Origin: Bifidobacterium dentium JCM 1195 = DSM 20436
GTDB taxonomy: Bacteria; Actinomycetota; Actinomycetes; Actinomycetales; Bifidobacteriaceae
NCBI RefSeq assembly: GCF_001042595.1
Contig: NZ_AP012326.1
Location: 434,001 to 498,000, forward strand
Length of the DNA: 64,000 bases
Direction of reading: 5' to 3'
In this document: positions 1 to 64,000 of the stretch, piece by piece
How positions within the stretch are numbered: the stretch's first letter is position 1
How the letters are laid out: every line of letters begins with the position of its first letter
The notes under the pieces: generated by a model
What the model saw: only the letters and a program-made list of their open reading frames with translations
Told to the model about the DNA's origin: nothing
Database searches by the model: none
Position numbers and translations under genes: made by a program

Positions 1-512
1 TCACCCAGCAGCGCACGTTCCGGCAGCAGTTCATCCGCACGCAACGGGCGCGACTGCGTCGATAGGGCCGGTGCCGCCTGCAATGAGAACAACGTCTCCC
101 GCAGGGCATGCGAGGCACCGGCGACACCGGAACGTACCGGACTCAGATACACGGGATCGGATTCGGCGAATGCCGGCATCACCGAAGTGCAGGTGACCTC
201 CGGAGTGGCCGCGCCAATCTGCCGCACCAACATCAGCAGAAAACTGCCATATGTGCCAATAATCGCGTTCTCACCGCCTAAATCGCGTACGGACTTGCGG
301 GCGGCCAGCGAAGCGGCCATCGGATTGGAAGCCGGCACCCCGCCGATGGCGAAGCAGTCGAATGCGCCGCGCCATGCGAGCACATTCAGCAACGAAGTGA
401 CGCGTTCGTCGGCGATGCCGTTCATCAGGCATTCGAACGCGAGCCGTTCGATGGTGGAATCGTCGGTATGACCTGACAGCAGGTCAAGAATGTCAGCCTG
501 ATCGGAATTCAT
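1..512 (-). CDS. Hypothetical protein, C-terminus cut off by the window edge
   Basis: An open frame runs from an ATG at 512 (complement) to the window edge without a stop, giving about 170 residues of the N-terminal part. It begins MNSDQADILDLLSGHTDD and contains a glycine/alanine-rich stretch around FAIGGVPASNPMAASLAARK. No signal peptide or clear membrane helix is visible, and I do not recognise the family. Codon use is like that of its neighbours, which supports it as a real gene. It is transcribed away from the membrane-protein gene that starts near 607, and the gap is under 100 bases. No convincing Shine-Dalgarno lies before the ATG, so the start could be leaderless or wrong. Confidence 0.6.
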   Translation of the reverse strand, partial: MNSDQADILDLLSGHTDDSTIERLAFECLMNGIADERVTSLLNVLAWRGAFDCFAIGGVPASNPMAASLAARKSVRDLGGENAIIGTYGSFLLMLVRQIGAATPEVTCTSVMPAFAESDPVYLSPVRSGVAGASHALRETLFSLQAAPALSTQSRPLRADELLPERALLG

Positions 513-606
513 ACTCGTCAAGTCTAGTCGGTGACGCCATGAATTGCGGTGGGTCGCGTGCGACGGGTGCATCGCGCATTCGGGCCGTAACGGTAATATG
601 CCGGAT

Positions 607-2661
607 ATGACCGAAGTACGAAAATCCAGGAGCCGCGGTGCGCGACTCTCCGGCTTTTGCCGTTGGACGCTGGCCGTATTGGCATGTCTGTGGCTGGCAT
701 GGTGCTGCGCCATCGGGCCGCTGTACTGGTACAACGTGGGATTGGACGGCTTCGGCTGGGCCAACATGCTGATTCTGGCGCTTTCCTTCGCCGTGTTTTT
801 CGCCATCGTCGTGGCACTGGTCAGATTCGGACGGGGCCAGCGCGTACTGCCGAGGTATTTCACACGACGGCATGAGCGGTTGCATGAAGAAGTCGAGGGC
901 ACGCCGACCACCATTCTCGGCATCGTGCTGAAGCATGTGCACGATGCCACGCATAGCCGTCCGGGGCGTGCCGTGCATGCCGTGGTCATCTGGGTCGGAC
1001 GCAAGCTGACGCGTTGCACCGACTGCTGGTGGAAGCTCATGCTGGTGTTCGTGATCGGCTGGCTGTGGATTCCGACCACATTGCTGGCTGCGTACGGTGC
1101 CGACATCCGTTCGCAGATCCGTGAGTTCAGCTGGGCCTGGAACCAGTGGACCGGGCTCAAACAGCCGTATATCGGTTTCTTCTCGTTCGTGCCGATGGAC
1201 ATCTATCCGACCGCGCACTACATGTGGCCTGCGAACCCGACCTATCTGACCGATCAGCACAATATCGTGCTGACGGTGTTCTACGGCGCAGTAGCCGCAA
1301 TCTCACGCTATTTCACGGATTCCAATGATGCGGGCATCGTGACGCTGGCGGCGTTGCAGTGGCTGTTCGCCGCCTTCTGCTGCGCGGCCACCGCAAACCG
1401 TTTTTTCAACCTGCCTTGGCGCAGACTTGGCGTCGGTTCCTTCGATTTCTCCCATCCGGAACGTCATGACTGTTGGAATCAGCGTGATTTCATGCATCCG
1501 GAAGCCGGTGTGGTCGCGCGCCCCTCCCGTTTGCGCGCCGGTGCGAAGACGCGTTTCGTGATACTGCTGTTCTTCATGGTGTGCCCGTTGGCCGTGTTCG
1601 CCACGATCTCACTAACCAAGTCGCCACTGTTCGCCTTCGCGTTCGTATGGTGGTTCGGGGTGTGGTACGAACTGCATATGACACATATCAAGGCATTGCC
1701 GACCATCAACGGCAAGCCGACGCGACTGCGCAAGCGTTCCATGCTCGCATTCTTCATGTCGAGCGTGGTGATGCTGATCAGCGCGAAATACGCCTGGTAC
1801 ATCATCGTGCTGGCGTTGATTCTGGCGTTGCTGAACGACCGCAAGCGCTGGAAGACCTATGTGGTCACCCTGCTGCTGCCGACCGTGCTCATCCATGGCG
1901 GCATCGTATTCCTCGCGGATTCCGGTGCGATCATCAGCGGTGACCCCATCGAAAGCCGAGGCATTCAGCTGCAGCAGATCGCGCGCGTGGCGAAATACAA
2001 TCCGCAGGGCATTCCGGCGGACGCGGCCTCGAAGCTCGAGCCGATCTTCAACCTCGACCAAATGGCCGACGCATATTACCAGCAGGACGCCGACCCGGTG
2101 AAATCCTCCGGCATCCAATCCAAAAAGGTGAGCTACAAGTGGCGCACCGTCACCAAAGAGGACATGGAGAACTTCAACAAGGCGTGGCTGGAAATCGTCA
2201 AGGCGAATCCAGTGATTGCGCTGGACGCCTTCTTCGCCGAATGCTTCGGCTACTTCGATGTGACCGACCTGCCATACGTCTCGATGGACTATTACGTGAA
2301 CAACGATTATGTGCAGGAAGATAACGACTGGATTCACCTGTACAACCATGAGTGGCGCGACAAAGTGGCCGACTTCGCCAAACAGTGGGGGAAAATCCCG
2401 GTGTTCGGCTGGTTGGTGCATGGCAACCTGTATGTGACGCTCACGCTACTGATCGGTGCGGCCGAGGTGGTGCTGCGTCGCTGGCGTTCGTTGTCGTGGC
2501 ATCTGCCGTTGCTGCTGCTCATGGGCGTGATGATCACCGCGCCGGCGAATAATTTCGAGCGTCACATGCTGCCCGTTGCCTTCGTGTTCGGGTTCCTTTG
2601 CTTGCAGTTCTGGCGTGAGTCGCGCCGGCAACGGCATACGGCGGTGCCGACCGGCTCCTGA
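607..2661 (+). CDS. Large multi-pass membrane protein, DUF6020-like
   Basis: About 684 residues with roughly a dozen hydrophobic segments: two near the N-terminus, a dense block in the middle and more at the C-terminus. A loop after the second cluster of helices carries a TDQHNIVLT stretch. This recalls the acidic/His loop of GT-C-fold membrane glycosyltransferases and of the DUF6020 proteins common in bifidobacteria. That family name is recalled rather than computed. A long extracytoplasmic segment (about residues 450-580) precedes the last helices. The frame is open back to a TTG at 544, but ATGs at 598 and 607 fit better. A TAATAT at 594-599 could be a -10 box for a leaderless transcript starting at 607. 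Substrate unknown; a role in surface polysaccharide assembly is an inference. Confidence 0.75.
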   Translation: MTEVRKSRSRGARLSGFCRWTLAVLACLWLAWCCAIGPLYWYNVGLDGFGWANMLILALSFAVFFAIVVALVRFGRGQRVLPRYFTRRHERLHEEVEGTPTTILGIVLKHVHDATHSRPGRAVHAVVIWVGRKLTRCTDCWWKLMLVFVIGWLWIPTTLLAAYGADIRSQIREFSWAWNQWTGLKQPYIGFFSFVPMDIYPTAHYMWPANPTYLTDQHNIVLTVFYGAVAAISRYFTDSNDAGIVTLAALQWLFAAFCCAATANRFFNLPWRRLGVGSFDFSHPERHDCWNQRDFMHPEAGVVARPSRLRAGAKTRFVILLFFMVCPLAVFATISLTKSPLFAFAFVWWFGVWYELHMTHIKALPTINGKPTRLRKRSMLAFFMSSVVMLISAKYAWYIIVLALILALLNDRKRWKTYVVTLLLPTVLIHGGIVFLADSGAIISGDPIESRGIQLQQIARVAKYNPQGIPADAASKLEPIFNLDQMADAYYQQDADPVKSSGIQSKKVSYKWRTVTKEDMENFNKAWLEIVKANPVIALDAFFAECFGYFDVTDLPYVSMDYYVNNDYVQEDNDWIHLYNHEWRDKVADFAKQWGKIPVFGWLVHGNLYVTLTLLIGAAEVVLRRWRSLSWHLPLLLLMGVMITAPANNFERHMLPVAFVFGFLCLQFWRESRRQRHTAVPTGS

Positions 2662-2689
2662 TGCCCCTTAAAGGGCTACCTGCCCGCTG

Positions 2690-2703
2690 TGTGAGCGCTT
2701 TCA
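2690..2703. promoter_or_regulatory. Possible LacI-family operator
   Basis: TGTGAGCGCTTTCA lies in the gap between the membrane-protein gene and the biotin ligase gene. It matches the palindromic LacI-family pattern TGAAAGCGCTTTCA at 12 of 14 positions, with the central AGCGCT intact. It could instead be a chance hairpin downstream of the membrane-protein gene. No regulator gene lies nearby. Confidence 0.3.
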
Positions 2704-2835
2704 CGCGGTGAGGGCGTCGGAGGTTTGCCGCTGGGTGTGATAGCCGCTATTTTCCAACGGTCTGTTTTTGGGTTAGGTTTGAAGCCGTGCGAAGATGCTC
2801 ACACGGCGGGCAGATAGCATGTCAGGGGGTATTGG

Positions 2836-3693
2836 ATGGGATTGATGGATTCGGCGTTGACGATGCCGGGCACCTGTGTTGCGGCCGATTGCGTGTTGTC
2901 CTTGGATTCGGTGGGCTCTACCAACACCTACGCCGCCGATTTGGTGCGCTCCGGTGAACTGTACGGTGATGCTCGGCGTGGAGGTGAGATCGCCGTGGTG
3001 TGTGCCGATGCGCAGACCGCCGGCCGAGGTCGCCTCGACCACCGATGGACCAGTAGGCCGGGGGAGTCGTTCACCGTCAGTTTCGTGGTGAATGTGCCCG
3101 TGTCGATCGTGCGCGACGCATCAATCGGCGGTTGGTTGCAGATGATCGCCGGATTGGCCGTATTGGAGGCGATTCGCGGGGCTTGCCCGCACCGGAGCGC
3201 CGAGCCGCAGCTCAAATGGCCGAACGATATCGTTGTCGGCGGCAGGAAACTCGGGGGCATTCTCGCCGAAATGGTGCCGATTCCCGATTGCGGCGAACGT
3301 GTGGCGATCGTGTTCGGCGTTGGCCTGAACCTCAACGTTCCCGTCGACCGTTTGCCTACGGAGAATTCAATCTCCCTGCAGATGCTCACAAGCGACCTGC
3401 CGGACCCAACCGCCTTGCGGGATGAATTGGCCGCCCGAATAGTGCGAGATCTCAGGTTGCGTCTAACCGATTTCGAGGCCGACCCTCAGCGCGAGGCCAA
3501 ACGTTGCCTGGAAGCCATGAATGTGGTCTGTTGGACTTTGGGCAAGCCCTGTGAAGCGCATTTCACCGACGGTTCCGCCCTTCAAGGCCGGGCGATCGCC
3601 CTTAACCCTGATGCCTCCCTCACCATGCGGGATCGATTTGGGGCGCTTCACCGAGTCACCACCGCCGACGTGGGCGTACTCCAAAACCGGTGA
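2836..3693 (+). CDS. birA: Biotin--[acetyl-CoA-carboxylase] ligase (no DNA-binding domain)
   Basis: 285 residues. It activates biotin with ATP and attaches it to the BCCP lysine of acyl-CoA carboxylase, in the cytoplasm. The biotin/ATP-binding motif GRGR is at residues 63-66, followed by LDHRW. The KWPND motif is at 127-131 and KLGGIL follows it, all standard for the catalytic core. The C-terminal SH3-like domain is present. The N-terminal helix-turn-helix of E. coli BirA is absent, so this enzyme is not expected to repress transcription. The ATG at 2836 follows an AGGGGG Shine-Dalgarno. It converges with bioY and lies about 0.8 kb from the gene for its likely substrate, the biotin carboxylase/BCCP protein, which supports the assignment. 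Confidence 0.93.
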   Translation: MGLMDSALTMPGTCVAADCVLSLDSVGSTNTYAADLVRSGELYGDARRGGEIAVVCADAQTAGRGRLDHRWTSRPGESFTVSFVVNVPVSIVRDASIGGWLQMIAGLAVLEAIRGACPHRSAEPQLKWPNDIVVGGRKLGGILAEMVPIPDCGERVAIVFGVGLNLNVPVDRLPTENSISLQMLTSDLPDPTALRDELAARIVRDLRLRLTDFEADPQREAKRCLEAMNVVCWTLGKPCEAHFTDGSALQGRAIALNPDASLTMRDRFGALHRVTTADVGVLQNR

Positions 3694-3772
3694 TTCGACG
3701 AACGGAAGGCGTATCATGCCCTCACGGTGAGGCGAAGGGCGGCATGCGTCAATGGGTGATGCGTTCCGGTCC

Positions 3773-4354
3773 CTACCGAAGCTTCGCCAATCCGGCAGCC
3801 ACTGCCGAGGCGACGACGGCCTTGATGACGTCGCCGAACACGAAGCCCATGGAAGCGACGGCCACGACCGGCAGGGATACGCTCGTGACGGCGGACTGAA
3901 TGATGAATCCGAAGAGATAGTCCACGGCGACGCAACCCACCAAGGCCGCGCCGCAATACCGTGCCGCGGTCAGCATGCTGCCTTTGGCCGAGTCGGTGCG
4001 CGCTTCGCCCTTGAGCAGAGAGGTGATGACGGCGGCGGGCAGGAATCCGAGCAGGAACCCGGCGCTCGGTCCGACCAGCGCCAGGGTGGAGGCGCCACCG
4101 GCGAATACCGGCAGTCCGAGTGCGCCGGCGGCCAGATACAGGGCGATGGCTGCGCCGGCCTGCCGCCAAGGCAGCATGAGGGCGGCGAGCATGATCACAA
4201 AGGTCTGCAGAGTGATGGGCACCGGGGTGCCGGGTACGGGAATTTCGCCGGCGGCGGAAGCGGCCCATAGTAGGAGCGCAAACAGCACCGGTTTGAATAT
4301 GGAGCCGAATTTGCCGTTGGACAGCGATTTGATGGTGAGGATTGCGTGGTACAT
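3773..4354 (-). CDS. bioY: Biotin transporter BioY (S component)
   Basis: 193 residues with about six hydrophobic helices and the BioY signature PVPGTPVPITLQTF near the N-terminus. The alanine/glycine-rich GAAIALYLAAGALGLPVFAG segment follows. BioY is the substrate-binding membrane component of an ECF-type biotin importer. No EcfA/EcfT gene is in the window, so it would use a shared energising module elsewhere or act alone. The start at 4354 is chosen because AAGGAG lies just upstream; the frame extends further to 4396 but without a better site. It diverges from the carboxylase gene, so one control region (4355-4520) serves both. I see no biotin biosynthesis genes here, consistent with scavenging. 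Confidence 0.92.
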   Translation of the reverse strand: MYHAILTIKSLSNGKFGSIFKPVLFALLLWAASAAGEIPVPGTPVPITLQTFVIMLAALMLPWRQAGAAIALYLAAGALGLPVFAGGASTLALVGPSAGFLLGFLPAAVITSLLKGEARTDSAKGSMLTAARYCGAALVGCVAVDYLFGFIIQSAVTSVSLPVVAVASMGFVFGDVIKAVVASAVAAGLAKLR

Positions 4355-4520
4355 GAAATCTCCTTGAAATAGCGACGAAAGAACGTGATTCGTCAACCGA
4401 CGGGCTTAATCGTAGAAAAATGAAGTTACGACTACGTTTGTGGAGCCGTACAAAAAGACCGCGTCACTTTTGTGGAAAACGAGTGTTCGTGCAGCCGCAA
4501 AAGCGAGCAATGTTGACAAC

Positions 4521-6383
4521 ATGCCTAAAAACGTCAACACACTCTTGGTGGCCAATCGTGGTGAGATTGCGCTACGTGTAGTGCGCACCGCCCGCGAAAT
4601 GGGGATTCCCACGGTGGCGGTGTATGCCGAACAGGACCGTCATGCGCAATATGTGCAGATGGCCGATGACGCGTATCTGCTGTCGGGCGACACCTACAAA
4701 GACACGTATCTCAACGAGGATCTGCTCATCGACATTCTGCACCGCAGCGGCGCCGATGCGGTGCATCCGGGTTATGGCTTCCTTTCCGAGGTGGCGAGTT
4801 TCGCGCAGAAGGTGATTGATGCCGGCGCGACATGGGTCGGCCCGAATCCGAAGGCGCTGGTCGATCTGGGAGACAAGATCACCGCACGGCGAGTGGCGAC
4901 CTTCGCCAAGGTCCCGCCGGTGCCGGGCATCTCGCATTCGATTTCCGACATGCGCCTGCTGCTCGACTTCGCGCATACGCACGGCTATCCGCTGATGTTG
5001 AAGCGCACCGACGGCGGTGGCGGCCGCGGCATCACGCTGGTGCGCAACGACGATGAGCTTCGCGGATTCTACATGAATCATGACGCGCTGCAGGGCGGCG
5101 ACCTGAACGAATACTTCGTGGAACGCTTCATCGACAAGGGCCGTCATGTGGAGACGCAGTGCGGCCGCGATACGCATGGCAACTTCACCGTGTATTCCAC
5201 GCGCGACTGCTCCGTGCAACGCCGCAATCAAAAGCTGGTCGAAGAGGCCCCGGCGCCGTTCCTGCCCGACACCGTGATGGAACAGCTCGCCCGTTACTCC
5301 CGCAACCTGTTCGAAGCCGTGGGCTACGTGGGTCTGGGCACCTGCGAATTCATGGTGACCGAACAGGGCAAGGTGTACTTCCTGGAGGTCAATCCGCGTC
5401 TGCAAGTCGAACATACCGTCAGTGAGGAGGTGTGCGGGCTTGATCTGGTGCGCGAGCAGCTGACGATTGCGAACGGCGGTGAGCTGACGGTGGAGCATCC
5501 GATTCGAGGCCATAGCTTCGAGCTGCGCCTCACCTGCGAGGATCCGGCCAAGAACCTGACGCCGAGCTCCGGCACGCTCACCGCGTTGCGTTGGCCGTCC
5601 GGTCCGGGCATCCGCGTGGATTCCGGTGTGCTTGAAGGCGACACCATTTCGCCGAAGTTCGATTCGATGATGGGCAAGCTCGTCGTTACCGCCTCCGATC
5701 GGGCGAACGCCGTGGCCCGCGTGCGTCGTGCGTTGGAGGAGCTGAGCATCGAGGGCGTACCGACGCCGGCCAGCCTGTTCGAACGAATCTTCAACGATGA
5801 TGAATTCACCGCCGAGCATGGTGCCGCGTATGACGTGAGCACGAAGTGGCTGGAACGTAAGTACCTCAATAAGGAGGCCGCCTCCTCGCACGGCGGCCAG
5901 CCGGCCTCGCTGAGCGGTGCCGCCGACGAAGGCAAGGATATCGAATCCAGCGAGACCTTCGTGATCGAAGTCAACAACCACAGGGTGTCGCTGACGGTAC
6001 CGACCGACATCGTGGCGAACCTGACCGGTTCGGCCAAGGCCCGCGACGCCAAACGTGCCATCCAGCCGCTGCGCGGGCAGGGTCTGCATCACGTCAAACG
6101 GGGCCCGCAGGCCAGCGAAGGGCAGTCCGGCATCATTGCCTCGCCGATGCAGGCCGTGGTCACGCGCATCAACGTGGCCGAGGGGCAGGAGGTCGCCAAG
6201 GGCGATCTGCTGGTGGTGCTCGAATCCATGAAGATGGAGAACTACGTGTACGCGCCGGTCAAGGGCACGGTAACGAAGATCTTCGTCGGTCCGGCCAACG
6301 GCGTGGAGGCGGGGGAGACGTTGCTCACCATCAACGTGGCGGGCACAACCCCCGAATCCAAGGACGAGGAGGCCGAGCAATGA
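4521..6383 (+). CDS. Acyl-CoA carboxylase alpha chain: biotin carboxylase plus BCCP
   Basis: About 620 residues. The N-terminal biotin carboxylase domain starts with the typical LLVANRGEIALRVVRTA. The ATP-grasp glycine loop is KRTDGGGGRGI, and FLEVNPRLQVEHTVSE is the catalytic-core signature. The C-terminal biotinyl domain has ESMKMEN, with the biotinylated lysine at about residue 571 (codon 6231-6233). This two-domain layout is that of actinobacterial AccA-type alpha chains. It carboxylates biotin, which the beta chain then uses to make malonyl-CoA (or methylmalonyl-CoA). The frame is open upstream to a GTG at 4440. The ATG at 4521, right before the conserved core, is preferred although its Shine-Dalgarno is weak. 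Its stop overlaps the start of the beta-chain gene. Confidence 0.93.
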   Translation: MPKNVNTLLVANRGEIALRVVRTAREMGIPTVAVYAEQDRHAQYVQMADDAYLLSGDTYKDTYLNEDLLIDILHRSGADAVHPGYGFLSEVASFAQKVIDAGATWVGPNPKALVDLGDKITARRVATFAKVPPVPGISHSISDMRLLLDFAHTHGYPLMLKRTDGGGGRGITLVRNDDELRGFYMNHDALQGGDLNEYFVERFIDKGRHVETQCGRDTHGNFTVYSTRDCSVQRRNQKLVEEAPAPFLPDTVMEQLARYSRNLFEAVGYVGLGTCEFMVTEQGKVYFLEVNPRLQVEHTVSEEVCGLDLVREQLTIANGGELTVEHPIRGHSFELRLTCEDPAKNLTPSSGTLTALRWPSGPGIRVDSGVLEGDTISPKFDSMMGKLVVTASDRANAVARVRRALEELSIEGVPTPASLFERIFNDDEFTAEHGAAYDVSTKWLERKYLNKEAASSHGGQPASLSGAADEGKDIESSETFVIEVNNHRVSLTVPTDIVANLTGSAKARDAKRAIQPLRGQGLHHVKRGPQASEGQSGIIASPMQAVVTRINVAEGQEVAKGDLLVVLESMKMENYVYAPVKGTVTKIFVGPANGVEAGETLLTINVAGTTPESKDEEAEQ

Positions 6384-7981
6384 CCGATATTCTCACCAGC
6401 CCGGCCGTGCAGGATGCCGTGGATCATGTCGAAGGCTCGCAGCCGATCCGTCCCGCGGTGTTGCGTGCCGCGCAGCTTGCGCACGAGGCGGAGGACCATG
6501 CCCGCGACCGTCAGCATGTCAAAGGCAAGCTGACCGCCCGCGAACGGCTCGATCTGCTGCTCGATACCGGCACTTTCGAGGAAATCGGCAGATTCTGCGG
6601 CGGCGACATCAACGGAGGTCAGGCGGGTGCCGCCGTCATCACCGGCTTCGGCGAGATCCACGGCCGCAAAGTGGCCGTCTATGCGCAGGACTTCTCCGTC
6701 AAGGGCGGCACATTGGGCGTGGCCGAAGGTCGTAAGATCTGTCGGCTGATGGATCAGGCACTGAATCTCAAGGTGCCGATCATCGCATTGATCGATTCCG
6801 GCGGCGCGCGCATCCAGGAGGGCGTGGCCGCGCTCACGCAGTACGGTCACCTGTTCACGAAGACCTGCGAGGCAAGCGGATTCGTACCACAGCTTTCGCT
6901 GATTCTCGGTCCGTGCGCCGGTGGTGCCGTGTACTGCCCGGCGTTGACCGATCTGATCATCATGACTCGCGAGAACTCCAACATGTTCGTCACCGGTCCG
7001 GATGTGGTCAAGGCGGCCACCGGCGAGGTGATCAGCATGGAGGATCTGGGTGGCGGCCATGTGCACAACACCACCTCCGGCGTGGCCCACTATCTGGGCG
7101 AGGATGAGGCCGATGCAATCGACTATGCGCGCACGGTGCTCGCCTACCTGCCGTCGAACTCCGATCTCACACCGCCGACCTACGCGTATGCGGCGACCAG
7201 GGCCGACCGGGACGTAGCCAGAAGGCTTGCCGACGTCGTACCGGAAAACGACCGGCAACCCTACGACGTGCTCGATGTGATCCGTTGTGTCGTGGACTAT
7301 GGCGAATTCGTGCAGGTGCATGAGCTGTTCGCTTGTTCCGCAGTGGTCGGCTTCGCCTGCATCGACGGGCATCCGGTGGGAATCGTGGCCAACCAGCCGA
7401 ATGTCAATGCGGGCATCCTCGATGTGGACTCCTCCGAAAAGGTGGCGCGATTCGTGCGTCTATGCGATGCGTTCAACCTGCCGGTCATCACGTTCGTGGA
7501 TACACCCGGCTACAAGCCGGGTGCGCAGCAGGAGCATGCGGGCATCATCCGCCGTGGTGCGAAAGTGATCTATGCCTACGCCAATGCGCAGGTGCCGCTC
7601 GTCACCGTGATTCTGCGCAAGGCCTTCGGCGGCGCCTACATCGTGATGGGTTCCAAGTCGATTGGCGCGGATCTCAACTATGCATGGCCGTCCAGCCAGA
7701 TCGCAGTGCTCGGTGCCACCGGTGCGGTGAACATCATCCATCGCAAAGACCTGCAGAAAGCCAAGGATTCCGGCAAGGACGTGGAGGCGCTCAGGGCCAA
7801 ATACACGGCCGAGTACGAACGCACCACCGTCAATGCGAACCTGTCGCTGGAAATGGGCGAGATCGACGCGATGATCGATCCCGAGCAGACCCGCGAAACC
7901 ATCGTCGACGCGTTGCGACTGCTCGCCAGCAAGAAGCGCGCCCGCAAAACCACCAAGCATCACGGCAATCAGCCACTCTGA
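6380..7981 (+). CDS. Acyl-CoA carboxylase beta chain (carboxyltransferase)
   Basis: 533 residues of the crotonase-fold carboxyltransferase family (PccB/AccD-type). The N-terminal half has the acyl-CoA-binding core with IALIDSGGARIQEGV and GPCAGGAVYCPALTD. The C-terminal half has the carboxybiotin-binding signature TFVDTPGYKPGAQQE and RKAFGGAYIVMGSK. It transfers CO2 from carboxybiotin to acetyl- or propionyl-CoA. The gene overlaps the alpha-chain stop by four bases (ATGA), which indicates translational coupling and a fixed subunit ratio. Its position directly before the fatty acid synthase gene argues that acetyl-CoA is the physiological substrate. That is inference, because the family is promiscuous and the residue fixing acyl specificity was not modelled. 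Confidence 0.93.
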   Translation: MTDILTSPAVQDAVDHVEGSQPIRPAVLRAAQLAHEAEDHARDRQHVKGKLTARERLDLLLDTGTFEEIGRFCGGDINGGQAGAAVITGFGEIHGRKVAVYAQDFSVKGGTLGVAEGRKICRLMDQALNLKVPIIALIDSGGARIQEGVAALTQYGHLFTKTCEASGFVPQLSLILGPCAGGAVYCPALTDLIIMTRENSNMFVTGPDVVKAATGEVISMEDLGGGHVHNTTSGVAHYLGEDEADAIDYARTVLAYLPSNSDLTPPTYAYAATRADRDVARRLADVVPENDRQPYDVLDVIRCVVDYGEFVQVHELFACSAVVGFACIDGHPVGIVANQPNVNAGILDVDSSEKVARFVRLCDAFNLPVITFVDTPGYKPGAQQEHAGIIRRGAKVIYAYANAQVPLVTVILRKAFGGAYIVMGSKSIGADLNYAWPSSQIAVLGATGAVNIIHRKDLQKAKDSGKDVEALRAKYTAEYERTTVNANLSLEMGEIDAMIDPEQTRETIVDALRLLASKKRARKTTKHHGNQPL

Positions 7982-8047
7982 CCCCTGTAACGCTGCCCCT
8001 GGTAGGGGAGCATCAACGAAGTTTTTGCAATAGAAGTAAGGAACATC

Positions 8048-11000
8048 ATGAACGCCTTTTTTCTCGATCGACTGAACAGCGAGCCGCACGCGCTCGCCTT
8101 CGCCGGCCAGTCCACGCCGTGGCCCGTGGCGCTTGCCGACCAGAGCACCAATCCGGTGCTCGACGGTGAGCTGCACGCTCATGCCGCTGCGGCACAGGCC
8201 CTGCTCTACCCGGTGGCCGCGGACCTGCTGGCCACCACGGGACGTCCGGTCGACCTGTTCGGCTTCGAGGCGAATCCGGCCCGTCTTGGCGACGCCGCAT
8301 CCGCGGCGGCCAGCGTTCCGGGCATTGCGCTCACCCAGTTGGGTGCGCTGATCGACGCCGCCGAACTCGGCTACAATCCGGCCAAGGCCAAGCCGATCGC
8401 CGTGCTTGGCCACTCTCAGGGCGTGCTTGCCGTACATATGGTTCAGGCCATCGAACAGGCCGGTTCCATCGCGGCGGCCACCGCGCAGATCGATGAGATT
8501 CTTGCGATCGCTACGCTGATCGGTGTTGCCGGAACCCGCCAGGCCCGTCAGTTGGGGCTTGCCGCCCGTCATGGCGAGGCGACTCCGATGCTGTCGGTCA
8601 AGGACATCACCCGTGCCCAAGTGGATGCGCTGATCGCACGTGTTTCCGGCGTGCACGGTCCGATCGCCGTGGCCGTGGCCAATTCCGCCACGCATTACGT
8701 GCTGTCGGGCTATCCCGAAGATCTTGCCGCATTCGGCGTGGAGGTCGCCAAGGAGCATAGGCGTCAGGCCAAGCTGCGTGAGGAGAAGGTGCGCGGCGGT
8801 CGTGTGTTCGATCCGGTGCTCGAATATCTTGACGTGACCCTGCCATTCCACAGCCCGCTGATGGCCGAAGCTGTTTCACAGACTGTTTCATGGGCGCAAT
8901 CCTGCGGCATTGATGCCGATCATGCCCGTGAGCTTGCCGCCGAGGTGCTGTTCAACCATGTGGATTGGGCCGCCCGTGTGAGCGCCCTGATGAAGTCCAC
9001 CGATCCGAGTGCCTTGTGGGTACTGGACTTCGGTCCCGGCGCCACCGTGGGCAAACTGTTCTCCACCGTGGCCCAAGGTACGGGCGTCGGTGTGGTGGAA
9101 GCCTTCACCACGGCCGATCGCGGTGCGCTGTCCACCTTGGAGACCTCACCGGAACGCACCCAGAATTGGACCCGTTTTGCGCCGAGCGTCATCCATACCG
9201 CTGCCGGCGACAAGGTACGTACCGCGTTCACCGAGCTCACCGGCAAGGCTCCGGTGTTGCTCGCCGGCATGACCCCGACCACCGTGGAGCCGGAAATCGT
9301 CGCCGCTGCCGCCAACGCCGGCTACTGGGCGGAACTCGCAGGCGGCGGCCAGGTGACCGCCAGTGTGTTCGACCGCCATGTGGCCAAACTCGAGGAGGAG
9401 CTCGAGGAAGGTCGCACCGTCGAATTCAACGCCATGTTCATGGACCGCTATCTGTGGAACCTGCAGTTCGGTTCCCAGCGCATCGTGCCGAAGAAGCGTG
9501 CCAGCGGCACCCCCATCGACGGCGTGGTCATCTCCGCCGGCATTCCGGAATTCGATGAAGCCGTGGAACTCATCCACAGCCTCAATGCCGATGGCTTCCC
9601 GTATGTGAGCTTCAAGCCGGGCACCATCGACCAGATTCGTCAGGTCGTACGCATCGCCAAGGCCGTGGCCCCCACCAAGGTGCTGATCGAAGTCGAAGGC
9701 GGCTCCGCCGGCGGGCATCATTCCTGGGAGTCCCTTGACGATCTGCTGCTGAGCACCTATGCCGAAGTGCGTGAACAGTCCAATCTCGTGCTCGTGGCCG
9801 GTGGCGGCATCGGTACGCCGGAACGTGGCGCCGACTACATCACCGGTGAATGGTCCACCGAATACGGTCGTCCGCTCATGCCGGTGGACGGCGTGCTTGT
9901 CGGCACCGCCGTCATGACCGCCAAAGAGGCCCACACCAGTGCGGAAGTCAAGCGGATGCTCGTCAACACTCCGGGCATCGACGCCAAGGGAGCCGCCGGC
10001 GATCCGTTCGCCCCGCTGGGTGAGCAGTGGGTGCCGAGCGGCCAGGCCTTGGGCGGGGTGACCTCCGGACTGAGCCACCTGCATGCCGACATCTACGAGC
10101 TGGAGAACTCCTCCGCCCGCTGCGGCCGTCTGTTGGTGCGCGTCATGAAGCATCCCGAGGAGCTGGAAAGCCGTCGCGAAGAGATCATCGAAGCGCTGAA
10201 CGCCACCGCCAAGCCGTATTTCGGTGATTTGAAAACCATGACCTACCTTCAGTGGGCCCAGCGTTTCGCCGACCTTTCCTTCCCATGGGCCGACGAGACC
10301 TACGCCGACCGTTTCCTGCACCTGCTGCAACGCATCGAAGCGCGCGTCACCGAGCAGGAAAGCGGTGAGTTCACGTCGCTGTTCGCCTCCCGCGCCGACG
10401 TGCAGGCCGATCCGCACGCCGCCATCGCCAAGCTGGGCGAAGCCTATCCGCAGGCCGATGAGCTGACCGTCACCCCGATGGACGAGGCCTGGTTCCCGAC
10501 CTTGGTGCGCGAGTATCCCAAGCCCATGCCGTTCGTGCCGGTCATCGACAACGATCTGTTGCGCTGGTGGGGTCAGGACCAACTATGGCAGTCGGAGGAC
10601 CCTCGCTACTCCGCCGATTCGGTGCGTATCATTCCGGGTCCGATCTCCGTTGCCGGCATCACCACCGTCGACGAGCCGGTGGCCGACATCCTTGGCCGGT
10701 TCGAATCGGCCATGGTGCAGCGTGTCGCCGCGCATGACGTTGCGAAAGACCTGAGTGCCTTCGCGCAGCTGGGTGCCGCGACTTGCGCCGAGGAGTTCAT
10801 CCGCAAGTCGCCGAACATCTCCTGGGTCGGCCATCTTATGGCCAATCCGGCGTACGGCACCGATAACGGCGACGCCGATTATGAAATCCGTAAGGTCGGC
10901 ACGAACGGCGACGTCGAACAGTACGATCTCGACATCCACCTCGACACCTACTGGGACAACGATCCGGACGGCGGCGCCTCCAAGCATGCCGTGCGTGACA

Positions 11001-14000
11001 TCGTGATCCCGCTCAACGTCAACGGCACCGAAGCCGGTCTGTTCCCGGTCGTGGACCGCGACCGCCTGCCGGAACATGTGTATCGCATGCTCGCCGACAC
11101 CGCAGGCATCGGCAACATCGCCATCACCGGCGACAAGCTCACCGCCATGCCGACGATCGAACGAATGGAAGACGCCGCCGACCGTCCGTTCGGCGAAGCG
11201 CACACGCAGTATACGTTGTCGGCCAACCTCGGCTTCGACCATGAAGCGGCCACCGGTGGTGCGCTGCCGAACGACCTTGTGCCGTCCCGCATCGCCCCCG
11301 ATGCGCTTGTCGGGCCGGCATGGCCGGCCATCTATGCGGCCCTCGGTTCCGTATATGTCAAGGGCTTCCCGGTCATCGAAGGCCTGCTCAACGCCGTGCA
11401 TCTCGACCATCTTGTGGAACTCGAAGTGAACGAGGACGAACTCCTCGAACACACCGGCGAAACGATCGCCCTCACCAGCTGGGCCGAAGACTACTTCGAG
11501 TCCGCTTCCGGACGTGTCGTGACCATCCACGTCACCCACACCGCCGAAGACGGCACCCTGCTGGCCAATGAAACCGAGCGTTTCGCCATCCGCGGCCGCG
11601 CATACTCCGACGCATTGCCGCCGGAAGCGCCGGATTACGGCGGGCTCGATGCCGAAATCGAAAGCACCCCGCGTCGTCTGCTACGCCGTGTCACGGTGAC
11701 CGCCCCGCACGAGATGACCGCCTTCGCGCGCACCTCCGGCGACTTCAATCCGATTCACACCTCCCATCGCGGCGCCGCAGTCTCCGGCTTGACGGCCCCG
11801 CTGGTACACGGCATGTGGCTGTCCGCGACCGCGCAGTACGCGGTGCAGGCGCTCGACGACAAGGGCGCACATTATGAGATCGCCGGCTGGACCTACAACA
11901 TGTACGGCATGGTGCAGCTTGACGACGAAGTGGAAATCTCCATTGAGCGTGTGGGTCGTGTGGCCCACTCAGGCATGGTGCTGGAAGTGACCAGCCGCAT
12001 CGACGGCAACATCGTCTCCCGCGCGACCGCCATCGTGCGCGCGCCGAAGTCCGCCTTCGTCTACCCCGGTCAGGGCATCCAGAAGCAGGGCATGGTGCTC
12101 GATGAGCGTGCCAAGTCCGCTGCCGCCCGCGACGTATGGGAGCGTGCGGACAAGCTCACCCGCAGCAGGCTCGGCTTCTCGATTCTCGCCGTCGTACGCG
12201 ATAATCCGAAGGAGCTGACCGCCAACGGCGTAACCTACCGTCATCCGGAAGGTCTGCTCAACCTTACCCAGTTCACGCAGGTGGCGCTCGCCACCGTGGC
12301 CTTTGCCCAGACCGCGCGTCTGCGCGAAGCCGGTGCCGATATCTGGCCGGCCTATTTCGCCGGTCATTCGCTGGGCGAATACAATGCGCTGAGCTCCTTT
12401 GCGAACGTGATCCCGCTGGAAACCGTGCTTGAGCTCGTGTTCCACCGTGGTTCTACCATGCACCATCTCATTCCTCGCGATGAGAAGGGCCGTTCCAACT
12501 ACCGCATGGGTGCGCTTCGCCCGAATCAGTTCGGCGTGGGCGACGACGGCGTGCGTGAGTACGTCGAGTCCATCGCGAAGGCCTCGGGTGAGTTCCTTGA
12601 GATCGTGAACTACAACCTTGCCGGACAGCAGTATGCCGTGGCCGGCACCATCGCGGGCTTGAAGGCACTGCAGGCCGATGCCGCCCGCCGCGTCGCCGAA
12701 TGTGGAGGCAAGCCGGCGTTCATGCTGGTGCCGGGCATCGACGTGCCGTTCCATTCCACGCTGTTGCGCAAGGGCGTGCCGGAATTCCGCGACAAGCTCG
12801 ACGCATTGCTGCCGGCGCATATCGACTATCGCGGCCGCTTGGTCGGTCGCTATATCCCGAATCTGGTGGCTGCCCCGTTCGCGATGACGAAGGAATTCGC
12901 GGCCAGGATTCTCGAGGTTGTACCATCCGAACGGATCAAGGCCGCGCTCGACGATCCGCAGGTGTGGGATTCCTACGCCGAGGACGATCAGAAGCTCGGC
13001 CGACTGCTGCTCACCGAGCTGCTGTCGTGGCAGTTCGCTTCGCCGGTACGTTGGATCGAGACGCAGGCCCTGCTGTTCTCTTCCGTGGAGCAGGGCGGTT
13101 GCGGTATCGAGGAATATGTTGAGGTCGGTCTCGGCAATGCCCCGACGCTTGCCAATCTTGGTGCCAAGACCCTGCGACTGCCGCAGTTCTCGGGTCGTGA
13201 CGTGACCGTCTATAACGTCGGTCGCGATGAGGGCCGCGTATACATGACCGATTCCGATTCGCTCGTTGCGCAGGATGATGCCGACGATTCCGCTGTTGCC
13301 GAGGCGGTCGTACAGACGGCCGCGCAGGCTGCCACTCAGGATGCTTCCCCGGCTCAGCCTGCCGCCGCACCTGCATCGGTTGCAGCCGCTCCGTCGGCTC
13401 CCGCCGGTGCCCCGTCCGGTGCGAACGTCGCCGACATGCCGTTCAAGGCGGCCGACGCCATCGCCATGTTGCTGGCCTATTCCGCCAAGGTGCGCCCGGA
13501 CCAAATCGGCGATTCCGATACCACCGACACCCTGACCAATGGCGTTTCCTCTCGCCGTAACCAGTTGCTTATGGACATCAGCTCCGAACTGGGAGTGGCT
13601 TCGGTCGACGGTGCCGCCGAGGCGACCGTCAAGGCGCTGAGCGCTCTGGTGAACAAAGTGGCGCCGAACTATAAGGCTTTCGGGCCGGTACTTGCCGACA
13701 TCGTACGCGACCGTGTCCGTGGCCTGTTCGGCGCGGCCGGTGTAAAGCTCGGTCAGATCACCAAGCGTGTGACCGACACCTGGCAACTCGGCGAAGGATG
13801 GGCCAGCCATGTGGTGGCCGCTCTCGTGCTCGAGACCCGCGAGGGTGCCAGTTCGCGCGGCGGTGATCTTGCCTCGCTGACGGCCGCCGCGGCTTCCAAT
13901 GCCGCCGAGGCCAATGCGCTGATCGATGCGGCCGTGCAGAAGGTCGCCTCCGACAGGGGTGTGGCTGTGTCCATGCCGAGCGCCGGTGGTGCGTCCGGTG

Positions 14001-17000
14001 GCGCAGTGGTCGATTCCGCGGCTCTGGACGCATTCGCGGCCAAGGTGACCGGTGCCGACGGCGTGCTCGCCTCCACCGCCAGATTCGTGTTGGACCAGCT
14101 GGGTGTTGCCGCGCCGGTGGCCGACGAACCAGCTGATGAGGGTTCGGCCGTGGTCGCCGCCGTCGAAGCCGAGCTTGGCTCCGACTGGCCGAAGCAGGTC
14201 GAACCACGGTTCGATGCCCGCAAGGCCATACTGTTCGATGACCGTTGGGCCTCCGCACGTGAGGATCTCGCCCGTGCCTACTACGACAACGACGCTTCCA
14301 TTCTGGACGGCGGTTTCGTCGGGCTTGGCAAGGCCATTGCCGCCGAAGCCGATTGGTATGCGGACAGGATCGCGTCCGAGGGGGAGACCACGCGGTCCGC
14401 CCTCGCCACGGCCTTCCGGCATGTGGCCATCGAAGCGCTCAACGGTATCTCCGATGACGCTTCCGCCAGCAGGTTCGCAGGCGATGTCGCCGTCGTGACC
14501 GGTGTGGCTCCGAACTCCATCGCCGCTCAGGTCGTCAACGGCCTGCTTGCCGGTGGCGCGACCGTCGTCGCCACTTCGCACAGTTTCAAGCCGAGCGTGA
14601 AGGCGTGGGCCAAGCAGACCTATCGTGAACATGCCGCAGGCGACGCCAGGCTGTGGCTGGTGCCGGCGAACCTCTCCAGCTACCGCGATGTGGACGCGCT
14701 CGTGCAGTGGGTCGGCAACGTGCAGAAGAAGACTTCCGGCGCAACCACCACCATCCTCAAGCCTGCCTACGAGCCGAGCCTGTTCTTCCCGTTCGCCGCG
14801 CCGCCGGTGCATGGCACTTTGGCTGACTCCGGCGAGTTGTTCGAATCCCAGGCCCGCCTCATGCTGTGGGGCGTGGAACGTGCGATTGCCGGTCTTGCCA
14901 AGATCGGCGCCGACACCGACGTGCAGCACAAGCTGCATGTGATTCTGCCGGGTTCGCCGAACCGTGGCATCTTCGGCGGCGACGGCGCGTACGGTGAGGT
15001 GAAGAGTTCGTTCGATGCGATCGTGAACCGTGCCCGTGCCGAAAAGGCGTGGTCCGGCCGGGTCACATTCGCCCATCCGAAGATCGGTTGGGTACGCGGC
15101 ACCGGTCTGATGGGTGGCAATGATCCGTTGGTCGCAGTGGTGGAACGTCACGGTCTGAAGACCTATTCGACCGCCGAGATCGCGGTGAAACTGCTCGATC
15201 TGGCCACTCGCGAATCTCGTGAGGAAGCCGTCAGGGCTCCGCTCGACGTGGATCTGACCGGCGGCCTGGGTGCCGAACCGATCGACATCAGGGCGCTTCG
15301 TGCCGAAGCCATGGCCGATGCCGAGGCCAAGGCCGCCGAGCAGATTGGATCGCAGGATGCAGACGGTTCCACGCCTGAGGGAGCCATGCTGATCAAGGCA
15401 CTGCCTTCCCCGCGTGCCCCGCGCCAGGCGGCGGTCGATCTGAAGGATTGGCAGAACGTCACCGCACGTCCGGAAGACGAAATCGTCATCGTTTCCGTGG
15501 GTGAACTGGGCCCGTGGGGCTCCGGCCGCACCCGCTTCGAAGCCGAACTCGGCATCCATGCCGACGGGCGGGTCGATCTGTCCGCGGGAGCGGTGCTCGA
15601 ACTCGCTTGGAACATGGGTCTGCTGACTTGGAACGACAGTCCGAAACCGGGTTGGTACGATGCCGACGGCAACCTGGTTCCCGAAGAGGACATCGCCGAA
15701 CGCTACCACGACGAAGTCGTGGCCCGTTCCGGCATCCGTCCGTTCGACGAAGGCATGGGCGGCGATTATCAGGGCGGTACCGACGAGGAGGAGGCCGAAG
15801 TCTTCCTCGATCACGATGTGACCTTCGCAGTGCCGACCCGCCAGATCGCCGAAGAGTACGTCAAGCTCGACGAAGCCCACACTTCCATCGCAGCCGATGC
15901 CGAGTCGGGCGAATGGAACGTGACCCGTCATGCCGGCTCCATGATTCGCGTGCCGCGGCGCGCAGCCATGACCCGTACGGTCGGCGGCCAGTTCCCGAAG
16001 GGCTTCGATCCGGTCAAGTGGGGCATTCCGGCCTCCATGGTCGGCGACGTCGACAAGATCGCCCTGTGGAACATCGTCACCACCGTCGACGCCTACCTGT
16101 CCGCCGGCTTCACGCCGACGGAGATTCTCGAAGCCGTACACCCGTCCATGGTGGCCTCCACGCAGGGTACCGGGTTCGGCGGCATGGCCTCCATGAGGAA
16201 GCTCTATCTGGATCGTTTCCTCAACCATGAGATTCCGACCGACATCCTGCAGGAAGCCCTGCCGAACGTCGTTGCGGCACACGTGATGCAGTCCTACATC
16301 GGTGGCTACGGCAATATGATCCAGCCGGTCTCCGCCTGCGCCACCGCCGCCGTCTCCTTGGAGGAGGGCGCCGACAAGATCGCCCTCGGCAAGGCCGACT
16401 TCGTGGTCACCGGCGCAATCGACGACATCGGTGTGGAATCCGTGATTGGATTCGGCAACATGAACGCCACCGCCAATTCAGAGGAAATGTACGCCAAGGG
16501 CATCGACGCGCGCTTCTTCTCGCGCGCCAACGACCGTCGTCGCGGCGGCTTCGTGGAATCTCAAGGCGGCGGCACCATCCTGCTGACCCGTGGCGACGTC
16601 GCGTTGAAGCTGGGCCTGCCGGTCGCCGGCGTAATCGGATTCGTGCACTCCTATGCGGACGGCGCGCACACGTCCATCCCGGCTCCGGGACTGGGAGCGC
16701 TTGCTGCCGGCATGGGTGGCAAGGATTCCAAGCTGGTGCACGATTTGGCCAGACTCGGCGTGACCCCGGACGACATCGCCGTGGTCTCCAAGCATGACAC
16801 GTCCACCAACGCCAACGATCCGAACGAGTCCGAGCTGCATAACACACTGGCTCATGCCATCGGCCGCACGGACGGCAATCCGTTGTTCGTGATTTCGCAG
16901 AAGTCGCTCACCGGCCATGCCAAGGGCGGTGCCTGCATCTTCCAGGTCAACGGGCTGACGCAGCTGTTCAAGTCCGGCGTGGTTCCGGCGAATGCGGCGC

Positions 17001-17401
17001 TCGACTGCGTCGATCCGAAGCTCGAGCGCGACGATCACATGGTCTGGCTGAGGGAACCATTGAAGATCGGTGCCGTCAAGGCGGGTCTCGCCACTTCGCT
17101 GGGCTTCGGCCACGTGTCCGGCTTCGCCGCAATCGTGAATCCGGGCGCCTTCGAAGCCTCCGTGGCGTACACCGCAGGTCGTGAGGCCCTGAAGACATGG
17201 CGTGAGCGCGCCAACGCACGTCTGGCCGCCGGTCAGCGCCGCCTCGAGGAAGGCATGATGGGTCGTGCTGCGCTCTATGAGCCGATCGACAACCGTCGCT
17301 TCCATGAGGACGGCCGCGGTTACGACGCCCACGAGGTCGAAAAGGCCATGCTTCTCGACCCGAACGCCCGTCTGGGAGCATCCGGCTACTTCGAGGCGTG
17401 A
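8048..17401 (+). CDS. fas: Type I multidomain fatty acid synthase
   Basis: 3117 residues in one uninterrupted frame, the usual size for actinobacterial FAS-I. Domains in order: acetyltransferase with GHSQG near residue 120; enoyl reductase from about 400 ([13 protein letters not shown]); MaoC-like dehydratase near 1230 ([10 protein letters not shown]); malonyl/palmitoyl transferase with GHSLGEY near 1438; an Ala/Pro-rich linker; ACP near 1800-1870 with the phosphopantetheine serine in NGVSSRRNQ; ketoreductase near 2150; ketosynthase with Cys 2764 in VSACATA and histidines in SKHDTS and KSLTGHAKG. It makes saturated fatty acids from acetyl-CoA and malonyl-CoA in the cytoplasm. The ATG at 8048 follows AAGGAA. 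There is no fused phosphopantetheinyl transferase; acpS follows instead. The carboxylase genes just upstream supply malonyl-CoA. Confidence 0.97.
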
Positions 17402-17460
17402 AGGTCGGGCTGGCTTGCACAGGCAGGCCAGCCGTCCTGTCGAAATGATTGACGAAAGCC

Positions 17461-17520
17461 GCCGTCGGCGGGTCGTCCGAGCCGCATTGCGGTACCGTGA
17501 CGACCCGCCGTCGGCGGGTT
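17461..17520. repeat. Long imperfect inverted repeat between fas and acpS
   Basis: Two arms of about 18 bases, CGCCGTCGGCGGGTCGTC and the near-complement in GACGACCCGCCGTCGGCG, match at 17 of 18 positions across a loop of about 21 bases. The element could fold as a stable hairpin in RNA and attenuate transcription from the 9 kb fas gene into acpS. No T-run follows, so a simple intrinsic terminator is not supported. The motif CGTCGGCGG recurs in both arms. Confidence 0.6.
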
Positions 17521-17634
17521 GCCGTATTGCGTAGGGAATCTCCCATTGGTTCGGCGATTGGGGGTTCCTACGATTGATGTGCGCAGGCAGCGGTCGTCGG
17601 AACGTTGCGGTTGAGGTATGAAAGGGATCGTTCA

Positions 17635-18090
17635 ATGCTGGGCTTGGGACATGACGTGGTTGACGTGGGCGCGTTCGACGAACAGTTGGGCTTGTCCGGC
17701 TCGCGCATGCGCGGATTGTTCTCCGCGCGCGAACTACGCCAAGCGGCGCAACGTGCGAAGGCCAAGAACGACGGTGAGACGGTGCATCTCGCCGTCCGCT
17801 GGGCCGGTAAGGAGGCTTTCCTCAAGGCTTGGTGCGAGGCGTTGGCTTTCGTGGCGGAACGTGATGCCGCCACTCCCGCACGCCCCTACACCATTGACGC
17901 TTTCCCTTGGCCGGACATCGAAATCCTTGACGATTCGCATGGCGTGCCCCATGTCTGCCTGCCCCCGGAAGTGCGGTGCAAGTTGCGGGAATCCCTGGGA
18001 TCGCCGCAATGCTATGCGATACACATCTCCTTGAGTCATGACGGAGCCATCGCATCGGCGGTGGCGTATATCACTGCCGACAGGGGGTGA
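17635..18090 (+). CDS. acpS: Holo-[acyl-carrier-protein] synthase
   Basis: 151 residues. It transfers 4'-phosphopantetheine from CoA to the ACP serine; here the obvious target is the ACP domain of the FAS-I encoded upstream. The Mg-binding aspartate is in LGHDVVDVGAF at the N-terminus. The second signature is WAGKEAFLKAW, and ISLSHDGAIASA closes the protein, all typical of the AcpS family. The ATG at 17635 with AAAGGG upstream is preferred over a TTG at 17605, because the conserved MLGLGHDVVD begins there. The gene is co-directional with fas, with a 233-base gap that carries a hairpin. Confidence 0.93.
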   Translation: MLGLGHDVVDVGAFDEQLGLSGSRMRGLFSARELRQAAQRAKAKNDGETVHLAVRWAGKEAFLKAWCEALAFVAERDAATPARPYTIDAFPWPDIEILDDSHGVPHVCLPPEVRCKLRESLGSPQCYAIHISLSHDGAIASAVAYITADRG

Positions 18091-18100
18091 TGGGCGGCCA

Positions 18101-18112
18101 TCAAACGTTTGA
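18101..18112. promoter_or_regulatory. LacI-type operator upstream of amylosucrase gene
   Basis: TCAAACGTTTGA is a perfect 12-base palindrome with a central CG. It lies 30 bases before the predicted -35 box of the amylosucrase promoter. The shape fits LacI/GalR-family operators. Together with the second site at 18133-18145 it suggests two-site repression, but no matching regulator gene is in the window. Confidence 0.55.
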
Positions 18113-18132
18113 GAGTAAGTGAGAGCACGCGT

Positions 18133-18170
18133 CGAACCGGTTTGGTAAACGCAATGAGCCGCGCTACACT
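18133..18170 (+). promoter_or_regulatory. Promoter with overlapping LacI-type operator (amylosucrase)
   Basis: A -35-like TTGGTA at 18142-18147 and a -10-like TACACT at 18165-18170 are separated by 17 bases. The palindromic CGAACCGGTTTGG (18133-18145, core AACCGGTT) overlaps the -35. Binding there would block RNA polymerase, so sugar-dependent derepression is the natural reading. Confidence 0.55.
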
Positions 18171-18239
18171 GAGTGGCAACGCAGCAACGGGAGCTGCGTA
18201 AAGACTCACAACAACGAAGTTTCCCAAAGGAGTCCGCCC

Positions 18240-20054
18240 ATGGCCGCACGTTCCAAGTCCGACGAAGCATTCGCAAATCGTCTCGCGCAACATGGCGAGG
18301 AGCTGGAGGAACTGTTCACGAGCCTGTATGGCGATGCCGAAGCGTTGGAAAGCCTGCGAGAGCTCATGAATGAGGCCCATGCGGCCCGACCGGCCGATCT
18401 GAAGCGTCTCGACACCAAACGCGTGGCCGATCCGGAATGGTACAAGCGCGGCAACATGTTCGGCATGACCATGTATACCGACCTGTTCGCCGGAGATCTT
18501 AAGAATCTCGCCGAGAAGGTGCCCTATCTCAAGGAGCAGAAGCTTACCTACCTGCATCTGATGCCGCTGCTGAAAATGCCGCATCCGCAGAACGACGGCG
18601 GCTATGCGGTGGAGGATTTCGATTCGGTCGACCCGAGCTTGGGCACCAACGAGGATCTGGCTGCGCTCACCAAGAAGCTACGCCGCGCCGGCATCAGCCT
18701 GTGCCTCGACTTCGTGATGAACCATACCGCATCCAGCCATCGCTGGGCCAAGGCCGCACAGGCGGGCGACCCCGAATATCAGGGCTATTACTATTGCTAC
18801 GACGACCGCACCGTCCCCGATCAGTATGACGCCGTCGTGCCGGAGGTCTTCCCGGCCACCGCACCCGGCAACTTCACATGGAACGAAGACATGCACAAGT
18901 GGGTGCTCACATCGTTCTATCCGTTCCAGTGGGACCTGAACTACCGCAGTCCGAAGGTGTTCATCGCCGTGATGAAAAGCGTGCTGGGACTCGCGAACCT
19001 CGGTGTCGAGGTATTCCGCATCGACGCCGTGCCGTACATCTGGAAGGAGCTTGGCACCAACTGCCGCAATCTGCCACAGGTGCACACCATCGTGCGCATG
19101 CTGCGCATCGTGCTCGAATGCGTCTGCCCGGCAGTGGTGCTCAAGGGCGAGGTGGTGATGGCCCCGAAGGAACTCGCCGCCTATTTCGGCACTCCCGAAC
19201 ATCCCGAATGCCACATGCTGTACAACGTGTCCATCATGGTGAATCTGTGGAGTGCACTCGCCAGCGGTGACGTGCGCCTGCTGAAGGACCAGCTCGACAA
19301 GCTCGACGCGTTGCCGGGGAACTGCTGGTTCGTGAACTATCTGCGTTGCCATGACGATGTCGGCTGGGGCCTCGACGAGCCGGAGGAGCTTCGCCTTGGC
19401 ATCGATCCGCTGAAGCATAAGGAGTTTCTGTATCACTTCTATGAGGGTTCCGTACCCGGCAGTTGGGCTATGGGCGAGCTGTACAACTACGACGAGGCGT
19501 CGAAGGATGCGCGCAGCTGCGGCACCACGGCCAGCATGTGCGGCGTGGAACGTGCGCTGATCACGCACGACAGGCCGTTGTTGGACATTTCGATGAAACG
19601 CGATCTGATGATGCATTCGGCCATGGCGTTCCTGCGAGGCTTCCCGATGCTGAGTTGCGGCGACGAGATCGTGCAGCTCAACGGTTGGGAATACAAGGAG
19701 GATCCGGATCGCGTCGAGGACTCCCGTAATCTGCACCGCAGTCCGTTCAATTGGGAGAATGCCGAGAAGCGCAAGCAGGCCGGCACCCTGCAGAAGCGGA
19801 TGTGGGACGGTCTGAAAGGCATTCGCGAGATGCGCGACGATCCGTGTTTCGGTCCGGATGCATGGGTTACGACGTGGGATGCGCACAATGATGCCGTATT
19901 GGCGATGGTGCGCCATGTGGAAGGACGCACGGTGCTGGGACTGTTCAACTTCTCGTCCGCACGCCAGACCGCCTACCTTGATTCCGACGGCGACATCATG
20001 CTGCCCGCCGAGGTTACCCTCGAACCCTATCAGGTCTGTGTGGCCGAAGCATAG
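18240..20054 (+). CDS. Amylosucrase-like GH13 glucosyltransferase
   Basis: 604 residues. The N-terminal helical region (about 1-90) ahead of the (beta/alpha)8 barrel is that of amylosucrases (GH13 subfamily 4). These split sucrose and transfer glucose to alpha-1,4-glucan, releasing fructose. Visible barrel motifs are LDFVMNHT, FRIDAVPYIWK (nucleophile Asp), LKGEVV (acid/base Glu) and the third catalytic Asp in CHDDVGW. The sequence LSCGDEIVQLNGW and a small C-terminal beta domain follow. The start has AAAGGAG at ideal spacing. There is no signal peptide, so it acts in the cytoplasm. Sucrose hydrolase or sucrose phosphorylase activity cannot be excluded from sequence alone, but the overall layout favours amylosucrase. 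The promoter carries two LacI-type sites. Confidence 0.85.
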   Translation: MAARSKSDEAFANRLAQHGEELEELFTSLYGDAEALESLRELMNEAHAARPADLKRLDTKRVADPEWYKRGNMFGMTMYTDLFAGDLKNLAEKVPYLKEQKLTYLHLMPLLKMPHPQNDGGYAVEDFDSVDPSLGTNEDLAALTKKLRRAGISLCLDFVMNHTASSHRWAKAAQAGDPEYQGYYYCYDDRTVPDQYDAVVPEVFPATAPGNFTWNEDMHKWVLTSFYPFQWDLNYRSPKVFIAVMKSVLGLANLGVEVFRIDAVPYIWKELGTNCRNLPQVHTIVRMLRIVLECVCPAVVLKGEVVMAPKELAAYFGTPEHPECHMLYNVSIMVNLWSALASGDVRLLKDQLDKLDALPGNCWFVNYLRCHDDVGWGLDEPEELRLGIDPLKHKEFLYHFYEGSVPGSWAMGELYNYDEASKDARSCGTTASMCGVERALITHDRPLLDISMKRDLMMHSAMAFLRGFPMLSCGDEIVQLNGWEYKEDPDRVEDSRNLHRSPFNWENAEKRKQAGTLQKRMWDGLKGIREMRDDPCFGPDAWVTTWDAHNDAVLAMVRHVEGRTVLGLFNFSSARQTAYLDSDGDIMLPAEVTLEPYQVCVAEA

Positions 20055-20070
20055 GACAGACAGGGGAGAC

Positions 20071-20098
20071 TTGCGATTGTTGGGGGAGTGTGTATAAT
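20071..20098 (+). promoter_or_regulatory. Promoter for tRNA-Gly
   Basis: TTGCGA at 20071-20076 and a perfect TATAAT at 20093-20098 are 16 bases apart. The -10 lies 45 bases before the tRNA, leaving a short 5' leader to be processed off. Confidence 0.65.
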
Positions 20099-20143
20099 GG
20101 CTCGAGTCGTTTCGTGTCGGCTCGGGCCGACGCAAGGCGGTAC

Positions 20144-20217
20144 GCGGATGTAGCTCAATGGTAGAGCCTCAGTCTTCCAAACTGATTACGCGGGTTCGAT
20201 TCCCGTCATCCGCTCCA
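20144..20217 (+). tRNA. tRNA-Gly (anticodon TCC)
   Basis: The acceptor stem GCGGATG pairs with CATCCGC, the discriminator base is T and CCA is encoded. The D-arm is AGCTCAATGGTAGAGC, the anticodon loop CTTCCAA carries TCC, and the T-arm holds GGTTCGATTCC. It reads GGA/GGG glycine codons. It has its own promoter and is followed by a strong intrinsic terminator, so it is a monocistronic unit. Confidence 0.97.
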
Positions 20218-20239
20218 TAACGGGCTTAAGAGAAGAAGC

Positions 20240-20266
20240 AAGGCGTGCCTGATGGCACGCCTTTTG
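20240..20266 (+). terminator. Intrinsic terminator after tRNA-Gly
   Basis: AAGGCGTGCC and GGCACGCCTT form a perfect 10-base stem with a TGAT loop, followed by a T-run. Confidence 0.88.
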
Positions 20267-20364
20267 CATACCTGCCGTGCGATTGCGTGACGTGCCGGGT
20301 ATGCTATAACTGCTGCGAGACGACGCGATGGTCGCAGGAATCGCATGTATAAATGGAGCGGAAC

Positions 20365-21039
20365 ATGGCACAGGCGAAAAGCAACAAGGCTGCGGAAGCC
20401 GTTGACGGCGCGGTTGAGACGGTCGACGTTTCCAAGCACCCGACCGCATCCATCGAACAGTCCGACCTGTCCTTGGCCGACATCGAGCGCCGCGAATCGC
20501 ATCCGGGCCGTTGGGTGCTGTTCATCGTGCTGGTGCTGGCGGCCATGATCGCGCCCTACTGGTGGGGCCGCGCCATCGCGGTGAAGGACGCCACCTGGCT
20601 GGTCGCGCATCTGAGTTTTCTGAATCCCCGCGGCGTCGCGCTGATTTCGTGGACCGTCACCATCATGACGATGGCCGGCCTGGGGCTTATGGTCGCCGAC
20701 GCGAAGAAATGGCTGTGGGGTACGATCTTCGTCATCGGCCTGGCCGCCGAACAGTTCGTGGCCGGCCTGTGTCTGCTGAGCTTCAACTTCTGGAATGCCA
20801 CCTATGTGATGTACGGCAATGCCTCGGGGCTGGCGAATGCCGCCAATCTCGGCATCATCGCGGCCGGCTTCGGCGTGGCCGTCTATGCCGTGCTGTGGGT
20901 GGGGCTGCTGGTGTGCATCAAGAAGGAATCGAAGCTGAACGTATTGACGCGCAGCTGGGCCTCGTTCATCCTGTTTTTCGTGATCGAGCTGGTCGCGCTG
21001 GGCGTGGTGCTGTTCGGGGGGCTGCTCACCGCCGTCTGA
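20365..21039 (+). CDS. Four- to five-helix membrane protein of unknown function
   Basis: About 224 residues. A charged cytoplasmic N-terminus of some 50 residues precedes four or five hydrophobic helices (near 53-70, 90-112, 120-145, 160-185 and 195-220). I do not recognise the family. The start at 20365 (MAQAKSNKAAE) is preferred over the ATG at 20353, because GGAG lies about 8 bases before it. The gene stands alone between a tRNA terminator and rpsO. The ribosomal gene has its own Shine-Dalgarno and probably its own promoter. Confidence 0.7.
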   Translation: MAQAKSNKAAEAVDGAVETVDVSKHPTASIEQSDLSLADIERRESHPGRWVLFIVLVLAAMIAPYWWGRAIAVKDATWLVAHLSFLNPRGVALISWTVTIMTMAGLGLMVADAKKWLWGTIFVIGLAAEQFVAGLCLLSFNFWNATYVMYGNASGLANAANLGIIAAGFGVAVYAVLWVGLLVCIKKESKLNVLTRSWASFILFFVIELVALGVVLFGGLLTAV

Positions 21040-21186
21040 CATCGGTCCGTCCGATTCCGCGGATTCGCATCATGATGATTTGGTCCGGGCTTCGTGTATG
21101 ATTGCCATTTGGCGTGTTTCGCCCGCGGATAGAGAGCGCGCCGGTATTGGGCCGGCAGCACCGCGCAGCAACATAAGGAGGATGCC

Positions 21187-21456
21187 GTGGCACTTACGGC
21201 TGAGGAAAAGCAGGAAATCATCAAGACTTACGCTACCCACGAGGGTGACACCGGCTCCCCGGAGGTCCAGGTTGCTCTGCTGACCAAGCGCATCGCTGAT
21301 CTGACCGAGCACCTCAAGGAGCACAAGCACGATCACCATTCCCGTCGTGGTCTGCTGCTGATGGTCGGTGACCGTCGTCGTATGCTTGACTACCTCAAGC
21401 GCGTTGACATCAACCGCTACCGCTCCCTGATCGAGCGTCTGGGTCTGCGCCGATAG
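21187..21456 (+). CDS. rpsO: 30S ribosomal protein S15
   Basis: 89 residues, standard length. Signature stretches are [35 protein letters not shown] and the [14 protein letters not shown]-terminus. It binds 16S rRNA in the platform of the small subunit. The start is GTG at 21187 with an ideal AAGGAGG. It is followed by its own terminator and then by pnp, a gene order conserved across bacteria. Confidence 0.98.
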
Positions 21457-21466
21457 TATAATCTTC

Positions 21467-21501
21467 CGCCCGAGCGTCATACGGCGCCCGGGCGTTTTTG
21501 C
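21467..21501 (+). terminator. Intrinsic terminator after rpsO
   Basis: CGCCCGAGCG and CGCCCGGGCG arms form a GC-rich hairpin followed by TTTTT. Some read-through into pnp is plausible, because no clear separate promoter is visible in the 186 bases before pnp. Confidence 0.75.
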
Positions 21502-21686
21502 ATGACAGCCGCGATGAGGAAAGACAGTATGAAGGCCCAACGGTTTGGGGCGTAAGAGGTCTAGAATCAAGGATTGAGGAAAGCGACGAAGGTACCGTCG
21601 CGTCACGCATGTTGAAATCGGTGGACGTCCGCTGAAGAGGACAACCGATAGTTGGTTAAGTAAAGTACAGAAAAAGGAGGAACCCT

Positions 21687-24329
21687 ATGGAGGGTCCCGA
21701 AATCAAGGCTGTAGAAGCCGTTATCGATAATGGTTCATTCGGCAAGCGCACGCTGCGCTTCGAGACCGGTCGTCTCGCCCAGCAGGCGGATGGTGCCGTC
21801 GCCGCCTATCTTGATGATGATTCGATGATTCTGTCGACCACCACCGCCGGTTCCAGCCCGAAGGAGAACTACGACTTCTTCCCGCTGACCGTCGACGTGG
21901 AAGAGAAGATGTATGCCGCCGGCAAAATCCCGGGCTCGTTCTTCCGCCGTGAGGGCCGCCCGAGCTCCGAGGCCATTCTCGCCTGCCGTATCATCGACCG
22001 TCCGCTGCGTCCGTTGTTCCCGCACACCCTGCGCAATGAGGTGCAGGTCGTCGAAACCGTACTCGCCGTCAATCCGGATGATGCCTATGACGTCATCGCA
22101 CTGAACGCGGCTTCCGCCTCCACCATGATTTCCGGTCTGCCGTTCGAAGGCCCGGTCTCCGGTGTGCGTCTGGCTCTGATCGACGGCCAGTGGGTCGCCT
22201 TCCCGCGTTGGAGCGAGCGTGAGCGCGCCGTGTTCGAAATCGTGGTCGCCGGCCGCGTCGTCGAGAACGGTGACGTCGCCATCGCCATGATCGAAGCCGG
22301 TGCCGGCAAGAACGCCTGGCACCTCATCTACGACGAAGGCCAGACCAAGCCGGACGAGGAAGTCGTCGCCGGTGGTCTCGAAGCCGCCAAGCCGTTCATC
22401 AAGGTGATCTGCGAGGCCCAGGCCGAGCTCAAGAAGATCGCCGCGAAGGAAACCAAGGAATTCCAGCTCTTCCCGGAGTACACCGAGGACCTGTACAACC
22501 GTATCGACGAGATCGCGCACGCCGATCTCGATGAGGCTCTGTCCATCGCCGAGAAGCTGCCGCGTCAGGATCGCATCCACGAGATCAAGGAAGGCGTCAA
22601 GGCCACCCTCGCGGAAGAGTTCACCGACATGGACGACGCCGAGAAGGACAAGGAGATCGGCAACGCCTTCAAGGAGCTGCAGCGCCAGATCGTGCGCCGT
22701 CGTATCCTGACCCAGGATTACCGCATCGACGGCCGTGGCCTGCGTGACATCCGCACCCTGTCCGCCGAGGTGGACATCGTGCCGCGCGTGCACGGTTCCG
22801 CCCTGTTCCAGCGTGGCGAGACCCAGATTCTGGGCGTCTCCACCCTGAACATGCTCAAGATGGAGCAGCAGATCGACGCACTGTCCGGTCCGCAGTCCAA
22901 GCGTTACATGCACAACTATGAGATGCCGCCGTATTCCACCGGCGAGACCGGTCGCGTCGGTTCTCCGAAGCGCCGTGAGATCGGCCATGGCGCCCTCGCC
23001 GAGAAGGCTCTCGTGCCGGTGCTGCCGAGCCGCGAGGAGTTCCCGTACGCCATCCGTCAGGTCTCCGAGGCCATCGGTTCCAACGGTTCCACCTCCATGG
23101 GTTCCGTGTGCGCCTCCACGCTGTCCCTGCTCGCCGCAGGCGTTCCGCTGAAGGCTCCGGTCGCGGGCATCGCCATGGGCCTGGTGTCCGGTGACGTCGA
23201 CGGCCAGCACATCTTCAAGACCCTGACCGATATCCTCGGTGCCGAAGATGCCTTCGGCGACATGGACTTCAAGGTCGCCGGCACCTCTGAATTCATCACC
23301 GCCCTGCAGCTCGACACCAAGCTCGACGGCATTCCGGCCGACATTCTGGCCTCTGCCTTGCAGCAGGCCAAGGAAGCCCGCACCACCATCCTCGAGGTCA
23401 TCAACGAGTGCATCGACGGCCCGGCCGAGATGAGCCCGTTCGCGCCGCGCATCATCACCACCACCGTTCCGGTCGACAAGATCGGCGAGGTCATCGGCCC
23501 GAAGGGCAAGATGATCAATCAGATCCAGGAAGAGACCGGCGCCGAGATCGCCATCGAGGATGACGGTACCGTGTTCATCTCTTCCGAGGGCGGCGAGGGT
23601 GCCGAAAAGGCCAAGGAGATCATCGACTCCATCGCTAACCCGCACGTGCCGGAATCCGGCGAGACCTACAACGGCAAGGTTGTGAAGACCACCTCCTTCG
23701 GTGCCTTCGTGAACCTGACCCCGGGTACCGATGGCCTGCTGCACATCTCCCAGATCCGCAACCTGGCCAACGGCGAGCGTATCGACGCCGTCGAAGACGT
23801 GCTCAAGGAAGGCGACACCGTTGAGGTGATCGTGCAGGGCGTCGACGACCGTGGCAAGATCAGCCTCGCCATCCCGGGCTTCGAGGATCAGGAATCCTCC
23901 GCACCTCGCCGCGAGCATGGCGACCGTTCCGATCGTGATGACCGTCGTGGCGGCCGTGGCCGTCGTGACGATCGCCGTTCCGATCGTGACGACCGTGACT
24001 ACGATGATCGTCCGCGTCGTCGTCGTTCCGATCGTGACGACCGTGATTATGATGATCGTCCGCGTCGTCGTCGCGAACGTGACTATGACGATCGTGACGA
24101 CCGTGACTACGATGATCGTCCGCGTCGTCGTCGTTCCGATCGTGACGATCGCGACTACGATCGTGATGACCGTCGTTCCGACCGTCGCGGTGGTCGTGGC
24201 CGCCGTGATGACCGCAATCCGCGTTACGCCGCCGACGAGAACTACGACGAGTACCGCGCCGATCGCGAAGAGCGTTCCGAACGCCCGCGTCGCCGCATTC
24301 GTCGCGACTTCGATCCCTTCGAGGACTGA
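21687..24329 (+). CDS. pnp: Polyribonucleotide nucleotidyltransferase (PNPase)
   Basis: 880 residues, longer than typical PNPases because of its C-terminal tail. Order: first RNase PH domain (about 20-150), helical linker, second RNase PH domain (about 350-560), KH domain (about 585-645, [17 protein letters not shown]) and S1 domain (about 655-730, [26 protein letters not shown]). From about residue 737 to the end the protein is almost only Asp, Arg and Tyr, with repeats of the type [15 protein letters not shown]. It degrades RNA 3'-to-5' by phosphorolysis. Start ATG follows AAGGAGG. Arg-rich tails occur in other actinobacterial PNPases; the regularity of this one is notable. Confidence 0.97.
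23985..24175 (+). repeat. Tandem in-frame repeat encoding the D/R/Y-rich PNPase tail
   Basis: Units of about 48 bases encode [20 protein letters not shown] segments. Three copies of GATGATCGTCCGCGTCGTCG are visible at intervals of roughly 48-66 bases. The high DNA identity between units suggests recent slippage or recombination. Unit number is likely to vary between strains. Confidence 0.8.
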
Positions 24330-24414
24330 TGGCGAAGGCTGATAGCTAGAGGCTTCATCGCAACGAACGCGTGGCAATCATGGTGCCGCCCTGCATATCG
24401 GAGTCGGATGCCAT

Positions 24415-24443
24415 TTGGGATGAAATAGGCAAGATAGTACAAT
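24415..24443 (+). promoter_or_regulatory. Promoter for lemA
   Basis: TTGGGA at 24415-24420 and TACAAT at 24438-24443 have 17 bases between them and lie about 60 bases before the lemA start. Confidence 0.55.
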
Positions 24444-24501
24444 GTGTAGGGTCTATGCGAAGATAGTCAAGGAAATAATAAGCTAAAGGTAAGGATTGGC
24501 G

Positions 24502-25065
24502 ATGAATATTGGCATTATTATCGCGGTCGTCGTAATTGTTCTTATTGTGCTGTGGGCCATTTCCGCTTATAACGGCTTGGTTACCTTGCGTAACCGCGTC
24601 AAGAACGGTTGGGCGCAGATCGACGTGCAATTGAAGCAGCGTGCGGATCTCATCCCGAACCTTGTCGAAACCGTCAAGGGTTATGCCAGCCACGAGTCCG
24701 AGGTGTTCACCCAGGTGACCCAAGCCCGTGCGGGCGTGGTGCAGGCGGCTCAGTCCGGCGACGTGGCACAGCGCATTCAGGCCGAAAATCAGCTCAGCCG
24801 CGCACTGGTCAACCTGCAGGCCACCGCCGAGGCATATCCGGAACTGAAGGCCAACGAAAACTTCATGGATCTGCAGTCCCAACTCAAGTCTCTCGAAGAG
24901 AAGATCGCCTACGCCCGTCAGTTCTACAACGATGTGGTACAGAAGTACAACACCCGGATCGAAGTCGTGCCGACGAACATCATCGCAGGCCTGTTCCACT
25001 TCGAGCAGGCGACGTACTTCCAAGTCGACGAAGCCGATCGCCAGACGCCTCAGGTCAAGTTCTGA
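24502..25065 (+). CDS. lemA: LemA family protein
   Basis: 187 residues. One N-terminal transmembrane helix (about 4-22) is followed by the family signature [40 protein letters not shown] long alpha-helical domain ends near [12 protein letters not shown]. The bulk is predicted cytoplasmic or extracytoplasmic depending on helix orientation. The exact biochemical role of LemA is unsettled. The ATG at 24502 is chosen because the TTG at 24496 is poor and AAGG sits upstream. It is followed by a terminator and then by a DUF2207 membrane protein, a partnership seen in many bacteria and suggesting a common envelope function. Confidence 0.93.
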
Positions 25066-25077
25066 CCGATACCCCCT

Positions 25078-25109
25078 AAGCCTCATCCACATTACGGATG
25101 AGGCTTTTG
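25078..25109 (+). terminator. Intrinsic terminator after lemA
   Basis: AAGCCTCATCC and GGATGAGGCTT make a perfect 11-base stem with an 8-base loop, ending in TTTT. Confidence 0.85.
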
Positions 25110-25152
25110 CGTCCGTCCGGTTTTTCACGGCTTCACACGGAAAGGAGTGCCG

Positions 25153-27438
25153 ATGAAGTTCAGACACATGCTTACCAGCGCCATCACCGCCATAATCATC
25201 AGCGTAATAGTGGTGGGTGGCATCATCGTGGTCTTCGAGGCCAACGGCGACGAGCCCGATATGAGCTACAAAACGCTTGATCTGGATGCGCAGATTACGG
25301 CCGACGGCGATTTGAGGGTCACGCAGCATATCGATGTGACGCTTCGCGATCGCAGCGATGACGACTACGAACGTCCATGGAAGCAGCTGTACCAGCAGTA
25401 TGATCTTTCCGAAGATGCGATCACCAACATCACCGACATCAGCGTATCCGACCCGTTCACCGGCAAGGAATATCCGCAGGGAAGCATTGCCATTCCGAGC
25501 AACTATTCCAAGCTGGAATGGAACGAACAGCATGCCGGGCAGTGGTATATCGCCGACGTGACCCAGGGTGATTCCAATCCGCAACCCTATGACCCGCAGA
25601 CGCAAGGGTTCACGGCGAAGCATTCCAACGGTAATGGCGAATCGACTACGGCCCGGGTGGAACGGGAGTTGAAATCCGATTCCGCCGCCACTTCCGCCCA
25701 GCATCGTACCGTGGAAATCGGCTGGAACATTCCCTCGATTTCGTCGGCCAGCGGCCTGAAGTTCGACGTCAGCATGACCTTCAAGAATGCGGTTACGAAA
25801 TACAAGGACGTCACCGCCATGCAGTGGGAGCCGTTCGGCAAGAAGAACCGGATTCCGATCGGTAAAGTGACCGGTACGCTCACCTTCCCCGATGGCGCCA
25901 CCAGCAAGAACACGTGGGGTTGGCTGCACGTCACGCGTGCGAATTCGACCGATCGCGGCAAGAATGGTTCGCTCGTGTTCTCCGCTGATGACATACGATC
26001 GGGCGATTATCTTGACATCGTGGCCATGTTCGATTCCACGTTGGCCGGCAATGTGGCGCGCACGTCGGGCAAGGACGCCAAGAGCACGTTCATGAAGATC
26101 GAAACGCAGGACGAGAAGGAATGGCGTGATGAACAACGTCACTCCGCCAGAATGCGCGTATTGAGCTGGGTGGTCACGGGCGCGCTCGGCATCATATTGT
26201 GCATACTGGGCATGATTGGCGCCATTCGCAGCATCAGGGCATCGCAATACCATGGTGGCATCGAGTATTGGCGTGACCCGCCGGACATGTCTCCGGCCAG
26301 CGCGGCCAAGCTGATGGGGGTGTTGGCCGGACCGTCCGGACTTGGCGGGAGGGACTCGAGCATTCGTAACCGCCAGATGAGTTCGACCGTCATGTCGTTG
26401 GCCTCAAAGGGGGCAATCGCCATCTATCCTGGACCTGCGGAGCTGTATGTCGGTTATGACATGTCCGCTACCAGCGCAACGACGTTGGCGGCGATGATCG
26501 CTTCGAACGGCAAGGAATCGGAGCTGCGCAAGTCCAGCACCGTGGTGATTTTGCCGGTAGTCTACGACAATGTCGAATCATTGAATCTCAGCCAATCCGA
26601 GCGGGCCGCACTGGACATTCTGGTCAAGGCCGCAGCGCTGACCGGCAGCAGGGTCTACGATCTCAAGGCCATGAAGAGCGCATTGGGGAAGTACAGCAAG
26701 GCCTACAAACTGCAGGAAGCCTTCGACAGAGCCTGCGACAAGGAATTCGGCAGGCTTGGTGCCACGCAGAGCACCGGTTACGGTGCGCGTATGTGCGGCG
26801 TGTTTGGCGTTCTGCTCAGTCTTGTCATGACGGTCAGGTTCGTCAGTTCGGGAAGCGAGTTGGCGTTGGCGCTCGTGGAATGCCTGCCGATCATGGTGGT
26901 GTCGATATTCATCATCAAGATCACGCGTTCCACCGCCATCACCGAGGCGGGGCAGCAGTATGCCGGTCAGGTGCAGGGGTTGAAGAACTACCTGGAGGAT
27001 TTCAGCGATTTCACCGACCGCAACGTACTCGACCTGACCCTGTGGGGTCGTTACATGGTATATGCGACGGCGTTCGGCATTTCCGCGAAGGCCGCCGCGC
27101 AGTTGGCCAAGGCCTACCCTGAGGTGACCGATCCGGAATGGTTGGATCAGAACGCCGCGTCCTCGTACCTGTACTGGCCGTGCCGTTCGTATTCACTCAC
27201 GTCGGGTTCCGCTTTCGCTTCGGCGGCCGGATCGTTCGATGCATCGGCGTTCAGCGCGAATTATGGCGATTTCGGAGCGCAGCTGAATTCCAGCTTCTCC
27301 GACATTCGCTCCACCATGGCCGCGACTGCGCCGTCATCATCCAGCGGTGGTTCCGGTGGCGGCTTCTCCGGTGGTTCCGGTGGCGGCTTCGGCGGTTCGT
27401 CCGGTGGCGGTGGCGGCGGCTCGTTCGGCGGACGCTGA
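25153..27438 (+). CDS. DUF2207 domain membrane protein
   Basis: About 761 residues. An N-terminal hydrophobic helix (about 10-30, signal anchor) is followed by a large extracytoplasmic beta-rich domain with DLDAQITADGDLRVTQHIDVTL, typical of DUF2207. A transmembrane helix lies near residue 335-360, then a cytoplasmic segment, then one or two more helices near 540-600. The C-terminal tail is strongly glycine/serine-rich (GGSGGGFSGGSGGGFGG), a common ending for this family. The start at 25153 fits AAAGGAG; the GTG at 25147 overlaps that site. It sits directly behind lemA, and both genes probably serve the same unknown envelope process. No catalytic motif is visible. Confidence 0.85.
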   Translation: MKFRHMLTSAITAIIISVIVVGGIIVVFEANGDEPDMSYKTLDLDAQITADGDLRVTQHIDVTLRDRSDDDYERPWKQLYQQYDLSEDAITNITDISVSDPFTGKEYPQGSIAIPSNYSKLEWNEQHAGQWYIADVTQGDSNPQPYDPQTQGFTAKHSNGNGESTTARVERELKSDSAATSAQHRTVEIGWNIPSISSASGLKFDVSMTFKNAVTKYKDVTAMQWEPFGKKNRIPIGKVTGTLTFPDGATSKNTWGWLHVTRANSTDRGKNGSLVFSADDIRSGDYLDIVAMFDSTLAGNVARTSGKDAKSTFMKIETQDEKEWRDEQRHSARMRVLSWVVTGALGIILCILGMIGAIRSIRASQYHGGIEYWRDPPDMSPASAAKLMGVLAGPSGLGGRDSSIRNRQMSSTVMSLASKGAIAIYPGPAELYVGYDMSATSATTLAAMIASNGKESELRKSSTVVILPVVYDNVESLNLSQSERAALDILVKAAALTGSRVYDLKAMKSALGKYSKAYKLQEAFDRACDKEFGRLGATQSTGYGARMCGVFGVLLSLVMTVRFVSSGSELALALVECLPIMVVSIFIIKITRSTAITEAGQQYAGQVQGLKNYLEDFSDFTDRNVLDLTLWGRYMVYATAFGISAKAAAQLAKAYPEVTDPEWLDQNAASSYLYWPCRSYSLTSGSAFASAAGSFDASAFSANYGDFGAQLNSSFSDIRSTMAATAPSSSSGGSGGGFSGGSGGGFGGSSGGGGGGSFGGR

Positions 27439-27461
27439 TCGGCCACTGAAGCCGCGTATGG

Positions 27462-27501
27462 AAAGCCTGCCTTTCGCCTAGGGCGATTGGTAGGCTTTGC
27501 T
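27462..27501 (+). terminator. Terminator-like hairpin after the DUF2207 gene
   Basis: AAAGCCTGCC pairs with GGTAGGCTTT (one G-T pair), and an inner TCGCC/GGCGA extends the stem. The T-run after it is only three bases, so efficiency is uncertain. Confidence 0.55.
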
Positions 27502-27510
27502 GTTGGAGGG

Positions 27511-27534
27511 CATGGATTTCCGTAGAAATCCATG
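27511..27534. promoter_or_regulatory. Perfect inverted repeat in the leader of the aldo/keto reductase gene
   Basis: CATGGATTTC and GAAATCCATG are perfect 10-base arms around CGTA. The element sits 34 bases before the chosen start at 27568. It could be a repressor operator or an RNA hairpin. Confidence 0.5.
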
Positions 27535-27567
27535 CTGGTAAGACAAGGCTTCTTTGAAGGAGAAGAC

Positions 27568-28431
27568 ATGACCCTGTTCCGCAATCTCGGACCGTTCCGC
27601 ACCACTGCCATCGGTCACGGTGAAATGCCGCTGACCATCGAAAACAACCGTGGCCATGACATCGGCATCGAAACGCTGCACGCCTCACTGGACGCAGGCT
27701 GCCGCCATATCGACACCGCCTGGGCCTACTACACTCCGGGCGAGGAGGAGCAGACCGGTGAAAAGCTGGTGCGTGAGGCCCTGGAAACCTGGCATGGCCC
27801 GCGCGACGAGGTCACCGTGGCCACCAAGGTCGGTCTTCGTCGTGCGTGGGAGGGCGACAAGCCGGTGTGGCCGCGCGATGGCAAGCCGGAGCATCTCATC
27901 GCATACGGCAAGCAGTCCGCGCAGGCGCTCGGCGTCGATTCGATTGACTTGCTGTACCTGCACCGTCATGATCCGGAAGTGCCGTACAACGAATCCTGCG
28001 AAGGCATCAAGGCATTGCTCGATCAGGGTGTGGCCCAGTGGGCGGGCGTTTCCAACGTGAGCATCGAGCAGTTGAAGATCGCGCAGGAGATTCTCGGCGA
28101 CAAGCTCGTAGCCGTGCAGAACCAGTATTCCCCGATTCACCTGGAGACGCAGGATACGCTGGACTACTGCGCCGAGGCCGGCCTGGCGTTCGTATGCTGG
28201 AGCCCGCTCGGCGGGTATCGCCATCCGTATGATGAGCACCTGTTCGACCCGTTCCGTGAGGTAGCGGCCAAGCATGACGTGAGCTACCAGCAGGTAGTGC
28301 TCGCTTGGGAGCTTGCCAAGGGCGATCATATGTTCGTGATTCCGGGAGCGCACCGCCCCGAAACCATTCTCGACTCCCTGAAGGCCGATGAGCTTGAGCT
28401 CACCGATGAGGAGCTTGCCTTCCTCGGCTGA
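27568..28431 (+). CDS. Aldo/keto reductase
   Basis: 287 residues, a single (beta/alpha)8 barrel NADPH-dependent reductase of carbonyl compounds. The catalytic tetrad is visible: Asp and Tyr in HIDTAWAYYTPG, Lys in VATKVGLR and His in YLHRHDPEVP. The cofactor-binding C-terminal part has FVCWSPLGGY and VIPGAHRPE. The ATG at 27568 follows AAGGAG; an upstream ATG at 27532 lies inside the inverted repeat and is less likely. The physiological substrate cannot be told from sequence. It converges with the LysE exporter gene. Confidence 0.9.
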   Translation: MTLFRNLGPFRTTAIGHGEMPLTIENNRGHDIGIETLHASLDAGCRHIDTAWAYYTPGEEEQTGEKLVREALETWHGPRDEVTVATKVGLRRAWEGDKPVWPRDGKPEHLIAYGKQSAQALGVDSIDLLYLHRHDPEVPYNESCEGIKALLDQGVAQWAGVSNVSIEQLKIAQEILGDKLVAVQNQYSPIHLETQDTLDYCAEAGLAFVCWSPLGGYRHPYDEHLFDPFREVAAKHDVSYQQVVLAWELAKGDHMFVIPGAHRPETILDSLKADELELTDEELAFLG

Positions 28432-28529
28432 GCGTCTCCGTCGATCTGCCTTTTGACGTCTTTCGTGGCCGTAATCAGCATGGTTGCGGTACGGGTTTGC
28501 GGCGCCAAAGACGGCAAAAGGCAGCGGGC

Positions 28530-29189
28530 TTACAGGATGGCGATGGCAAAGTCCGCGAGGAGCTTGATGCCGTAGAGCATCACCACGGCACCGCACGCCC
28601 GGTTCATGAAGCCGATGACCTTCGGGCTGAACTTATGGCTGAACACCGAAATCAGCAGCGTAAGCCCGATGAACCATAGTGCGGAAGCGATTTCCACGCC
28701 CGTGATGAACGGCGTGGACTGCGACATGGTGAGCGTGGCGCTGAAGGCGCCGAGCATCAGCGTGCCGTCGATGATGGCCTGCGGGTTGAGCCATGTCACC
28801 ACACCGGCGGTGATGATGGTGCTCAGCAGTTCGTTATCGCCGCCGAAGCGTGACGCCACCTGATGCGCCGTATTACGGGACTGAGCGATATTGTCGGAAG
28901 ACTGGCCATGCTTTCTGGCGAACAGCAATCCCGCACCGATATGGAGCACGACCAGCCCGCCGACGGCCAGAACACCCAGGCGCAGCAGGTCGTAACGTTG
29001 CATCAGCTTGCCGATGCCGAAGAAGCATGACAACGACAGCGAAACATCAAAGACCAATACGATCAGGGCGGTCAGCAACGCACGTCGGCGCGGCTTGGTC
29101 AGCGCCGAATTGATGACGAACAGATTCTGCATGCCGATCGGTGCGGTATACGCCAATCCCAGCGTGAGACCCTGAAAAAACAATCCCAT
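28530..29189 (-). CDS. LysE/ArgO-type amino acid exporter
   Basis: 219 residues with six hydrophobic helices and the LysE signature near the N-terminus, GLAYTAPIGMQNLFVINSAL. The motif TWLNPQAIIDG is the conserved mid-protein stretch. Family members export basic or other amino acids in exchange for protons. The ATG at 29189 with GAGG upstream is preferred over the TTG at 29213. The gene diverges from a MocR-type regulator, and the 228-base gap is packed with inverted repeats. This strongly suggests that the regulator controls the exporter. Confidence 0.88.
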   Translation of the reverse strand: MGLFFQGLTLGLAYTAPIGMQNLFVINSALTKPRRRALLTALIVLVFDVSLSLSCFFGIGKLMQRYDLLRLGVLAVGGLVVLHIGAGLLFARKHGQSSDNIAQSRNTAHQVASRFGGDNELLSTIITAGVVTWLNPQAIIDGTLMLGAFSATLTMSQSTPFITGVEIASALWFIGLTLLISVFSHKFSPKVIGFMNRACGAVVMLYGIKLLADFAIAIL

Positions 29190-29214
29190 AACAACCTCAG
29201 CATTCTCACCCAAA

Positions 29215-29260
29215 AACGTTTGGCTGGTTTTCCTTCATCCAACCAATCTCAGCCAAATCG
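29215..29260. promoter_or_regulatory. Inverted repeat, exporter-proximal MocR site candidate
   Basis: TTTGGCTG and CAGCCAAA form perfect 8-base arms about 20 bases apart, and CCAACCA lies between them. The same CCAGCCAAA word recurs near 29351-29359. The location just upstream of the exporter start suits control of that gene. Confidence 0.5.
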
Positions 29261-29365
29261 TCATCGCATAAAAAGGGTGTTTCATCCTTATATCGCAAAG
29301 ATATGCGCTTAAACTAGTGATTATCTTAGAGGCATAATTACAGTAGACAACCAGCCAAAGTCTTG

Positions 29366-29392
29366 AAGTTGGTCCAACCAAGCGACCAACTT
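29366..29392. promoter_or_regulatory. Perfect inverted repeat, regulator-proximal MocR site candidate
   Basis: AAGTTGGTC (29366-29374) and GACCAACTT (29384-29392) are perfect 9-base arms separated by CAACCAAGC, ending about 25 bases before the regulator's start. Such a site would suit autoregulation by a dimeric regulator. Confidence 0.6.
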
Positions 29393-29417
29393 GGCCGAAT
29401 CGACCGCAAGGAGGGTC

Positions 29418-30947
29418 ATGGCACGTGTCGCCCCACTGAACATCGACTGGAAGCCGAGTCGTGAATCCGACAGGCCCATCACCGAGCAGATCGTCGACTA
29501 CATGTGCGAACAGGTGTCGAGCGGCAACTGGGCCATCGGTTCGAGGCTTCCGTCGCAGCGTGCCCTGGCCGAATGGTTCGGCGTGAACCGTTCCACCATC
29601 ATCGCGGCCATCAACGAACTGTCGGATTACGGCATCGTCGAAGGGCAGCATGGCGCGGGCACGAGAATCGTCAGCAATACGTGGTCGCTGATGCTGCCAG
29701 GCGCGCCGGACTGGGCCGATTATGTGGGCTCCGGCTTTTTCAGGGCGAACAATGCCACCATCCAAGCCATCAACCGCTACGAATTCGTGCCGAACATGAC
29801 CCGCATCGGCACTGGCGAACTCGACCCACGGCTTTTTCCCAAAGCCATGTGGAAGCAGGTGCTCGGCGAGGCGGCGAACGAGATCGATTCGCTCGGCTAC
29901 CCGCCGCCGGAAGGACTGCCCGCATTGCGTGAGGCGATCGCCGCACACATGTGCGCCACGGGCATCGAATGCACGCCGGCGCAGGTGCTGGTGACGAGCG
30001 GCGCATTGCAGGCGTTGCAGATGATCTCCATGAGCCTGCTGCCGGCGAACTCCATCGTCTATGCGGAATCGCCGAGCTACGTCAAGTCGTTGCAGATCTT
30101 CCAATCGGCCGGCATGCGTCTGAAAGGCGTGCCGATGGATGCCGACGGCTTGGATGTGGCCGCGTTGCAACGGCTGTTGCTGGGGCAGGAGACCGTAACG
30201 TCATCATCCGGCCTGCCATCCGACCATCTGCTGTCGGCCACAACGAGGAAGCATGCGGAGAACGCCATTCTGTACACGATTCCGACCAATCATAATCCGA
30301 CAAGCATCACCATGAGCGAGCGGCGGCGGCATGAACTGATCGCATGTTGCGTGGCCAACCGTCTGCCGATCATCGAGGACGGTGCCTACCGCGACCTGGT
30401 ATTCGACGGTGAAGCGCCACTGCCGTTGAAGGCGCTTGACGAGACCGGTATGGTGATTACGCTCGGCAGTGCGTCGAAGGCGCTGTCTCCGGGACTGCGC
30501 ATCGGTTGGATCGTGGCGAACGAGCCGATCGTGCAACGCCTCGCCGACGTGAAGATGCAGATGGACTACGGCGCGAGCGTCCTGAGCCAGTGGACGTTCA
30601 CCCGCTTCCTGAGTTCCGGTCTGTACGACGAATACGTTGCGGGATTGAAGATCGAGCTTCGTCGGCGGCGTGACCGCGCATTGGAGACGTTGCGCAAGAC
30701 GATGTCGGGACTTGCGCATTGGACCACGCCGCATGGTGGTTTCTACATCTGGCTCACCTTCGACCGTTCGATGCGCATGAATCGCCTGTTCCAGGAGACC
30801 GCGGAACGCGGCGTACTGCTTAATCCGGGTGACATCTACGATTTCGCAGCCGACAATTCCCTGCGCCTGAGCTACTCCTACACCACGCCGGAGGAGTTCG
30901 CCGCCGCCGTGGACGTACTGGCGGCGGTCGCCCGTGAGTTGGGATGA
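29418..30947 (+). CDS. MocR/GntR-family regulator with aminotransferase-like domain
   Basis: 509 residues. The N-terminal winged helix (about 15-85) contains SRLPSQRALAEWFGVNRSTIIAAINEL. The rest is a fold-type I aminotransferase domain with GYPPPEGLPALREAIAAHM, YTIPTNHNPTS and the PLP-binding lysine at about residue 354 in GSASKALSPGLRIGW. MocR proteins sense PLP or PLP-adducts of amino-type ligands. The ATG at 29418 has an AGGAGG; the frame extends to a non-ATG start at 29391. It is divergent from the LysE-type exporter and followed by an APC transporter. It may therefore act as an amino-compound sensor for both, though only the divergent gene shares its operator region. Confidence 0.92.
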   Translation: MARVAPLNIDWKPSRESDRPITEQIVDYMCEQVSSGNWAIGSRLPSQRALAEWFGVNRSTIIAAINELSDYGIVEGQHGAGTRIVSNTWSLMLPGAPDWADYVGSGFFRANNATIQAINRYEFVPNMTRIGTGELDPRLFPKAMWKQVLGEAANEIDSLGYPPPEGLPALREAIAAHMCATGIECTPAQVLVTSGALQALQMISMSLLPANSIVYAESPSYVKSLQIFQSAGMRLKGVPMDADGLDVAALQRLLLGQETVTSSSGLPSDHLLSATTRKHAENAILYTIPTNHNPTSITMSERRRHELIACCVANRLPIIEDGAYRDLVFDGEAPLPLKALDETGMVITLGSASKALSPGLRIGWIVANEPIVQRLADVKMQMDYGASVLSQWTFTRFLSSGLYDEYVAGLKIELRRRRDRALETLRKTMSGLAHWTTPHGGFYIWLTFDRSMRMNRLFQETAERGVLLNPGDIYDFAADNSLRLSYSYTTPEEFAAAVDVLAAVARELG

Positions 30948-31052
30948 GCCGATATGACGCGATTTTCCGGTTGATTGACGCATTTGCGGGTGTTGCCGCA
31001 AGGGAATCCATGGCGTAATGGGTCTTGTAGCCATACAAGAGAGGAGAACGTC

Positions 31053-32321
31053 ATGGCTGGTCTTAACAAGGAAATCAATTTGCCACGCGGCGTCGCGCTG
31101 GCGGTCGGTATGGTGCTTGGCTCGGGCATGCTGGGCCTGCCCGGTATCGTGGTTGCCGCGGTCGGATCCCGGATGGCGATCGCCAGCTGGCTTGCCGTCA
31201 TCCTGGCCATGGTTCCGATGGTCGCTATTTTCAGCAGACTCGGCAGTCGCTACACTACGGCCGCCGGGCTTACCGAGTACGCTCGCATCGCTTTCGGCCC
31301 TTGGGCCGCGGATGCGACCTCCGTTCTTTTGTGGGGAACGTATGCGATTGGCATTCCGGCATTGGCATGGGTCGGCGGCGCCTACGTGTGCAGCCTGTTC
31401 GATATTGCGCAATATCCATGGGGACTCGTATGCGCGTTGATGATTCTGCTGGCGTCCACCATCGTCAATCTGCTTGGTACACGCCTGACGGCATTGATCA
31501 ATACCATCTCGCTGTGGATGATTGCGGCACTGATCTGCATATTGGTCGGCACGCATCTTGATTTGCTGGTCCTCGGCATCCGCGAGCTGCCGTCGATCAC
31601 GACCGGATTCGACCTGTCCGGCCTGATTTCCGGAGCGGGTCTGATCGTCTGGGCGTTTCTCGGCTGGGAGAACATGTCCTTCAGCGCGGAGGAGTTTCGC
31701 AACCCCAAACGCAACATTCCAATGACCTATTGGATCAGTTTCGCAGTGGTATCCGCGCTGTATTTGGCGCTGGCGTTCGTGGTCAACGGTGCTGAAATCG
31801 CCGGTACGCACATCACAGGCGCTTCCGGCCTGACCTCGCTGCTGCCCGATGATTGGAAAGCCGTGATCACGGTGCTCATCGTCATCGCCATTCTCGCCAA
31901 CGCGAACTCATGGGTTCTGGGAGCAAGCCGGCTCACCTTCTCGGCTGGGCGCAACGGACTGCTTCCCGGCATCTTTACGAAGACCAACCGCAATGGCGTG
32001 CCCGTCAATGCGCTGATCGCCATGCAGGTCATCTATACGGGCGTTATCGTCATCGCCGGGCTTCTGCATCTCAAGGCCGATAACCTGGTGGGCATCGTCA
32101 GCCAGGATTTCATCGTGCTGTACGTCGTGTCCATCATCGCATTCATCATCAGCGAGCGGAACGAAGGCGGGGTGTCAGGTGCCTCCTGGTTGATCGCATT
32201 GCTGTCGCTGGGCCTATGCGGCATTATCCTGACCGGCTTCACATGGTGGATCCTGTATCCGACGATGCTGGTGGCGGTGGGTGCCGCGGTTCATCGTCGC
32301 CGCATGCGACGGGGAAAATGA
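31053..32321 (+). CDS. APC-superfamily amino acid transporter (YjeH-like)
   Basis: About 422 residues with 11-12 hydrophobic helices. The glycine-rich first-helix signature is GVALAVGMVLGSGMLGLPGIV, and FLGWENMSFSAEEFRNPKRNIP is the conserved loop after helix 6. The pattern resembles YjeH-type amino acid exporters more than amino acid/polyamine importers, but substrate and direction cannot be fixed. The ATG at 31053 follows GAGGAG; upstream in-frame starts lack a ribosome site. It follows the MocR gene by 105 bases on the same strand and may be co-transcribed with it. It converges with the GlxA/AraC-type regulator gene. Confidence 0.88.
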   Translation: MAGLNKEINLPRGVALAVGMVLGSGMLGLPGIVVAAVGSRMAIASWLAVILAMVPMVAIFSRLGSRYTTAAGLTEYARIAFGPWAADATSVLLWGTYAIGIPALAWVGGAYVCSLFDIAQYPWGLVCALMILLASTIVNLLGTRLTALINTISLWMIAALICILVGTHLDLLVLGIRELPSITTGFDLSGLISGAGLIVWAFLGWENMSFSAEEFRNPKRNIPMTYWISFAVVSALYLALAFVVNGAEIAGTHITGASGLTSLLPDDWKAVITVLIVIAILANANSWVLGASRLTFSAGRNGLLPGIFTKTNRNGVPVNALIAMQVIYTGVIVIAGLLHLKADNLVGIVSQDFIVLYVVSIIAFIISERNEGGVSGASWLIALLSLGLCGIILTGFTWWILYPTMLVAVGAAVHRRRMRRGK

Positions 32322-32363
32322 CGATGGGCCGTCGGAAGGCTTAAGAACAAGGCGTTTTCGGGG

Positions 32364-33347
32364 CTATTGACGGAGTGTGCCGTTTGGTGGGTTTCCTGAG
32401 GAATCCGCCAAACGGCTCCGTTCGTTTCGGAGTTGGAATTGGTGGGGCGTCATGCCGAAAAGCCGGAGAAAATGACGTCTCATAAGGTCGGTATCCGAAA
32501 AACCGACGGCATGGGCAATCGAATCGATGCGCATGGTCGTGGATATGAGAAGAGACTGCGCCATAAGAAGTCGTTCGCGCAATATCCATTGATGGGGAGT
32601 GGTTCCCCATTCCTTGAATTTTCGTTCCAAGGTCCTTACGGACATTCCCAATGCCGCGGCGAGGTCGCCTGCTTTCCATGGATGCTCCGGATGCGCGAGG
32701 AACAGCATGCGTAGGTGGTCCAGATCGCTGTCGAACCGGTGTTGTGACGAAGAGGTGGCATCGGCGATCTGGATATGGCTTCCGCTGCGTTCCAGCGTCA
32801 CCGCCATCTGTTTGGATACCGATTCGGCGATCGCGTCGCCGAGTAGTTGACGGGTGATGCTGAGACATGCATCCGTTCCCGCACTGGCGCCTGCGGAGGT
32901 CCAGATGTTGTCTTGCTGTACGTACAGGACATTGTGCCTCACATTGATTGCGGGGTACTGCTCGCCGAGTTGTTCGCAGTACTGCCAGTGGGTGGTGGCG
33001 ATCCTACCGTCAAGCATGCCACAGGACGCCAGCCAGAAGGCTCCGGTGCATAGCGAGACCAATGTGGTTCCCTGGCTGTGCGCATGCTGAAGGAGCGTGA
33101 TTTCCTGCTCTCTCGCTTGGGGGACCGTGCCGATTTCGAATGAGGAAAACCCCGGAATCACCAGAATCGAGCAACAACGGCAGGCCTCATCGAATGCGCA
33201 TGTGGGTTGGGATCCGGTTATGCAACCGGATTCCATGGGCACGATGAAGACCTTGCCGTTCTCGTTCAGCGCCAAGGAAAACACTTCAAGGGCGGAGGCC
33301 ATGTCGAAAGGCCTGGTGCGTCGCCACATAAGAATTCCCACATTCAT
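32364..33347 (-). CDS. GlxA-family transcriptional regulator (DJ-1/PfpI plus AraC domains)
   Basis: 327 residues. The N-terminal half (about 1-180) is a DJ-1/PfpI-like class I glutamine amidotransferase fold. It includes the elbow cysteine in SLCTGAFWLASCGMLDGR. The C-terminal AraC-type DNA-binding domain (about 225-315) has the two helix-turn-helix motifs AAALGMSVRTLERKFKEW and AHAVGFSDTDLMRRHF. Such proteins usually act as activators responding to small nitrogenous ligands. The ligand here is unknown. The Shine-Dalgarno before 33347 is weak. Its 3' end converges on the APC transporter gene with a 42-base gap. Confidence 0.88.
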   Translation of the reverse strand: MNVGILMWRRTRPFDMASALEVFSLALNENGKVFIVPMESGCITGSQPTCAFDEACRCCSILVIPGFSSFEIGTVPQAREQEITLLQHAHSQGTTLVSLCTGAFWLASCGMLDGRIATTHWQYCEQLGEQYPAINVRHNVLYVQQDNIWTSAGASAGTDACLSITRQLLGDAIAESVSKQMAVTLERSGSHIQIADATSSSQHRFDSDLDHLRMLFLAHPEHPWKAGDLAAALGMSVRTLERKFKEWGTTPHQWILRERLLMAQSLLISTTMRIDSIAHAVGFSDTDLMRRHFLRLFGMTPHQFQLRNERSRLADSSGNPPNGTLRQ

Positions 33348-33553
33348 GGAACGAACGTTACGGTTCCGGGGTACGGCGTTGGTGCCGTTCCCTTTTCGGG
33401 TATGTAAAATCTCCGACCGGAATCGAGTCCACGCTTCGACCCGTCATTTCTGCGATCCGCATGGCGTTTGCCGCCTGTCCCGTGAATCTACGAGAATGAC
33501 AGACGGTCTGAATCGAAAGAAAACCGCGTAGGCGGCGAGTAAGAGGAACATTC

Positions 33554-35098
33554 GTGCAAAGAAGAAACAAGCCTGAGGTATTGGCTCCGGCGGGCAACCT
33601 GCGAGGACTCAAAACGGCCGTCGACTATGGTGCGGATGCCGTCTACTGCGGCGGCAAGGCGTTCGGCATGCGAAGCGCACCGAAGAATCTGAGCCTTGAG
33701 GATTTCGAAGAAGGCGCGCGCTATGCACATGAACGTGGCGTCCGCGTCTACGTGACCTTCAACGTGCTGCCGCGCAACAACGAGGTCGAGGCGATGCGCG
33801 AATATCTCGGCCAGCTGAAAGACACCGGCGTGGACGCGCTGATCGTCTCCGACATCGGCGTGATGCTCATGGCCAAACACATCGCGCCGAACCTCGAACT
33901 GCATGTGAGCACGCAGGCCGGCGTGACCAACTATCAGGCCGCGAACGCCTTTTACGAGCTGGGTGCGCGCCGAGTGGTACTGGCCCGCGAAATGGACTTG
34001 CAGGCCGTGCGCGACATCCGTGCACGCATCCCCGACGACCTCGACATCGAATGCTTCGTGCACGGTGCCATGTGCATGGCGTTTTCCGGCCGCTGCCTGT
34101 TCTCCAACTATCTGACCGGCCGCGACGGCAATCATGGCGAATGCGCGCAGCCATGCCGCTGGAAGTATTCGATCGTGGAGGAGAAACGCCCCGGCCAGTA
34201 CTTCCCGATCGAACAGACCGAAGAGGGCGCGTACCTGTTCAACTCGCAGGACATGAACATGCTCGCCCATATCGACGATCTCATCGACTCCGGCGCGACG
34301 AGCCTCAAAATCGAAGGCCGCTCCAAGAGCGCGTATTACATCGCCGCAATGACGAACGCCTACAAGACGGCAGTCAACGAATACATGGTGCAACGCGGCT
34401 TCGAGGATACGGATGGCAATATGCTGGAACCCTTCCGCGATCGCGTGATCCGCCCCTCGGATCCGGAGTACGGCAAGCCGGAAATCAACGATGCGATCAT
34501 GCGCAATGCCGACGGCGCATTCGCGGGTAAACCGGATATCGATGCCGTTCCGGTCGCCGGCACCATCACGACCGAGCCGGAAGACCTGAGCTATCACGCG
34601 CGCAGCACGCGCCGCAAGTCGAATACGGCGGCCGAAGTGCTGCCGGACGGCTGGTATCACGCCGGCGTGCGCCCGGCGGGGCACATCACGTTGCCGGACT
34701 GGCTGCTCGACGAACCTGACAAGGTGGCCCACCGCGACTATTCCACCGGATTCTACTATCCGGAACACAAGGTGCGGCAGAGCACCGACCGTTCCGCCTA
34801 CTTCCGCGCATGGCTCGTCGTCGGCGAAGTGCTCTCCTGGAGTCCGGAAGACGGCGGACGCGTGACCATCATGAGCCGCAACAAGATCGAGGCAGGCCAG
34901 AACGTCGAATTCGTGCTGCCCGGGGCCGCGCCCCTCGCCTATACCGTGCCCGCGGGAGGATTCCGCGACGCCGACGGCCACTGGGTGGAGGCCATCAACA
35001 ATCCGGCGCACGTCTTCTCCATGCCATGCCCGCAGGAAGTGCCCGTCAACGCCGCCATCCGCTCGCGTACGAAACAGCCGACGCTCAAAGCCGAATAA
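33554..35098 (+). CDS. U32 peptidase family protein (YegQ/TrhP-like)
   Basis: 514 residues. The start motif PEVLAPAGNLRGLKTAVDYGADAVYCGG and the signature ECFVHGAMCMAFSGRCLFSNYLTGRD define the U32 family. Cysteines in MCMAFSGRC and GECAQPCRW fit the cluster-binding set reported for TrhP-type enzymes. In other bacteria YegQ/TrhP supports 5-hydroxyuridine formation in tRNA; by homology that is the best guess. True peptidase activity is doubtful for the family. A C-terminal beta domain follows the barrel. Start GTG at 33554 with AGAGGA upstream. It is followed at 56 bases by the laccase-domain gene, probably in one operon. Confidence 0.88.
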   Translation: MQRRNKPEVLAPAGNLRGLKTAVDYGADAVYCGGKAFGMRSAPKNLSLEDFEEGARYAHERGVRVYVTFNVLPRNNEVEAMREYLGQLKDTGVDALIVSDIGVMLMAKHIAPNLELHVSTQAGVTNYQAANAFYELGARRVVLAREMDLQAVRDIRARIPDDLDIECFVHGAMCMAFSGRCLFSNYLTGRDGNHGECAQPCRWKYSIVEEKRPGQYFPIEQTEEGAYLFNSQDMNMLAHIDDLIDSGATSLKIEGRSKSAYYIAAMTNAYKTAVNEYMVQRGFEDTDGNMLEPFRDRVIRPSDPEYGKPEINDAIMRNADGAFAGKPDIDAVPVAGTITTEPEDLSYHARSTRRKSNTAAEVLPDGWYHAGVRPAGHITLPDWLLDEPDKVAHRDYSTGFYYPEHKVRQSTDRSAYFRAWLVVGEVLSWSPEDGGRVTIMSRNKIEAGQNVEFVLPGAAPLAYTVPAGGFRDADGHWVEAINNPAHVFSMPCPQEVPVNAAIRSRTKQPTLKAE

Positions 35099-35154
35099 TC
35101 GGCCGAAAAAAACGGTAGTAAGCCCAGCAATCGCAAGTAATCAAGGAATGTGAC

Positions 35155-36171
35155 ATGAGCAACGAACAGTACGATGACGCGATCCTCAATTCCAACGCCA
35201 TCGACCCCACCGACAAAGACGGCAACCCGATTCCGGTGACCATCCCGATCATGCTGGCCCCCGGCATCACGGTGGTCTATACCACGCGACTCGGCGGTGC
35301 CAGCGAAGGTGACTTCGCGCACTTCAACCTCGGCGGCAAAACCGGAGACAACCCGGAACACGTACTCGCCAACCGCATGGCGCTCGCCGCCACGCTCGGC
35401 GCGAAGATCAGCCTCGTCAGCCAAGTGCATTCCGGCAACGCGGTGGACGTGGACGAGGCGTTCGTGCTGAACCGTCCGTTCGGATTCGACGTGTCCGGTA
35501 CCAAGGCCGACACCGCGCGAACCGTTGACGACACCGCAGGGGAACCGGCCGTAATCGAAGCCGACGGCCAAGTGACCTCCCAAAAGAACGTGGCGCTCGG
35601 CATGTTCGCCGCCGACTGCCTGCCGGTACTCATGGCCGACCCCGAGGCCGGCGTGATCGGCGCCGCGCACTGCGGCCGCCGCGGCCTGCAGCAAGGCGTG
35701 ATCGGCGCCACCATCGGCGCAATGGCCGCCAAAGGCGCAAAGCCGGAACGCATCGTCGCCACGCTCGGCCCCTGCATCTGCGGCGACTGCTACGAAGTGG
35801 GCGGCGACATCGCCGACGAATTCGACGCACAGTTCCCGGGAACGTTCACGCTGAGCCGTTTCGGGCAGCCGGGCATCGACATCGCCGCAGCCGCCCTGCA
35901 GGAGCTTGCCAAGGCGGGCGTGCCGGCCGACAACATCGTCTCCTCCCGCCCGCGCGTCAATGCGGCCACCCAATATCTGAGCGAAGACGAGGAACTCGCC
36001 ATGCTCTGCCAGAGCGACGGCGAAGGAGAACCGCAACTGTCGGAACGCTTCAGGAACATCCGCCGCAGCCTGTGCACGCTCGAGAATCCGCTATGGTTCT
36101 CGCATCGCCGTGCCGCGCTCGCCGGCAAACGGCACGAAGGGCGCATGCTGGCGCTGATCGTACGCGAATAG
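35155..36171 (+). CDS. pgeF: Laccase-domain protein, PgeF/YfiH family
   Basis: 338 residues. The family is described as a purine nucleoside phosphorylase/adenosine deaminase or as an editing factor for peptidoglycan precursors. Metal-ligand and active-site residues are in place: His in SQVHSGNAVDVDE, Cys in FAADCLPVLM, and His/Arg in GAAHCGRRGLQQG (more often HAGWRG). The middle has a charged insertion around residues 105-140 that I do not see in short family members. ATG at 35155 follows AAGGAA. It lies between the U32 gene and the cytidylyltransferase gene on the same strand. Confidence 0.85.
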   Translation: MSNEQYDDAILNSNAIDPTDKDGNPIPVTIPIMLAPGITVVYTTRLGGASEGDFAHFNLGGKTGDNPEHVLANRMALAATLGAKISLVSQVHSGNAVDVDEAFVLNRPFGFDVSGTKADTARTVDDTAGEPAVIEADGQVTSQKNVALGMFAADCLPVLMADPEAGVIGAAHCGRRGLQQGVIGATIGAMAAKGAKPERIVATLGPCICGDCYEVGGDIADEFDAQFPGTFTLSRFGQPGIDIAAAALQELAKAGVPADNIVSSRPRVNAATQYLSEDEELAMLCQSDGEGEPQLSERFRNIRRSLCTLENPLWFSHRRAALAGKRHEGRMLALIVRE

Positions 36172-36225
36172 TCGTCGCCGCTGTTGCGGATTGCGTGCAG
36201 AAGATGAATGGAGGGCGTTGCGGCA

Positions 36226-37104
36226 ATGCCCCTTGGTTTTACGGTGGAATCTATGACAGAGAGAGAACAGAGGCAGGCGCAGTCCGCGCCCGTAGTGGCC
36301 GTGGTATTGGCCGCTGGATTCGGCACCCGTTTCGATGAAAGCAACCCCAAGCAGCTCGTATCGGTGGGTGGCAAGCCGATCGTATGCTGGAGCATCGAGG
36401 CCTTCGAGAACAATCCACGGGTTTCCGACATCATCGTCGTGGTGAATGCGCGGGTGAACGACATGGTCAACGCGCTGATCGACGAGAACGGCTACGGCAA
36501 GGTGAGGGCCATCGTCCCCGGTGGCGAGGAACGTGTGGACAGTACGCTGGCGGCGTTGGATCTGCTGAAGCAGGCCGGAATTCCGGCAGATGCGAAGATC
36601 CTGATCCATGATTCCGTACGTCCGTTCGTGGCCCAGCCATCCATCGACGGCTGCATCGACGCGCTTGACCGATTCGAGGCGGCCACCGTGGCCTTCGCCT
36701 CCACTGACACCGTGCTGCTGACCGAAGATCTCGGCGACCGCAAGGTGGTGCGCGCCGTGCCCGACAGGCCGGATACCTTCCGTGCGCAGACCCCGCAGGC
36801 CTTCCGCTTCGACACCATCAACAAGGCGTACGAACTGGCCGCGGCCGACCCCGGCTTCCATCCGACCGACGACACCCGAGTGGTCGTGGACTATCTGCCC
36901 GATACGCCGGTCGCCATCGTGGAAGGGTCCGAAACGAACCTCAAGATCACCACGCAGGCCGATATGCCGATTGCCGAAGGCATTGCGGCCAAGCTGACCG
37001 GACGCCCCGCAGCCATTGCGGGCGACGATACGGCCAAACAGGAGGCCAAGGCACGCATGCGTGCCGTGCTCGCCGAAGCCGCGGCCGAAATGCACCGTCA
37101 CTGA
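36226..37104 (+). CDS. ispD: IspD/TarI-family cytidylyltransferase
   Basis: About 292 residues. The nucleotide-binding loop VVLAAGFGTRFDESNPKQL, the GGEERVDSTLAAL segment and VEGSETNLKITTQADM identify the IspD/TarI family. IspD joins CTP with 2-C-methyl-D-erythritol 4-phosphate in the isoprenoid MEP pathway. The motif here is HDSVRPF, whereas most IspD have HDAARP and ribitol-phosphate enzymes (TarI) have HDSVRP, so a teichoic-type role is a real alternative. A lysine/alanine-rich extension of about 30 residues closes the protein. Three starts are possible (36208, 36226, 36253); 36226 is preferred because GGAGGG sits 10 bases upstream. Confidence 0.82.
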   Translation: MPLGFTVESMTEREQRQAQSAPVVAVVLAAGFGTRFDESNPKQLVSVGGKPIVCWSIEAFENNPRVSDIIVVVNARVNDMVNALIDENGYGKVRAIVPGGEERVDSTLAALDLLKQAGIPADAKILIHDSVRPFVAQPSIDGCIDALDRFEAATVAFASTDTVLLTEDLGDRKVVRAVPDRPDTFRAQTPQAFRFDTINKAYELAAADPGFHPTDDTRVVVDYLPDTPVAIVEGSETNLKITTQADMPIAEGIAAKLTGRPAAIAGDDTAKQEAKARMRAVLAEAAAEMHRH

Positions 37105-37161
37105 GGGCTCCGGCCGTAGGCGAACAACACCGCACATCCGGAACACGTACACTTGAATACC

Positions 37162-37851
37162 ATGCAGCAGATCAATATCGTCATCTCCGGTTTCGACCCG
37201 TACGAAGGCGTCGACGTGAACCCCGCCATGCTGGTGCCGCAGGCGCTTGCGGAACGGTGGCGGGATCCGTCCGCGGACGAGGCTGGCTGCGACGATCTCC
37301 TGCAGGACGTCGACGTGGCCATTTCGACCGTCGTGCTGCCGGTCAGTTTCGCCAATGCATGGCCCGCATTGCTGGACACCATCGAGAAGGCGCAGCCGGA
37401 CATCATCATCGCAACCGGCCTGAAACGTTCGTCCCGGGGCATTCTGCTGGAACGTTGCGCCACGAATCTTATGGATGCGGCCAAGCCCGACGCCGACAAT
37501 GTGATCCCGAGCCGCAGGCCGATCAATTCGGAAGGTCCGGCCGCCTACTGGACGCGCCTGCCGCTGCGGTCGATCCTCAAGGATTTCGCCAAACATGAGA
37601 TTCCCGCGACCCTGAGCTCTGATGCCGGCACCTTCGTGTGCAACTCGCTGTTCTATCATCTGCTGGATTGGTCGGCACGGCAGGACAGGCGCATTCTGTC
37701 GGGCTTCGTCAGCCTGCCGATCGTCAACGAGCAGCCGCATCCGCAGCATGGGCTGTCGCTCGCCCAGCAGATCGCCGCCGGTCGCGACGTGATTCGCGAA
37801 ACCGTACGGTACCATCTGCAACCCTCATCCGGCGACATTCTGTTGGGATGA
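37162..37851 (+). CDS. pcp: Pyrrolidone carboxyl peptidase homologue lacking the catalytic His
   Basis: 229 residues of peptidase family C15, which removes N-terminal pyroglutamate from peptides. The N-terminal ISGFDPYEGVDVNPA and the active-site Glu (about residue 97, GILLERCATN) are present. The nucleophile Cys (about 160, DAGTFVCNSLFY) is also present. In the usual G-F-(I/V)-H-(V/I)-P motif the catalytic His is replaced by Ser 184 (GFVSLPIVNEQ, codon 37711-37713). Either the protein is inactive or a nearby His (PHPQH, ten residues on) substitutes. The start at 37162 is the first ATG; no clear Shine-Dalgarno. Confidence 0.82.
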   Translation: MQQINIVISGFDPYEGVDVNPAMLVPQALAERWRDPSADEAGCDDLLQDVDVAISTVVLPVSFANAWPALLDTIEKAQPDIIIATGLKRSSRGILLERCATNLMDAAKPDADNVIPSRRPINSEGPAAYWTRLPLRSILKDFAKHEIPATLSSDAGTFVCNSLFYHLLDWSARQDRRILSGFVSLPIVNEQPHPQHGLSLAQQIAAGRDVIRETVRYHLQPSSGDILLG

Positions 37852-37995
37852 CATGGACGATTTCTGGGAGATTCCTGTTCTCTGTGTGAGAATTATGCGA
37901 CTGCCGTGAGTTTCGTGTTCCGGGTGCGCTAAAGTGCAAACGGACAGGGCTCGGAAGGTGAGCGTCAAAGAGGGAATTCGCGAAAGGAAAGCACC

Positions 37996-39480
37996 ATGGT
38001 GGACCAGTTCCCAATCGTGTTGAGGGGGTACGACAAAGATAGGGTCGACGAGGCGTTCGCCGCCGCTCAGGAGACGGTGAACCGTCTTCGCGAGCAGGTG
38101 CAGGCCGATGACCAGACCATTCTGCAGCTTCAGGCGCAGCTGCAGGAGGAGAAGAATCGCAAGGCCAATCCGAATTCGTTCGCATCGCTGGGTGCCAACG
38201 CGCAGCAGATGCTGAGCTCCGCCGAGCAGACGAGCGCCGAACTGCTTGAACGCGCCAAGAAAGACGCCGCAGCGGCCCGTGCCACCGTGCAGTTGCAGGC
38301 CGAAACCCTGTTGAACAACGCCAAGATCGATTCCAAGCGCATCATGGACGATGCCAATGCGAAGGCGACCGCCGCACTCGCCAAGGCCAAGGCCGACGCC
38401 GAATCCATCACCACCAACGCGCAGCGTAACGCCGACCGTCTACGCAGCGAAGCGCAGAAGACCGTAACGGCACAGCGTCAGACCGTTGATCTGGAGCTGA
38501 CGAATTCCCGCGAGGAGCATGATAAGCGTCTGGCCTCCGAACGTGCTTCCCAGCAGCGTGAGATTTCCGATATGCGCGCGGAAGCCACCGAGCAGATCGC
38601 CGCACAGCGCAAAAGCGCCAATGAGGAGATCGCCCGACTCAAAAGCGAGACCAACGATCAGATCGAGGCCGCGCTGGCCGATGCCAACAAGAAGCTCGCC
38701 GATGTGCGCGAGCAGGTTTCCAAGATGATGACCGATGCGCAGCGTCGTGCGGCGGAAATCACGGACACCGCCAAGGCCAAGGCGCAGGAGATCACCGATG
38801 AGGCCGAAGTGCACCGCACCAAGACCATGAGCCAGGTGAACGCCGAGGTCGAGCAGATTCGCGCCGACATCTCCGCCCAGCAGGATGAGGCCACCAAGAA
38901 GGTCAATGAGCTGCTGGCCGATCTGGCCGAACGTCGTGAAGCCGCCAAGCAGCAGGCCGATGAGCTGATCGCCGAGGCGAAGAATACCCGCGAAGAGGCC
39001 GATACGTACGCTTCCGACAGGCGGAACACGGCCGATGCCCAGGCCGCAAGCATCGTCAAGCAGGCTACCGAGGACGCCGACGAACAGATCAACGAACGCC
39101 GTGAAGCGGCCAAGGCCGAGCTCGACGGCGTGCAGAAGCGCATCGCCGACCTGCAGACCCGCGAAGCGCAGATCACGCAGCGTGTGAGCGAACTGCGTGC
39201 CATGTTCGCCAACGCCTTCTCCGGATTCGGCGCATCCAACCTGTCCGTGGTCAACGCCGTGGACGGTGAGGGCGCTGACGACAATCCGGAGGAACCGGCC
39301 GCGACGTTCGATGAGGACGTCGCCGATGAGGCGCAGCAGGGCGACGAAGTCACGCAATCCGCCGAGTCCGTGGAATCCGCTGAATCTGAGGTATCTGCCG
39401 AAACTGTGGCATCTGCCGAATCCGTGGAATCCGCTGAGCACGCGGATGGTGAGACCGACGAGGAGCATGACGAGCGGTAA
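37996..39480 (+). CDS. DivIVA-like long coiled-coil protein
   Basis: 494 residues. The N-terminal VDQFPIVLRGYDKDRVDEAFAAA resembles the DivIVA/Wag31 lipid-binding domain (hydrophobic tip, then YDkdqVD). Residues about 30-410 are continuous alanine/glutamate/lysine-rich heptad repeats with no proline, a very long coiled coil. The tail (about 420-494) is acidic and repeats SAESVESAES-type motifs. In actinobacteria such proteins mark curved membrane, poles and septum and recruit cell-wall machinery. This one is longer than classical Wag31, so it is probably a paralogue. AAAGGAAA precedes the ATG. It is monocistronic, with a terminator after it. Confidence 0.85.
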   Translation: MVDQFPIVLRGYDKDRVDEAFAAAQETVNRLREQVQADDQTILQLQAQLQEEKNRKANPNSFASLGANAQQMLSSAEQTSAELLERAKKDAAAARATVQLQAETLLNNAKIDSKRIMDDANAKATAALAKAKADAESITTNAQRNADRLRSEAQKTVTAQRQTVDLELTNSREEHDKRLASERASQQREISDMRAEATEQIAAQRKSANEEIARLKSETNDQIEAALADANKKLADVREQVSKMMTDAQRRAAEITDTAKAKAQEITDEAEVHRTKTMSQVNAEVEQIRADISAQQDEATKKVNELLADLAERREAAKQQADELIAEAKNTREEADTYASDRRNTADAQAASIVKQATEDADEQINERREAAKAELDGVQKRIADLQTREAQITQRVSELRAMFANAFSGFGASNLSVVNAVDGEGADDNPEEPAATFDEDVADEAQQGDEVTQSAESVESAESEVSAETVASAESVESAEHADGETDEEHDER

Positions 39481-39528
39481 TCGCTCGACGGCATCGAATC
39501 ATCGACTAGACTCGATGGCGATGAAGGT

Positions 39529-39562
39529 ACGGCACCTGTTCATGACGGCAGGTGCCGTTTAT
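39529..39562 (+). terminator. Intrinsic terminator after the coiled-coil gene
   Basis: ACGGCACCTG and CAGGTGCCGT are perfect 10-base arms with a 10-base loop, followed by a short T-run. Confidence 0.75.
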
Positions 39563-39626
39563 TCGTGGCATCGTCATGGAAATGGGAATCGGCACGGAGC
39601 CGATAACGATATGACTAAGGAGCATG

Positions 39627-40967
39627 ATGGCTGAAATCACGCCGTTGAATAATGATGCATTGGCGTCGCTCGACGCCTCCTTTGAGGCAAGCGAACATAA
39701 TCGTATGGCCATGAACGCCGTCACCGCAGCGGGCATCGACAAGGTGGCGCGCAACTATGATCGTGCACGCCTGCTGCAGCGCCGTTTCTCCACCATCGTG
39801 GATAACGGCACCGCCACGCATCAGGACCGTTCGGGCCGATGCTGGCTATTCAGCTCGCTCAACGTGGCCCGCTTCGTGGCCAAGAAGAACATGGGCCTGA
39901 AGGAGTTCGAGTTTTCGCAGAACTATGCCATGTATTTTGACAAGCTCGAGCGCGTCAACTACTTTCTGAACGACATGGCCGCGCTGATCGAAGCCGGCGA
40001 ACCGGCTGATTCCCGCCTTGTGCAGCATCTGCTGCATGACGTGATGGGCGACGGCGGCCAGTGGACCATGGCCATGAACGTGTACAAGAAGTATGGCGCC
40101 GTACCGAAAGACCTGTTCCCGGAAACCGAATCCTCCAAGAACACCGGTGAGATGAACACGCAGCTGCGCCGCATGCTGCACACCGCCGTGGCGCACATGT
40201 ACGCCGACCCCGCTTCGATCGAGTCGGTCATCGATTCGGCCACCGCCGCCGGGCACCGCATTCTGACGATTCATCTGGGCGAGCCGCCGAAGAGCTTCGA
40301 CTGGGAGTGGACCGACCAGGACGGCGAATTCCATCGTGACGGCGAGATCACGCCGGTCGAATTCTGGAACAAGTATGTGGGTTCCGCCGATCTGGAGAGC
40401 TATGTGTGCCTGGTGGACGATCCGCGTCAGGAGCATGCCAAGGGCAGGAAGATCGGCATCGAGCATTTGGGCAATGTGGCCGGGGGAGACCCGACCGAAT
40501 ATCTCAACGTGCCGAACCAGTTCATGAAGGATTGCGTGCGCCGCATTCTCGAAGAACAGGGCATTCCGGTGTGGTTCGGTGCCGACTGCCATCCGATGAT
40601 GGACCGTGAGAACGGTGCATGGGCTACCGACCTGTTCGAATACGGCAGGGTGTACGACGTCGATTTCGACCTCGACAAGGAAGCTCGCGTGCGCTACGCC
40701 GACTCTGCGATGAATCATGCCATGGCGTTCGTTGGCGTGGACGTGGCTGACGACGGTCGCACCACCCGCCGTTGGCGTGTGGAGAACTCTTGGGGCGACA
40801 AGATTGCCGACAAGGGCTACTTCACCATGAGCGACGACTGGTTCACCGAGTACGTCTACGAAGTCGCCGTGCCGAAGGCTCTCCTGCCCGACGAATACCT
40901 CAAGGCGCTTGAAGGGCCAGCCCAGATGCTCCCCGCATGGGATCCGATGGGCGCGTTGGCCCAATAA
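39627..40967 (+). CDS. pepC: Aminopeptidase C / bleomycin hydrolase
   Basis: 446 residues of the C1B papain-like family, cytoplasmic and usually hexameric. The catalytic Cys is near residue 72 in DRSGRCWLFSS, His is in SAMNHAMAFVG and Asn in RVENSWGDK. The ending (MGALAQ) is short, as in enzymes that trim the N-termini of peptides. It likely completes breakdown of imported peptides. Two ATGs overlap at 39624 and 39627; the second leaves a better distance to AAGGAG. A strong terminator follows. Confidence 0.95.
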   Translation: MAEITPLNNDALASLDASFEASEHNRMAMNAVTAAGIDKVARNYDRARLLQRRFSTIVDNGTATHQDRSGRCWLFSSLNVARFVAKKNMGLKEFEFSQNYAMYFDKLERVNYFLNDMAALIEAGEPADSRLVQHLLHDVMGDGGQWTMAMNVYKKYGAVPKDLFPETESSKNTGEMNTQLRRMLHTAVAHMYADPASIESVIDSATAAGHRILTIHLGEPPKSFDWEWTDQDGEFHRDGEITPVEFWNKYVGSADLESYVCLVDDPRQEHAKGRKIGIEHLGNVAGGDPTEYLNVPNQFMKDCVRRILEEQGIPVWFGADCHPMMDRENGAWATDLFEYGRVYDVDFDLDKEARVRYADSAMNHAMAFVGVDVADDGRTTRRWRVENSWGDKIADKGYFTMSDDWFTEYVYEVAVPKALLPDEYLKALEGPAQMLPAWDPMGALAQ

Positions 40968-40993
40968 GCAAGACGCAAGGCGCGCAACGAGGA

Positions 40994-41029
40994 AACGCCG
41001 ACTGTCCCACCATGCAGTCGGCGTTTTTC
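40994..41029 (+). terminator. Intrinsic terminator after pepC
   Basis: AACGCCGACTG and CAGTCGGCGTT are perfect 11-base arms with a 10-base loop, and five Ts end the element. Confidence 0.9.
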
Positions 41030-41063
41030 ATATTCCGTTCCCATCCATTAATCTGACTTCGGT

Positions 41064-41077
41064 AACTCATATGAGTT
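41064..41077. promoter_or_regulatory. Perfect palindrome upstream of the first DAHP synthase gene
   Basis: AACTCATATGAGTT is a 14-base perfect palindrome ending 37 bases before the start at 41115. It is a candidate repressor site, for example for an aromatic-amino-acid regulator. No copy is found before the second DAHP synthase gene. Confidence 0.4.
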
Positions 41078-41114
41078 CATGCATACGCAGATTCGTCAAG
41101 GAGGAGTGGAAGCG

Positions 41115-42251
41115 ATGTCAGGTCTTCGCGGTCCGGATAGTTCACAGGATGCACGGCTGTTGGATGACCACGCCGTGTTTCCGGAGACCGTGGATGTCAA
41201 CATTCGACAGCTTGACCCGATTCCCGCCCCTCGATATTTTCTCAAGGAACTGCCCCTCACCGACGAGATGAGCGATCTCGTGCTCACCTCCCGTCAGGAG
41301 ATTCGCGACGTGCTGCATGGCCGTGACGATCGATTGCTCGCCATCGTCGGTCCCTGTTCGATTCATGATCCGAAGGCCGCGCACGAGTATGCCGAAAAGC
41401 TGGCCGCCGTCAAGCGAGAGCTTGAGGATCGCCTGGTCATCGTGATGCGCGTGTATTTCGAGAAGCCGCGCACCACCATCGGTTGGAAGGGCCTGATCAA
41501 CGATCCTGATCTTGACGGCCAGTTCAATATTCGCAAGGGCATGTGGCTCGCACGCAAGGTACTCACCGATGTGCTGAGCCTCGGTCTGCCTGCCGCGACC
41601 GAGTGGCTTGACCCGATCACCCCGCAGTACATCTGCGATCTGATCAGCTGGGGTGCGATCGGCGCGCGCAACACCGAAAGCCAGGTGCACCGCGAACTCG
41701 CTTCCGGCATGTCCATGCCGATCGGTTTCAAGAACGCCACCGACGGCTCCATCAAACCGGCCGCCGACTCCTGTTTCGCCGCCGCGTTCGAGCATCACTT
41801 CCTATCCATCAACCTTGACGGCCGTGTGATCTCCGCCGAAACCAAAGGCAATCCCGACTGTCATCTGGTGCTACGCGGCTCTTCACATGGACCGAACTGC
41901 GATGCCGCATCCGTGGCGCAGGCGCTGGTCGATCTGAAGGGCTCCAAGGCGTCCGGTCCGAGCGAACATGGTCTGATCATCGATGCGGCCCATGGCAACT
42001 GCGGCAAGAATGAGGTGCGCGAGGCCGAGGTGGTTGAAGACGTTGCCGCGCGTATCGCGTCCGGCGAACAAGGCATTCTCGGCATCATGATGGAAAGTTT
42101 CCTGAAGGCCGGCAATCAGAAGCCGGCCCCGCTCAGCCAGCTCGAATATGGCAAGTCCATCACCGACGCCTGTGTGCCGTGGGAGCGTACCGATCAGCTG
42201 CTGCACACTCTCGCCGACGCCGTTACCGCCCGCCGCAATCTCACCAAATAA
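41115..42251 (+). CDS. 3-Deoxy-7-phosphoheptulonate synthase, copy 1
   Basis: 378 residues, class I AroG/AroF/AroH type. It condenses phosphoenolpyruvate and erythrose 4-phosphate, the first step of the shikimate pathway. Signature stretches are LLAIVGPCSIHDPKAA, EKPRTTIGWKGLINDPDLDG, IGARNTESQVHRELASGM and LIIDAAHGNCGKN. The N-terminal extension of about 40 residues is the part that normally carries feedback regulation. The ATG at 41115 lies about 10 bases after AAGGAGG. A paralogue follows in the same direction after a repeat-filled gap, so the two probably differ in feedback inhibitor. Confidence 0.94.
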   Translation: MSGLRGPDSSQDARLLDDHAVFPETVDVNIRQLDPIPAPRYFLKELPLTDEMSDLVLTSRQEIRDVLHGRDDRLLAIVGPCSIHDPKAAHEYAEKLAAVKRELEDRLVIVMRVYFEKPRTTIGWKGLINDPDLDGQFNIRKGMWLARKVLTDVLSLGLPAATEWLDPITPQYICDLISWGAIGARNTESQVHRELASGMSMPIGFKNATDGSIKPAADSCFAAAFEHHFLSINLDGRVISAETKGNPDCHLVLRGSSHGPNCDAASVAQALVDLKGSKASGPSEHGLIIDAAHGNCGKNEVREAEVVEDVAARIASGEQGILGIMMESFLKAGNQKPAPLSQLEYGKSITDACVPWERTDQLLHTLADAVTARRNLTK

Positions 42252-42257
42252 CCCTTC

Positions 42258-42303
42258 CTCAATCCACCGACGCTGGGCCCCGCCTCACCGTCGGCAGTTT
42301 GAG
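42258..42303. repeat. Palindromic repeat element A
   Basis: An imperfect hairpin with ends CTCAATCCACCGACG and CGTCGGCAGTTTGAG around a GGGCCCCGCC loop. Its left 34 bases are almost identical to the reverse complement of element C. Confidence 0.75.
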
Positions 42304-42310
42304 AAGGCAC

Positions 42311-42355
42311 CCAAACCGCCAACGGTGACAGCCGCCCACCGTCGGCAGATTGAGG
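42311..42355. repeat. Palindromic repeat element B
   Basis: A hairpin of the same family, with CCAAACCGCCAACGGTG pairing imperfectly with CACCGTCGGCAGATTGAGG. Its loop differs from that of elements A and C. Confidence 0.7.
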
Positions 42356-42361
42356 AAACAT

Positions 42362-42406
42362 CCAAACCACCGACGCTGAGGCGGGGCCCAGCGTCGGTAG
42401 ATTGAG
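42362..42406. repeat. Palindromic repeat element C
   Basis: The arms ACCACCGACGCTG and CAGCGTCGGTAGATTGAG enclose AGGCGGGGCC. It is inverted relative to element A, so A and C could also pair with each other over about 30 bases. Confidence 0.75.
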
Positions 42407-42465
42407 CATCCTGTTTTGCGCCGTGATTGCTATTCTTGGGGAAGACAGTGACCAAGGAGAGACAC

Positions 42466-43650
42466 ATGCAGCAGCAGCTGAATACGCCGGAGGAACTTCG
42501 CGCCATCCGGCAGGCGATGGACGAGGGCAAGAACCCACTAGTCGCCACGGACGTGCCACGTTGGGAGGATCAGGTCGGCATCAGCCGCATCGTGAACCGC
42601 CGTGTGCTTGAATTCGAAGTGCTGCCCACCCCGGCTCAGGTGCTGGGGGAGCTGCCGTTGAGCGAAAAGGCCCAGGAGATCGTCGCCTATTCTCGCGATG
42701 AGATTCGCGCTTGCCTGTATGGCCAGGACGACCGTCTGCTGGTGATTGTCGGCCCCTGTTCCGTGCACGATCCTGCGGCTGCGCTTGATTACGCCCGCCG
42801 TCTTGCCGGATTGAAGGACGAGCTGGGCGGTGAATTGTTGATTGTGATGCGCGTGTACTTCGAGAAGCCGCGCACCACGGTCGGTTGGAAGGGTCTGATC
42901 AACGATCCGGACATCGACGGCTCCTGCAATATCAAGAAAGGTCTGCTGTTGGCCCGCCACACCTTGCTCGGTGTGCTTGATGAAGGATTGGCGGCCGCGA
43001 CGGAGTTTTTGGAGCCGACCAGCCCGCAGTACATTTCCGATGCGGTGAGTTGGGGTGCGATCGGCGCACGTAATACCGAAAGCCAGGTGCACCGCCAGTT
43101 GGCGAGCGGCCTTTCGATGCCGATCGGCTTCAAGAACGCCACCGACGGCTCGATCAAGGCGCCGACCGATTCCTGCTTCGCTTCCGCGCAGACGCATACC
43201 TTCTTCGGCATCGACCACTTGGGCCGGGCCGCCGTGGTCAAAACCCTCGGCAATCCGGATTGCCACGTGGTGCTACGCGGCTCGAGCAGCGGACCGAACT
43301 ACGATGCCGCCTCGATCGCCAAGGCCATGGAGACCATTCGTGGCGAGATGCCGGCCGACTCCGCGGCCGCGCATGGTTTGATCGTGGACTGCTCACACGG
43401 CAATTCCGGCAAGGACGAGCATCGTCAGGCCGAGGTCGTGTGCAATATCGCAGGCCGCATCGCGCAGGGTGAGGAAGGCATCACCGGCATCATGATGGAA
43501 AGCTTCATCGAAGGCGGCAACCAGAAGGCGGCTCCGCTCGACCAGCTCGTATATGGCCGGTCGATCACCGACAAATGCCTGAGCTGGGACACCACCGAGC
43601 GGCTCCTGCGTGAACTCGCCCACGCCGTCAGCGAACGTCGCTGGAAGTAA
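42466..43650 (+). CDS. 3-Deoxy-7-phosphoheptulonate synthase, copy 2
   Basis: 394 residues, same class I family and clearly a paralogue of the upstream gene. It has VIVGPCSVHDPAAALDYA, EKPRTTVGWKGLINDPDIDG, IGARNTESQVHRQLASGL and GLIVDCSHGNSGKDE. The N-terminal 55 residues differ from copy 1, consistent with different allosteric control. The ATG at 42466 follows AAGGAGA; upstream TTG is unlikely. Which copy responds to Phe, Tyr or Trp cannot be told here. Confidence 0.94.
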   Translation: MQQQLNTPEELRAIRQAMDEGKNPLVATDVPRWEDQVGISRIVNRRVLEFEVLPTPAQVLGELPLSEKAQEIVAYSRDEIRACLYGQDDRLLVIVGPCSVHDPAAALDYARRLAGLKDELGGELLIVMRVYFEKPRTTVGWKGLINDPDIDGSCNIKKGLLLARHTLLGVLDEGLAAATEFLEPTSPQYISDAVSWGAIGARNTESQVHRQLASGLSMPIGFKNATDGSIKAPTDSCFASAQTHTFFGIDHLGRAAVVKTLGNPDCHVVLRGSSSGPNYDAASIAKAMETIRGEMPADSAAAHGLIVDCSHGNSGKDEHRQAEVVCNIAGRIAQGEEGITGIMMESFIEGGNQKAAPLDQLVYGRSITDKCLSWDTTERLLRELAHAVSERRWK

Positions 43651-43715
43651 CTCGTCAGCCTCCTTCCTCTGCCATCTCCCGCGTCAGAGGGAGGCCCACA
43701 TGGAAAGGAAGATAC

Positions 43716-44423
43716 ATGACCGCAATCGCCATCATCGGCGCCATGGATGAGGAAGTCGCGCACATCGCGGCCGCTCTGGACGACGTCGCCGTCACCGACG
43801 AAGCCGGCCTCACCATTACACGCGGCACGTTGACGACCGACAGGGGCGCCGAATGCGACATCATCGCCACTGTTGGCGGCATGGGCATGGTGAACATTGC
43901 GGCCACCACGCAGCATCTGATCGACGTCGGTCATCCGGATGCCGTGATCTTCTCCGGCATCGCCGGCAATCTCAACCCGTCCCTGCATGTCAACGACGTG
44001 GTGCTCGGCGGTACCTTGCGCTATCTCGACACCGATATGCGTCTGGTCGGCCAGTGGAAGCCCGGCACCGCCGATGCCCCGGTGCAGGAGTTCCATTCCG
44101 ACGAACGTCTGATCGCGTTTGCCGACCAAGCTCTGACCGACCTCGGCATCACGCATATCGTCGGCATCATCGCCACAGGCAACTATTTCGTTGACGATCC
44201 GGCCAAGGTCGAGCAGGTCGTGCGTGAGACCGGCGCCGACGCGGTCGAAATGGAGGGTGCCGCCGTGGCGCATGTAGCCGCCCGTAACGACGTGCCTGCG
44301 CTGGTCATCCGTGCGCTGTCCGACAACGCCGACACGGACTATGAGGAATTCAAGGCCTTCGACATCTCCGAATACGCCGACACTGCGGCGAGGCTTACGG
44401 TGAACATCATCAGGCGCATGTAG
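43716..44423 (+). CDS. mtnN: 5'-Methylthioadenosine/S-adenosylhomocysteine nucleosidase
   Basis: 235 residues, PNP/UDP family. It cleaves adenine from MTA and SAH, feeding methionine salvage and the LuxS/AI-2 route. It begins IAIIGAMDEEVAHI and has the motif GIAGNLNPSLHVNDVVLG. The substrate-binding Glu is in ADAVEMEGAAVAHVAA and the catalytic Asp in IRALSDNAD. A good GGAAAGGAAG ribosome site precedes the ATG. It lies 65 bases after the second DAHP synthase gene and may be co-transcribed with it. Confidence 0.95.
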   Translation: MTAIAIIGAMDEEVAHIAAALDDVAVTDEAGLTITRGTLTTDRGAECDIIATVGGMGMVNIAATTQHLIDVGHPDAVIFSGIAGNLNPSLHVNDVVLGGTLRYLDTDMRLVGQWKPGTADAPVQEFHSDERLIAFADQALTDLGITHIVGIIATGNYFVDDPAKVEQVVRETGADAVEMEGAAVAHVAARNDVPALVIRALSDNADTDYEEFKAFDISEYADTAARLTVNIIRRM

Positions 44424-44465
44424 CCGCCAATCCTTACGTACCGCCAATCCTTGGCATGGTCGCCA

Positions 44466-44506
44466 GGCCCGACTCCTGACCCGCATATCGGCAGGGGAGC
44501 CGGGCC
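44466..44506 (+). terminator. Hairpin after mtnN, probable terminator
   Basis: GGCCCGACTCC and GGAGCCGGGCC pair at 10 of 11 positions. There is no T-run directly after it, so it may act more as an mRNA 3'-end stabiliser. Confidence 0.45.
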
Positions 44507-44534
44507 ATCTCATATTCCGGAACCGCCGATTCCA

Positions 44535-44556
44535 TGAAGATGAACGATGGGGAAAC
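44535..44556 (-). promoter_or_regulatory. Weak PHO-box-like repeat before the sensor kinase gene
   Basis: On the complementary strand two adjacent 11-base units read GTTTCCCCATC and GTTCATCTTCA. The second resembles the first unit of the pstS site. The first unit is degenerate and the orientation is opposite to the gene, so this is tentative. Confidence 0.25.
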
Positions 44557-44646
44557 TTCCGATGGCATGCGGGAATCGCATGCGCGAATGCACCCGTCAA
44601 CCCGCTACTGTTGAAGAAGAATACTGGATTATCGGAGGGTTAACGC

Positions 44647-46017
44647 ATGACGTCAGGGCAATGGGTGCTCCTCGCCGTTGCGGCGGTTATGGTGATCGCG
44701 GCCGTTGCGTCGGTCGCATACCGCTTCGGCCGGGCTTTCGAAGATGGCCCGGCGCCGAACGATCCAAGCACGTTCGGGGCTTCGAAGAACACATCGCTGT
44801 TCGGCCCGCGCGTGCCCGTGCAACAGACGGAGCGCCAGCTGATTGCCGTCATGCCGGAGGCGCTGATCGTCACCGACGCGCTCGCTACGGTGCAATACGT
44901 TTCGCCGGGTGCACAGCGTTTCGGCTTGATCGAAGACAGTGCGATGACGCTTGCCGAGATCCGTGACATTCTGAAGCTGGTTTCCGCGGACAGCGTGGTG
45001 CGCGAACGTGAGTTGGCGATTCCTCTCGACCGCGCCGCCCGCGCCGCCGCGAAGAATACGAACGGCAAAGGGCTGGAAGCCGGCAAGACCCTGCCCGCCG
45101 ACACCCTGTACCTGCATGTGCGCGTCGGACAGATAGCCGACGACAGTTTCGCGATTTTCATTTCCGACATGAGCGAGCAGCGTCGTTTTGAAATCATGCG
45201 CCGCGATTTCGTCACGAACGTTTCGCATGAGCTGAAGACTCCCGCAGGTGCGATTTCGCTGCTTGCCGAAACGATTGGCGACGCCGCCGACGATCCGGAT
45301 GCGGTGCGGTATTTCTCGGGCCGCATTTCGAAGGAATCCGAACGATTGACGGAATTGGTGCACCGTCTGATCGACCTGCAGAAGGCGCAGAGCGCGGCCG
45401 CGATGCTGAATGCGGAACGTCTTTCCGTGTTGCGGATCGCGCGCGAGGCGATCGGTGAGAACCAGGTGAAGGCCGAATCGAAGCGTATCGGCTTGGCTCT
45501 GTCGCTGAACGGCAGGCCGGTGCCGTTGCGTGCCGGCATGGCGGGTGACGCCACCGCATCATCAGGCGGGGAAGCGGACGTGTTCGTCGATGCCGACCAC
45601 GAAACCATCAAAACCGCCGTGAAGAACCTAGTGGAGAATGCCGTCAACTATTCCCCGATGAACACCACCGTGGCGGTCGGCATAGGGCATGAGGGCGGCA
45701 AGGTCACCATCCGTGTGGTCGATCAGGGCATCGGCATTCCGGCCCCCTCGCTCGACCGCATCTTTGAACGCTTCTACCGCGTGGATCCGGCGCGCTCGCG
45801 CGAAACCGGCGGCACGGGACTCGGTCTGGCCATCACCAAGCATTGCGTGCAGGATTGCGGCGGCACCATCACCGTGTGGTCTCGCGAAGGGGAGGGGTCC
45901 ACGTTCACCATCACGCTGCCGGAGGCCGGGGATGCGCCGGAATCTCGGGGAAATGCGGAAACCAAGACTGAAGAGAAGCATCCAAACACTACAGAGAACA
46001 CGGAGGAGAACCACTGA
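44647..46017 (+). CDS. Phosphate-sensing histidine kinase (SenX3/PhoR-like)
   Basis: 456 residues. One N-terminal transmembrane helix (about 6-25) precedes a PAS-like region (about 60-180). The dimerisation/phosphoacceptor domain has His 194 in FVTNVSHELKTPAG. The HATPase domain carries NLVENAVNYSP (N box), VVDQGIGIP (G1), FERFYRVD (F) and GGTGLGLAITKH (G2). The last 30 residues are polar and probably disordered. The gene overlaps the response-regulator gene and stands just before pstSCAB, which makes inorganic phosphate the likely cue. The start follows GGAGG. Confidence 0.92.
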   Translation: MTSGQWVLLAVAAVMVIAAVASVAYRFGRAFEDGPAPNDPSTFGASKNTSLFGPRVPVQQTERQLIAVMPEALIVTDALATVQYVSPGAQRFGLIEDSAMTLAEIRDILKLVSADSVVRERELAIPLDRAARAAAKNTNGKGLEAGKTLPADTLYLHVRVGQIADDSFAIFISDMSEQRRFEIMRRDFVTNVSHELKTPAGAISLLAETIGDAADDPDAVRYFSGRISKESERLTELVHRLIDLQKAQSAAAMLNAERLSVLRIAREAIGENQVKAESKRIGLALSLNGRPVPLRAGMAGDATASSGGEADVFVDADHETIKTAVKNLVENAVNYSPMNTTVAVGIGHEGGKVTIRVVDQGIGIPAPSLDRIFERFYRVDPARSRETGGTGLGLAITKHCVQDCGGTITVWSREGEGSTFTITLPEAGDAPESRGNAETKTEEKHPNTTENTEENH

Positions 46018-46721
46018 TGACACGTATTCTGATCGTCGAAGACGAGGAATCGTATCGAGAACCGCTGGTCTACCAGCCCACTCGCGAAGGCTATGACGTG
46101 TCCGCCGCAGCCACCGGCGAGGACGGGCTGGAACTGTTCACCCAGGGAGGCGTCGATCTGGTACTGCTCGACCTGATGCTTCCCGGTCTCGACGGTACCG
46201 CGCTGTGTCGCAGGATTCGTGAGCAAAGCCGTGTGCCGATCATCATGTTGACCGCCAAAAGCGCGGAAATCGACAAGGTGGTCGGTCTGGAGATCGGTGC
46301 GGACGACTATGTGACCAAGCCGTACTCCTTCCGCGAACTGCTGGCCCGCGTCCGCGCGGTATTGCGCCGCAATCAGATGGTCGCCGAATCCGACAGCGCC
46401 TCCGATGATGATATTCCGCTCGTGTGCGGCGACATCTCGATGAAGATCGGCCAGCATGAGGTGAGCGTGCGCGGTGAGAACGTGTTCTTCCCGCTCAAAG
46501 AATTCGAGCTGCTGGAATATCTCATGCAGAACAAGGGTCGCGTAATGACCCGTCACCAGCTCATCGACCGCATCTGGGGTTCCGATTACGTCGGCGACAC
46601 CAAGACGCTGGATGTGCACGTCAAGCGTGTGCGTTCCAAGATCGAAGAGGATCCTGCGCACCCGAAATACCTGACCACCGTGCGTGGATTGGGATACAAG
46701 ATCGATGCCCCGATCGAGTGA
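46017..46721 (+). CDS. OmpR-family response regulator (RegX3/PhoP-like)
   Basis: 234 residues. The receiver domain has the acidic pair in ILIVEDEES, phosphoacceptor Asp 52 in LVLLDLMLPG, and the conserved Lys in DDYVTKPYS. The C-terminal winged helix contains FPLKEFELLEYLMQNKGRVMTRHQLIDRIWG and VHVKRVRSKIE. Its start overlaps the kinase stop by one base (TGATG), so the pair is translationally coupled. It likely activates the pst genes under phosphate limitation through the 11-base repeats at 46742. Confidence 0.94.
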   Translation: MTRILIVEDEESYREPLVYQPTREGYDVSAAATGEDGLELFTQGGVDLVLLDLMLPGLDGTALCRRIREQSRVPIIMLTAKSAEIDKVVGLEIGADDYVTKPYSFRELLARVRAVLRRNQMVAESDSASDDDIPLVCGDISMKIGQHEVSVRGENVFFPLKEFELLEYLMQNKGRVMTRHQLIDRIWGSDYVGDTKTLDVHVKRVRSKIEEDPAHPKYLTTVRGLGYKIDAPIE

Positions 46722-46741
46722 GGGACGAGTAGACGAATACT

Positions 46742-46763
46742 GTTCATCTACCGTTCACCGATT
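46742..46763 (+). promoter_or_regulatory. PHO box upstream of pstS
   Basis: Two direct 11-base units, GTTCATCTACC and GTTCACCGATT, start exactly 11 bases apart. This matches the actinobacterial PHO-box layout bound by PhoP-type regulators in Streptomyces (GTTCACC-type units). It lies 121 bases before the pstS start and right after the response-regulator gene. Confidence 0.7.
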
Positions 46764-46883
46764 TTGGCATCCGGCACCGCAAACGGCCAATAGGCTTGAA
46801 ATTGTCATGAAGAACGATGGCGACACCAGACAATGAACCTAGCAACGTACGCCATCAGAATGTTGACAGAGGGAAAAGAAACA

Positions 46884-48011
46884 ATGCGTAACTCCATTCT
46901 CGTACGCTCCATCGCCGCCGTGTCCGGCATCGTGATGCTGGCTTCCGTCGCGGCCTGCGGTGACAACACCGCCGCCACCGATTCCTCCTCGGCCAAGTCC
47001 AGCACCACGACCGAAGCCGTGTCCGGCAACTTCCAGGGTGCAGGCGCCTCCTCCCAGCAGGCAGCCGTCGAGGCTTGGATCGCCGGCTTCCAGGGCACCA
47101 ATCCGGACGCCAAGGTCGCCTACAACCCGTCCGGCTCCGGCGCAGGCGTCTCCACCTTCCTGACCGGCGCCACCGCATGGGCCGGCTCCGATGCCGCCCT
47201 GAGCGATGACGAGGTCGAGCAGTCCAAGAGCGTGTGCGCTTCCGGCAATGCCTTCGACATTCCGGTCTACATCTCCCCGATCGCCGTCGTGTTCAACCTC
47301 AACGGCATTTCCGGCAAGGGCAAGACCCTGAACATGGACGCCGAGACCATCGCCAAGATCTTCGACGGCAAGATCACCAAGTGGAACGATGACGCCATCA
47401 AGCAGCAGAACCCGAAGGTCGACCTGCCTGATCTCGACATCACCGTCGTGCACCGTTCCGACAAGTCCGGCACCACCAAGAACTTCCTGAGCTACGTCAA
47501 GGATGCCGCCGGCGACGCCTGGAGCTACGAGCTTGGCGAGAACTGGCCGAACGAGGTCGGCCAGGGCGCCAAGGGCACCTCCGGTGTGATTTCCACCGTG
47601 CAGCAGGCCGACGGCACCATCGGCTATGCCGATGCCTCCCAGGCCGGTGAGCTCGGCACCGTGGCAGTGAAGGTCGGCGACGATTACGTGCCGTTCTCCG
47701 CCGAAGCCGCCGCCAAGGTCGTGGATGCCTCCCCGCTCGACGAGTCCGCCACCGGCGACAACCGCGTGGTCGTCAAGCTCGACCACAACACCACCGAAAA
47801 GGGTGCCTACCCGATCGTGCTGGTCTCCTATGATGTCGCCTGCCCGGCATACAAGGACGCCAACACCGCCAAGTTCGTCAAGTCCTGGCTCACCTATGTG
47901 GTCAGCGACGAAGGCCAGCAGACCGCTGCCTCCGCAGCAGGTTCCGCCCCGCTGTCCGACACCATGCGCCAGAAGGTCCTCAAGTCCATCGACGCCATCG
48001 AGACCAAGTGA
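46884..48011 (+). CDS. pstS: Phosphate ABC transporter substrate-binding lipoprotein
   Basis: About 375 residues. The lipoprotein signal peptide ends with the lipobox VAAC (Cys 25), so it is anchored to the outer face of the membrane. A Ser/Thr linker precedes the PstS domain. Phosphate-binding segments are FQGAGASSQQAAVEAW, YNPSGSGAGVSTF and HRSDKSGTTKNF. The start at 46884 follows a purine-rich AGAGGGAAAAG; the earlier in-frame ATG at 46833 would disrupt the signal peptide. A stable hairpin separates it from pstC, which would allow more PstS than membrane subunits. Confidence 0.95.
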   Translation: MRNSILVRSIAAVSGIVMLASVAACGDNTAATDSSSAKSSTTTEAVSGNFQGAGASSQQAAVEAWIAGFQGTNPDAKVAYNPSGSGAGVSTFLTGATAWAGSDAALSDDEVEQSKSVCASGNAFDIPVYISPIAVVFNLNGISGKGKTLNMDAETIAKIFDGKITKWNDDAIKQQNPKVDLPDLDITVVHRSDKSGTTKNFLSYVKDAAGDAWSYELGENWPNEVGQGAKGTSGVISTVQQADGTIGYADASQAGELGTVAVKVGDDYVPFSAEAAAKVVDASPLDESATGDNRVVVKLDHNTTEKGAYPIVLVSYDVACPAYKDANTAKFVKSWLTYVVSDEGQQTAASAAGSAPLSDTMRQKVLKSIDAIETK

Positions 48012-48048
48012 GCGAACGGTTCCGGTGACCGGCAACTGATCGCATAAT

Positions 48049-48088
48049 TCAGGCCGCAGCCGCAGCAAAACGTGGCTGCGGCCTGAAG
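48049..48088 (+). terminator. Hairpin between pstS and pstC
   Basis: TTCAGGCCGCAGCC and GGCTGCGGCCTGAA form a perfect 14-base stem with a 12-base loop and no T-run. It fits partial termination or protection of the pstS message. Confidence 0.65.
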
Positions 48089-48158
48089 CGGTACTTACGG
48101 TATGCCGTCCGGAATCCAATCGCAAGGCTCGTAAACATACGCAAGTTAAGGAGAACCC

Positions 48159-49112
48159 GTGAGTTCGCAAAGCAAAACGGCTCAGCAGCCGGTAAGCGGC
48201 AAGAACGCGGATAAGGTGTTCAAGGGCGTGGCCTACGCCTGCGGCATCCTGATCCTCGTGGTGCTCGCCGCCGTCGCGCTGTTCCTGCTGTTCCGTGCGT
48301 GGCCGCTGATCGGCGGCGACCAGAAGGCCAACAGCGCCACCATCAGCAACTTCACCGGCGGCAAGGCCACAAACTTCTGGGGCTACGTCGGACCGCTGCT
48401 GTTCGGTACCGTACTGATCTCCGCCCTGGCACTGCTGATTTCCTTCTTCGTGTCGGTCGGCATCGCACTGTTCATCTCGCATTACGCACCCAAGAAGCTC
48501 GCTACGGCGTTGAGCTATGTGGTCGATCTGCTCGCCGCGATCCCGTCCGTGATCTACGGCCTGTGGGGCGGTCTGATTCTGGTGCCGGCCATCTACCCGT
48601 TCTGGAACTGGGTGGCCAAATATCTTGGCTGAATCCCGCTGTTCCAAGGCCCGGCCGCCAATCCTTCCCGTACCGTCGCCACTGTGGCCGTGGTGCTCGC
48701 CGTCATGATTCTGCCGATCATCACCTCCATGTCGCGAGACATCTTCATGCAGACCCCGCGTCTGCAGGAGGAGGCCGCTCTTGCGCTTGGCGCCACCAAG
48801 TGGGAGATGGTCAAGCTCGCCGTGCTGCCGTTCGGCAAGTCGGGTGTTGTTTCCGCCTCCATGCTGGGCCTGGGACGTGCGCTCGGTGAGACGATGGCCG
48901 TGCTCATGATTCTTTCCCCGGGGCTCAACTACTCCATCAAGCTGTTGCAGGCCTCGCAGAACCAGACGATTGCCGCGAACATCGCCGCCCAGTATCCGGA
49001 GGCCAACGATCTTGGCGTTTCCGTGCTGATCGGCACCGGCCTGGTCCTGTTCCTGATTACCTTCGTGGTGAACTTCATCGCCCGTAAGCTCACCGAGAAA
49101 GCGAGTGCATGA
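48159..49112 (+). pseudogene. pstC: Phosphate ABC transporter permease PstC, interrupted by an in-frame stop
   Basis: The frame starts at GTG 48159 with AAGGAG upstream and encodes an intact N-terminus with several membrane helices. At 48630-48632 a TGA stops it after residue 157 (WNWVAKYLG). The same frame then continues for 160 residues with good PstC sequence (IPLFQGPAANPSRTVAT, then ATKWEMVKLAVLPFGKSGVVSASMLGLGRALGETMAV, the EAA loop). No base is gained or lost. A change of TGG (Trp) to TGA explains it, but a sequencing error or read-through is possible. If real, the membrane channel is truncated before the loop that contacts PstB. The stop of the intact frame overlaps the pstA start. Confidence 0.9.
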
Positions 49113-50107
49113 TGTCTGCCGCGCAAAACAACGCTTCGCCGATGGACGGCGCTCCCGTCATCGACTTCGACAAGTTCAAGCCGACCCGCTCCTTCACCGC
49201 CGCACGCAAGCGCAAGGATCTGGTGATGAGGGTCCTCATCGCCCTCGCTTTCATCGTGGCCCTGATTCCGCTGATCTCGGTGCTGCTGACCACCATCATC
49301 AACGGCGTCAAGCGACTGAACCTGAACTTCCTGAGCTATAACATGACCGGCGTGGTCGGCGGCAATCCTACCCCGTCCGGCGGTTACGGCGGCATCCTGC
49401 ACGCCATCATCGGCACGCTGGAGATCACGTTCGGCGCCATGGTCATCTCCATCCCGATCGGCCTGATGTGCGCCGTGTATCTGGTGGAATACTCCAACCG
49501 TGGCAAGCTCGCCCGCGTGATCACCCTGCTCGTCGACGTGATGAGCGGCATTCCGTCCATCGTGGCAGGCCTGTTCGCCTTTTCGATGTTCACGATCCTG
49601 ATCGGACCGGGCACCATCAACGGTTTCGAAGGTTCCGTGGCTCTCTCGCTGCTGATGCTGCCGACCGTGGTCAAGTCCTCCGAAGAGATGCTCAAGATCG
49701 TGCCGCACGATCTGCGTGAGGCCTCCTATGCGTTGGGTGTCACCAAGCAACGTACGATCACGAAGATTGTGTTGCGTACCGCATTGCCGGGCATCGTTTC
49801 CGGCGCGATCCTCGCCGTCGCGCGAGTGATCGGCGAAACCGCGCCGTTGCTGATGACCGCAGGCTACATCGCCTCCACGAACGTCAACCTCTTCTCCGGC
49901 CAGATGACCACCCTTCCGGTGTACGTCTACCAGGAATATTCCAAGCTCAACGCGAACTGCCCGGCTTCCGCCGACGCCTCGTGCGTGACCACCATCCCGA
50001 TGGAACGTGCCTGGGCCGCCGCTCTCGTGCTGATCCTCATCGTGCTCATCCTCAACCTCATCGGACGTCTTGTGGCGAAGGTCTTCGCCGTCAAGTCGGA
50101 GCGCTGA
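49109..50107 (+). CDS. pstA: Phosphate ABC transporter permease PstA
   Basis: 332 residues (331 if the second of two adjacent ATGs at 49109/49112 is used). Six hydrophobic helices are present. The ABC-permease EAA loop is EEMLKIVPHDLREASYALGVTKQRTITKIVLRTALPGIVSG, followed by GETAPLLMTAG. The cytoplasmic N-terminus is about 45 residues. The start overlaps the pstC stop, so translation of pstA may suffer from the premature stop in pstC unless ribosomes reinitiate. It is followed at 71 bases by pstB. Confidence 0.95.
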   Translation: MMSAAQNNASPMDGAPVIDFDKFKPTRSFTAARKRKDLVMRVLIALAFIVALIPLISVLLTTIINGVKRLNLNFLSYNMTGVVGGNPTPSGGYGGILHAIIGTLEITFGAMVISIPIGLMCAVYLVEYSNRGKLARVITLLVDVMSGIPSIVAGLFAFSMFTILIGPGTINGFEGSVALSLLMLPTVVKSSEEMLKIVPHDLREASYALGVTKQRTITKIVLRTALPGIVSGAILAVARVIGETAPLLMTAGYIASTNVNLFSGQMTTLPVYVYQEYSKLNANCPASADASCVTTIPMERAWAAALVLILIVLILNLIGRLVAKVFAVKSER

Positions 50108-50178
50108 TCCCGGAGCCGTCGCGCAAGGCGCGGCTGAGGGTAGTCTGAAACTTAGCAAATAAATCATAAGGAACTCAA

Positions 50179-50958
50179 ATGGGACAACGTATTGATGTCA
50201 ATCATCTGAACATCTACTACGGCGACTTCCTGGCCGTGGAAGACGTGAACATCAACATCGAAGCCAACAAGGTCACCGCATTCATCGGGCCTTCCGGATG
50301 TGGCAAGTCCACCGTGCTGCGCACGCTCGACCGCATGCACGAGATCATCCCGGGCGCTCACTGCGAAGGTGAGGTGCTGCTCGAAGGCAAGAACCTGTAC
50401 GACAAGGACATCGACCCGGTGGCGGTGCGCCGTGATGTCGGCATGGTGTTCCAGCGTGCGAATCCGTTCCCGACCATGTCGATTCGTGAGAACGTGCTTG
50501 CCGGCGTGAGGCTCAACAACCGCAAGATCTCGAAGTCCGACGCGGACGATCTGGTCGAGTGGGCCTTGCGTGGCGCCAACCTGTGGAACGAAGTCAAGGA
50601 TCGCCTTGACAATCCGGGCATCGGTCTGTCCGGTGGTCAGCAGCAGAGGCTTTGCATCGCCCGTGCCGTGGCAGTGCATCCGCAAGTGCTGCTTATGGAT
50701 GAGCCGTGCTCCGCACTCGATCCGATTTCGACCCTGGCTGTCGAGGATCTGATCAACGAGCTGAAGAACGACTACACCATCGTGATCGTGACGCACAACA
50801 TGCAGCAGGCCGCCCGTATCGCCGACTACACCGCCTTCTTCAACCTGAAGGCCGTCGGTCAGCCGGGTCATCTCGAGTACTTCACCGATACCACCACGAT
50901 GTTCAACAACCCGCAGAACGAAGAGGCCGAACGCTACGTTTCGGGACGTTTCGGCTGA
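50179..50958 (+). CDS. pstB: Phosphate ABC transporter ATP-binding protein PstB
   Basis: 259 residues. Walker A is GPSGCGKST, the Q-loop is [10 protein letters not shown], and the signature [17 protein letters not shown] is followed by Walker [14 protein letters not shown] and the switch His in VTHNM. It powers phosphate import through PstC/PstA. AAGGAA precedes the ATG. The last codons overlap the left arm of a hairpin and the first copy of a 31-base direct repeat. No phoU follows. Confidence 0.97.
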
Positions 50959-50976
50959 TCGGCAAAGCCAATCTGC
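50946..50976. repeat. 31-base direct repeat, copy 1 (overlaps the pstB end)
   Basis: It begins ACGTTTCGGCTGATC and ends AGCCAATCTGC, and is identical to 51066-51096. It includes the last codons and stop of pstB. ACGTTTCGGC here pairs with GCCGAAACGT at 50975-50984, giving a perfect 10-base stem that probably terminates the pst transcript. Confidence 0.9.
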
Positions 50977-50985
50977 CGAAACGTA

Positions 50986-51060
50986 GCGACGGTCCGGCGG
51001 GCCGTCGCAAGCTAGCTTGAGCTAGTCAGCGGATTGTGCTTCGCGAAGCGAAGTTCCGTA
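50986..51060. other. Palindrome-rich segment between the two direct repeats
   Basis: No gene is visible. The segment holds a hairpin (GCGACGG/CCGTCGC, 50986-51008), the palindrome AAGCTAGCTT, CTAGCTTGAGCTAG and CTTCGCGAAG. It could be a remnant of an inserted small element or the product of a local duplication. Confidence 0.5.
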
Positions 51061-51065
51061 ATTGC

Positions 51066-51096
51066 ACGTTTCGGCTGATCGGCAAAGCCAATCTGC
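51066..51096. repeat. 31-base direct repeat, copy 2
   Basis: An exact copy of 50946-50976 placed 120 bases downstream. It lacks the right hairpin arm of copy 1 and runs directly into another hairpin. Confidence 0.9.
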
Positions 51097-51131
51097 AAGG
51101 CTCCCGCAGGAATCCCACCTGCGGGAGCCTT
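51097..51131. terminator. Strong hairpin downstream of the pst operon
   Basis: AAGGCTCCCGCAGG and CCTGCGGGAGCCTT form a perfect 14-base stem with a 7-base loop. The T-run is short, but the stem is strong enough to end transcription. Confidence 0.65.
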
Positions 51132-51233
51132 GGCATACGCGCCTCCTTCTCGTGGTCTCCTACTCCTGACCTATGGCGATGCCTATCCGATAATCGTTGG
51201 AAAGCAAGGACTCGGTCCCGGCGACACGCATTG

Positions 51234-51263
51234 TTGAGAATCATTCTCATTTTGCGCTATGAT
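51234..51263 (+). promoter_or_regulatory. Promoter with Fur/Zur-type operator
   Basis: TGAGAATCATTCTCA (51235-51249) is a perfect 7-1-7 inverted repeat of the Fur/Zur type. It overlaps a -35-like TTGAGA (51234-51239), which lies 18 bases from a -10-like TATGAT (51258-51263). A metal-loaded repressor bound here would shut off the downstream lipoprotein gene. Confidence 0.75.
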
Positions 51264-51298
51264 GATTGCGATGCATAGGTTTGAGCAGGAAGAACATC

Positions 51299-52204
51299 AT
51301 GAAGCGTATGGTACAAAGGGCGGTCTCGGTGGTTGCGGCGATCACCATGCTTTCGGCATTGGGTGCGTGCGGCGGCGGTCAGTCCGCGAATGGTTCCGAT
51401 GAGGACGCCATCAACGTGGTGGCCTCCGTCAATCAATGGGGCACCGTGGCGAAGGCCTTGGGCGGTGGCAACGTCAACGTGACCAGCATCATCAATTCCA
51501 CGAATGTGGAAGCGCACGACTATGAACCGACCACCGCGGACATCGCCAAGTTGCAGAAGGCGCAGGTGATCGTCGTCAACGGCGCCGACTATGACTCGTG
51601 GGCCGTGAAGGCGGCGAAGTCCACCAAGGCGAACGTCGTCAACGCGGCCGAGGTGAGTGGCAAGAAGAGCGGCGATAACCCTCATGTCTGGTTCTCCGCG
51701 CAAGTGCGCGAAGACACGGCCAAGGCGATCACCGCGGCCTACAAGAAGGCCGTTCCGAGCAAGGCCGATGATTTCGACAAGCTGTATGAGCAATGGCAGT
51801 CCAAGGAGAACGATCTCGCCAAGAGCATCGCCGAGGTCAAGAAAACCGCTGATGGGCTGACCTATGCGGCGACTGAATCCGTGGCCGATTATCTGGCGAG
51901 TGACCTTGGGCTGAAGGACGTGACGCCGACCGGTTATGCACAGGCCACCGCCAATGAAAGCGAACCGACGCCAACCGACATCAAGCAGTTCACCGACGCA
52001 TTGGAATCCGGTGAGATCAAACTACTGGTCGTCAATACACAGGAGGAGACCGATCTGACCGGCAAGATCACGGACGCGGCGAAGTCCGCGAACGTGCCGA
52101 TGGTGGAACTCACCGAACAGATGCCGGACAAGTATGATTCGCTGACTGCGTGGATGGAGGGTCTGATCGACGAATTCAGCGCGGCCATTCAGCAGGCGGG
52201 CTGA
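51299..52204 (+). CDS. Zinc/manganese-type ABC transporter substrate-binding lipoprotein
   Basis: About 301 residues. The signal peptide ends with lipobox LGAC (Cys 24). The cluster A-I metal-binding fold is recognised by His 73 in EAHDYEPTTAD and His 129 in NPHVWFS. The third usual His position reads Glu 193 (ATESVADYL). The fourth is probably Glu 270 or Glu 273 (MVELTEQMP). A two-His plus two-carboxylate set is closer to manganese binders such as PsaA than to ZnuA, which uses three His. There is no His-rich loop. AGGAAG precedes the ATG at 51299. The gene is monocistronic; its permease and ATPase must be encoded elsewhere. Confidence 0.9.
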   Translation: MKRMVQRAVSVVAAITMLSALGACGGGQSANGSDEDAINVVASVNQWGTVAKALGGGNVNVTSIINSTNVEAHDYEPTTADIAKLQKAQVIVVNGADYDSWAVKAAKSTKANVVNAAEVSGKKSGDNPHVWFSAQVREDTAKAITAAYKKAVPSKADDFDKLYEQWQSKENDLAKSIAEVKKTADGLTYAATESVADYLASDLGLKDVTPTGYAQATANESEPTPTDIKQFTDALESGEIKLLVVNTQEETDLTGKITDAAKSANVPMVELTEQMPDKYDSLTAWMEGLIDEFSAAIQQAG

Positions 52205-52308
52205 TGCTCGTCCCTGCCGCGGTCGGTTTGGGTCGGGTCGGCAAGTCCCCGCCGGCCGTACGCATGAACGCGTCGTGAATGCAACAGTGCACATAACGGT
52301 GCATATCA

Positions 52309-52344
52309 ACATGGGCGACTCACCGCACGGTGGAGTCGCCCATG
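52309..52344. terminator. Bidirectional hairpin between the convergent metal-binding and permease genes
   Basis: ACATGGGCGACTC and GAGTCGCCCATGT are long complementary arms, with an inner ACC/GGT around GCAC and a one-base bulge. The position suits termination from both sides. Confidence 0.6.
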
Positions 52345-52388
52345 TCGTGTATTCGGAAGCGATCCGGACTTGGAACGCCCGAGGATGA

Positions 52389-53777
52389 CTACAGAATCGC
52401 AGTCACTACGAAGTCCAGGATGAACAGGATCGCCACTACCCAGATCACCGGATGTACGTCCTTGGCCTGCTTCTTGCAGGTCTTGACGATGCAGTAGGTG
52501 ATGAAACCGCCGGCGATGCCGTAGGAGATGGAGTAGCTGAACGCCATGAACACGGAGGCGAAGAACGCCGGAATGGCTTCGGAAATGTCGCCCCACTCGA
52601 TTTCCTTGAGCGAGGAGGCCATCATGCAGCCGACCACGACCAACACGCCTGCGGTTGCGGCGCTCGGCACGGCGGAAATGACCGGGGACAGGAATGCGGA
52701 CAGGGCGAAGCAGACGGCTACGACCACGGAGGTCAGACCGGTGCGGCCGCCGGCGGCGATGCCTGCGGAGGACTCCACGTAGGTGGTGGTGTTCGAGGTG
52801 CCGCAGATGGCGCCGATGGAAGTGGCGATGGAGTCGGCGAACAGGGCCTTATCCATCTTGGAGGAGAAGCCGGAGCCGTTCTCAAGGGCCTCTTCGTCAG
52901 CGGCGGAGAAGATGCCGGTGCGGCGTCCGGTGCCGATGAAGGTGCCGATGGTGTCGAAGGTGTCGGACATGGAGAACGCGAAGATGGTCAGAATGATCAT
53001 CGGCAGCTTGGCCACGTCGGAGAACAGCGCCGGGAAGCCGTCGGCGGTGAAGATCACGCCGAAGGTCTGCGGCAGCTGGGCGAAGGTCTCGGAGATGGAC
53101 ACGGAGTTGGCCATGGTGGTCTGACTCATCGGGATGCCGATGATGGCGGTCAGGGCGATGGCGAGCAGCATGCCGCCGCGTACCTTGAGTACGGTGAAGG
53201 CCACGGCCAACAGCAGACCGATGAGGAACAGCCAGATGGTCGTATTGTTCATGACGGCCAGGCCGGGGGTGGCCTGTACGGTGTCGCCGCTCTTGGCGTC
53301 GGCCTTGGTGGTGAAGGTGAAGAAGCCGACGTTCAGGAAGCCGACGTAGGCCACGAACAGGCCGATGCCGCCGCCGATGGCGTTCTGCAGCACTTCCGGG
53401 ATGGCCTTGATGATCATCTTACGGATTTTGGTGACGGTGATGATGATGTTGATCAGGCCGCACAGGAACACCATGCACAGCGTCTGCTGCCAGGAGAAGC
53501 CGAGGCCGAAGCACACGGTGTAGGTGAAGAAGGCGTTCAGGCCCATGCCGGCGGCCTGCGCGTACGGAACGTTGGCGAACAGGCCCATCACGAGCGTGCC
53601 GATGATGGCCGCGATGATGGTTGCCAGGAACACGCCGCCCCACGGCATGCCGGTCTGCGACAGGATCTGCGGGTTGACGATGATGATGTACGACATGGCG
53701 AAGAACGTCGTCAGACCGGCCACGATTTCCGTGGATACGGTGGTGCCGTTCTCCTTCAGATGGAAGAACTTTTCCAT
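52389..53777 (-). CDS. NCS2-family purine permease (AzgA/PbuG-like)
   Basis: 462 residues with 12-14 hydrophobic segments. The AzgA-type start is STEIVAGLTTFFAMSYIIIVNPQIL. Conserved stretches are AAGMGLNAFFTYTV, FSMSDTFDTIGTFIGTGRRTG and ICGTSNTTTYVESSAGIAAGGRTGLTSV. It is expected to import adenine, guanine or hypoxanthine with protons. The start at 53777 has only a weak purine-rich site (AGATAGAGATAGAGA). It diverges from rplJ across a 460-base gap. I see no purine riboswitch in its 5' region. Confidence 0.93.
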   Translation of the reverse strand: MEKFFHLKENGTTVSTEIVAGLTTFFAMSYIIIVNPQILSQTGMPWGGVFLATIIAAIIGTLVMGLFANVPYAQAAGMGLNAFFTYTVCFGLGFSWQQTLCMVFLCGLINIIITVTKIRKMIIKAIPEVLQNAIGGGIGLFVAYVGFLNVGFFTFTTKADAKSGDTVQATPGLAVMNNTTIWLFLIGLLLAVAFTVLKVRGGMLLAIALTAIIGIPMSQTTMANSVSISETFAQLPQTFGVIFTADGFPALFSDVAKLPMIILTIFAFSMSDTFDTIGTFIGTGRRTGIFSAADEEALENGSGFSSKMDKALFADSIATSIGAICGTSNTTTYVESSAGIAAGGRTGLTSVVVAVCFALSAFLSPVISAVPSAATAGVLVVVGCMMASSLKEIEWGDISEAIPAFFASVFMAFSYSISYGIAGGFITYCIVKTCKKQAKDVHPVIWVVAILFILDFVVTAIL

Positions 53778-54050
53778 ATTCTCTATCTCTATCTTTCTTG
53801 GGTTGGTAGGAGCGGGCCGGCTTGTGCGGGGCTTGCTCCGGCGAGAATCGCGACTCGCCTGGAATCATAGGATTCCGAACGAGCCCAACCGTAGCACTTC
53901 CATGAGTCATGCACATTGCGTGAATCTTCCGAGAGAGGCTCGGGAGGCTCCTTCGGTTTTCGCTGGATTCCGATTGTCGGCCGGACACGACACGCCCGGA
54001 GCGGGTTAGTCCAGCGTCATCCGTAAGTTGTTCATCTGTAAACCACAGAC

Positions 54051-54237
54051 CGTTGGTTGGAGTGTGCAAACACTCACGAAGTTTGGTTCGCCAAGCCAAC
54101 GCAGGTTGAAGAACATACGCCCGTCAAGGGTATGCCGCTTAGCGGTCGAATGTTGCTCTGCCTGCGTGCAGGGCTTTTTGTTGCCCGGCAAGACGTTCCG
54201 AACCTCACAGTCAATGGCCGACTAAGGAAGGAACGCC
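54051..54237 (+). ncRNA. Structured leader of rplJ-rplL (L10-leader-like)
   Basis: CGTTGGTTGG (54051-54060) pairs with CCAAGCCAAC (54091-54100), followed by GCAGGTTGAAGAAC. This resembles the L10-binding leader of other bacteria, where free L10/L12 complex represses its own message. Downstream, GCTCTGC/GCAGGGC plus TTTTT (54155-54179) forms an intrinsic terminator 58 bases before the rplJ start, so attenuation is likely. The rest of the 53778-54050 gap shows no gene and presumably holds the divergent promoters. Confidence 0.6.
54155..54179 (+). terminator. Attenuator in the rplJ leader
   Basis: GCTCTGC and GCAGGGC make a 7-base stem with one G-T pair and a 6-base loop, followed by five Ts. 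It stands inside the leader, not after a gene. Confidence 0.65.
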
Positions 54238-54759
54238 ATGAAGAGGCCCGAAAAGGAAGCGGTGGTCGCCCAGCTTACGGATAAGTTCCGTGACGCTGAT
54301 GCTATCTACCTGACCGAGTACCGCGGGCTTACCGTTCCGCAGATCTCTGAACTGCGTGAAAAGCTAGGCCGCGATACTTCCTACACTGTGGCTAAGAACA
54401 CGCTGATTCGCATCGCAGCCAAGGAAGCTGGCATCGAAGGTCTCGACGAGATCCTCGCCGGCCCGACCGCTGTGACCTTCGTGAAGGGTGACTTCATCGA
54501 AGCTGCGAAGACCCTGCGTGACTTCGCCAAGACCAACAAAGCACTGATCATCAAGGGCGGCTATGCTGATGGCACCGTCTACGATGCCGAAGGTGCTCAG
54601 AAGCTGGCAGACCTCAAGTCTCGCCCGCAGCTGCTCGCCGAATTCGCCGGCGACATCAAGGCTACGATGTCCAAGGCCGCGTACCTGTTCAACGCTCTGC
54701 CGACCAAGGCCGTGCGTACGATCGATGCGCTGCGCGAGAAGCAGGAAAAGGCTGCCTGA
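54238..54759 (+). CDS. rplJ: 50S ribosomal protein L10
   Basis: 173 residues, standard length. N-terminal rRNA-binding domain with MKRPEKEAVVAQLTDKF, IYLTEYRGLTVPQISELREKL and the VAKNTLIRIAAKEAG segment. The C-terminal helix that binds L7/L12 dimers ends EKQEKAA. It is the base of the ribosomal stalk. AAGGAAGG precedes the ATG. It is co-transcribed with rplL, 111 bases downstream. Confidence 0.97.
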   Translation: MKRPEKEAVVAQLTDKFRDADAIYLTEYRGLTVPQISELREKLGRDTSYTVAKNTLIRIAAKEAGIEGLDEILAGPTAVTFVKGDFIEAAKTLRDFAKTNKALIIKGGYADGTVYDAEGAQKLADLKSRPQLLAEFAGDIKATMSKAAYLFNALPTKAVRTIDALREKQEKAA

Positions 54760-54870
54760 TTTCACTGCGGCTCGCCGCGTGAATCGACAACTGAAAAGAA
54801 AAGATACAAATTTTAGGTGACGGTTACCTCTTCAATTTGACCCCGTCGCCAAGAATGAAAGGAAGCCATT

Positions 54871-55251
54871 ATGGCTAAGTACACCAACGATGAGCTGCTC
54901 GAAGCTTTCGGTGAGATGACCCTGGTTGAGCTCTCCGAGTTCGTCAAGGCCTTCGAAGAGAAGTTCGACGTCGAGGCTGCCGCTCCGGCCGCCGTCGCCG
55001 TTGCCGCTCCGGGCGCTGCTGCTCCGGCTGAGGAAGAGAAGGATGAGTTCGACGTCATCCTGTCCGCCGTTGGCGACAAGAAGATCCAGGTCATCAAGGC
55101 CGTCCGCGCCATCACCTCCCTGGGCCTGGCCGAGGCTAAGGCTCTGGTCGACGGCGCTCCGAAGGCCGTTCTGGAGAAGGCCAAGAAGGAAGACGCCGAG
55201 AAGGCCAAGTCCCAGCTCGAAGAAGCCGGCGCTACCGTCGAGCTCAAGTGA
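54871..55251 (+). CDS. rplL: 50S ribosomal protein L7/L12
   Basis: 126 residues. The N-terminal dimerisation domain (about 1-35) is followed by an Ala-rich flexible hinge. The C-terminal GTPase-contacting domain has [42 protein letters not shown]. The stalk protein stimulates the translational GTPases. AAAGGAAG lies upstream. A terminator follows. Confidence 0.97.
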
Positions 55252-55288
55252 TTCGCGCGGCTTGAAGCCGCAATCACCACGCTTGGAG

Positions 55289-55322
55289 AAACCCCGTTTG
55301 CTGTATGGCAATCGGGGTTTTC
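55289..55322 (+). terminator. Intrinsic terminator after rplL
   Basis: AAACCCCG and CGGGGTTT with an inner TGC/GCA form a hairpin ending in TTTT. Confidence 0.85.
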
Positions 55323-55436
55323 CGCTATATGCGCAACCTTGGCAACCGTTGGTATGAGGCGGATTGCACGCGGTGGCTGTTCGCCGGTCGGGGAAACACA
55401 GGGTCGTCAAAGAGTGGGTGAGTATGGTGTGGCGGC

Positions 55437-56810
55437 GTGAACAGCAAGCAATCTCAAAAAACCAAAACCAAGAAGGATGCCGATGCCGAATATGCGGAAA
55501 TGACACAGGGTCCGCTCCGCTCACTGATCATCAGGCTCGCCGTCCCGGCAATCATCTCCAATCTCGTAACCACCATCTACAGCCTGTCCGACACGTTCTT
55601 CATCGGACGTCTCGGTACCGCGCAATCTGGCGCCATGGGCATCGCCTTCAGCGTGATGACCGTAATCCAGGCCATGGGATTCTTCTTCGGCAATGGCGCC
55701 GGTAATTCCATGAGTCGCGAGCTTGGCAAACACAACGACGCACGTGCGGCCAGACTGCTCTCCGTCGGGTTTGTCGGAGCCCTTGCCTCAGGCCTGGTCA
55801 TCACCGTGGTCGGATTGGCCACGCTACACCCGCTGGTGCGCATGCTCGGGGCGACTCCTACGATCGAGCCATACGCCGTAACGTATCTGATACCGCTGCT
55901 CGTCGCAGCTCCGATGATGTGCGGATCCTTCGCCTTGAACTGCCTGCTGCGCTATCAGGGCCTCGCTTCGCTCGCCATGATCGGATTGGTCACCGGTTCG
56001 GTGCTGAATCTCGTATTGGAACCGGTATTCATCTTTCTGCTGCACATGGGCATGTTCGGCGCCTCATTGGCGACGGCGATCTGCCAGACCATCAGTTTCG
56101 TCATTCTTGCAGCGCTCGGCATGACATACGGCGTGGTACATTTCTCGTTGCGGCAATGCCGGATTACCGTTCCGCTCGCCCGCGAGATCGCCGGTGGCGG
56201 ACTGCCTTCCATGATTCGCAACGCGGCCGGCACGCTCGCCGTCACCTGCGTGAACATCGCCGCCAATCCGTTCGGTGACGCGGCCATCGCCGGTATGGCC
56301 ATCGTCATGCGCATCATGCTTGGCGCGAACTCCATCATGATCGGTCTTGGACAGGGCTTCCAGCCCGTTTGCGGGTATAACTACGGCGCCGGCCTCCATC
56401 AACGGGTGATGAAGGGATTTTGGTTCTGCGTGAAGGTCGCGACCATCGCGATGCTTGCCTTCGCCGCGATCATATGGATTACGGCACCCGATCTGGTGCG
56501 CGTCTTCCGTGACGATGCCGCAGTGGTGACGGTCGGTACCGCCGCGCTTCGGTTCCAATGCTGCACATTGGCGTTGAACGGATACAACATGATGGCCAAC
56601 ACCATGCAGCAGACCATCGGCAAAACCGTTGCCGCCTCCTTCCTTGCCTTCTGCCGTTTGGGACTGTTCCTCGCGCCGACCGTGCTCATCCTGCCGCATG
56701 TGTTCGGCATCACCGGAGTGGAATGCGCCCAGTGCGTCTCGGATGTGCTGACGTTGATCTGCACCATTCCGGTGCACAGGCGCATCCTTGACGGATTGAA
56801 GCAATCGTAA
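55437..56810 (+). CDS. MATE-family efflux transporter
   Basis: 457 residues with 12 hydrophobic helices in the two-bundle MATE layout. The N-terminal signature is LAVPAIISNLVTTIYSLSDTFFIGRLGT. The second half repeats the fold around GGLPSMIRNAAGTLAVTC and GLGQGFQPVCGYNYGA. It is the DinF/NorM-like class that exports cationic compounds with sodium or protons. Start GTG at 55437 lacks a strong Shine-Dalgarno. It stands alone after the rplL terminator. The substrate is unknown. Confidence 0.92.
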   Translation: MNSKQSQKTKTKKDADAEYAEMTQGPLRSLIIRLAVPAIISNLVTTIYSLSDTFFIGRLGTAQSGAMGIAFSVMTVIQAMGFFFGNGAGNSMSRELGKHNDARAARLLSVGFVGALASGLVITVVGLATLHPLVRMLGATPTIEPYAVTYLIPLLVAAPMMCGSFALNCLLRYQGLASLAMIGLVTGSVLNLVLEPVFIFLLHMGMFGASLATAICQTISFVILAALGMTYGVVHFSLRQCRITVPLAREIAGGGLPSMIRNAAGTLAVTCVNIAANPFGDAAIAGMAIVMRIMLGANSIMIGLGQGFQPVCGYNYGAGLHQRVMKGFWFCVKVATIAMLAFAAIIWITAPDLVRVFRDDAAVVTVGTAALRFQCCTLALNGYNMMANTMQQTIGKTVAASFLAFCRLGLFLAPTVLILPHVFGITGVECAQCVSDVLTLICTIPVHRRILDGLKQS

Positions 56811-56961
56811 ATCGCGCTCTGAGCGGTCCGGAGGGCGAAAGTCACCACTACAATGGGGGAAATAGGCGGAAGTTGTCAATTTGACGCGTCATAATCCTCC
56901 ATAACATGGTGAAGCATGACACAATGGCAGTAGTGTTGTGTGCGAAAGGAAGGCCGGAACG

Positions 56962-58431
56962 GTGAGCGAAGATCAACGAACGGCGCAGCAGTGGATCGTC
57001 GGGGTCGGTGAAAGCGACCTGAAAACGGTGAAATCCGGCGAAAGCGTCGAACTTGGACGCAAACCGCTGCGGCCGCTGGCGGATGACGGATATTCCCGTC
57101 TCGATATCGCGGATTCCAACAAGTCGATGTCGAAGCGTCATGCGGTGTTCGCCGTGGACGATAACGGCACCGCGACCATCCGTGATCTGAACTCCACCAA
57201 CGGTTCGTTCGTGGTACGTCCGAACGGTGAACTGATGCGCCTGCCCTCCGATGTCGATTTCATGTTGCCGAGCTCGCCGATCACCATGCAGTTCGGTGAT
57301 GTGAAGGTCACGTTCCGTCGTGAGCGAGTCGCTGCCGATGCCGAAGCGAAGCCGGCGGTGGCCGATCTGTTCGATTATGCGCTTGCCGATGAGGGACCGC
57401 AGGAGCCCGATGCGGCCGACATGTCGGTGGATGACATTCTAAATCTGCGTGCCGGCGAACCGACCGCGCTGTTCAACGCCCGTAATGTGGCCTCTCGCGT
57501 GGACGCGCTGCATAAGGCCGAGCGGCAATCCTTTGCGCCGGTACGCGCCGGCGAGGCCGAATATGAAGTACTGCCGTCGGTATCGCTGGTGCAGCCGCAG
57601 GATGAGGCGCACGATGATGCTCCGCGCGATTTGTTCGCCGATGCGCAGGCGGAAGCCGATGCGCGAGCCGAACGGGATCGGGAGGACGTCGAGCTGACCG
57701 ACGCCATCGACCGTGCCAAGGCGCAGGCCGCCACCGTACAGGGCGTCAATGAGGCATTGGCCGCCGATGCCGCGAAGTCGGATGCGCTCGCACAATTGAA
57801 GTCCGACACCATTGCCGTGAATGACCTGTTCGGTGCCAGGAATGCCGATCGGCAGCAGGATGAGTCCGATGCCCGGCAGGATTCGCTGAATCTGCCGGAA
57901 CATGGGCAAGACGAAGAGCAGAGCGAACCGACCCAAGAGCGGCAAGAGGAGCCGGTCGAACCCGTCGAACAGTCACAGCCGGTGCAGGAGACGGTCGCCG
58001 AGCGGGCTGAGCAGGCCGAATCATCCGACCGATCCGACGATGAGCGGCCTCAGGTAAGCGCCGACGACGAACGATTCCGCCCGTCGGCGTCACAGAACGA
58101 TATCGAGCCGTCCATCGACGCGACCGTGACGTTCACTCCGGTATTCGAACCGGGATCCGTATTCGATCGCGTGTCCAAAGGTGGTTTCGTCAAGCAGGAG
58201 CAGACCATCGAGGTCGACGGCCTGACCTCCGATGAAGCCAAACGTACCGATGACTTCACCGTGCAGTTCGAGATGGCACGCCATCCGCAGTTGTTGCCGT
58301 TCCTCGCCATGAACCCGTCGCTGTACGATGATCTGTACGCATGGCTGTCGGCATTGGGCAATCAAGATATCGACGCAGCCCTGTCTCGCAATCCTGGGTA
58401 TGCGGAATACCGTAAAGCGGTAGGGAAGTGA
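56962..58431 (+). CDS. FHA-domain protein with long acidic linker
   Basis: 489 residues. The FHA domain (about 30-120) has ELGRKPLRPL, SNKSMSKRHAVFAV and DLNSTNGSFV, the residues that hold phosphothreonine. Residues about 130-400 are acidic and Ala/Gln/Glu-rich, largely disordered. The C-terminal 60 residues (FEMARHPQLLPFLAMNPSLYDDLYAWLSALG) resemble the short helical repeat found at the end of several actinobacterial envelope or regulatory proteins. The GTG at 56962 with AAGGAAGG upstream is preferred over GTG 56938. It overlaps the next gene. No Ser/Thr kinase gene lies in the window, so its phosphorylated partner is unknown. Confidence 0.88.
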   Translation: MSEDQRTAQQWIVGVGESDLKTVKSGESVELGRKPLRPLADDGYSRLDIADSNKSMSKRHAVFAVDDNGTATIRDLNSTNGSFVVRPNGELMRLPSDVDFMLPSSPITMQFGDVKVTFRRERVAADAEAKPAVADLFDYALADEGPQEPDAADMSVDDILNLRAGEPTALFNARNVASRVDALHKAERQSFAPVRAGEAEYEVLPSVSLVQPQDEAHDDAPRDLFADAQAEADARAERDREDVELTDAIDRAKAQAATVQGVNEALAADAAKSDALAQLKSDTIAVNDLFGARNADRQQDESDARQDSLNLPEHGQDEEQSEPTQERQEEPVEPVEQSQPVQETVAERAEQAESSDRSDDERPQVSADDERFRPSASQNDIEPSIDATVTFTPVFEPGSVFDRVSKGGFVKQEQTIEVDGLTSDEAKRTDDFTVQFEMARHPQLLPFLAMNPSLYDDLYAWLSALGNQDIDAALSRNPGYAEYRKAVGK

Positions 58432-58439
58432 GTCAACAC

Positions 58440-61400
58440 ATGAGCGAAAGCAATGAGCGGTCCACCACTGCGCTGGACCGCATTCGCGGCTGGCGTGAGC
58501 AGTACCGTCTGGGATTGTCGCCTTCCCCGCTTGAAGACGTGACGCAACTGACCGCGCAGCTGGACCTGACGCATGCCCACCCCTCCGGCATCGCGCAACT
58601 GTTCGCCAGCGGGCATGTCACGTTGGATTCGCTGTTTCGCGACAACGGCATGCTGCGTGCGGCCGGCCGCCGCGTGGAACGCGTGATTGACGATCGTGAG
58701 ACGAAAAGCCGTATCAGCGGTGTGGGCGAACTGTCGCTGGTCGTGGGCGTGGCCACATGGAAGGGCAATCAGGTACCGGTGCTCATGTACCCGGTCGAAG
58801 TGCGCCGGACCGGCAAAACCGCCGAAAGCGGCACCACCATCGCCTTTACCGGCCGCGTACGCCTGAACGCCTCCTTCGCCGCCGTCATGCGTGAACATAA
58901 CGTTGCCCTTGATGAGGCCAAGCTGTTCGATGGCTCCAACTACGAGAGCGGCACTCCCGAAACCTCGGCGGTGTTCTCCGCCATCACCGCGCGCGCGACT
59001 TCGGCATTCCCGGATTTCGAGATTGAGCGTCATATCATTCTCGGATGCTTCATGGATCCGTCCACACAGATGCTGGTGGAAAGCCAGAAGATCATCGACC
59101 AGTTGGCGCAGGGACCTACCGGCAATACCGTGCTGGACGCGCTCGCAGGAGACAAGGCCGCCCGTGACGCGCTGAACAATGCCGATATCGCCGAATACAG
59201 CCCGTTTGATGGCGATCCGCACGGTGAATATGAGGTCGGCGATGTCAGCAACACCGTTCGCTACGCCGCACAGATTGCCGCTTCCGGGCATTCGCTGTTC
59301 GTTGACAGTTCCATCGGCAACAACACAGCCGAACAGGCCGCAGCCATCGCCTCGCGTTGCGTGATGAGCGGCCGGTCCGTGCTGTATGTGCCGTGCGTCA
59401 CCAATCAGCGGCGTCGTTTTGCGCAGGCCATCAACGCCAATGAGATGGGCGGGCAACTGCTCGACATCGCCGACGACGGCGCCAACGCGGCCATCGACCG
59501 CCAGCTGATTGCGGCGGTCGGATTCCAGTCGGGCGTCGCCACCTCTCGTTTCGATCAGTTGGCGGACGAACTGGTGGGCGTACGTTCCCGCCTGACCCGA
59601 TACTTGGGCGATCTGCACGGGGTCAGCCAGGAATGGGGCGTTTCCGCCTACCAGACCATTCAGAACCTGGCACAGATCGCCGTGTTGCCCACGCGTCCGA
59701 CCACGCATGTGCGCCTGAGCAAGCAGGCTGCCCACGCCATCAGCGACAAGATGGAGGATTGGGCCGTCAAGATGCAGCGCGCCGGCGAACTTGGCGAATA
59801 TTCGATCACCGAAAAGGACACCGCCTGGTTCAAGGCCTCCATCTATTCCGAGGAAGAGGCCGTCAGTGCTCATCAGCGCGTGGTCGAACTGCTGCGCAAG
59901 GTGCTTCCCGCCACCCGTGAACAGGTGGCCAGCACCGTGCAGACCTGTGGTTTCCCGATTCCGACCACCGCGCAGGAGTGGGGCCGCCAGGTCATGGTGC
60001 TCAAGAATCTGCGCCGCGTGCTTGACGTGTTCCAGCCGGAGATCTTCGAACGTGACATCGTCTCCATGATCGAGGCCACCAAGCCGAAGGCCGAGCGCAA
60101 GGCCGAAGGCAGCTCCATGGGATTCTGGGAGCGCCGCCGCCATATCAAGGAAGCCAAGGGCCTGCTACGTGTCGGCGCACAGGTGGAGAACCTGCATGAC
60201 GCCTTGCAGGTGGTGGCCAAGCAGTCGGAACAGTGGCACATGTTCGTGCCGCACGGTGGTTGGCCGGTGCTGCCCGCCAAGCTTGACGACATTTTGGAAA
60301 CCCAGGACGAGCTGACCCGCGATATGACGGCCCTGAATACGATTCTGGCCACCACGCCGATGGGCGGCAGCTTGGAGACCGTGGACTTCAATCAGGTCGA
60401 GGAGCGTCTCAAAGCCCTGTACGACGATCATCAGTCGCTTGACACCCTGCCGGAGCGTGCCCGTCTGGAACGTGAATTCCATGACATCGGGCTTGACGAG
60501 TTGGTGGAGGATCTACGCAATCGCGGCATCGACGACAATGCCGTGGCCGGCGAACTGCAGCTGGCTTGGTGGACCACGGTGTTCGAAGACATCGTGCGTT
60601 CCTCCGCGATCATCTCCAACCAGGACGGTTCGGCTCTGCAGGCCGCAGCGGATCGATTCGCCCAGGTGGATGTGGAGCATGTGCGCTCCGTCGGGCCCAT
60701 GGTGGCGCAGGAATCCATGCGCCGGCTGTGCGACATGCTGTTCTCCCGCACGCAGGAGGCCAATCTGCTGCATACCACGCTTGCCGGTTCCCGCAGCGTG
60801 TCGTTGAATCGCCTGCACAAGGAGCATGCCCAGATCCTCGCCGCGGCCAAGCCGATTCTCATGGCCACCCCAGCCACGCTTGCCGCGGTCACCGATCCCG
60901 CTCCTCTTGCCGATGTGGTGATCGTCGATGCGGGTGCGCATATTCCGTCCGTGGAATTGATGAGCATCGTCTGCCGTGCGCAGCAGGTCGTGGTGATCGC
61001 GCATCGCGAAACCGTCACCTCCGACAGCGTACGGTCGCTGATCGCACTGCTGCCGAGTGTGAAGATCGCCGACCGTCCGGTTCGTCGTGCGCCGAAACTC
61101 GGTGCCTTCCTCGAATCCGAAGGTTATGGATCGCTGTCGCTTGACGTGGCTCGTGAGGGTTCTCAGGGCGAAGTCGCCTACCATTACATCGAAGAGGCCA
61201 ACGGCGTGCCCGTCATGACCTCCGGACTGGTGGAGAGCAGCCAGCAGGAGATCGACGAAGTGGTTCGCATCATCACGCAGCGTGCCGCCTCGTTCACCAT
61301 CGTGCCCGCCTCCTACACCCTGACGGTGGTGGCGCTCACCCATACGTTCCGTACCCGATTGGGGGCCGAGCTCAAGGCGATGGCCACCAAGAACAAGGCG

Positions 61401-62063
61401 ATGGGACTGTTCCTGCGCCATGTACGTATCGTGGACATCACCGATGTCGCCGGAGCCCACACCACCGACGCCATAGTGGCGATGTGCTATGCGAAGACCT
61501 CGCATGGCCGCCTGTTGCAGCAGTTCGGTGCGCTTGAAGCCGAAGGCGGCCGCGGCATGTTATTGGATGCGCTGGCCGTTGCCGATCGTCATGTCGATAT
61601 CGTCTCCGCATTCTCCTCGACGGACATGGATGACGAGCGCCTGCACCAATCCGGTCCGAAGATGCTCAAGACCGTGCTGCGCTGGGCCGAGCAGCTTGAC
61701 GATCGTCCGGTACGCCCGTCGGAGAACGAGTCCGGCACCAACATCCTGTTCAACGACTTGGCCGACCGTATTCGTGCCCGTGGCCTGAAGGTCGCCGTCG
61801 ATTACGGATTCGATCGCGGTACCAGGCTGCCGCTGGTCGTGGGATTGCCCGACAAGCCGTTCTCGTTGGCCGTGCTGACCGATGATGCCCAGTTCATGGG
61901 ACTGCAGTCCACCAGGCAACGCCACCGCGTACTGTTGCAGGACATCGAATCGTTGGGATGGTCCGTGATGACCGTGTGGAGCGTCGGCGCGTTCGTCAAT
62001 CCCGATAAGGAAGTCGACCGTATCGTGGCGCGTCTGAGCGATATCTACCAGGAGGGCAAGTGA
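58440..62063 (+). CDS. Degenerate SF1-helicase/nuclease-like protein (probably catalytically dead)
   Basis: 1207 residues. The layout recalls COG1112-type SF1 helicases with a C-terminal Vsr-like nuclease domain. The Walker A position (about 285) reads FVDSSIGNNTAEQ instead of G-PP-GTGK(S/T). The Walker B position (about 827) reads VVIVDAGAHIPS instead of DEASQ. The C-terminal domain (about 1100-1200) keeps the shape FNDLADRIRARG...LPLVVGLPD...VLTDD...RHRVLLQDIESLGW, but the usual acidic and lysine residues are gone. The middle is helical. The frame is intact over 3.6 kb, so selection maintains it. GTG 58428 overlaps the FHA stop; ATG 58440 is my choice, though AGGGA is 13 bases off. It ends overlapping the small gene. 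Confidence 0.85.
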   Translation: MSESNERSTTALDRIRGWREQYRLGLSPSPLEDVTQLTAQLDLTHAHPSGIAQLFASGHVTLDSLFRDNGMLRAAGRRVERVIDDRETKSRISGVGELSLVVGVATWKGNQVPVLMYPVEVRRTGKTAESGTTIAFTGRVRLNASFAAVMREHNVALDEAKLFDGSNYESGTPETSAVFSAITARATSAFPDFEIERHIILGCFMDPSTQMLVESQKIIDQLAQGPTGNTVLDALAGDKAARDALNNADIAEYSPFDGDPHGEYEVGDVSNTVRYAAQIAASGHSLFVDSSIGNNTAEQAAAIASRCVMSGRSVLYVPCVTNQRRRFAQAINANEMGGQLLDIADDGANAAIDRQLIAAVGFQSGVATSRFDQLADELVGVRSRLTRYLGDLHGVSQEWGVSAYQTIQNLAQIAVLPTRPTTHVRLSKQAAHAISDKMEDWAVKMQRAGELGEYSITEKDTAWFKASIYSEEEAVSAHQRVVELLRKVLPATREQVASTVQTCGFPIPTTAQEWGRQVMVLKNLRRVLDVFQPEIFERDIVSMIEATKPKAERKAEGSSMGFWERRRHIKEAKGLLRVGAQVENLHDALQVVAKQSEQWHMFVPHGGWPVLPAKLDDILETQDELTRDMTALNTILATTPMGGSLETVDFNQVEERLKALYDDHQSLDTLPERARLEREFHDIGLDELVEDLRNRGIDDNAVAGELQLAWWTTVFEDIVRSSAIISNQDGSALQAAADRFAQVDVEHVRSVGPMVAQESMRRLCDMLFSRTQEANLLHTTLAGSRSVSLNRLHKEHAQILAAAKPILMATPATLAAVTDPAPLADVVIVDAGAHIPSVELMSIVCRAQQVVVIAHRETVTSDSVRSLIALLPSVKIADRPVRRAPKLGAFLESEGYGSLSLDVAREGSQGEVAYHYIEEANGVPVMTSGLVESSQQEIDEVVRIITQRAASFTIVPASYTLTVVALTHTFRTRLGAELKAMATKNKAMGLFLRHVRIVDITDVAGAHTTDAIVAMCYAKTSHGRLLQQFGALEAEGGRGMLLDALAVADRHVDIVSAFSSTDMDDERLHQSGPKMLKTVLRWAEQLDDRPVRPSENESGTNILFNDLADRIRARGLKVAVDYGFDRGTRLPLVVGLPDKPFSLAVLTDDAQFMGLQSTRQRHRVLLQDIESLGWSVMTVWSVGAFVNPDKEVDRIVARLSDIYQEGK

Positions 62064-62332
62064 GCGAAGCGGCTTCCGACAAGGAGCGTTCCGGGCAGGA
62101 GTCCGTCGACGGTCCGGCCGTACGAGTGGTATCCGGATACTGCGCATCTCGTCGCACTCCGCGCAAACATAAGCGTGTGGTACGACAGGGCACCGAGCTC
62201 TTCGATGCCGATGGCGTAAAGCTCGAACCGTCGGACGTGCTCACCGACCGGCAGCGTGCGGCGGATGACGACAAACGCATCCTCACCGAACTGCCCCCTC
62301 ACTGGGGCGTCTTCTCCGAACGCGGTCATTGA
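62060..62332 (+). CDS. Small basic protein of the FHA/pseudo-helicase operon
   Basis: 90 residues. A disordered polar start is followed by a basic patch (ASRRTPRKHKRVVRQG) and an acidic, conserved-looking end (LEPSDVLTDRQRAADDDKRILTELPPHWG). I do not recognise the family. The GTG start overlaps the stop of the large gene by four bases (GTGA), with AGGAGGG upstream. Tight coupling to the large protein is therefore clear. The basic patch could bind nucleic acid or an acidic partner. Confidence 0.8.
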   Translation: MSEAASDKERSGQESVDGPAVRVVSGYCASRRTPRKHKRVVRQGTELFDADGVKLEPSDVLTDRQRAADDDKRILTELPPHWGVFSERGH

Positions 62333-62389
62333 TCCCGGTCGTCCGCCCAGGTCGTTCCGGACGGGCAAGACGCGGCGCGTGAGTCGAAG

Positions 62390-62992
62390 CTACCGGGTGA
62401 CGGCAATGATGGCGGCATACTCCTGTACTTGCAGCACGGCCGCCGCTTCATCCGGCGACATGGCGAACGTCGCCGTGGCCATGCCATTGGCGTCTTTGGC
62501 GGGCTTGCCGATCACCGTCGCCCGTGACGCAAGCTCGCGCAGCGCTCCGCCATCATCGCCGGCATCTCCTTGCGCAGGCACGGCGCCGGAAAGCGTCACT
62601 TCATCGCCGACGTCGAGCTCGTCGATGGAGCTGGCCAATCGCACGTCGACCGCCGTATGGCCTTGCGGAATCATGGGAGAGGCGCGTGCCATCGTTGCCG
62701 TGACGATGCCGCCGTCGGGAATGTCGATTTGCGCGACCATGCCCGTAACGTCATCAATCGTATGGAATGCGTTATTCCAGGCGGCATCGTATGGGATGTC
62801 TCTTACGGCGACGACGGAGGCCGTGATCGTGTCGCCGCGGCGGATGCGTTGGGTCGTCACGACTGCGGGACGGGTTTCAACCGTCGACCGCAGGCACTGC
62901 AATCCCAGGAACACCGCCAATCCCGCGCATAATGCAGCCAACAGGCGGCGCAATCGTGCGCTCCGAAGCGGATTCCTGGCCAGGCGGCGCAT
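62390..62992 (-). CDS. SAF-domain membrane-anchored protein (CpaB-like)
   Basis: About 200 residues. An N-terminal hydrophobic helix (about 16-33, LLAALCAGLAVFLGLQCL) follows a very basic start. A SAF/ChapFlgA-like domain (about 42-105) comes next with VVTTQRIRRGDTITASVVAVRDIPYD. The rest looks like the CpaB C-terminal domain (SSIDELDVGDEVTLSG). CpaB acts in Flp/tad pilus assembly, but no pilus gene is in the window, so the role stays open. The frame runs back to ATGs at 63031 and 63028 and to a TTG at 63067. I prefer 62992 because the earlier ATGs sit inside a perfect inverted repeat. Confidence 0.75.
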   Translation of the reverse strand: MRRLARNPLRSARLRRLLAALCAGLAVFLGLQCLRSTVETRPAVVTTQRIRRGDTITASVVAVRDIPYDAAWNNAFHTIDDVTGMVAQIDIPDGGIVTATMARASPMIPQGHTAVDVRLASSIDELDVGDEVTLSGAVPAQGDAGDDGGALRELASRATVIGKPAKDANGMATATFAMSPDEAAAVLQVQEYAAIIAVTR

Positions 62993-63019
62993 GGACGGCT
63001 GATTCGTCAGATTATGCAA

Positions 63020-63049
63020 ACAGGTCATCATGCGAGCATGATGACCTGT
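63020..63049. promoter_or_regulatory. Perfect inverted repeat before the SAF-domain gene
   Basis: ACAGGTCATCAT (63020-63031) and ATGATGACCTGT (63038-63049) are perfect 12-base arms around GCGAGC. In the minus-strand transcript it would fold just upstream of the chosen start, so it could block translation. As DNA it could be an operator. Confidence 0.6.
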
Positions 63050-63144
63050 GGGAATATGATCGCGCAAGCCGGATCAGGGGTTGTGGTCGAAGGATGGGGG
63101 TTATCCACATCATCGGCGTGTCGCGCCTGGCTCCGGGGCCCTGT

Positions 63145-63327
63145 CTACTTGGATTTATCCGTGCGGTAGAAGCCGGAACCCTTGAATTCGATCGGAACGG
63201 CGGAATAGACCTTACGCACCTGCTCCTCGCCGCACTTCGGGCACACGGTAATCGGGTCGTCGCTGAACGACTGCTGTTCGGTGAAATCGTAATTGCAGTT
63301 CTTGCAACGGTAATGATAGGTAGGCAA
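63145..63327 (-). CDS. FmdB-family zinc ribbon protein
   Basis: 60 residues. Two CxxC knuckles (CKNCNYDF and CPKCGEEQ) form one zinc ribbon, ending SGFYRTDKSK as usual for the family. Function is unsettled; it is a widely conserved regulatory-type small protein. The start is TTG at 63327 with an excellent GGAGG, an unusual start codon but well supported. It lies downstream of the formyl-THF ligase gene on the same strand, as in many actinobacteria. Confidence 0.9.
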   Translation of the reverse strand: MPTYHYRCKNCNYDFTEQQSFSDDPITVCPKCGEEQVRKVYSAVPIEFKGSGFYRTDKSK

Positions 63328-63457
63328 CGGTTTTCCTCCACAACTTCAAACGGGGTTCACACGGGTTTCGTAACGTGACCATATCCTAGTACGCGCCCTG
63401 AGACGGCTTGATGGGGCATTTCACAGAATGTGCGCAGGCGATGCGTGACCGTCGCGT

Positions 63458-64000
63458 TCATCGAATGGCCATGTACCCGTCCGGGGTGAGCGCCGCATCG
63501 ACGGGAACGTCGTGCGGCTCGTGCGGTATCGGCGTGCTTGTGGTCTCCCACGGCCAGCAGATCGCCACTACTCGCGCCTTGGCCGCCTTGTATTCCAGTG
63601 CGCGGTCGTACCAGCCGCCGCCACGGCCTAGGCGAATGCCGGATGGGTCCACCGCGAAGGCCGGTACGATGATCAATTCGGCATCGCTGAGCGTGTCTGG
63701 CCCGCCGGAGGGACTATCCGGTTCCTGCGGACGGCGCGTATTCGGCGAACCGTCATCGCCGCGAACGCTGCGCAACCCTTCCAGATCGTCGAGTTCGCTC
63801 CATCCGATGGTCATGCCGGATCCCAATCGGGGCACCAGTACGCGGCATTGCGCGTCAAGCAACGCCTGCAGCAGCGGGGCCATCGCAATTTCGCTACCCA
63901 TGGAAACGAAGGCGGCCACCGTGGCGAAAGGGTGAATCAGACCTTCGTCACAGGCATGCAGGGCTATGCGCCGGCCGGCCTCGAGGCGTTCCTCGGGTGT
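63458..64000 (-). CDS. 5-Formyltetrahydrofolate cyclo-ligase, N-terminus outside the window
   Basis: At least 180 residues, open to the window edge. The family signature GRGGGWYDRAL and the IIVPAFAVDPSGIRLG segment identify the enzyme, which converts 5-formyl-THF to 5,10-methenyl-THF with ATP. Upstream, FVSMGSEIAMAPLLQALL is the conserved ATP/substrate region. A low-complexity insertion (about 30 residues, DDGSPNTRRPQEPDSPSGG) interrupts the middle and is likely a surface loop. It is the first known gene of a probable unit with fmdB and the SAF-domain gene. Confidence 0.9.
   Translation of the reverse strand, partial: TPEERLEAGRRIALHACDEGLIHPFATVAAFVSMGSEIAMAPLLQALLDAQCRVLVPRLGSGMTIGWSELDDLEGLRSVRGDDGSPNTRRPQEPDSPSGGPDTLSDAELIIVPAFAVDPSGIRLGRGGGWYDRALEYKAAKARVVAICWPWETTSTPIPHEPHDVPVDAALTPDGYMAIR

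What the first reader, a model, noticed from the sequence alone, without database searches (positions are those of the whole stretch)
48159..49112. pstC carries an in-frame TGA at codon 158 while the rest of the pst operon is intact
The frame before and after 48630-48632 is the same and both halves are typical PstC, so a single TGG-to-TGA change (Trp, in KYLG-W-IPLF) is the simplest reading. A strain without a working high-affinity phosphate importer would depend on another route. Other options are a mixed population, a base-calling error, or UGA read-through. The downstream pstA overlaps the intact pstC stop, so pstA and pstB expression could fall as well. The kinase/regulator pair and PHO box look intact, making this a recent event.
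Basis: partly seen in the sequence, partly recalled or inferred. Interest (0 to 1): 0.8.

Follow-up and report, generated by a model that had tools for sequence, protein, structure and literature searches.

The report
Strain-private stop in phosphate importer gene
In this dental Bifidobacterium genome the gene for one membrane part of the phosphate importer is cut short by a stop that none of the relatives examined has, and the importer's control gene also carries a private change; it looks like loss in one strain (or a sequence error) and leaves open how the strain takes up phosphate.

Summary
pstC (48159-49112) has one in-frame TGA at 48630-48632 and both halves are PstC. The host is one contig of 2,635,669 bases, the published length of Bifidobacterium dentium JCM 1195T (PMC4392159). 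Of 110 alignment rows covering the codon, 104 read TGG, 5 another sense codon, only the window a stop. Of 111 Bifidobacterium genomes with pstC, 106 are open; the others are this stop, three frameshifts and one contig break. A metagenome protein identical outside a 13-residue gap has Trp there, so the stop is not fixed in the species. Nothing suggests recoding or restart. No Pit, Na/Pi cotransporter or second PstS was found, so Pst is the only phosphate importer recognised. Best reading: strain-private loss of Pst, with a second likely lesion in the same pathway; a Sanger consensus error is the main rival and could not be excluded. Interest modest.

The parts
48159..49112 (+). pstC, interrupted; GTG start with AAGGAG upstream
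48630..48632 (+). in-frame TGA at codon 158; sense codon in all other rows
46017..46721 (+). PhoP/RegX3-type response regulator (open)
46077..46079 (+). codon 21 of the regulator, Pro; Leu in 54 and Phe in 3 of 57 rows
44647..46017 (+). PhoR/SenX3-type sensor kinase, open, no private change at conserved columns in the screen
46742..46759 (+). PHO-box-like direct repeat GTTCATC-NNNN-GTTCACC upstream of pstS
   Evidence: conserved in 6 of 6 relatives except one spacer base; regulator binding not tested
46884..48011 (+). pstS, open
49109..50107 (+). pstA, open, start overlaps the natural pstC stop
50179..50958 (+). pstB, open

Best explanation
A strain-private nonsense allele of pstC in the sequenced culture of B. 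dentium JCM 1195T. Translation ends after residue 157, leaving about three membrane segments and removing the half with the loop that should contact the ATPase PstB, so the Pst importer is probably dead or nearly so, and expression of the translationally coupled pstA may fall. The adjacent PHO response regulator carries a private Leu-to-Pro change in the first receiver helix, so the whole PHO response is probably weakened as well. The simplest history is loss of a high-affinity phosphate system in a strain kept in phosphate-rich medium; alternatively one PHO lesion favoured the second. Shown: the stop, its privacy in the sets examined, the second private change, absence of the importer families searched. 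Inferred: loss of function, order of events, cause.
For: Stop found only in the window among 110 rows and in no other of 111 genus genomes inside the aligned protein; P0123 has Trp and is otherwise identical outside a 13-residue gap; no other conserved gene interrupted in the compared window; stop and L21P are the two most radical of 122 private changes at 11,858 conserved columns in 35 window genes; normal tRNA-Trp and TGA used as a stop in 23 of 33 window genes.
Against: No reads; the published error bound (<1 per 10,000) allows errors. No other phosphate importer was recognised, which makes a true null harder to live with. That both lesions fall in PHO genes is weak: these hold 14.3% of the columns. 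The three other genomes with frameshifted pstC (G018, G035, G085) show no PHO4 match either, so pstC lesions in deposits may partly be sequence errors. P0242 has two changes of its own in the regulator, so L21P is not the only oddity in this gene.
Confidence: 0.58

Rival explanations
1. Consensus error: the TGA (and perhaps the Pro codon of the regulator) is a mistake in the finished Sanger assembly and the strain has an intact pstC.
For: 9.3-fold Sanger coverage with a stated error rate below 1 per 10,000, which allows up to about six errors in 64 kb; Pst is the only importer recognised; the metagenome witness has Trp.
Against: Finished sequence with resequencing of weak regions; no other conserved gene of the compared window is interrupted. 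Missense errors could not be told from species divergence.
Confidence: 0.27
2. Real stop, function partly kept by everyday misreading of UGA by normal tRNA-Trp, which would insert the residue that relatives have.
For: In E. coli reporters TGA is the leakiest stop and is mostly read as Trp (PMC11126739, passages). The next base is A; only 1 of 23 natural TGA ends in the window is followed by A (P about 0.03 against 21% A), as if that context were avoided.
Against: No stimulatory fold: z-scores 0.42 and 0.26. That paper found the next base T to raise and G to lower termination efficiency and A was not singled out in what I read. No measurement in Bifidobacterium.
Confidence: 0.09
3. Two-piece PstC: the halves are made separately and assemble.
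For: The cut lies in the loop between the third and fourth hydrophobic stretches.
Against: In-frame ATG/GTG codons after the stop have no Shine-Dalgarno; none of the relatives' genes is organised so.
Confidence: 0.02
4. Recoded UGA (alternative code, selenocysteine or suppressor tRNA).
For: Only that the frame is open on both sides.
Against: TGA ends 23 of 33 window genes; among 65 BPD_transp_1 matches in the genome only pstC has an internal TGA; the tRNA-Trp found has anticodon CCA (only that locus was scanned outside the window); relatives have no Cys or stop at the codon.
Confidence: 0.01

Closest known systems
PstSCAB phosphate ABC importer, PstC subunit (TIGR02138; solved relative 9k3s_B)
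   Same: Operon order pstSCAB behind a two-component pair; both halves align to PstC.
   Different: Reading frame interrupted at codon 158; the product lacks the second half.
Strain-level nonsense pseudogene in a cultured reference strain
   Same: One private stop in an otherwise intact gene and operon.
   Different: It hits the only phosphate importer recognised in the genome and comes with a private change in the pathway's regulator.
Compensatory pst / phoR / phoB mutations in phoU mutants (E. coli, PMC4423584; M. smegmatis, PMC5741670)
   Same: Lesions in the importer and in the PHO regulator within one strain.
   Different: PhoU is open and shows no private change in 29 rows, so the published trigger is not seen.

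Membership tests
PstC (TIGR02138) | score over the family cut-off for one open protein | tested here: not met
   125.5 and 173.1 bits for the halves, cut-off 196.45
PstC (TIGR02138) | gene in a pstSCAB operon | tested here: met
   pstS, pstA, pstB identified on both sides
Strain-private pseudogene | interruption absent from relatives | tested here: met
Strain-private pseudogene | intact copy within the species | tested here: inconclusive
   one metagenome protein, P0123, with a 13-residue gap; species assigned by identity only
Strain-private pseudogene | interruption confirmed in the DNA of the strain | not testable with these tools
   no reads; Bd1 assembly not held
Strain-private pseudogene | loss of phosphate uptake | not testable with these tools
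   needs an uptake assay
Programmed readthrough / recoding | stop conserved among relatives | tested here: not met

The most novel reading that the evidence does not exclude
The stop is real and the strain lives with it: either everyday misreading of UGA as Trp supplies enough PstC, so that a leaky nonsense codon sets the dose of the only phosphate importer recognised, or bifidobacteria without Pit own an unrecognised phosphate importer on which this strain now depends and which it would reveal.
Probability: 0.15. Interest if true: 0.55.

Novelty: new member of a known kind. Interest (0 to 1): 0.3.

Why it matters
If real, the type strain of B. dentium is a natural pst mutant, perhaps also a PHO-regulator mutant, so phosphate or polyphosphate work on it would mislead about the species. 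Because no Pit, Na/Pi cotransporter or second PstS was found in its genome, it would also be a handle on how bifidobacteria without a PHO4 match (82 of 112 genus genomes) take up phosphate.

Tried and rejected
Recoding or suppressor tRNA: no support. Restart of the second half: no site. Stimulatory RNA fold: none. PhoU lesion as trigger: PhoU has no private change in 29 rows (29 of the 57 other genomes with a match were given). Other stops in the window: explained. G087's reported TGA is not inside the tblastn alignment. G004 looked like an insertion in pstC, but the two contigs abut without duplication, an assembly break. A family of proteins ending at residue 157: none among the 120 listed of 414 matches, weak because the database is clustered at 90% identity. 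A PHO-box pattern scan with 3 mismatches gave 36 matches against 6.8 expected and was not informative. Papers: no paper of the library holds both 'Bifidobacterium dentium' and 'pstC'; a search for nonsense pstC in laboratory strains gave one unrelated listing; the B. breve PhoRP paper is not held.

Full report
What is there. The window holds an open sensor kinase (44647-46017), an OmpR-type regulator (46017-46721) and pstS, pstC, pstA, pstB in this order on the + strand. pstC is interrupted by one in-frame TGA at 48630-48632; the frame is the same before and after, and the natural stop overlaps the pstA start. Both halves match TIGR02138; neither reaches its cut-off alone.

Whose genome. G000 is a single contig of 2,635,669 bases, 99.98% complete. 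The paper on B. dentium JCM 1195T gives exactly this chromosome length, 9.3-fold Sanger coverage and an error rate below 1 per 10,000 (PMC4392159, whole text). The nearest relative by pstC DNA is G051 (95%); its contig has the same length as that of B. moukalabense DSM 27321 (951,747 bases). The strain name rests on length and kinship, not on a named record.

Is the stop private? A tblastn of the protein against the 108 loci then held gave 110 rows from 107 loci that cover codon 158: 104 TGG, 2 TTC, 1 TTT, 1 GTC, 1 GGA and the window's TGA. The GGA row is the out-of-frame end of a frameshifted gene (L101) whose other row has TGG. The locus without a row, L099, begins after the codon. Rows are not independent: L002-L030 and L031-L108 overlap in species, and three loci (L062, L077, L101) give two rows. 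In the genus search 112 genomes were examined, 111 had pstC and 1 did not (G093); internal stops are reported for G000 and G087, but a tblastn alignment of G087 over residues 11-314 holds none. G018, G035 and G085 are frameshifted and G004 is split by a contig break, which leaves 106 of 111 open. Whether those frameshifts are real was not checked.

Within the species. Metagenome protein P0123 equals the window protein except for a 13-residue gap and the Trp at 158. The contig is short (2,752 bases) and the gap looks like a local fault, so this is one imperfect witness. B. moukalabense differs at 5 other residues, so P0123 is closer to the window than the sister species is.

The regulator. A screen of the six PHO genes for residues private to the window at columns more than 90% conserved found two: the PstC stop (77 rows: 74 Trp, 2 Phe, 1 Val) and L21P in the regulator (57 rows: 54 Leu, 3 Phe) (B. 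moukalabense counts twice in these rows, as L031 and L111). The closest regulator cluster, P0242, differs from the window at only three residues and has Leu21, but also Ile177 and Cys188 where the window has Met and Gly. In the solved RegX3 and MtrA the aligned residue is Leu. That Pro there disturbs the first receiver helix is inference; the Pfam receiver score is 99.3 bits against 104.3 for P0242, still far above the cut-off.

Is the pair more than chance? Thirty-five window genes were compared with six relatives: 11,858 columns identical in at least five relatives, 122 private changes, 11 of them with BLOSUM62 of -2 or less (the stop set as worst); the stop and L21P rank first and second. 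Seven of the 35 genes gave no usable column. The six PHO genes hold 1,695 columns, 14.3%, so, given the stop, the next most radical change would fall there about one time in seven. This is suggestive only, and most of the 122 are probably species-level changes that cannot be separated from strain-level ones here. The 35 genes were chosen as open ORFs, so that screen is no test for other stops; the test is, where pstC is the only in-frame interruption inside a gene.

Another importer? Not found in the own genome: PHO4/Pit, Na_Pi_cotrans, a second PBP_like_2 protein beside PstS. PhnE matches stay below the cut-off (best 92.7 of 216.7). Among 65 BPD_transp_1 matches pstC alone has an internal TGA, and one short match has a TAG; one weak PhnE match is drawn across a TGA, while the overlapping BPD_transp_1 match is open. 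Pit occurs in 30 of 112 genus genomes. A paper on polyphosphate in bifidobacteria also found pit only in some strains (PMC10329679, passages). Transporters outside these families were not searched.

How it most likely works. The 157-residue product keeps about three hydrophobic segments (17-54, 73-111, 114-149) and lacks the EAALALGATKWE stretch that should contact PstB (EAA loop, recalled). It should not form a working importer. The TGA lies 480 bases before the pstA overlap, so pstA translation may fall (inference). No in-frame restart codon has a ribosome site. In E. coli a phoU deletion leads to compensatory mutations in pstSCAB, phoR and phoB (PMC4423584, passages); in M. smegmatis phoU1/phoU2 double mutants carried independent Pst mutations, and Pst disruption activates SenX3-RegX3 constitutively (PMC5741670, passages). 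By analogy, Pst loss could favour regulator damage, or a damaged regulator could make Pst dispensable. PhoU itself has no private change in 29 rows, so the published trigger is not seen.

Leaky reading. TGA is the leakiest stop in E. coli reporters and is mostly read as Trp (PMC11126739, passages), the residue that relatives have. The next base is A, which follows only 1 of 23 natural TGA ends in the window. The tRNA-Trp found is normal and no fold stands out. Misreading could soften the effect of the stop; there is no sign of design.

Verdict. A true observation, well read, with one correction (the regulator) and one sharper question (the missing importer). Most likely a strain-private loss; a consensus error is the chief rival, and no call made here can decide between them.

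Noticed in passing
46719-46883: Between regulator and pstS the window has CATC where relatives have TTTT-like letters just after the PHO-box-like repeat, and one extra A between the GGGAAAAG stretch and the pstS ATG that 6 of 6 relatives lack.
   Followed up: no
50946-50976 and 51066-51096: The last bases of pstB and the 31 bases around its stop are repeated exactly about 120 bases downstream.
   Followed up: no
about 31021-33474: No counterpart in the B. moukalabense region: a stretch of about 2.4 kb with two long ORFs (30975-32321 +, 32364-33347 -).
   Followed up: no
L152:1129-3200 (G000:C1 about 615.2-617.2 kb): phoU lies away from pst, divergent from a second open SenX3-like sensor kinase with no response regulator beside it in the 10 kb read; two mild private changes in that kinase.
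   Followed up: partly
L127, L128, L130; L125/L126: pstC frameshifted in G035, G018 and G085, and cut by a contig break at codon 159/160 in G004; the G035 shift and the G004 break lie near the window's stop.
   Followed up: partly
G000:C1:2559417-2559614: A short BPD_transp_1 match with an internal TAG, perhaps a second broken transporter gene.
   Followed up: no
P0242: A regulator very likely from the same species has two changes of its own (Ile177, Cys188), which may be noise or further regulator variation.
   Followed up: no
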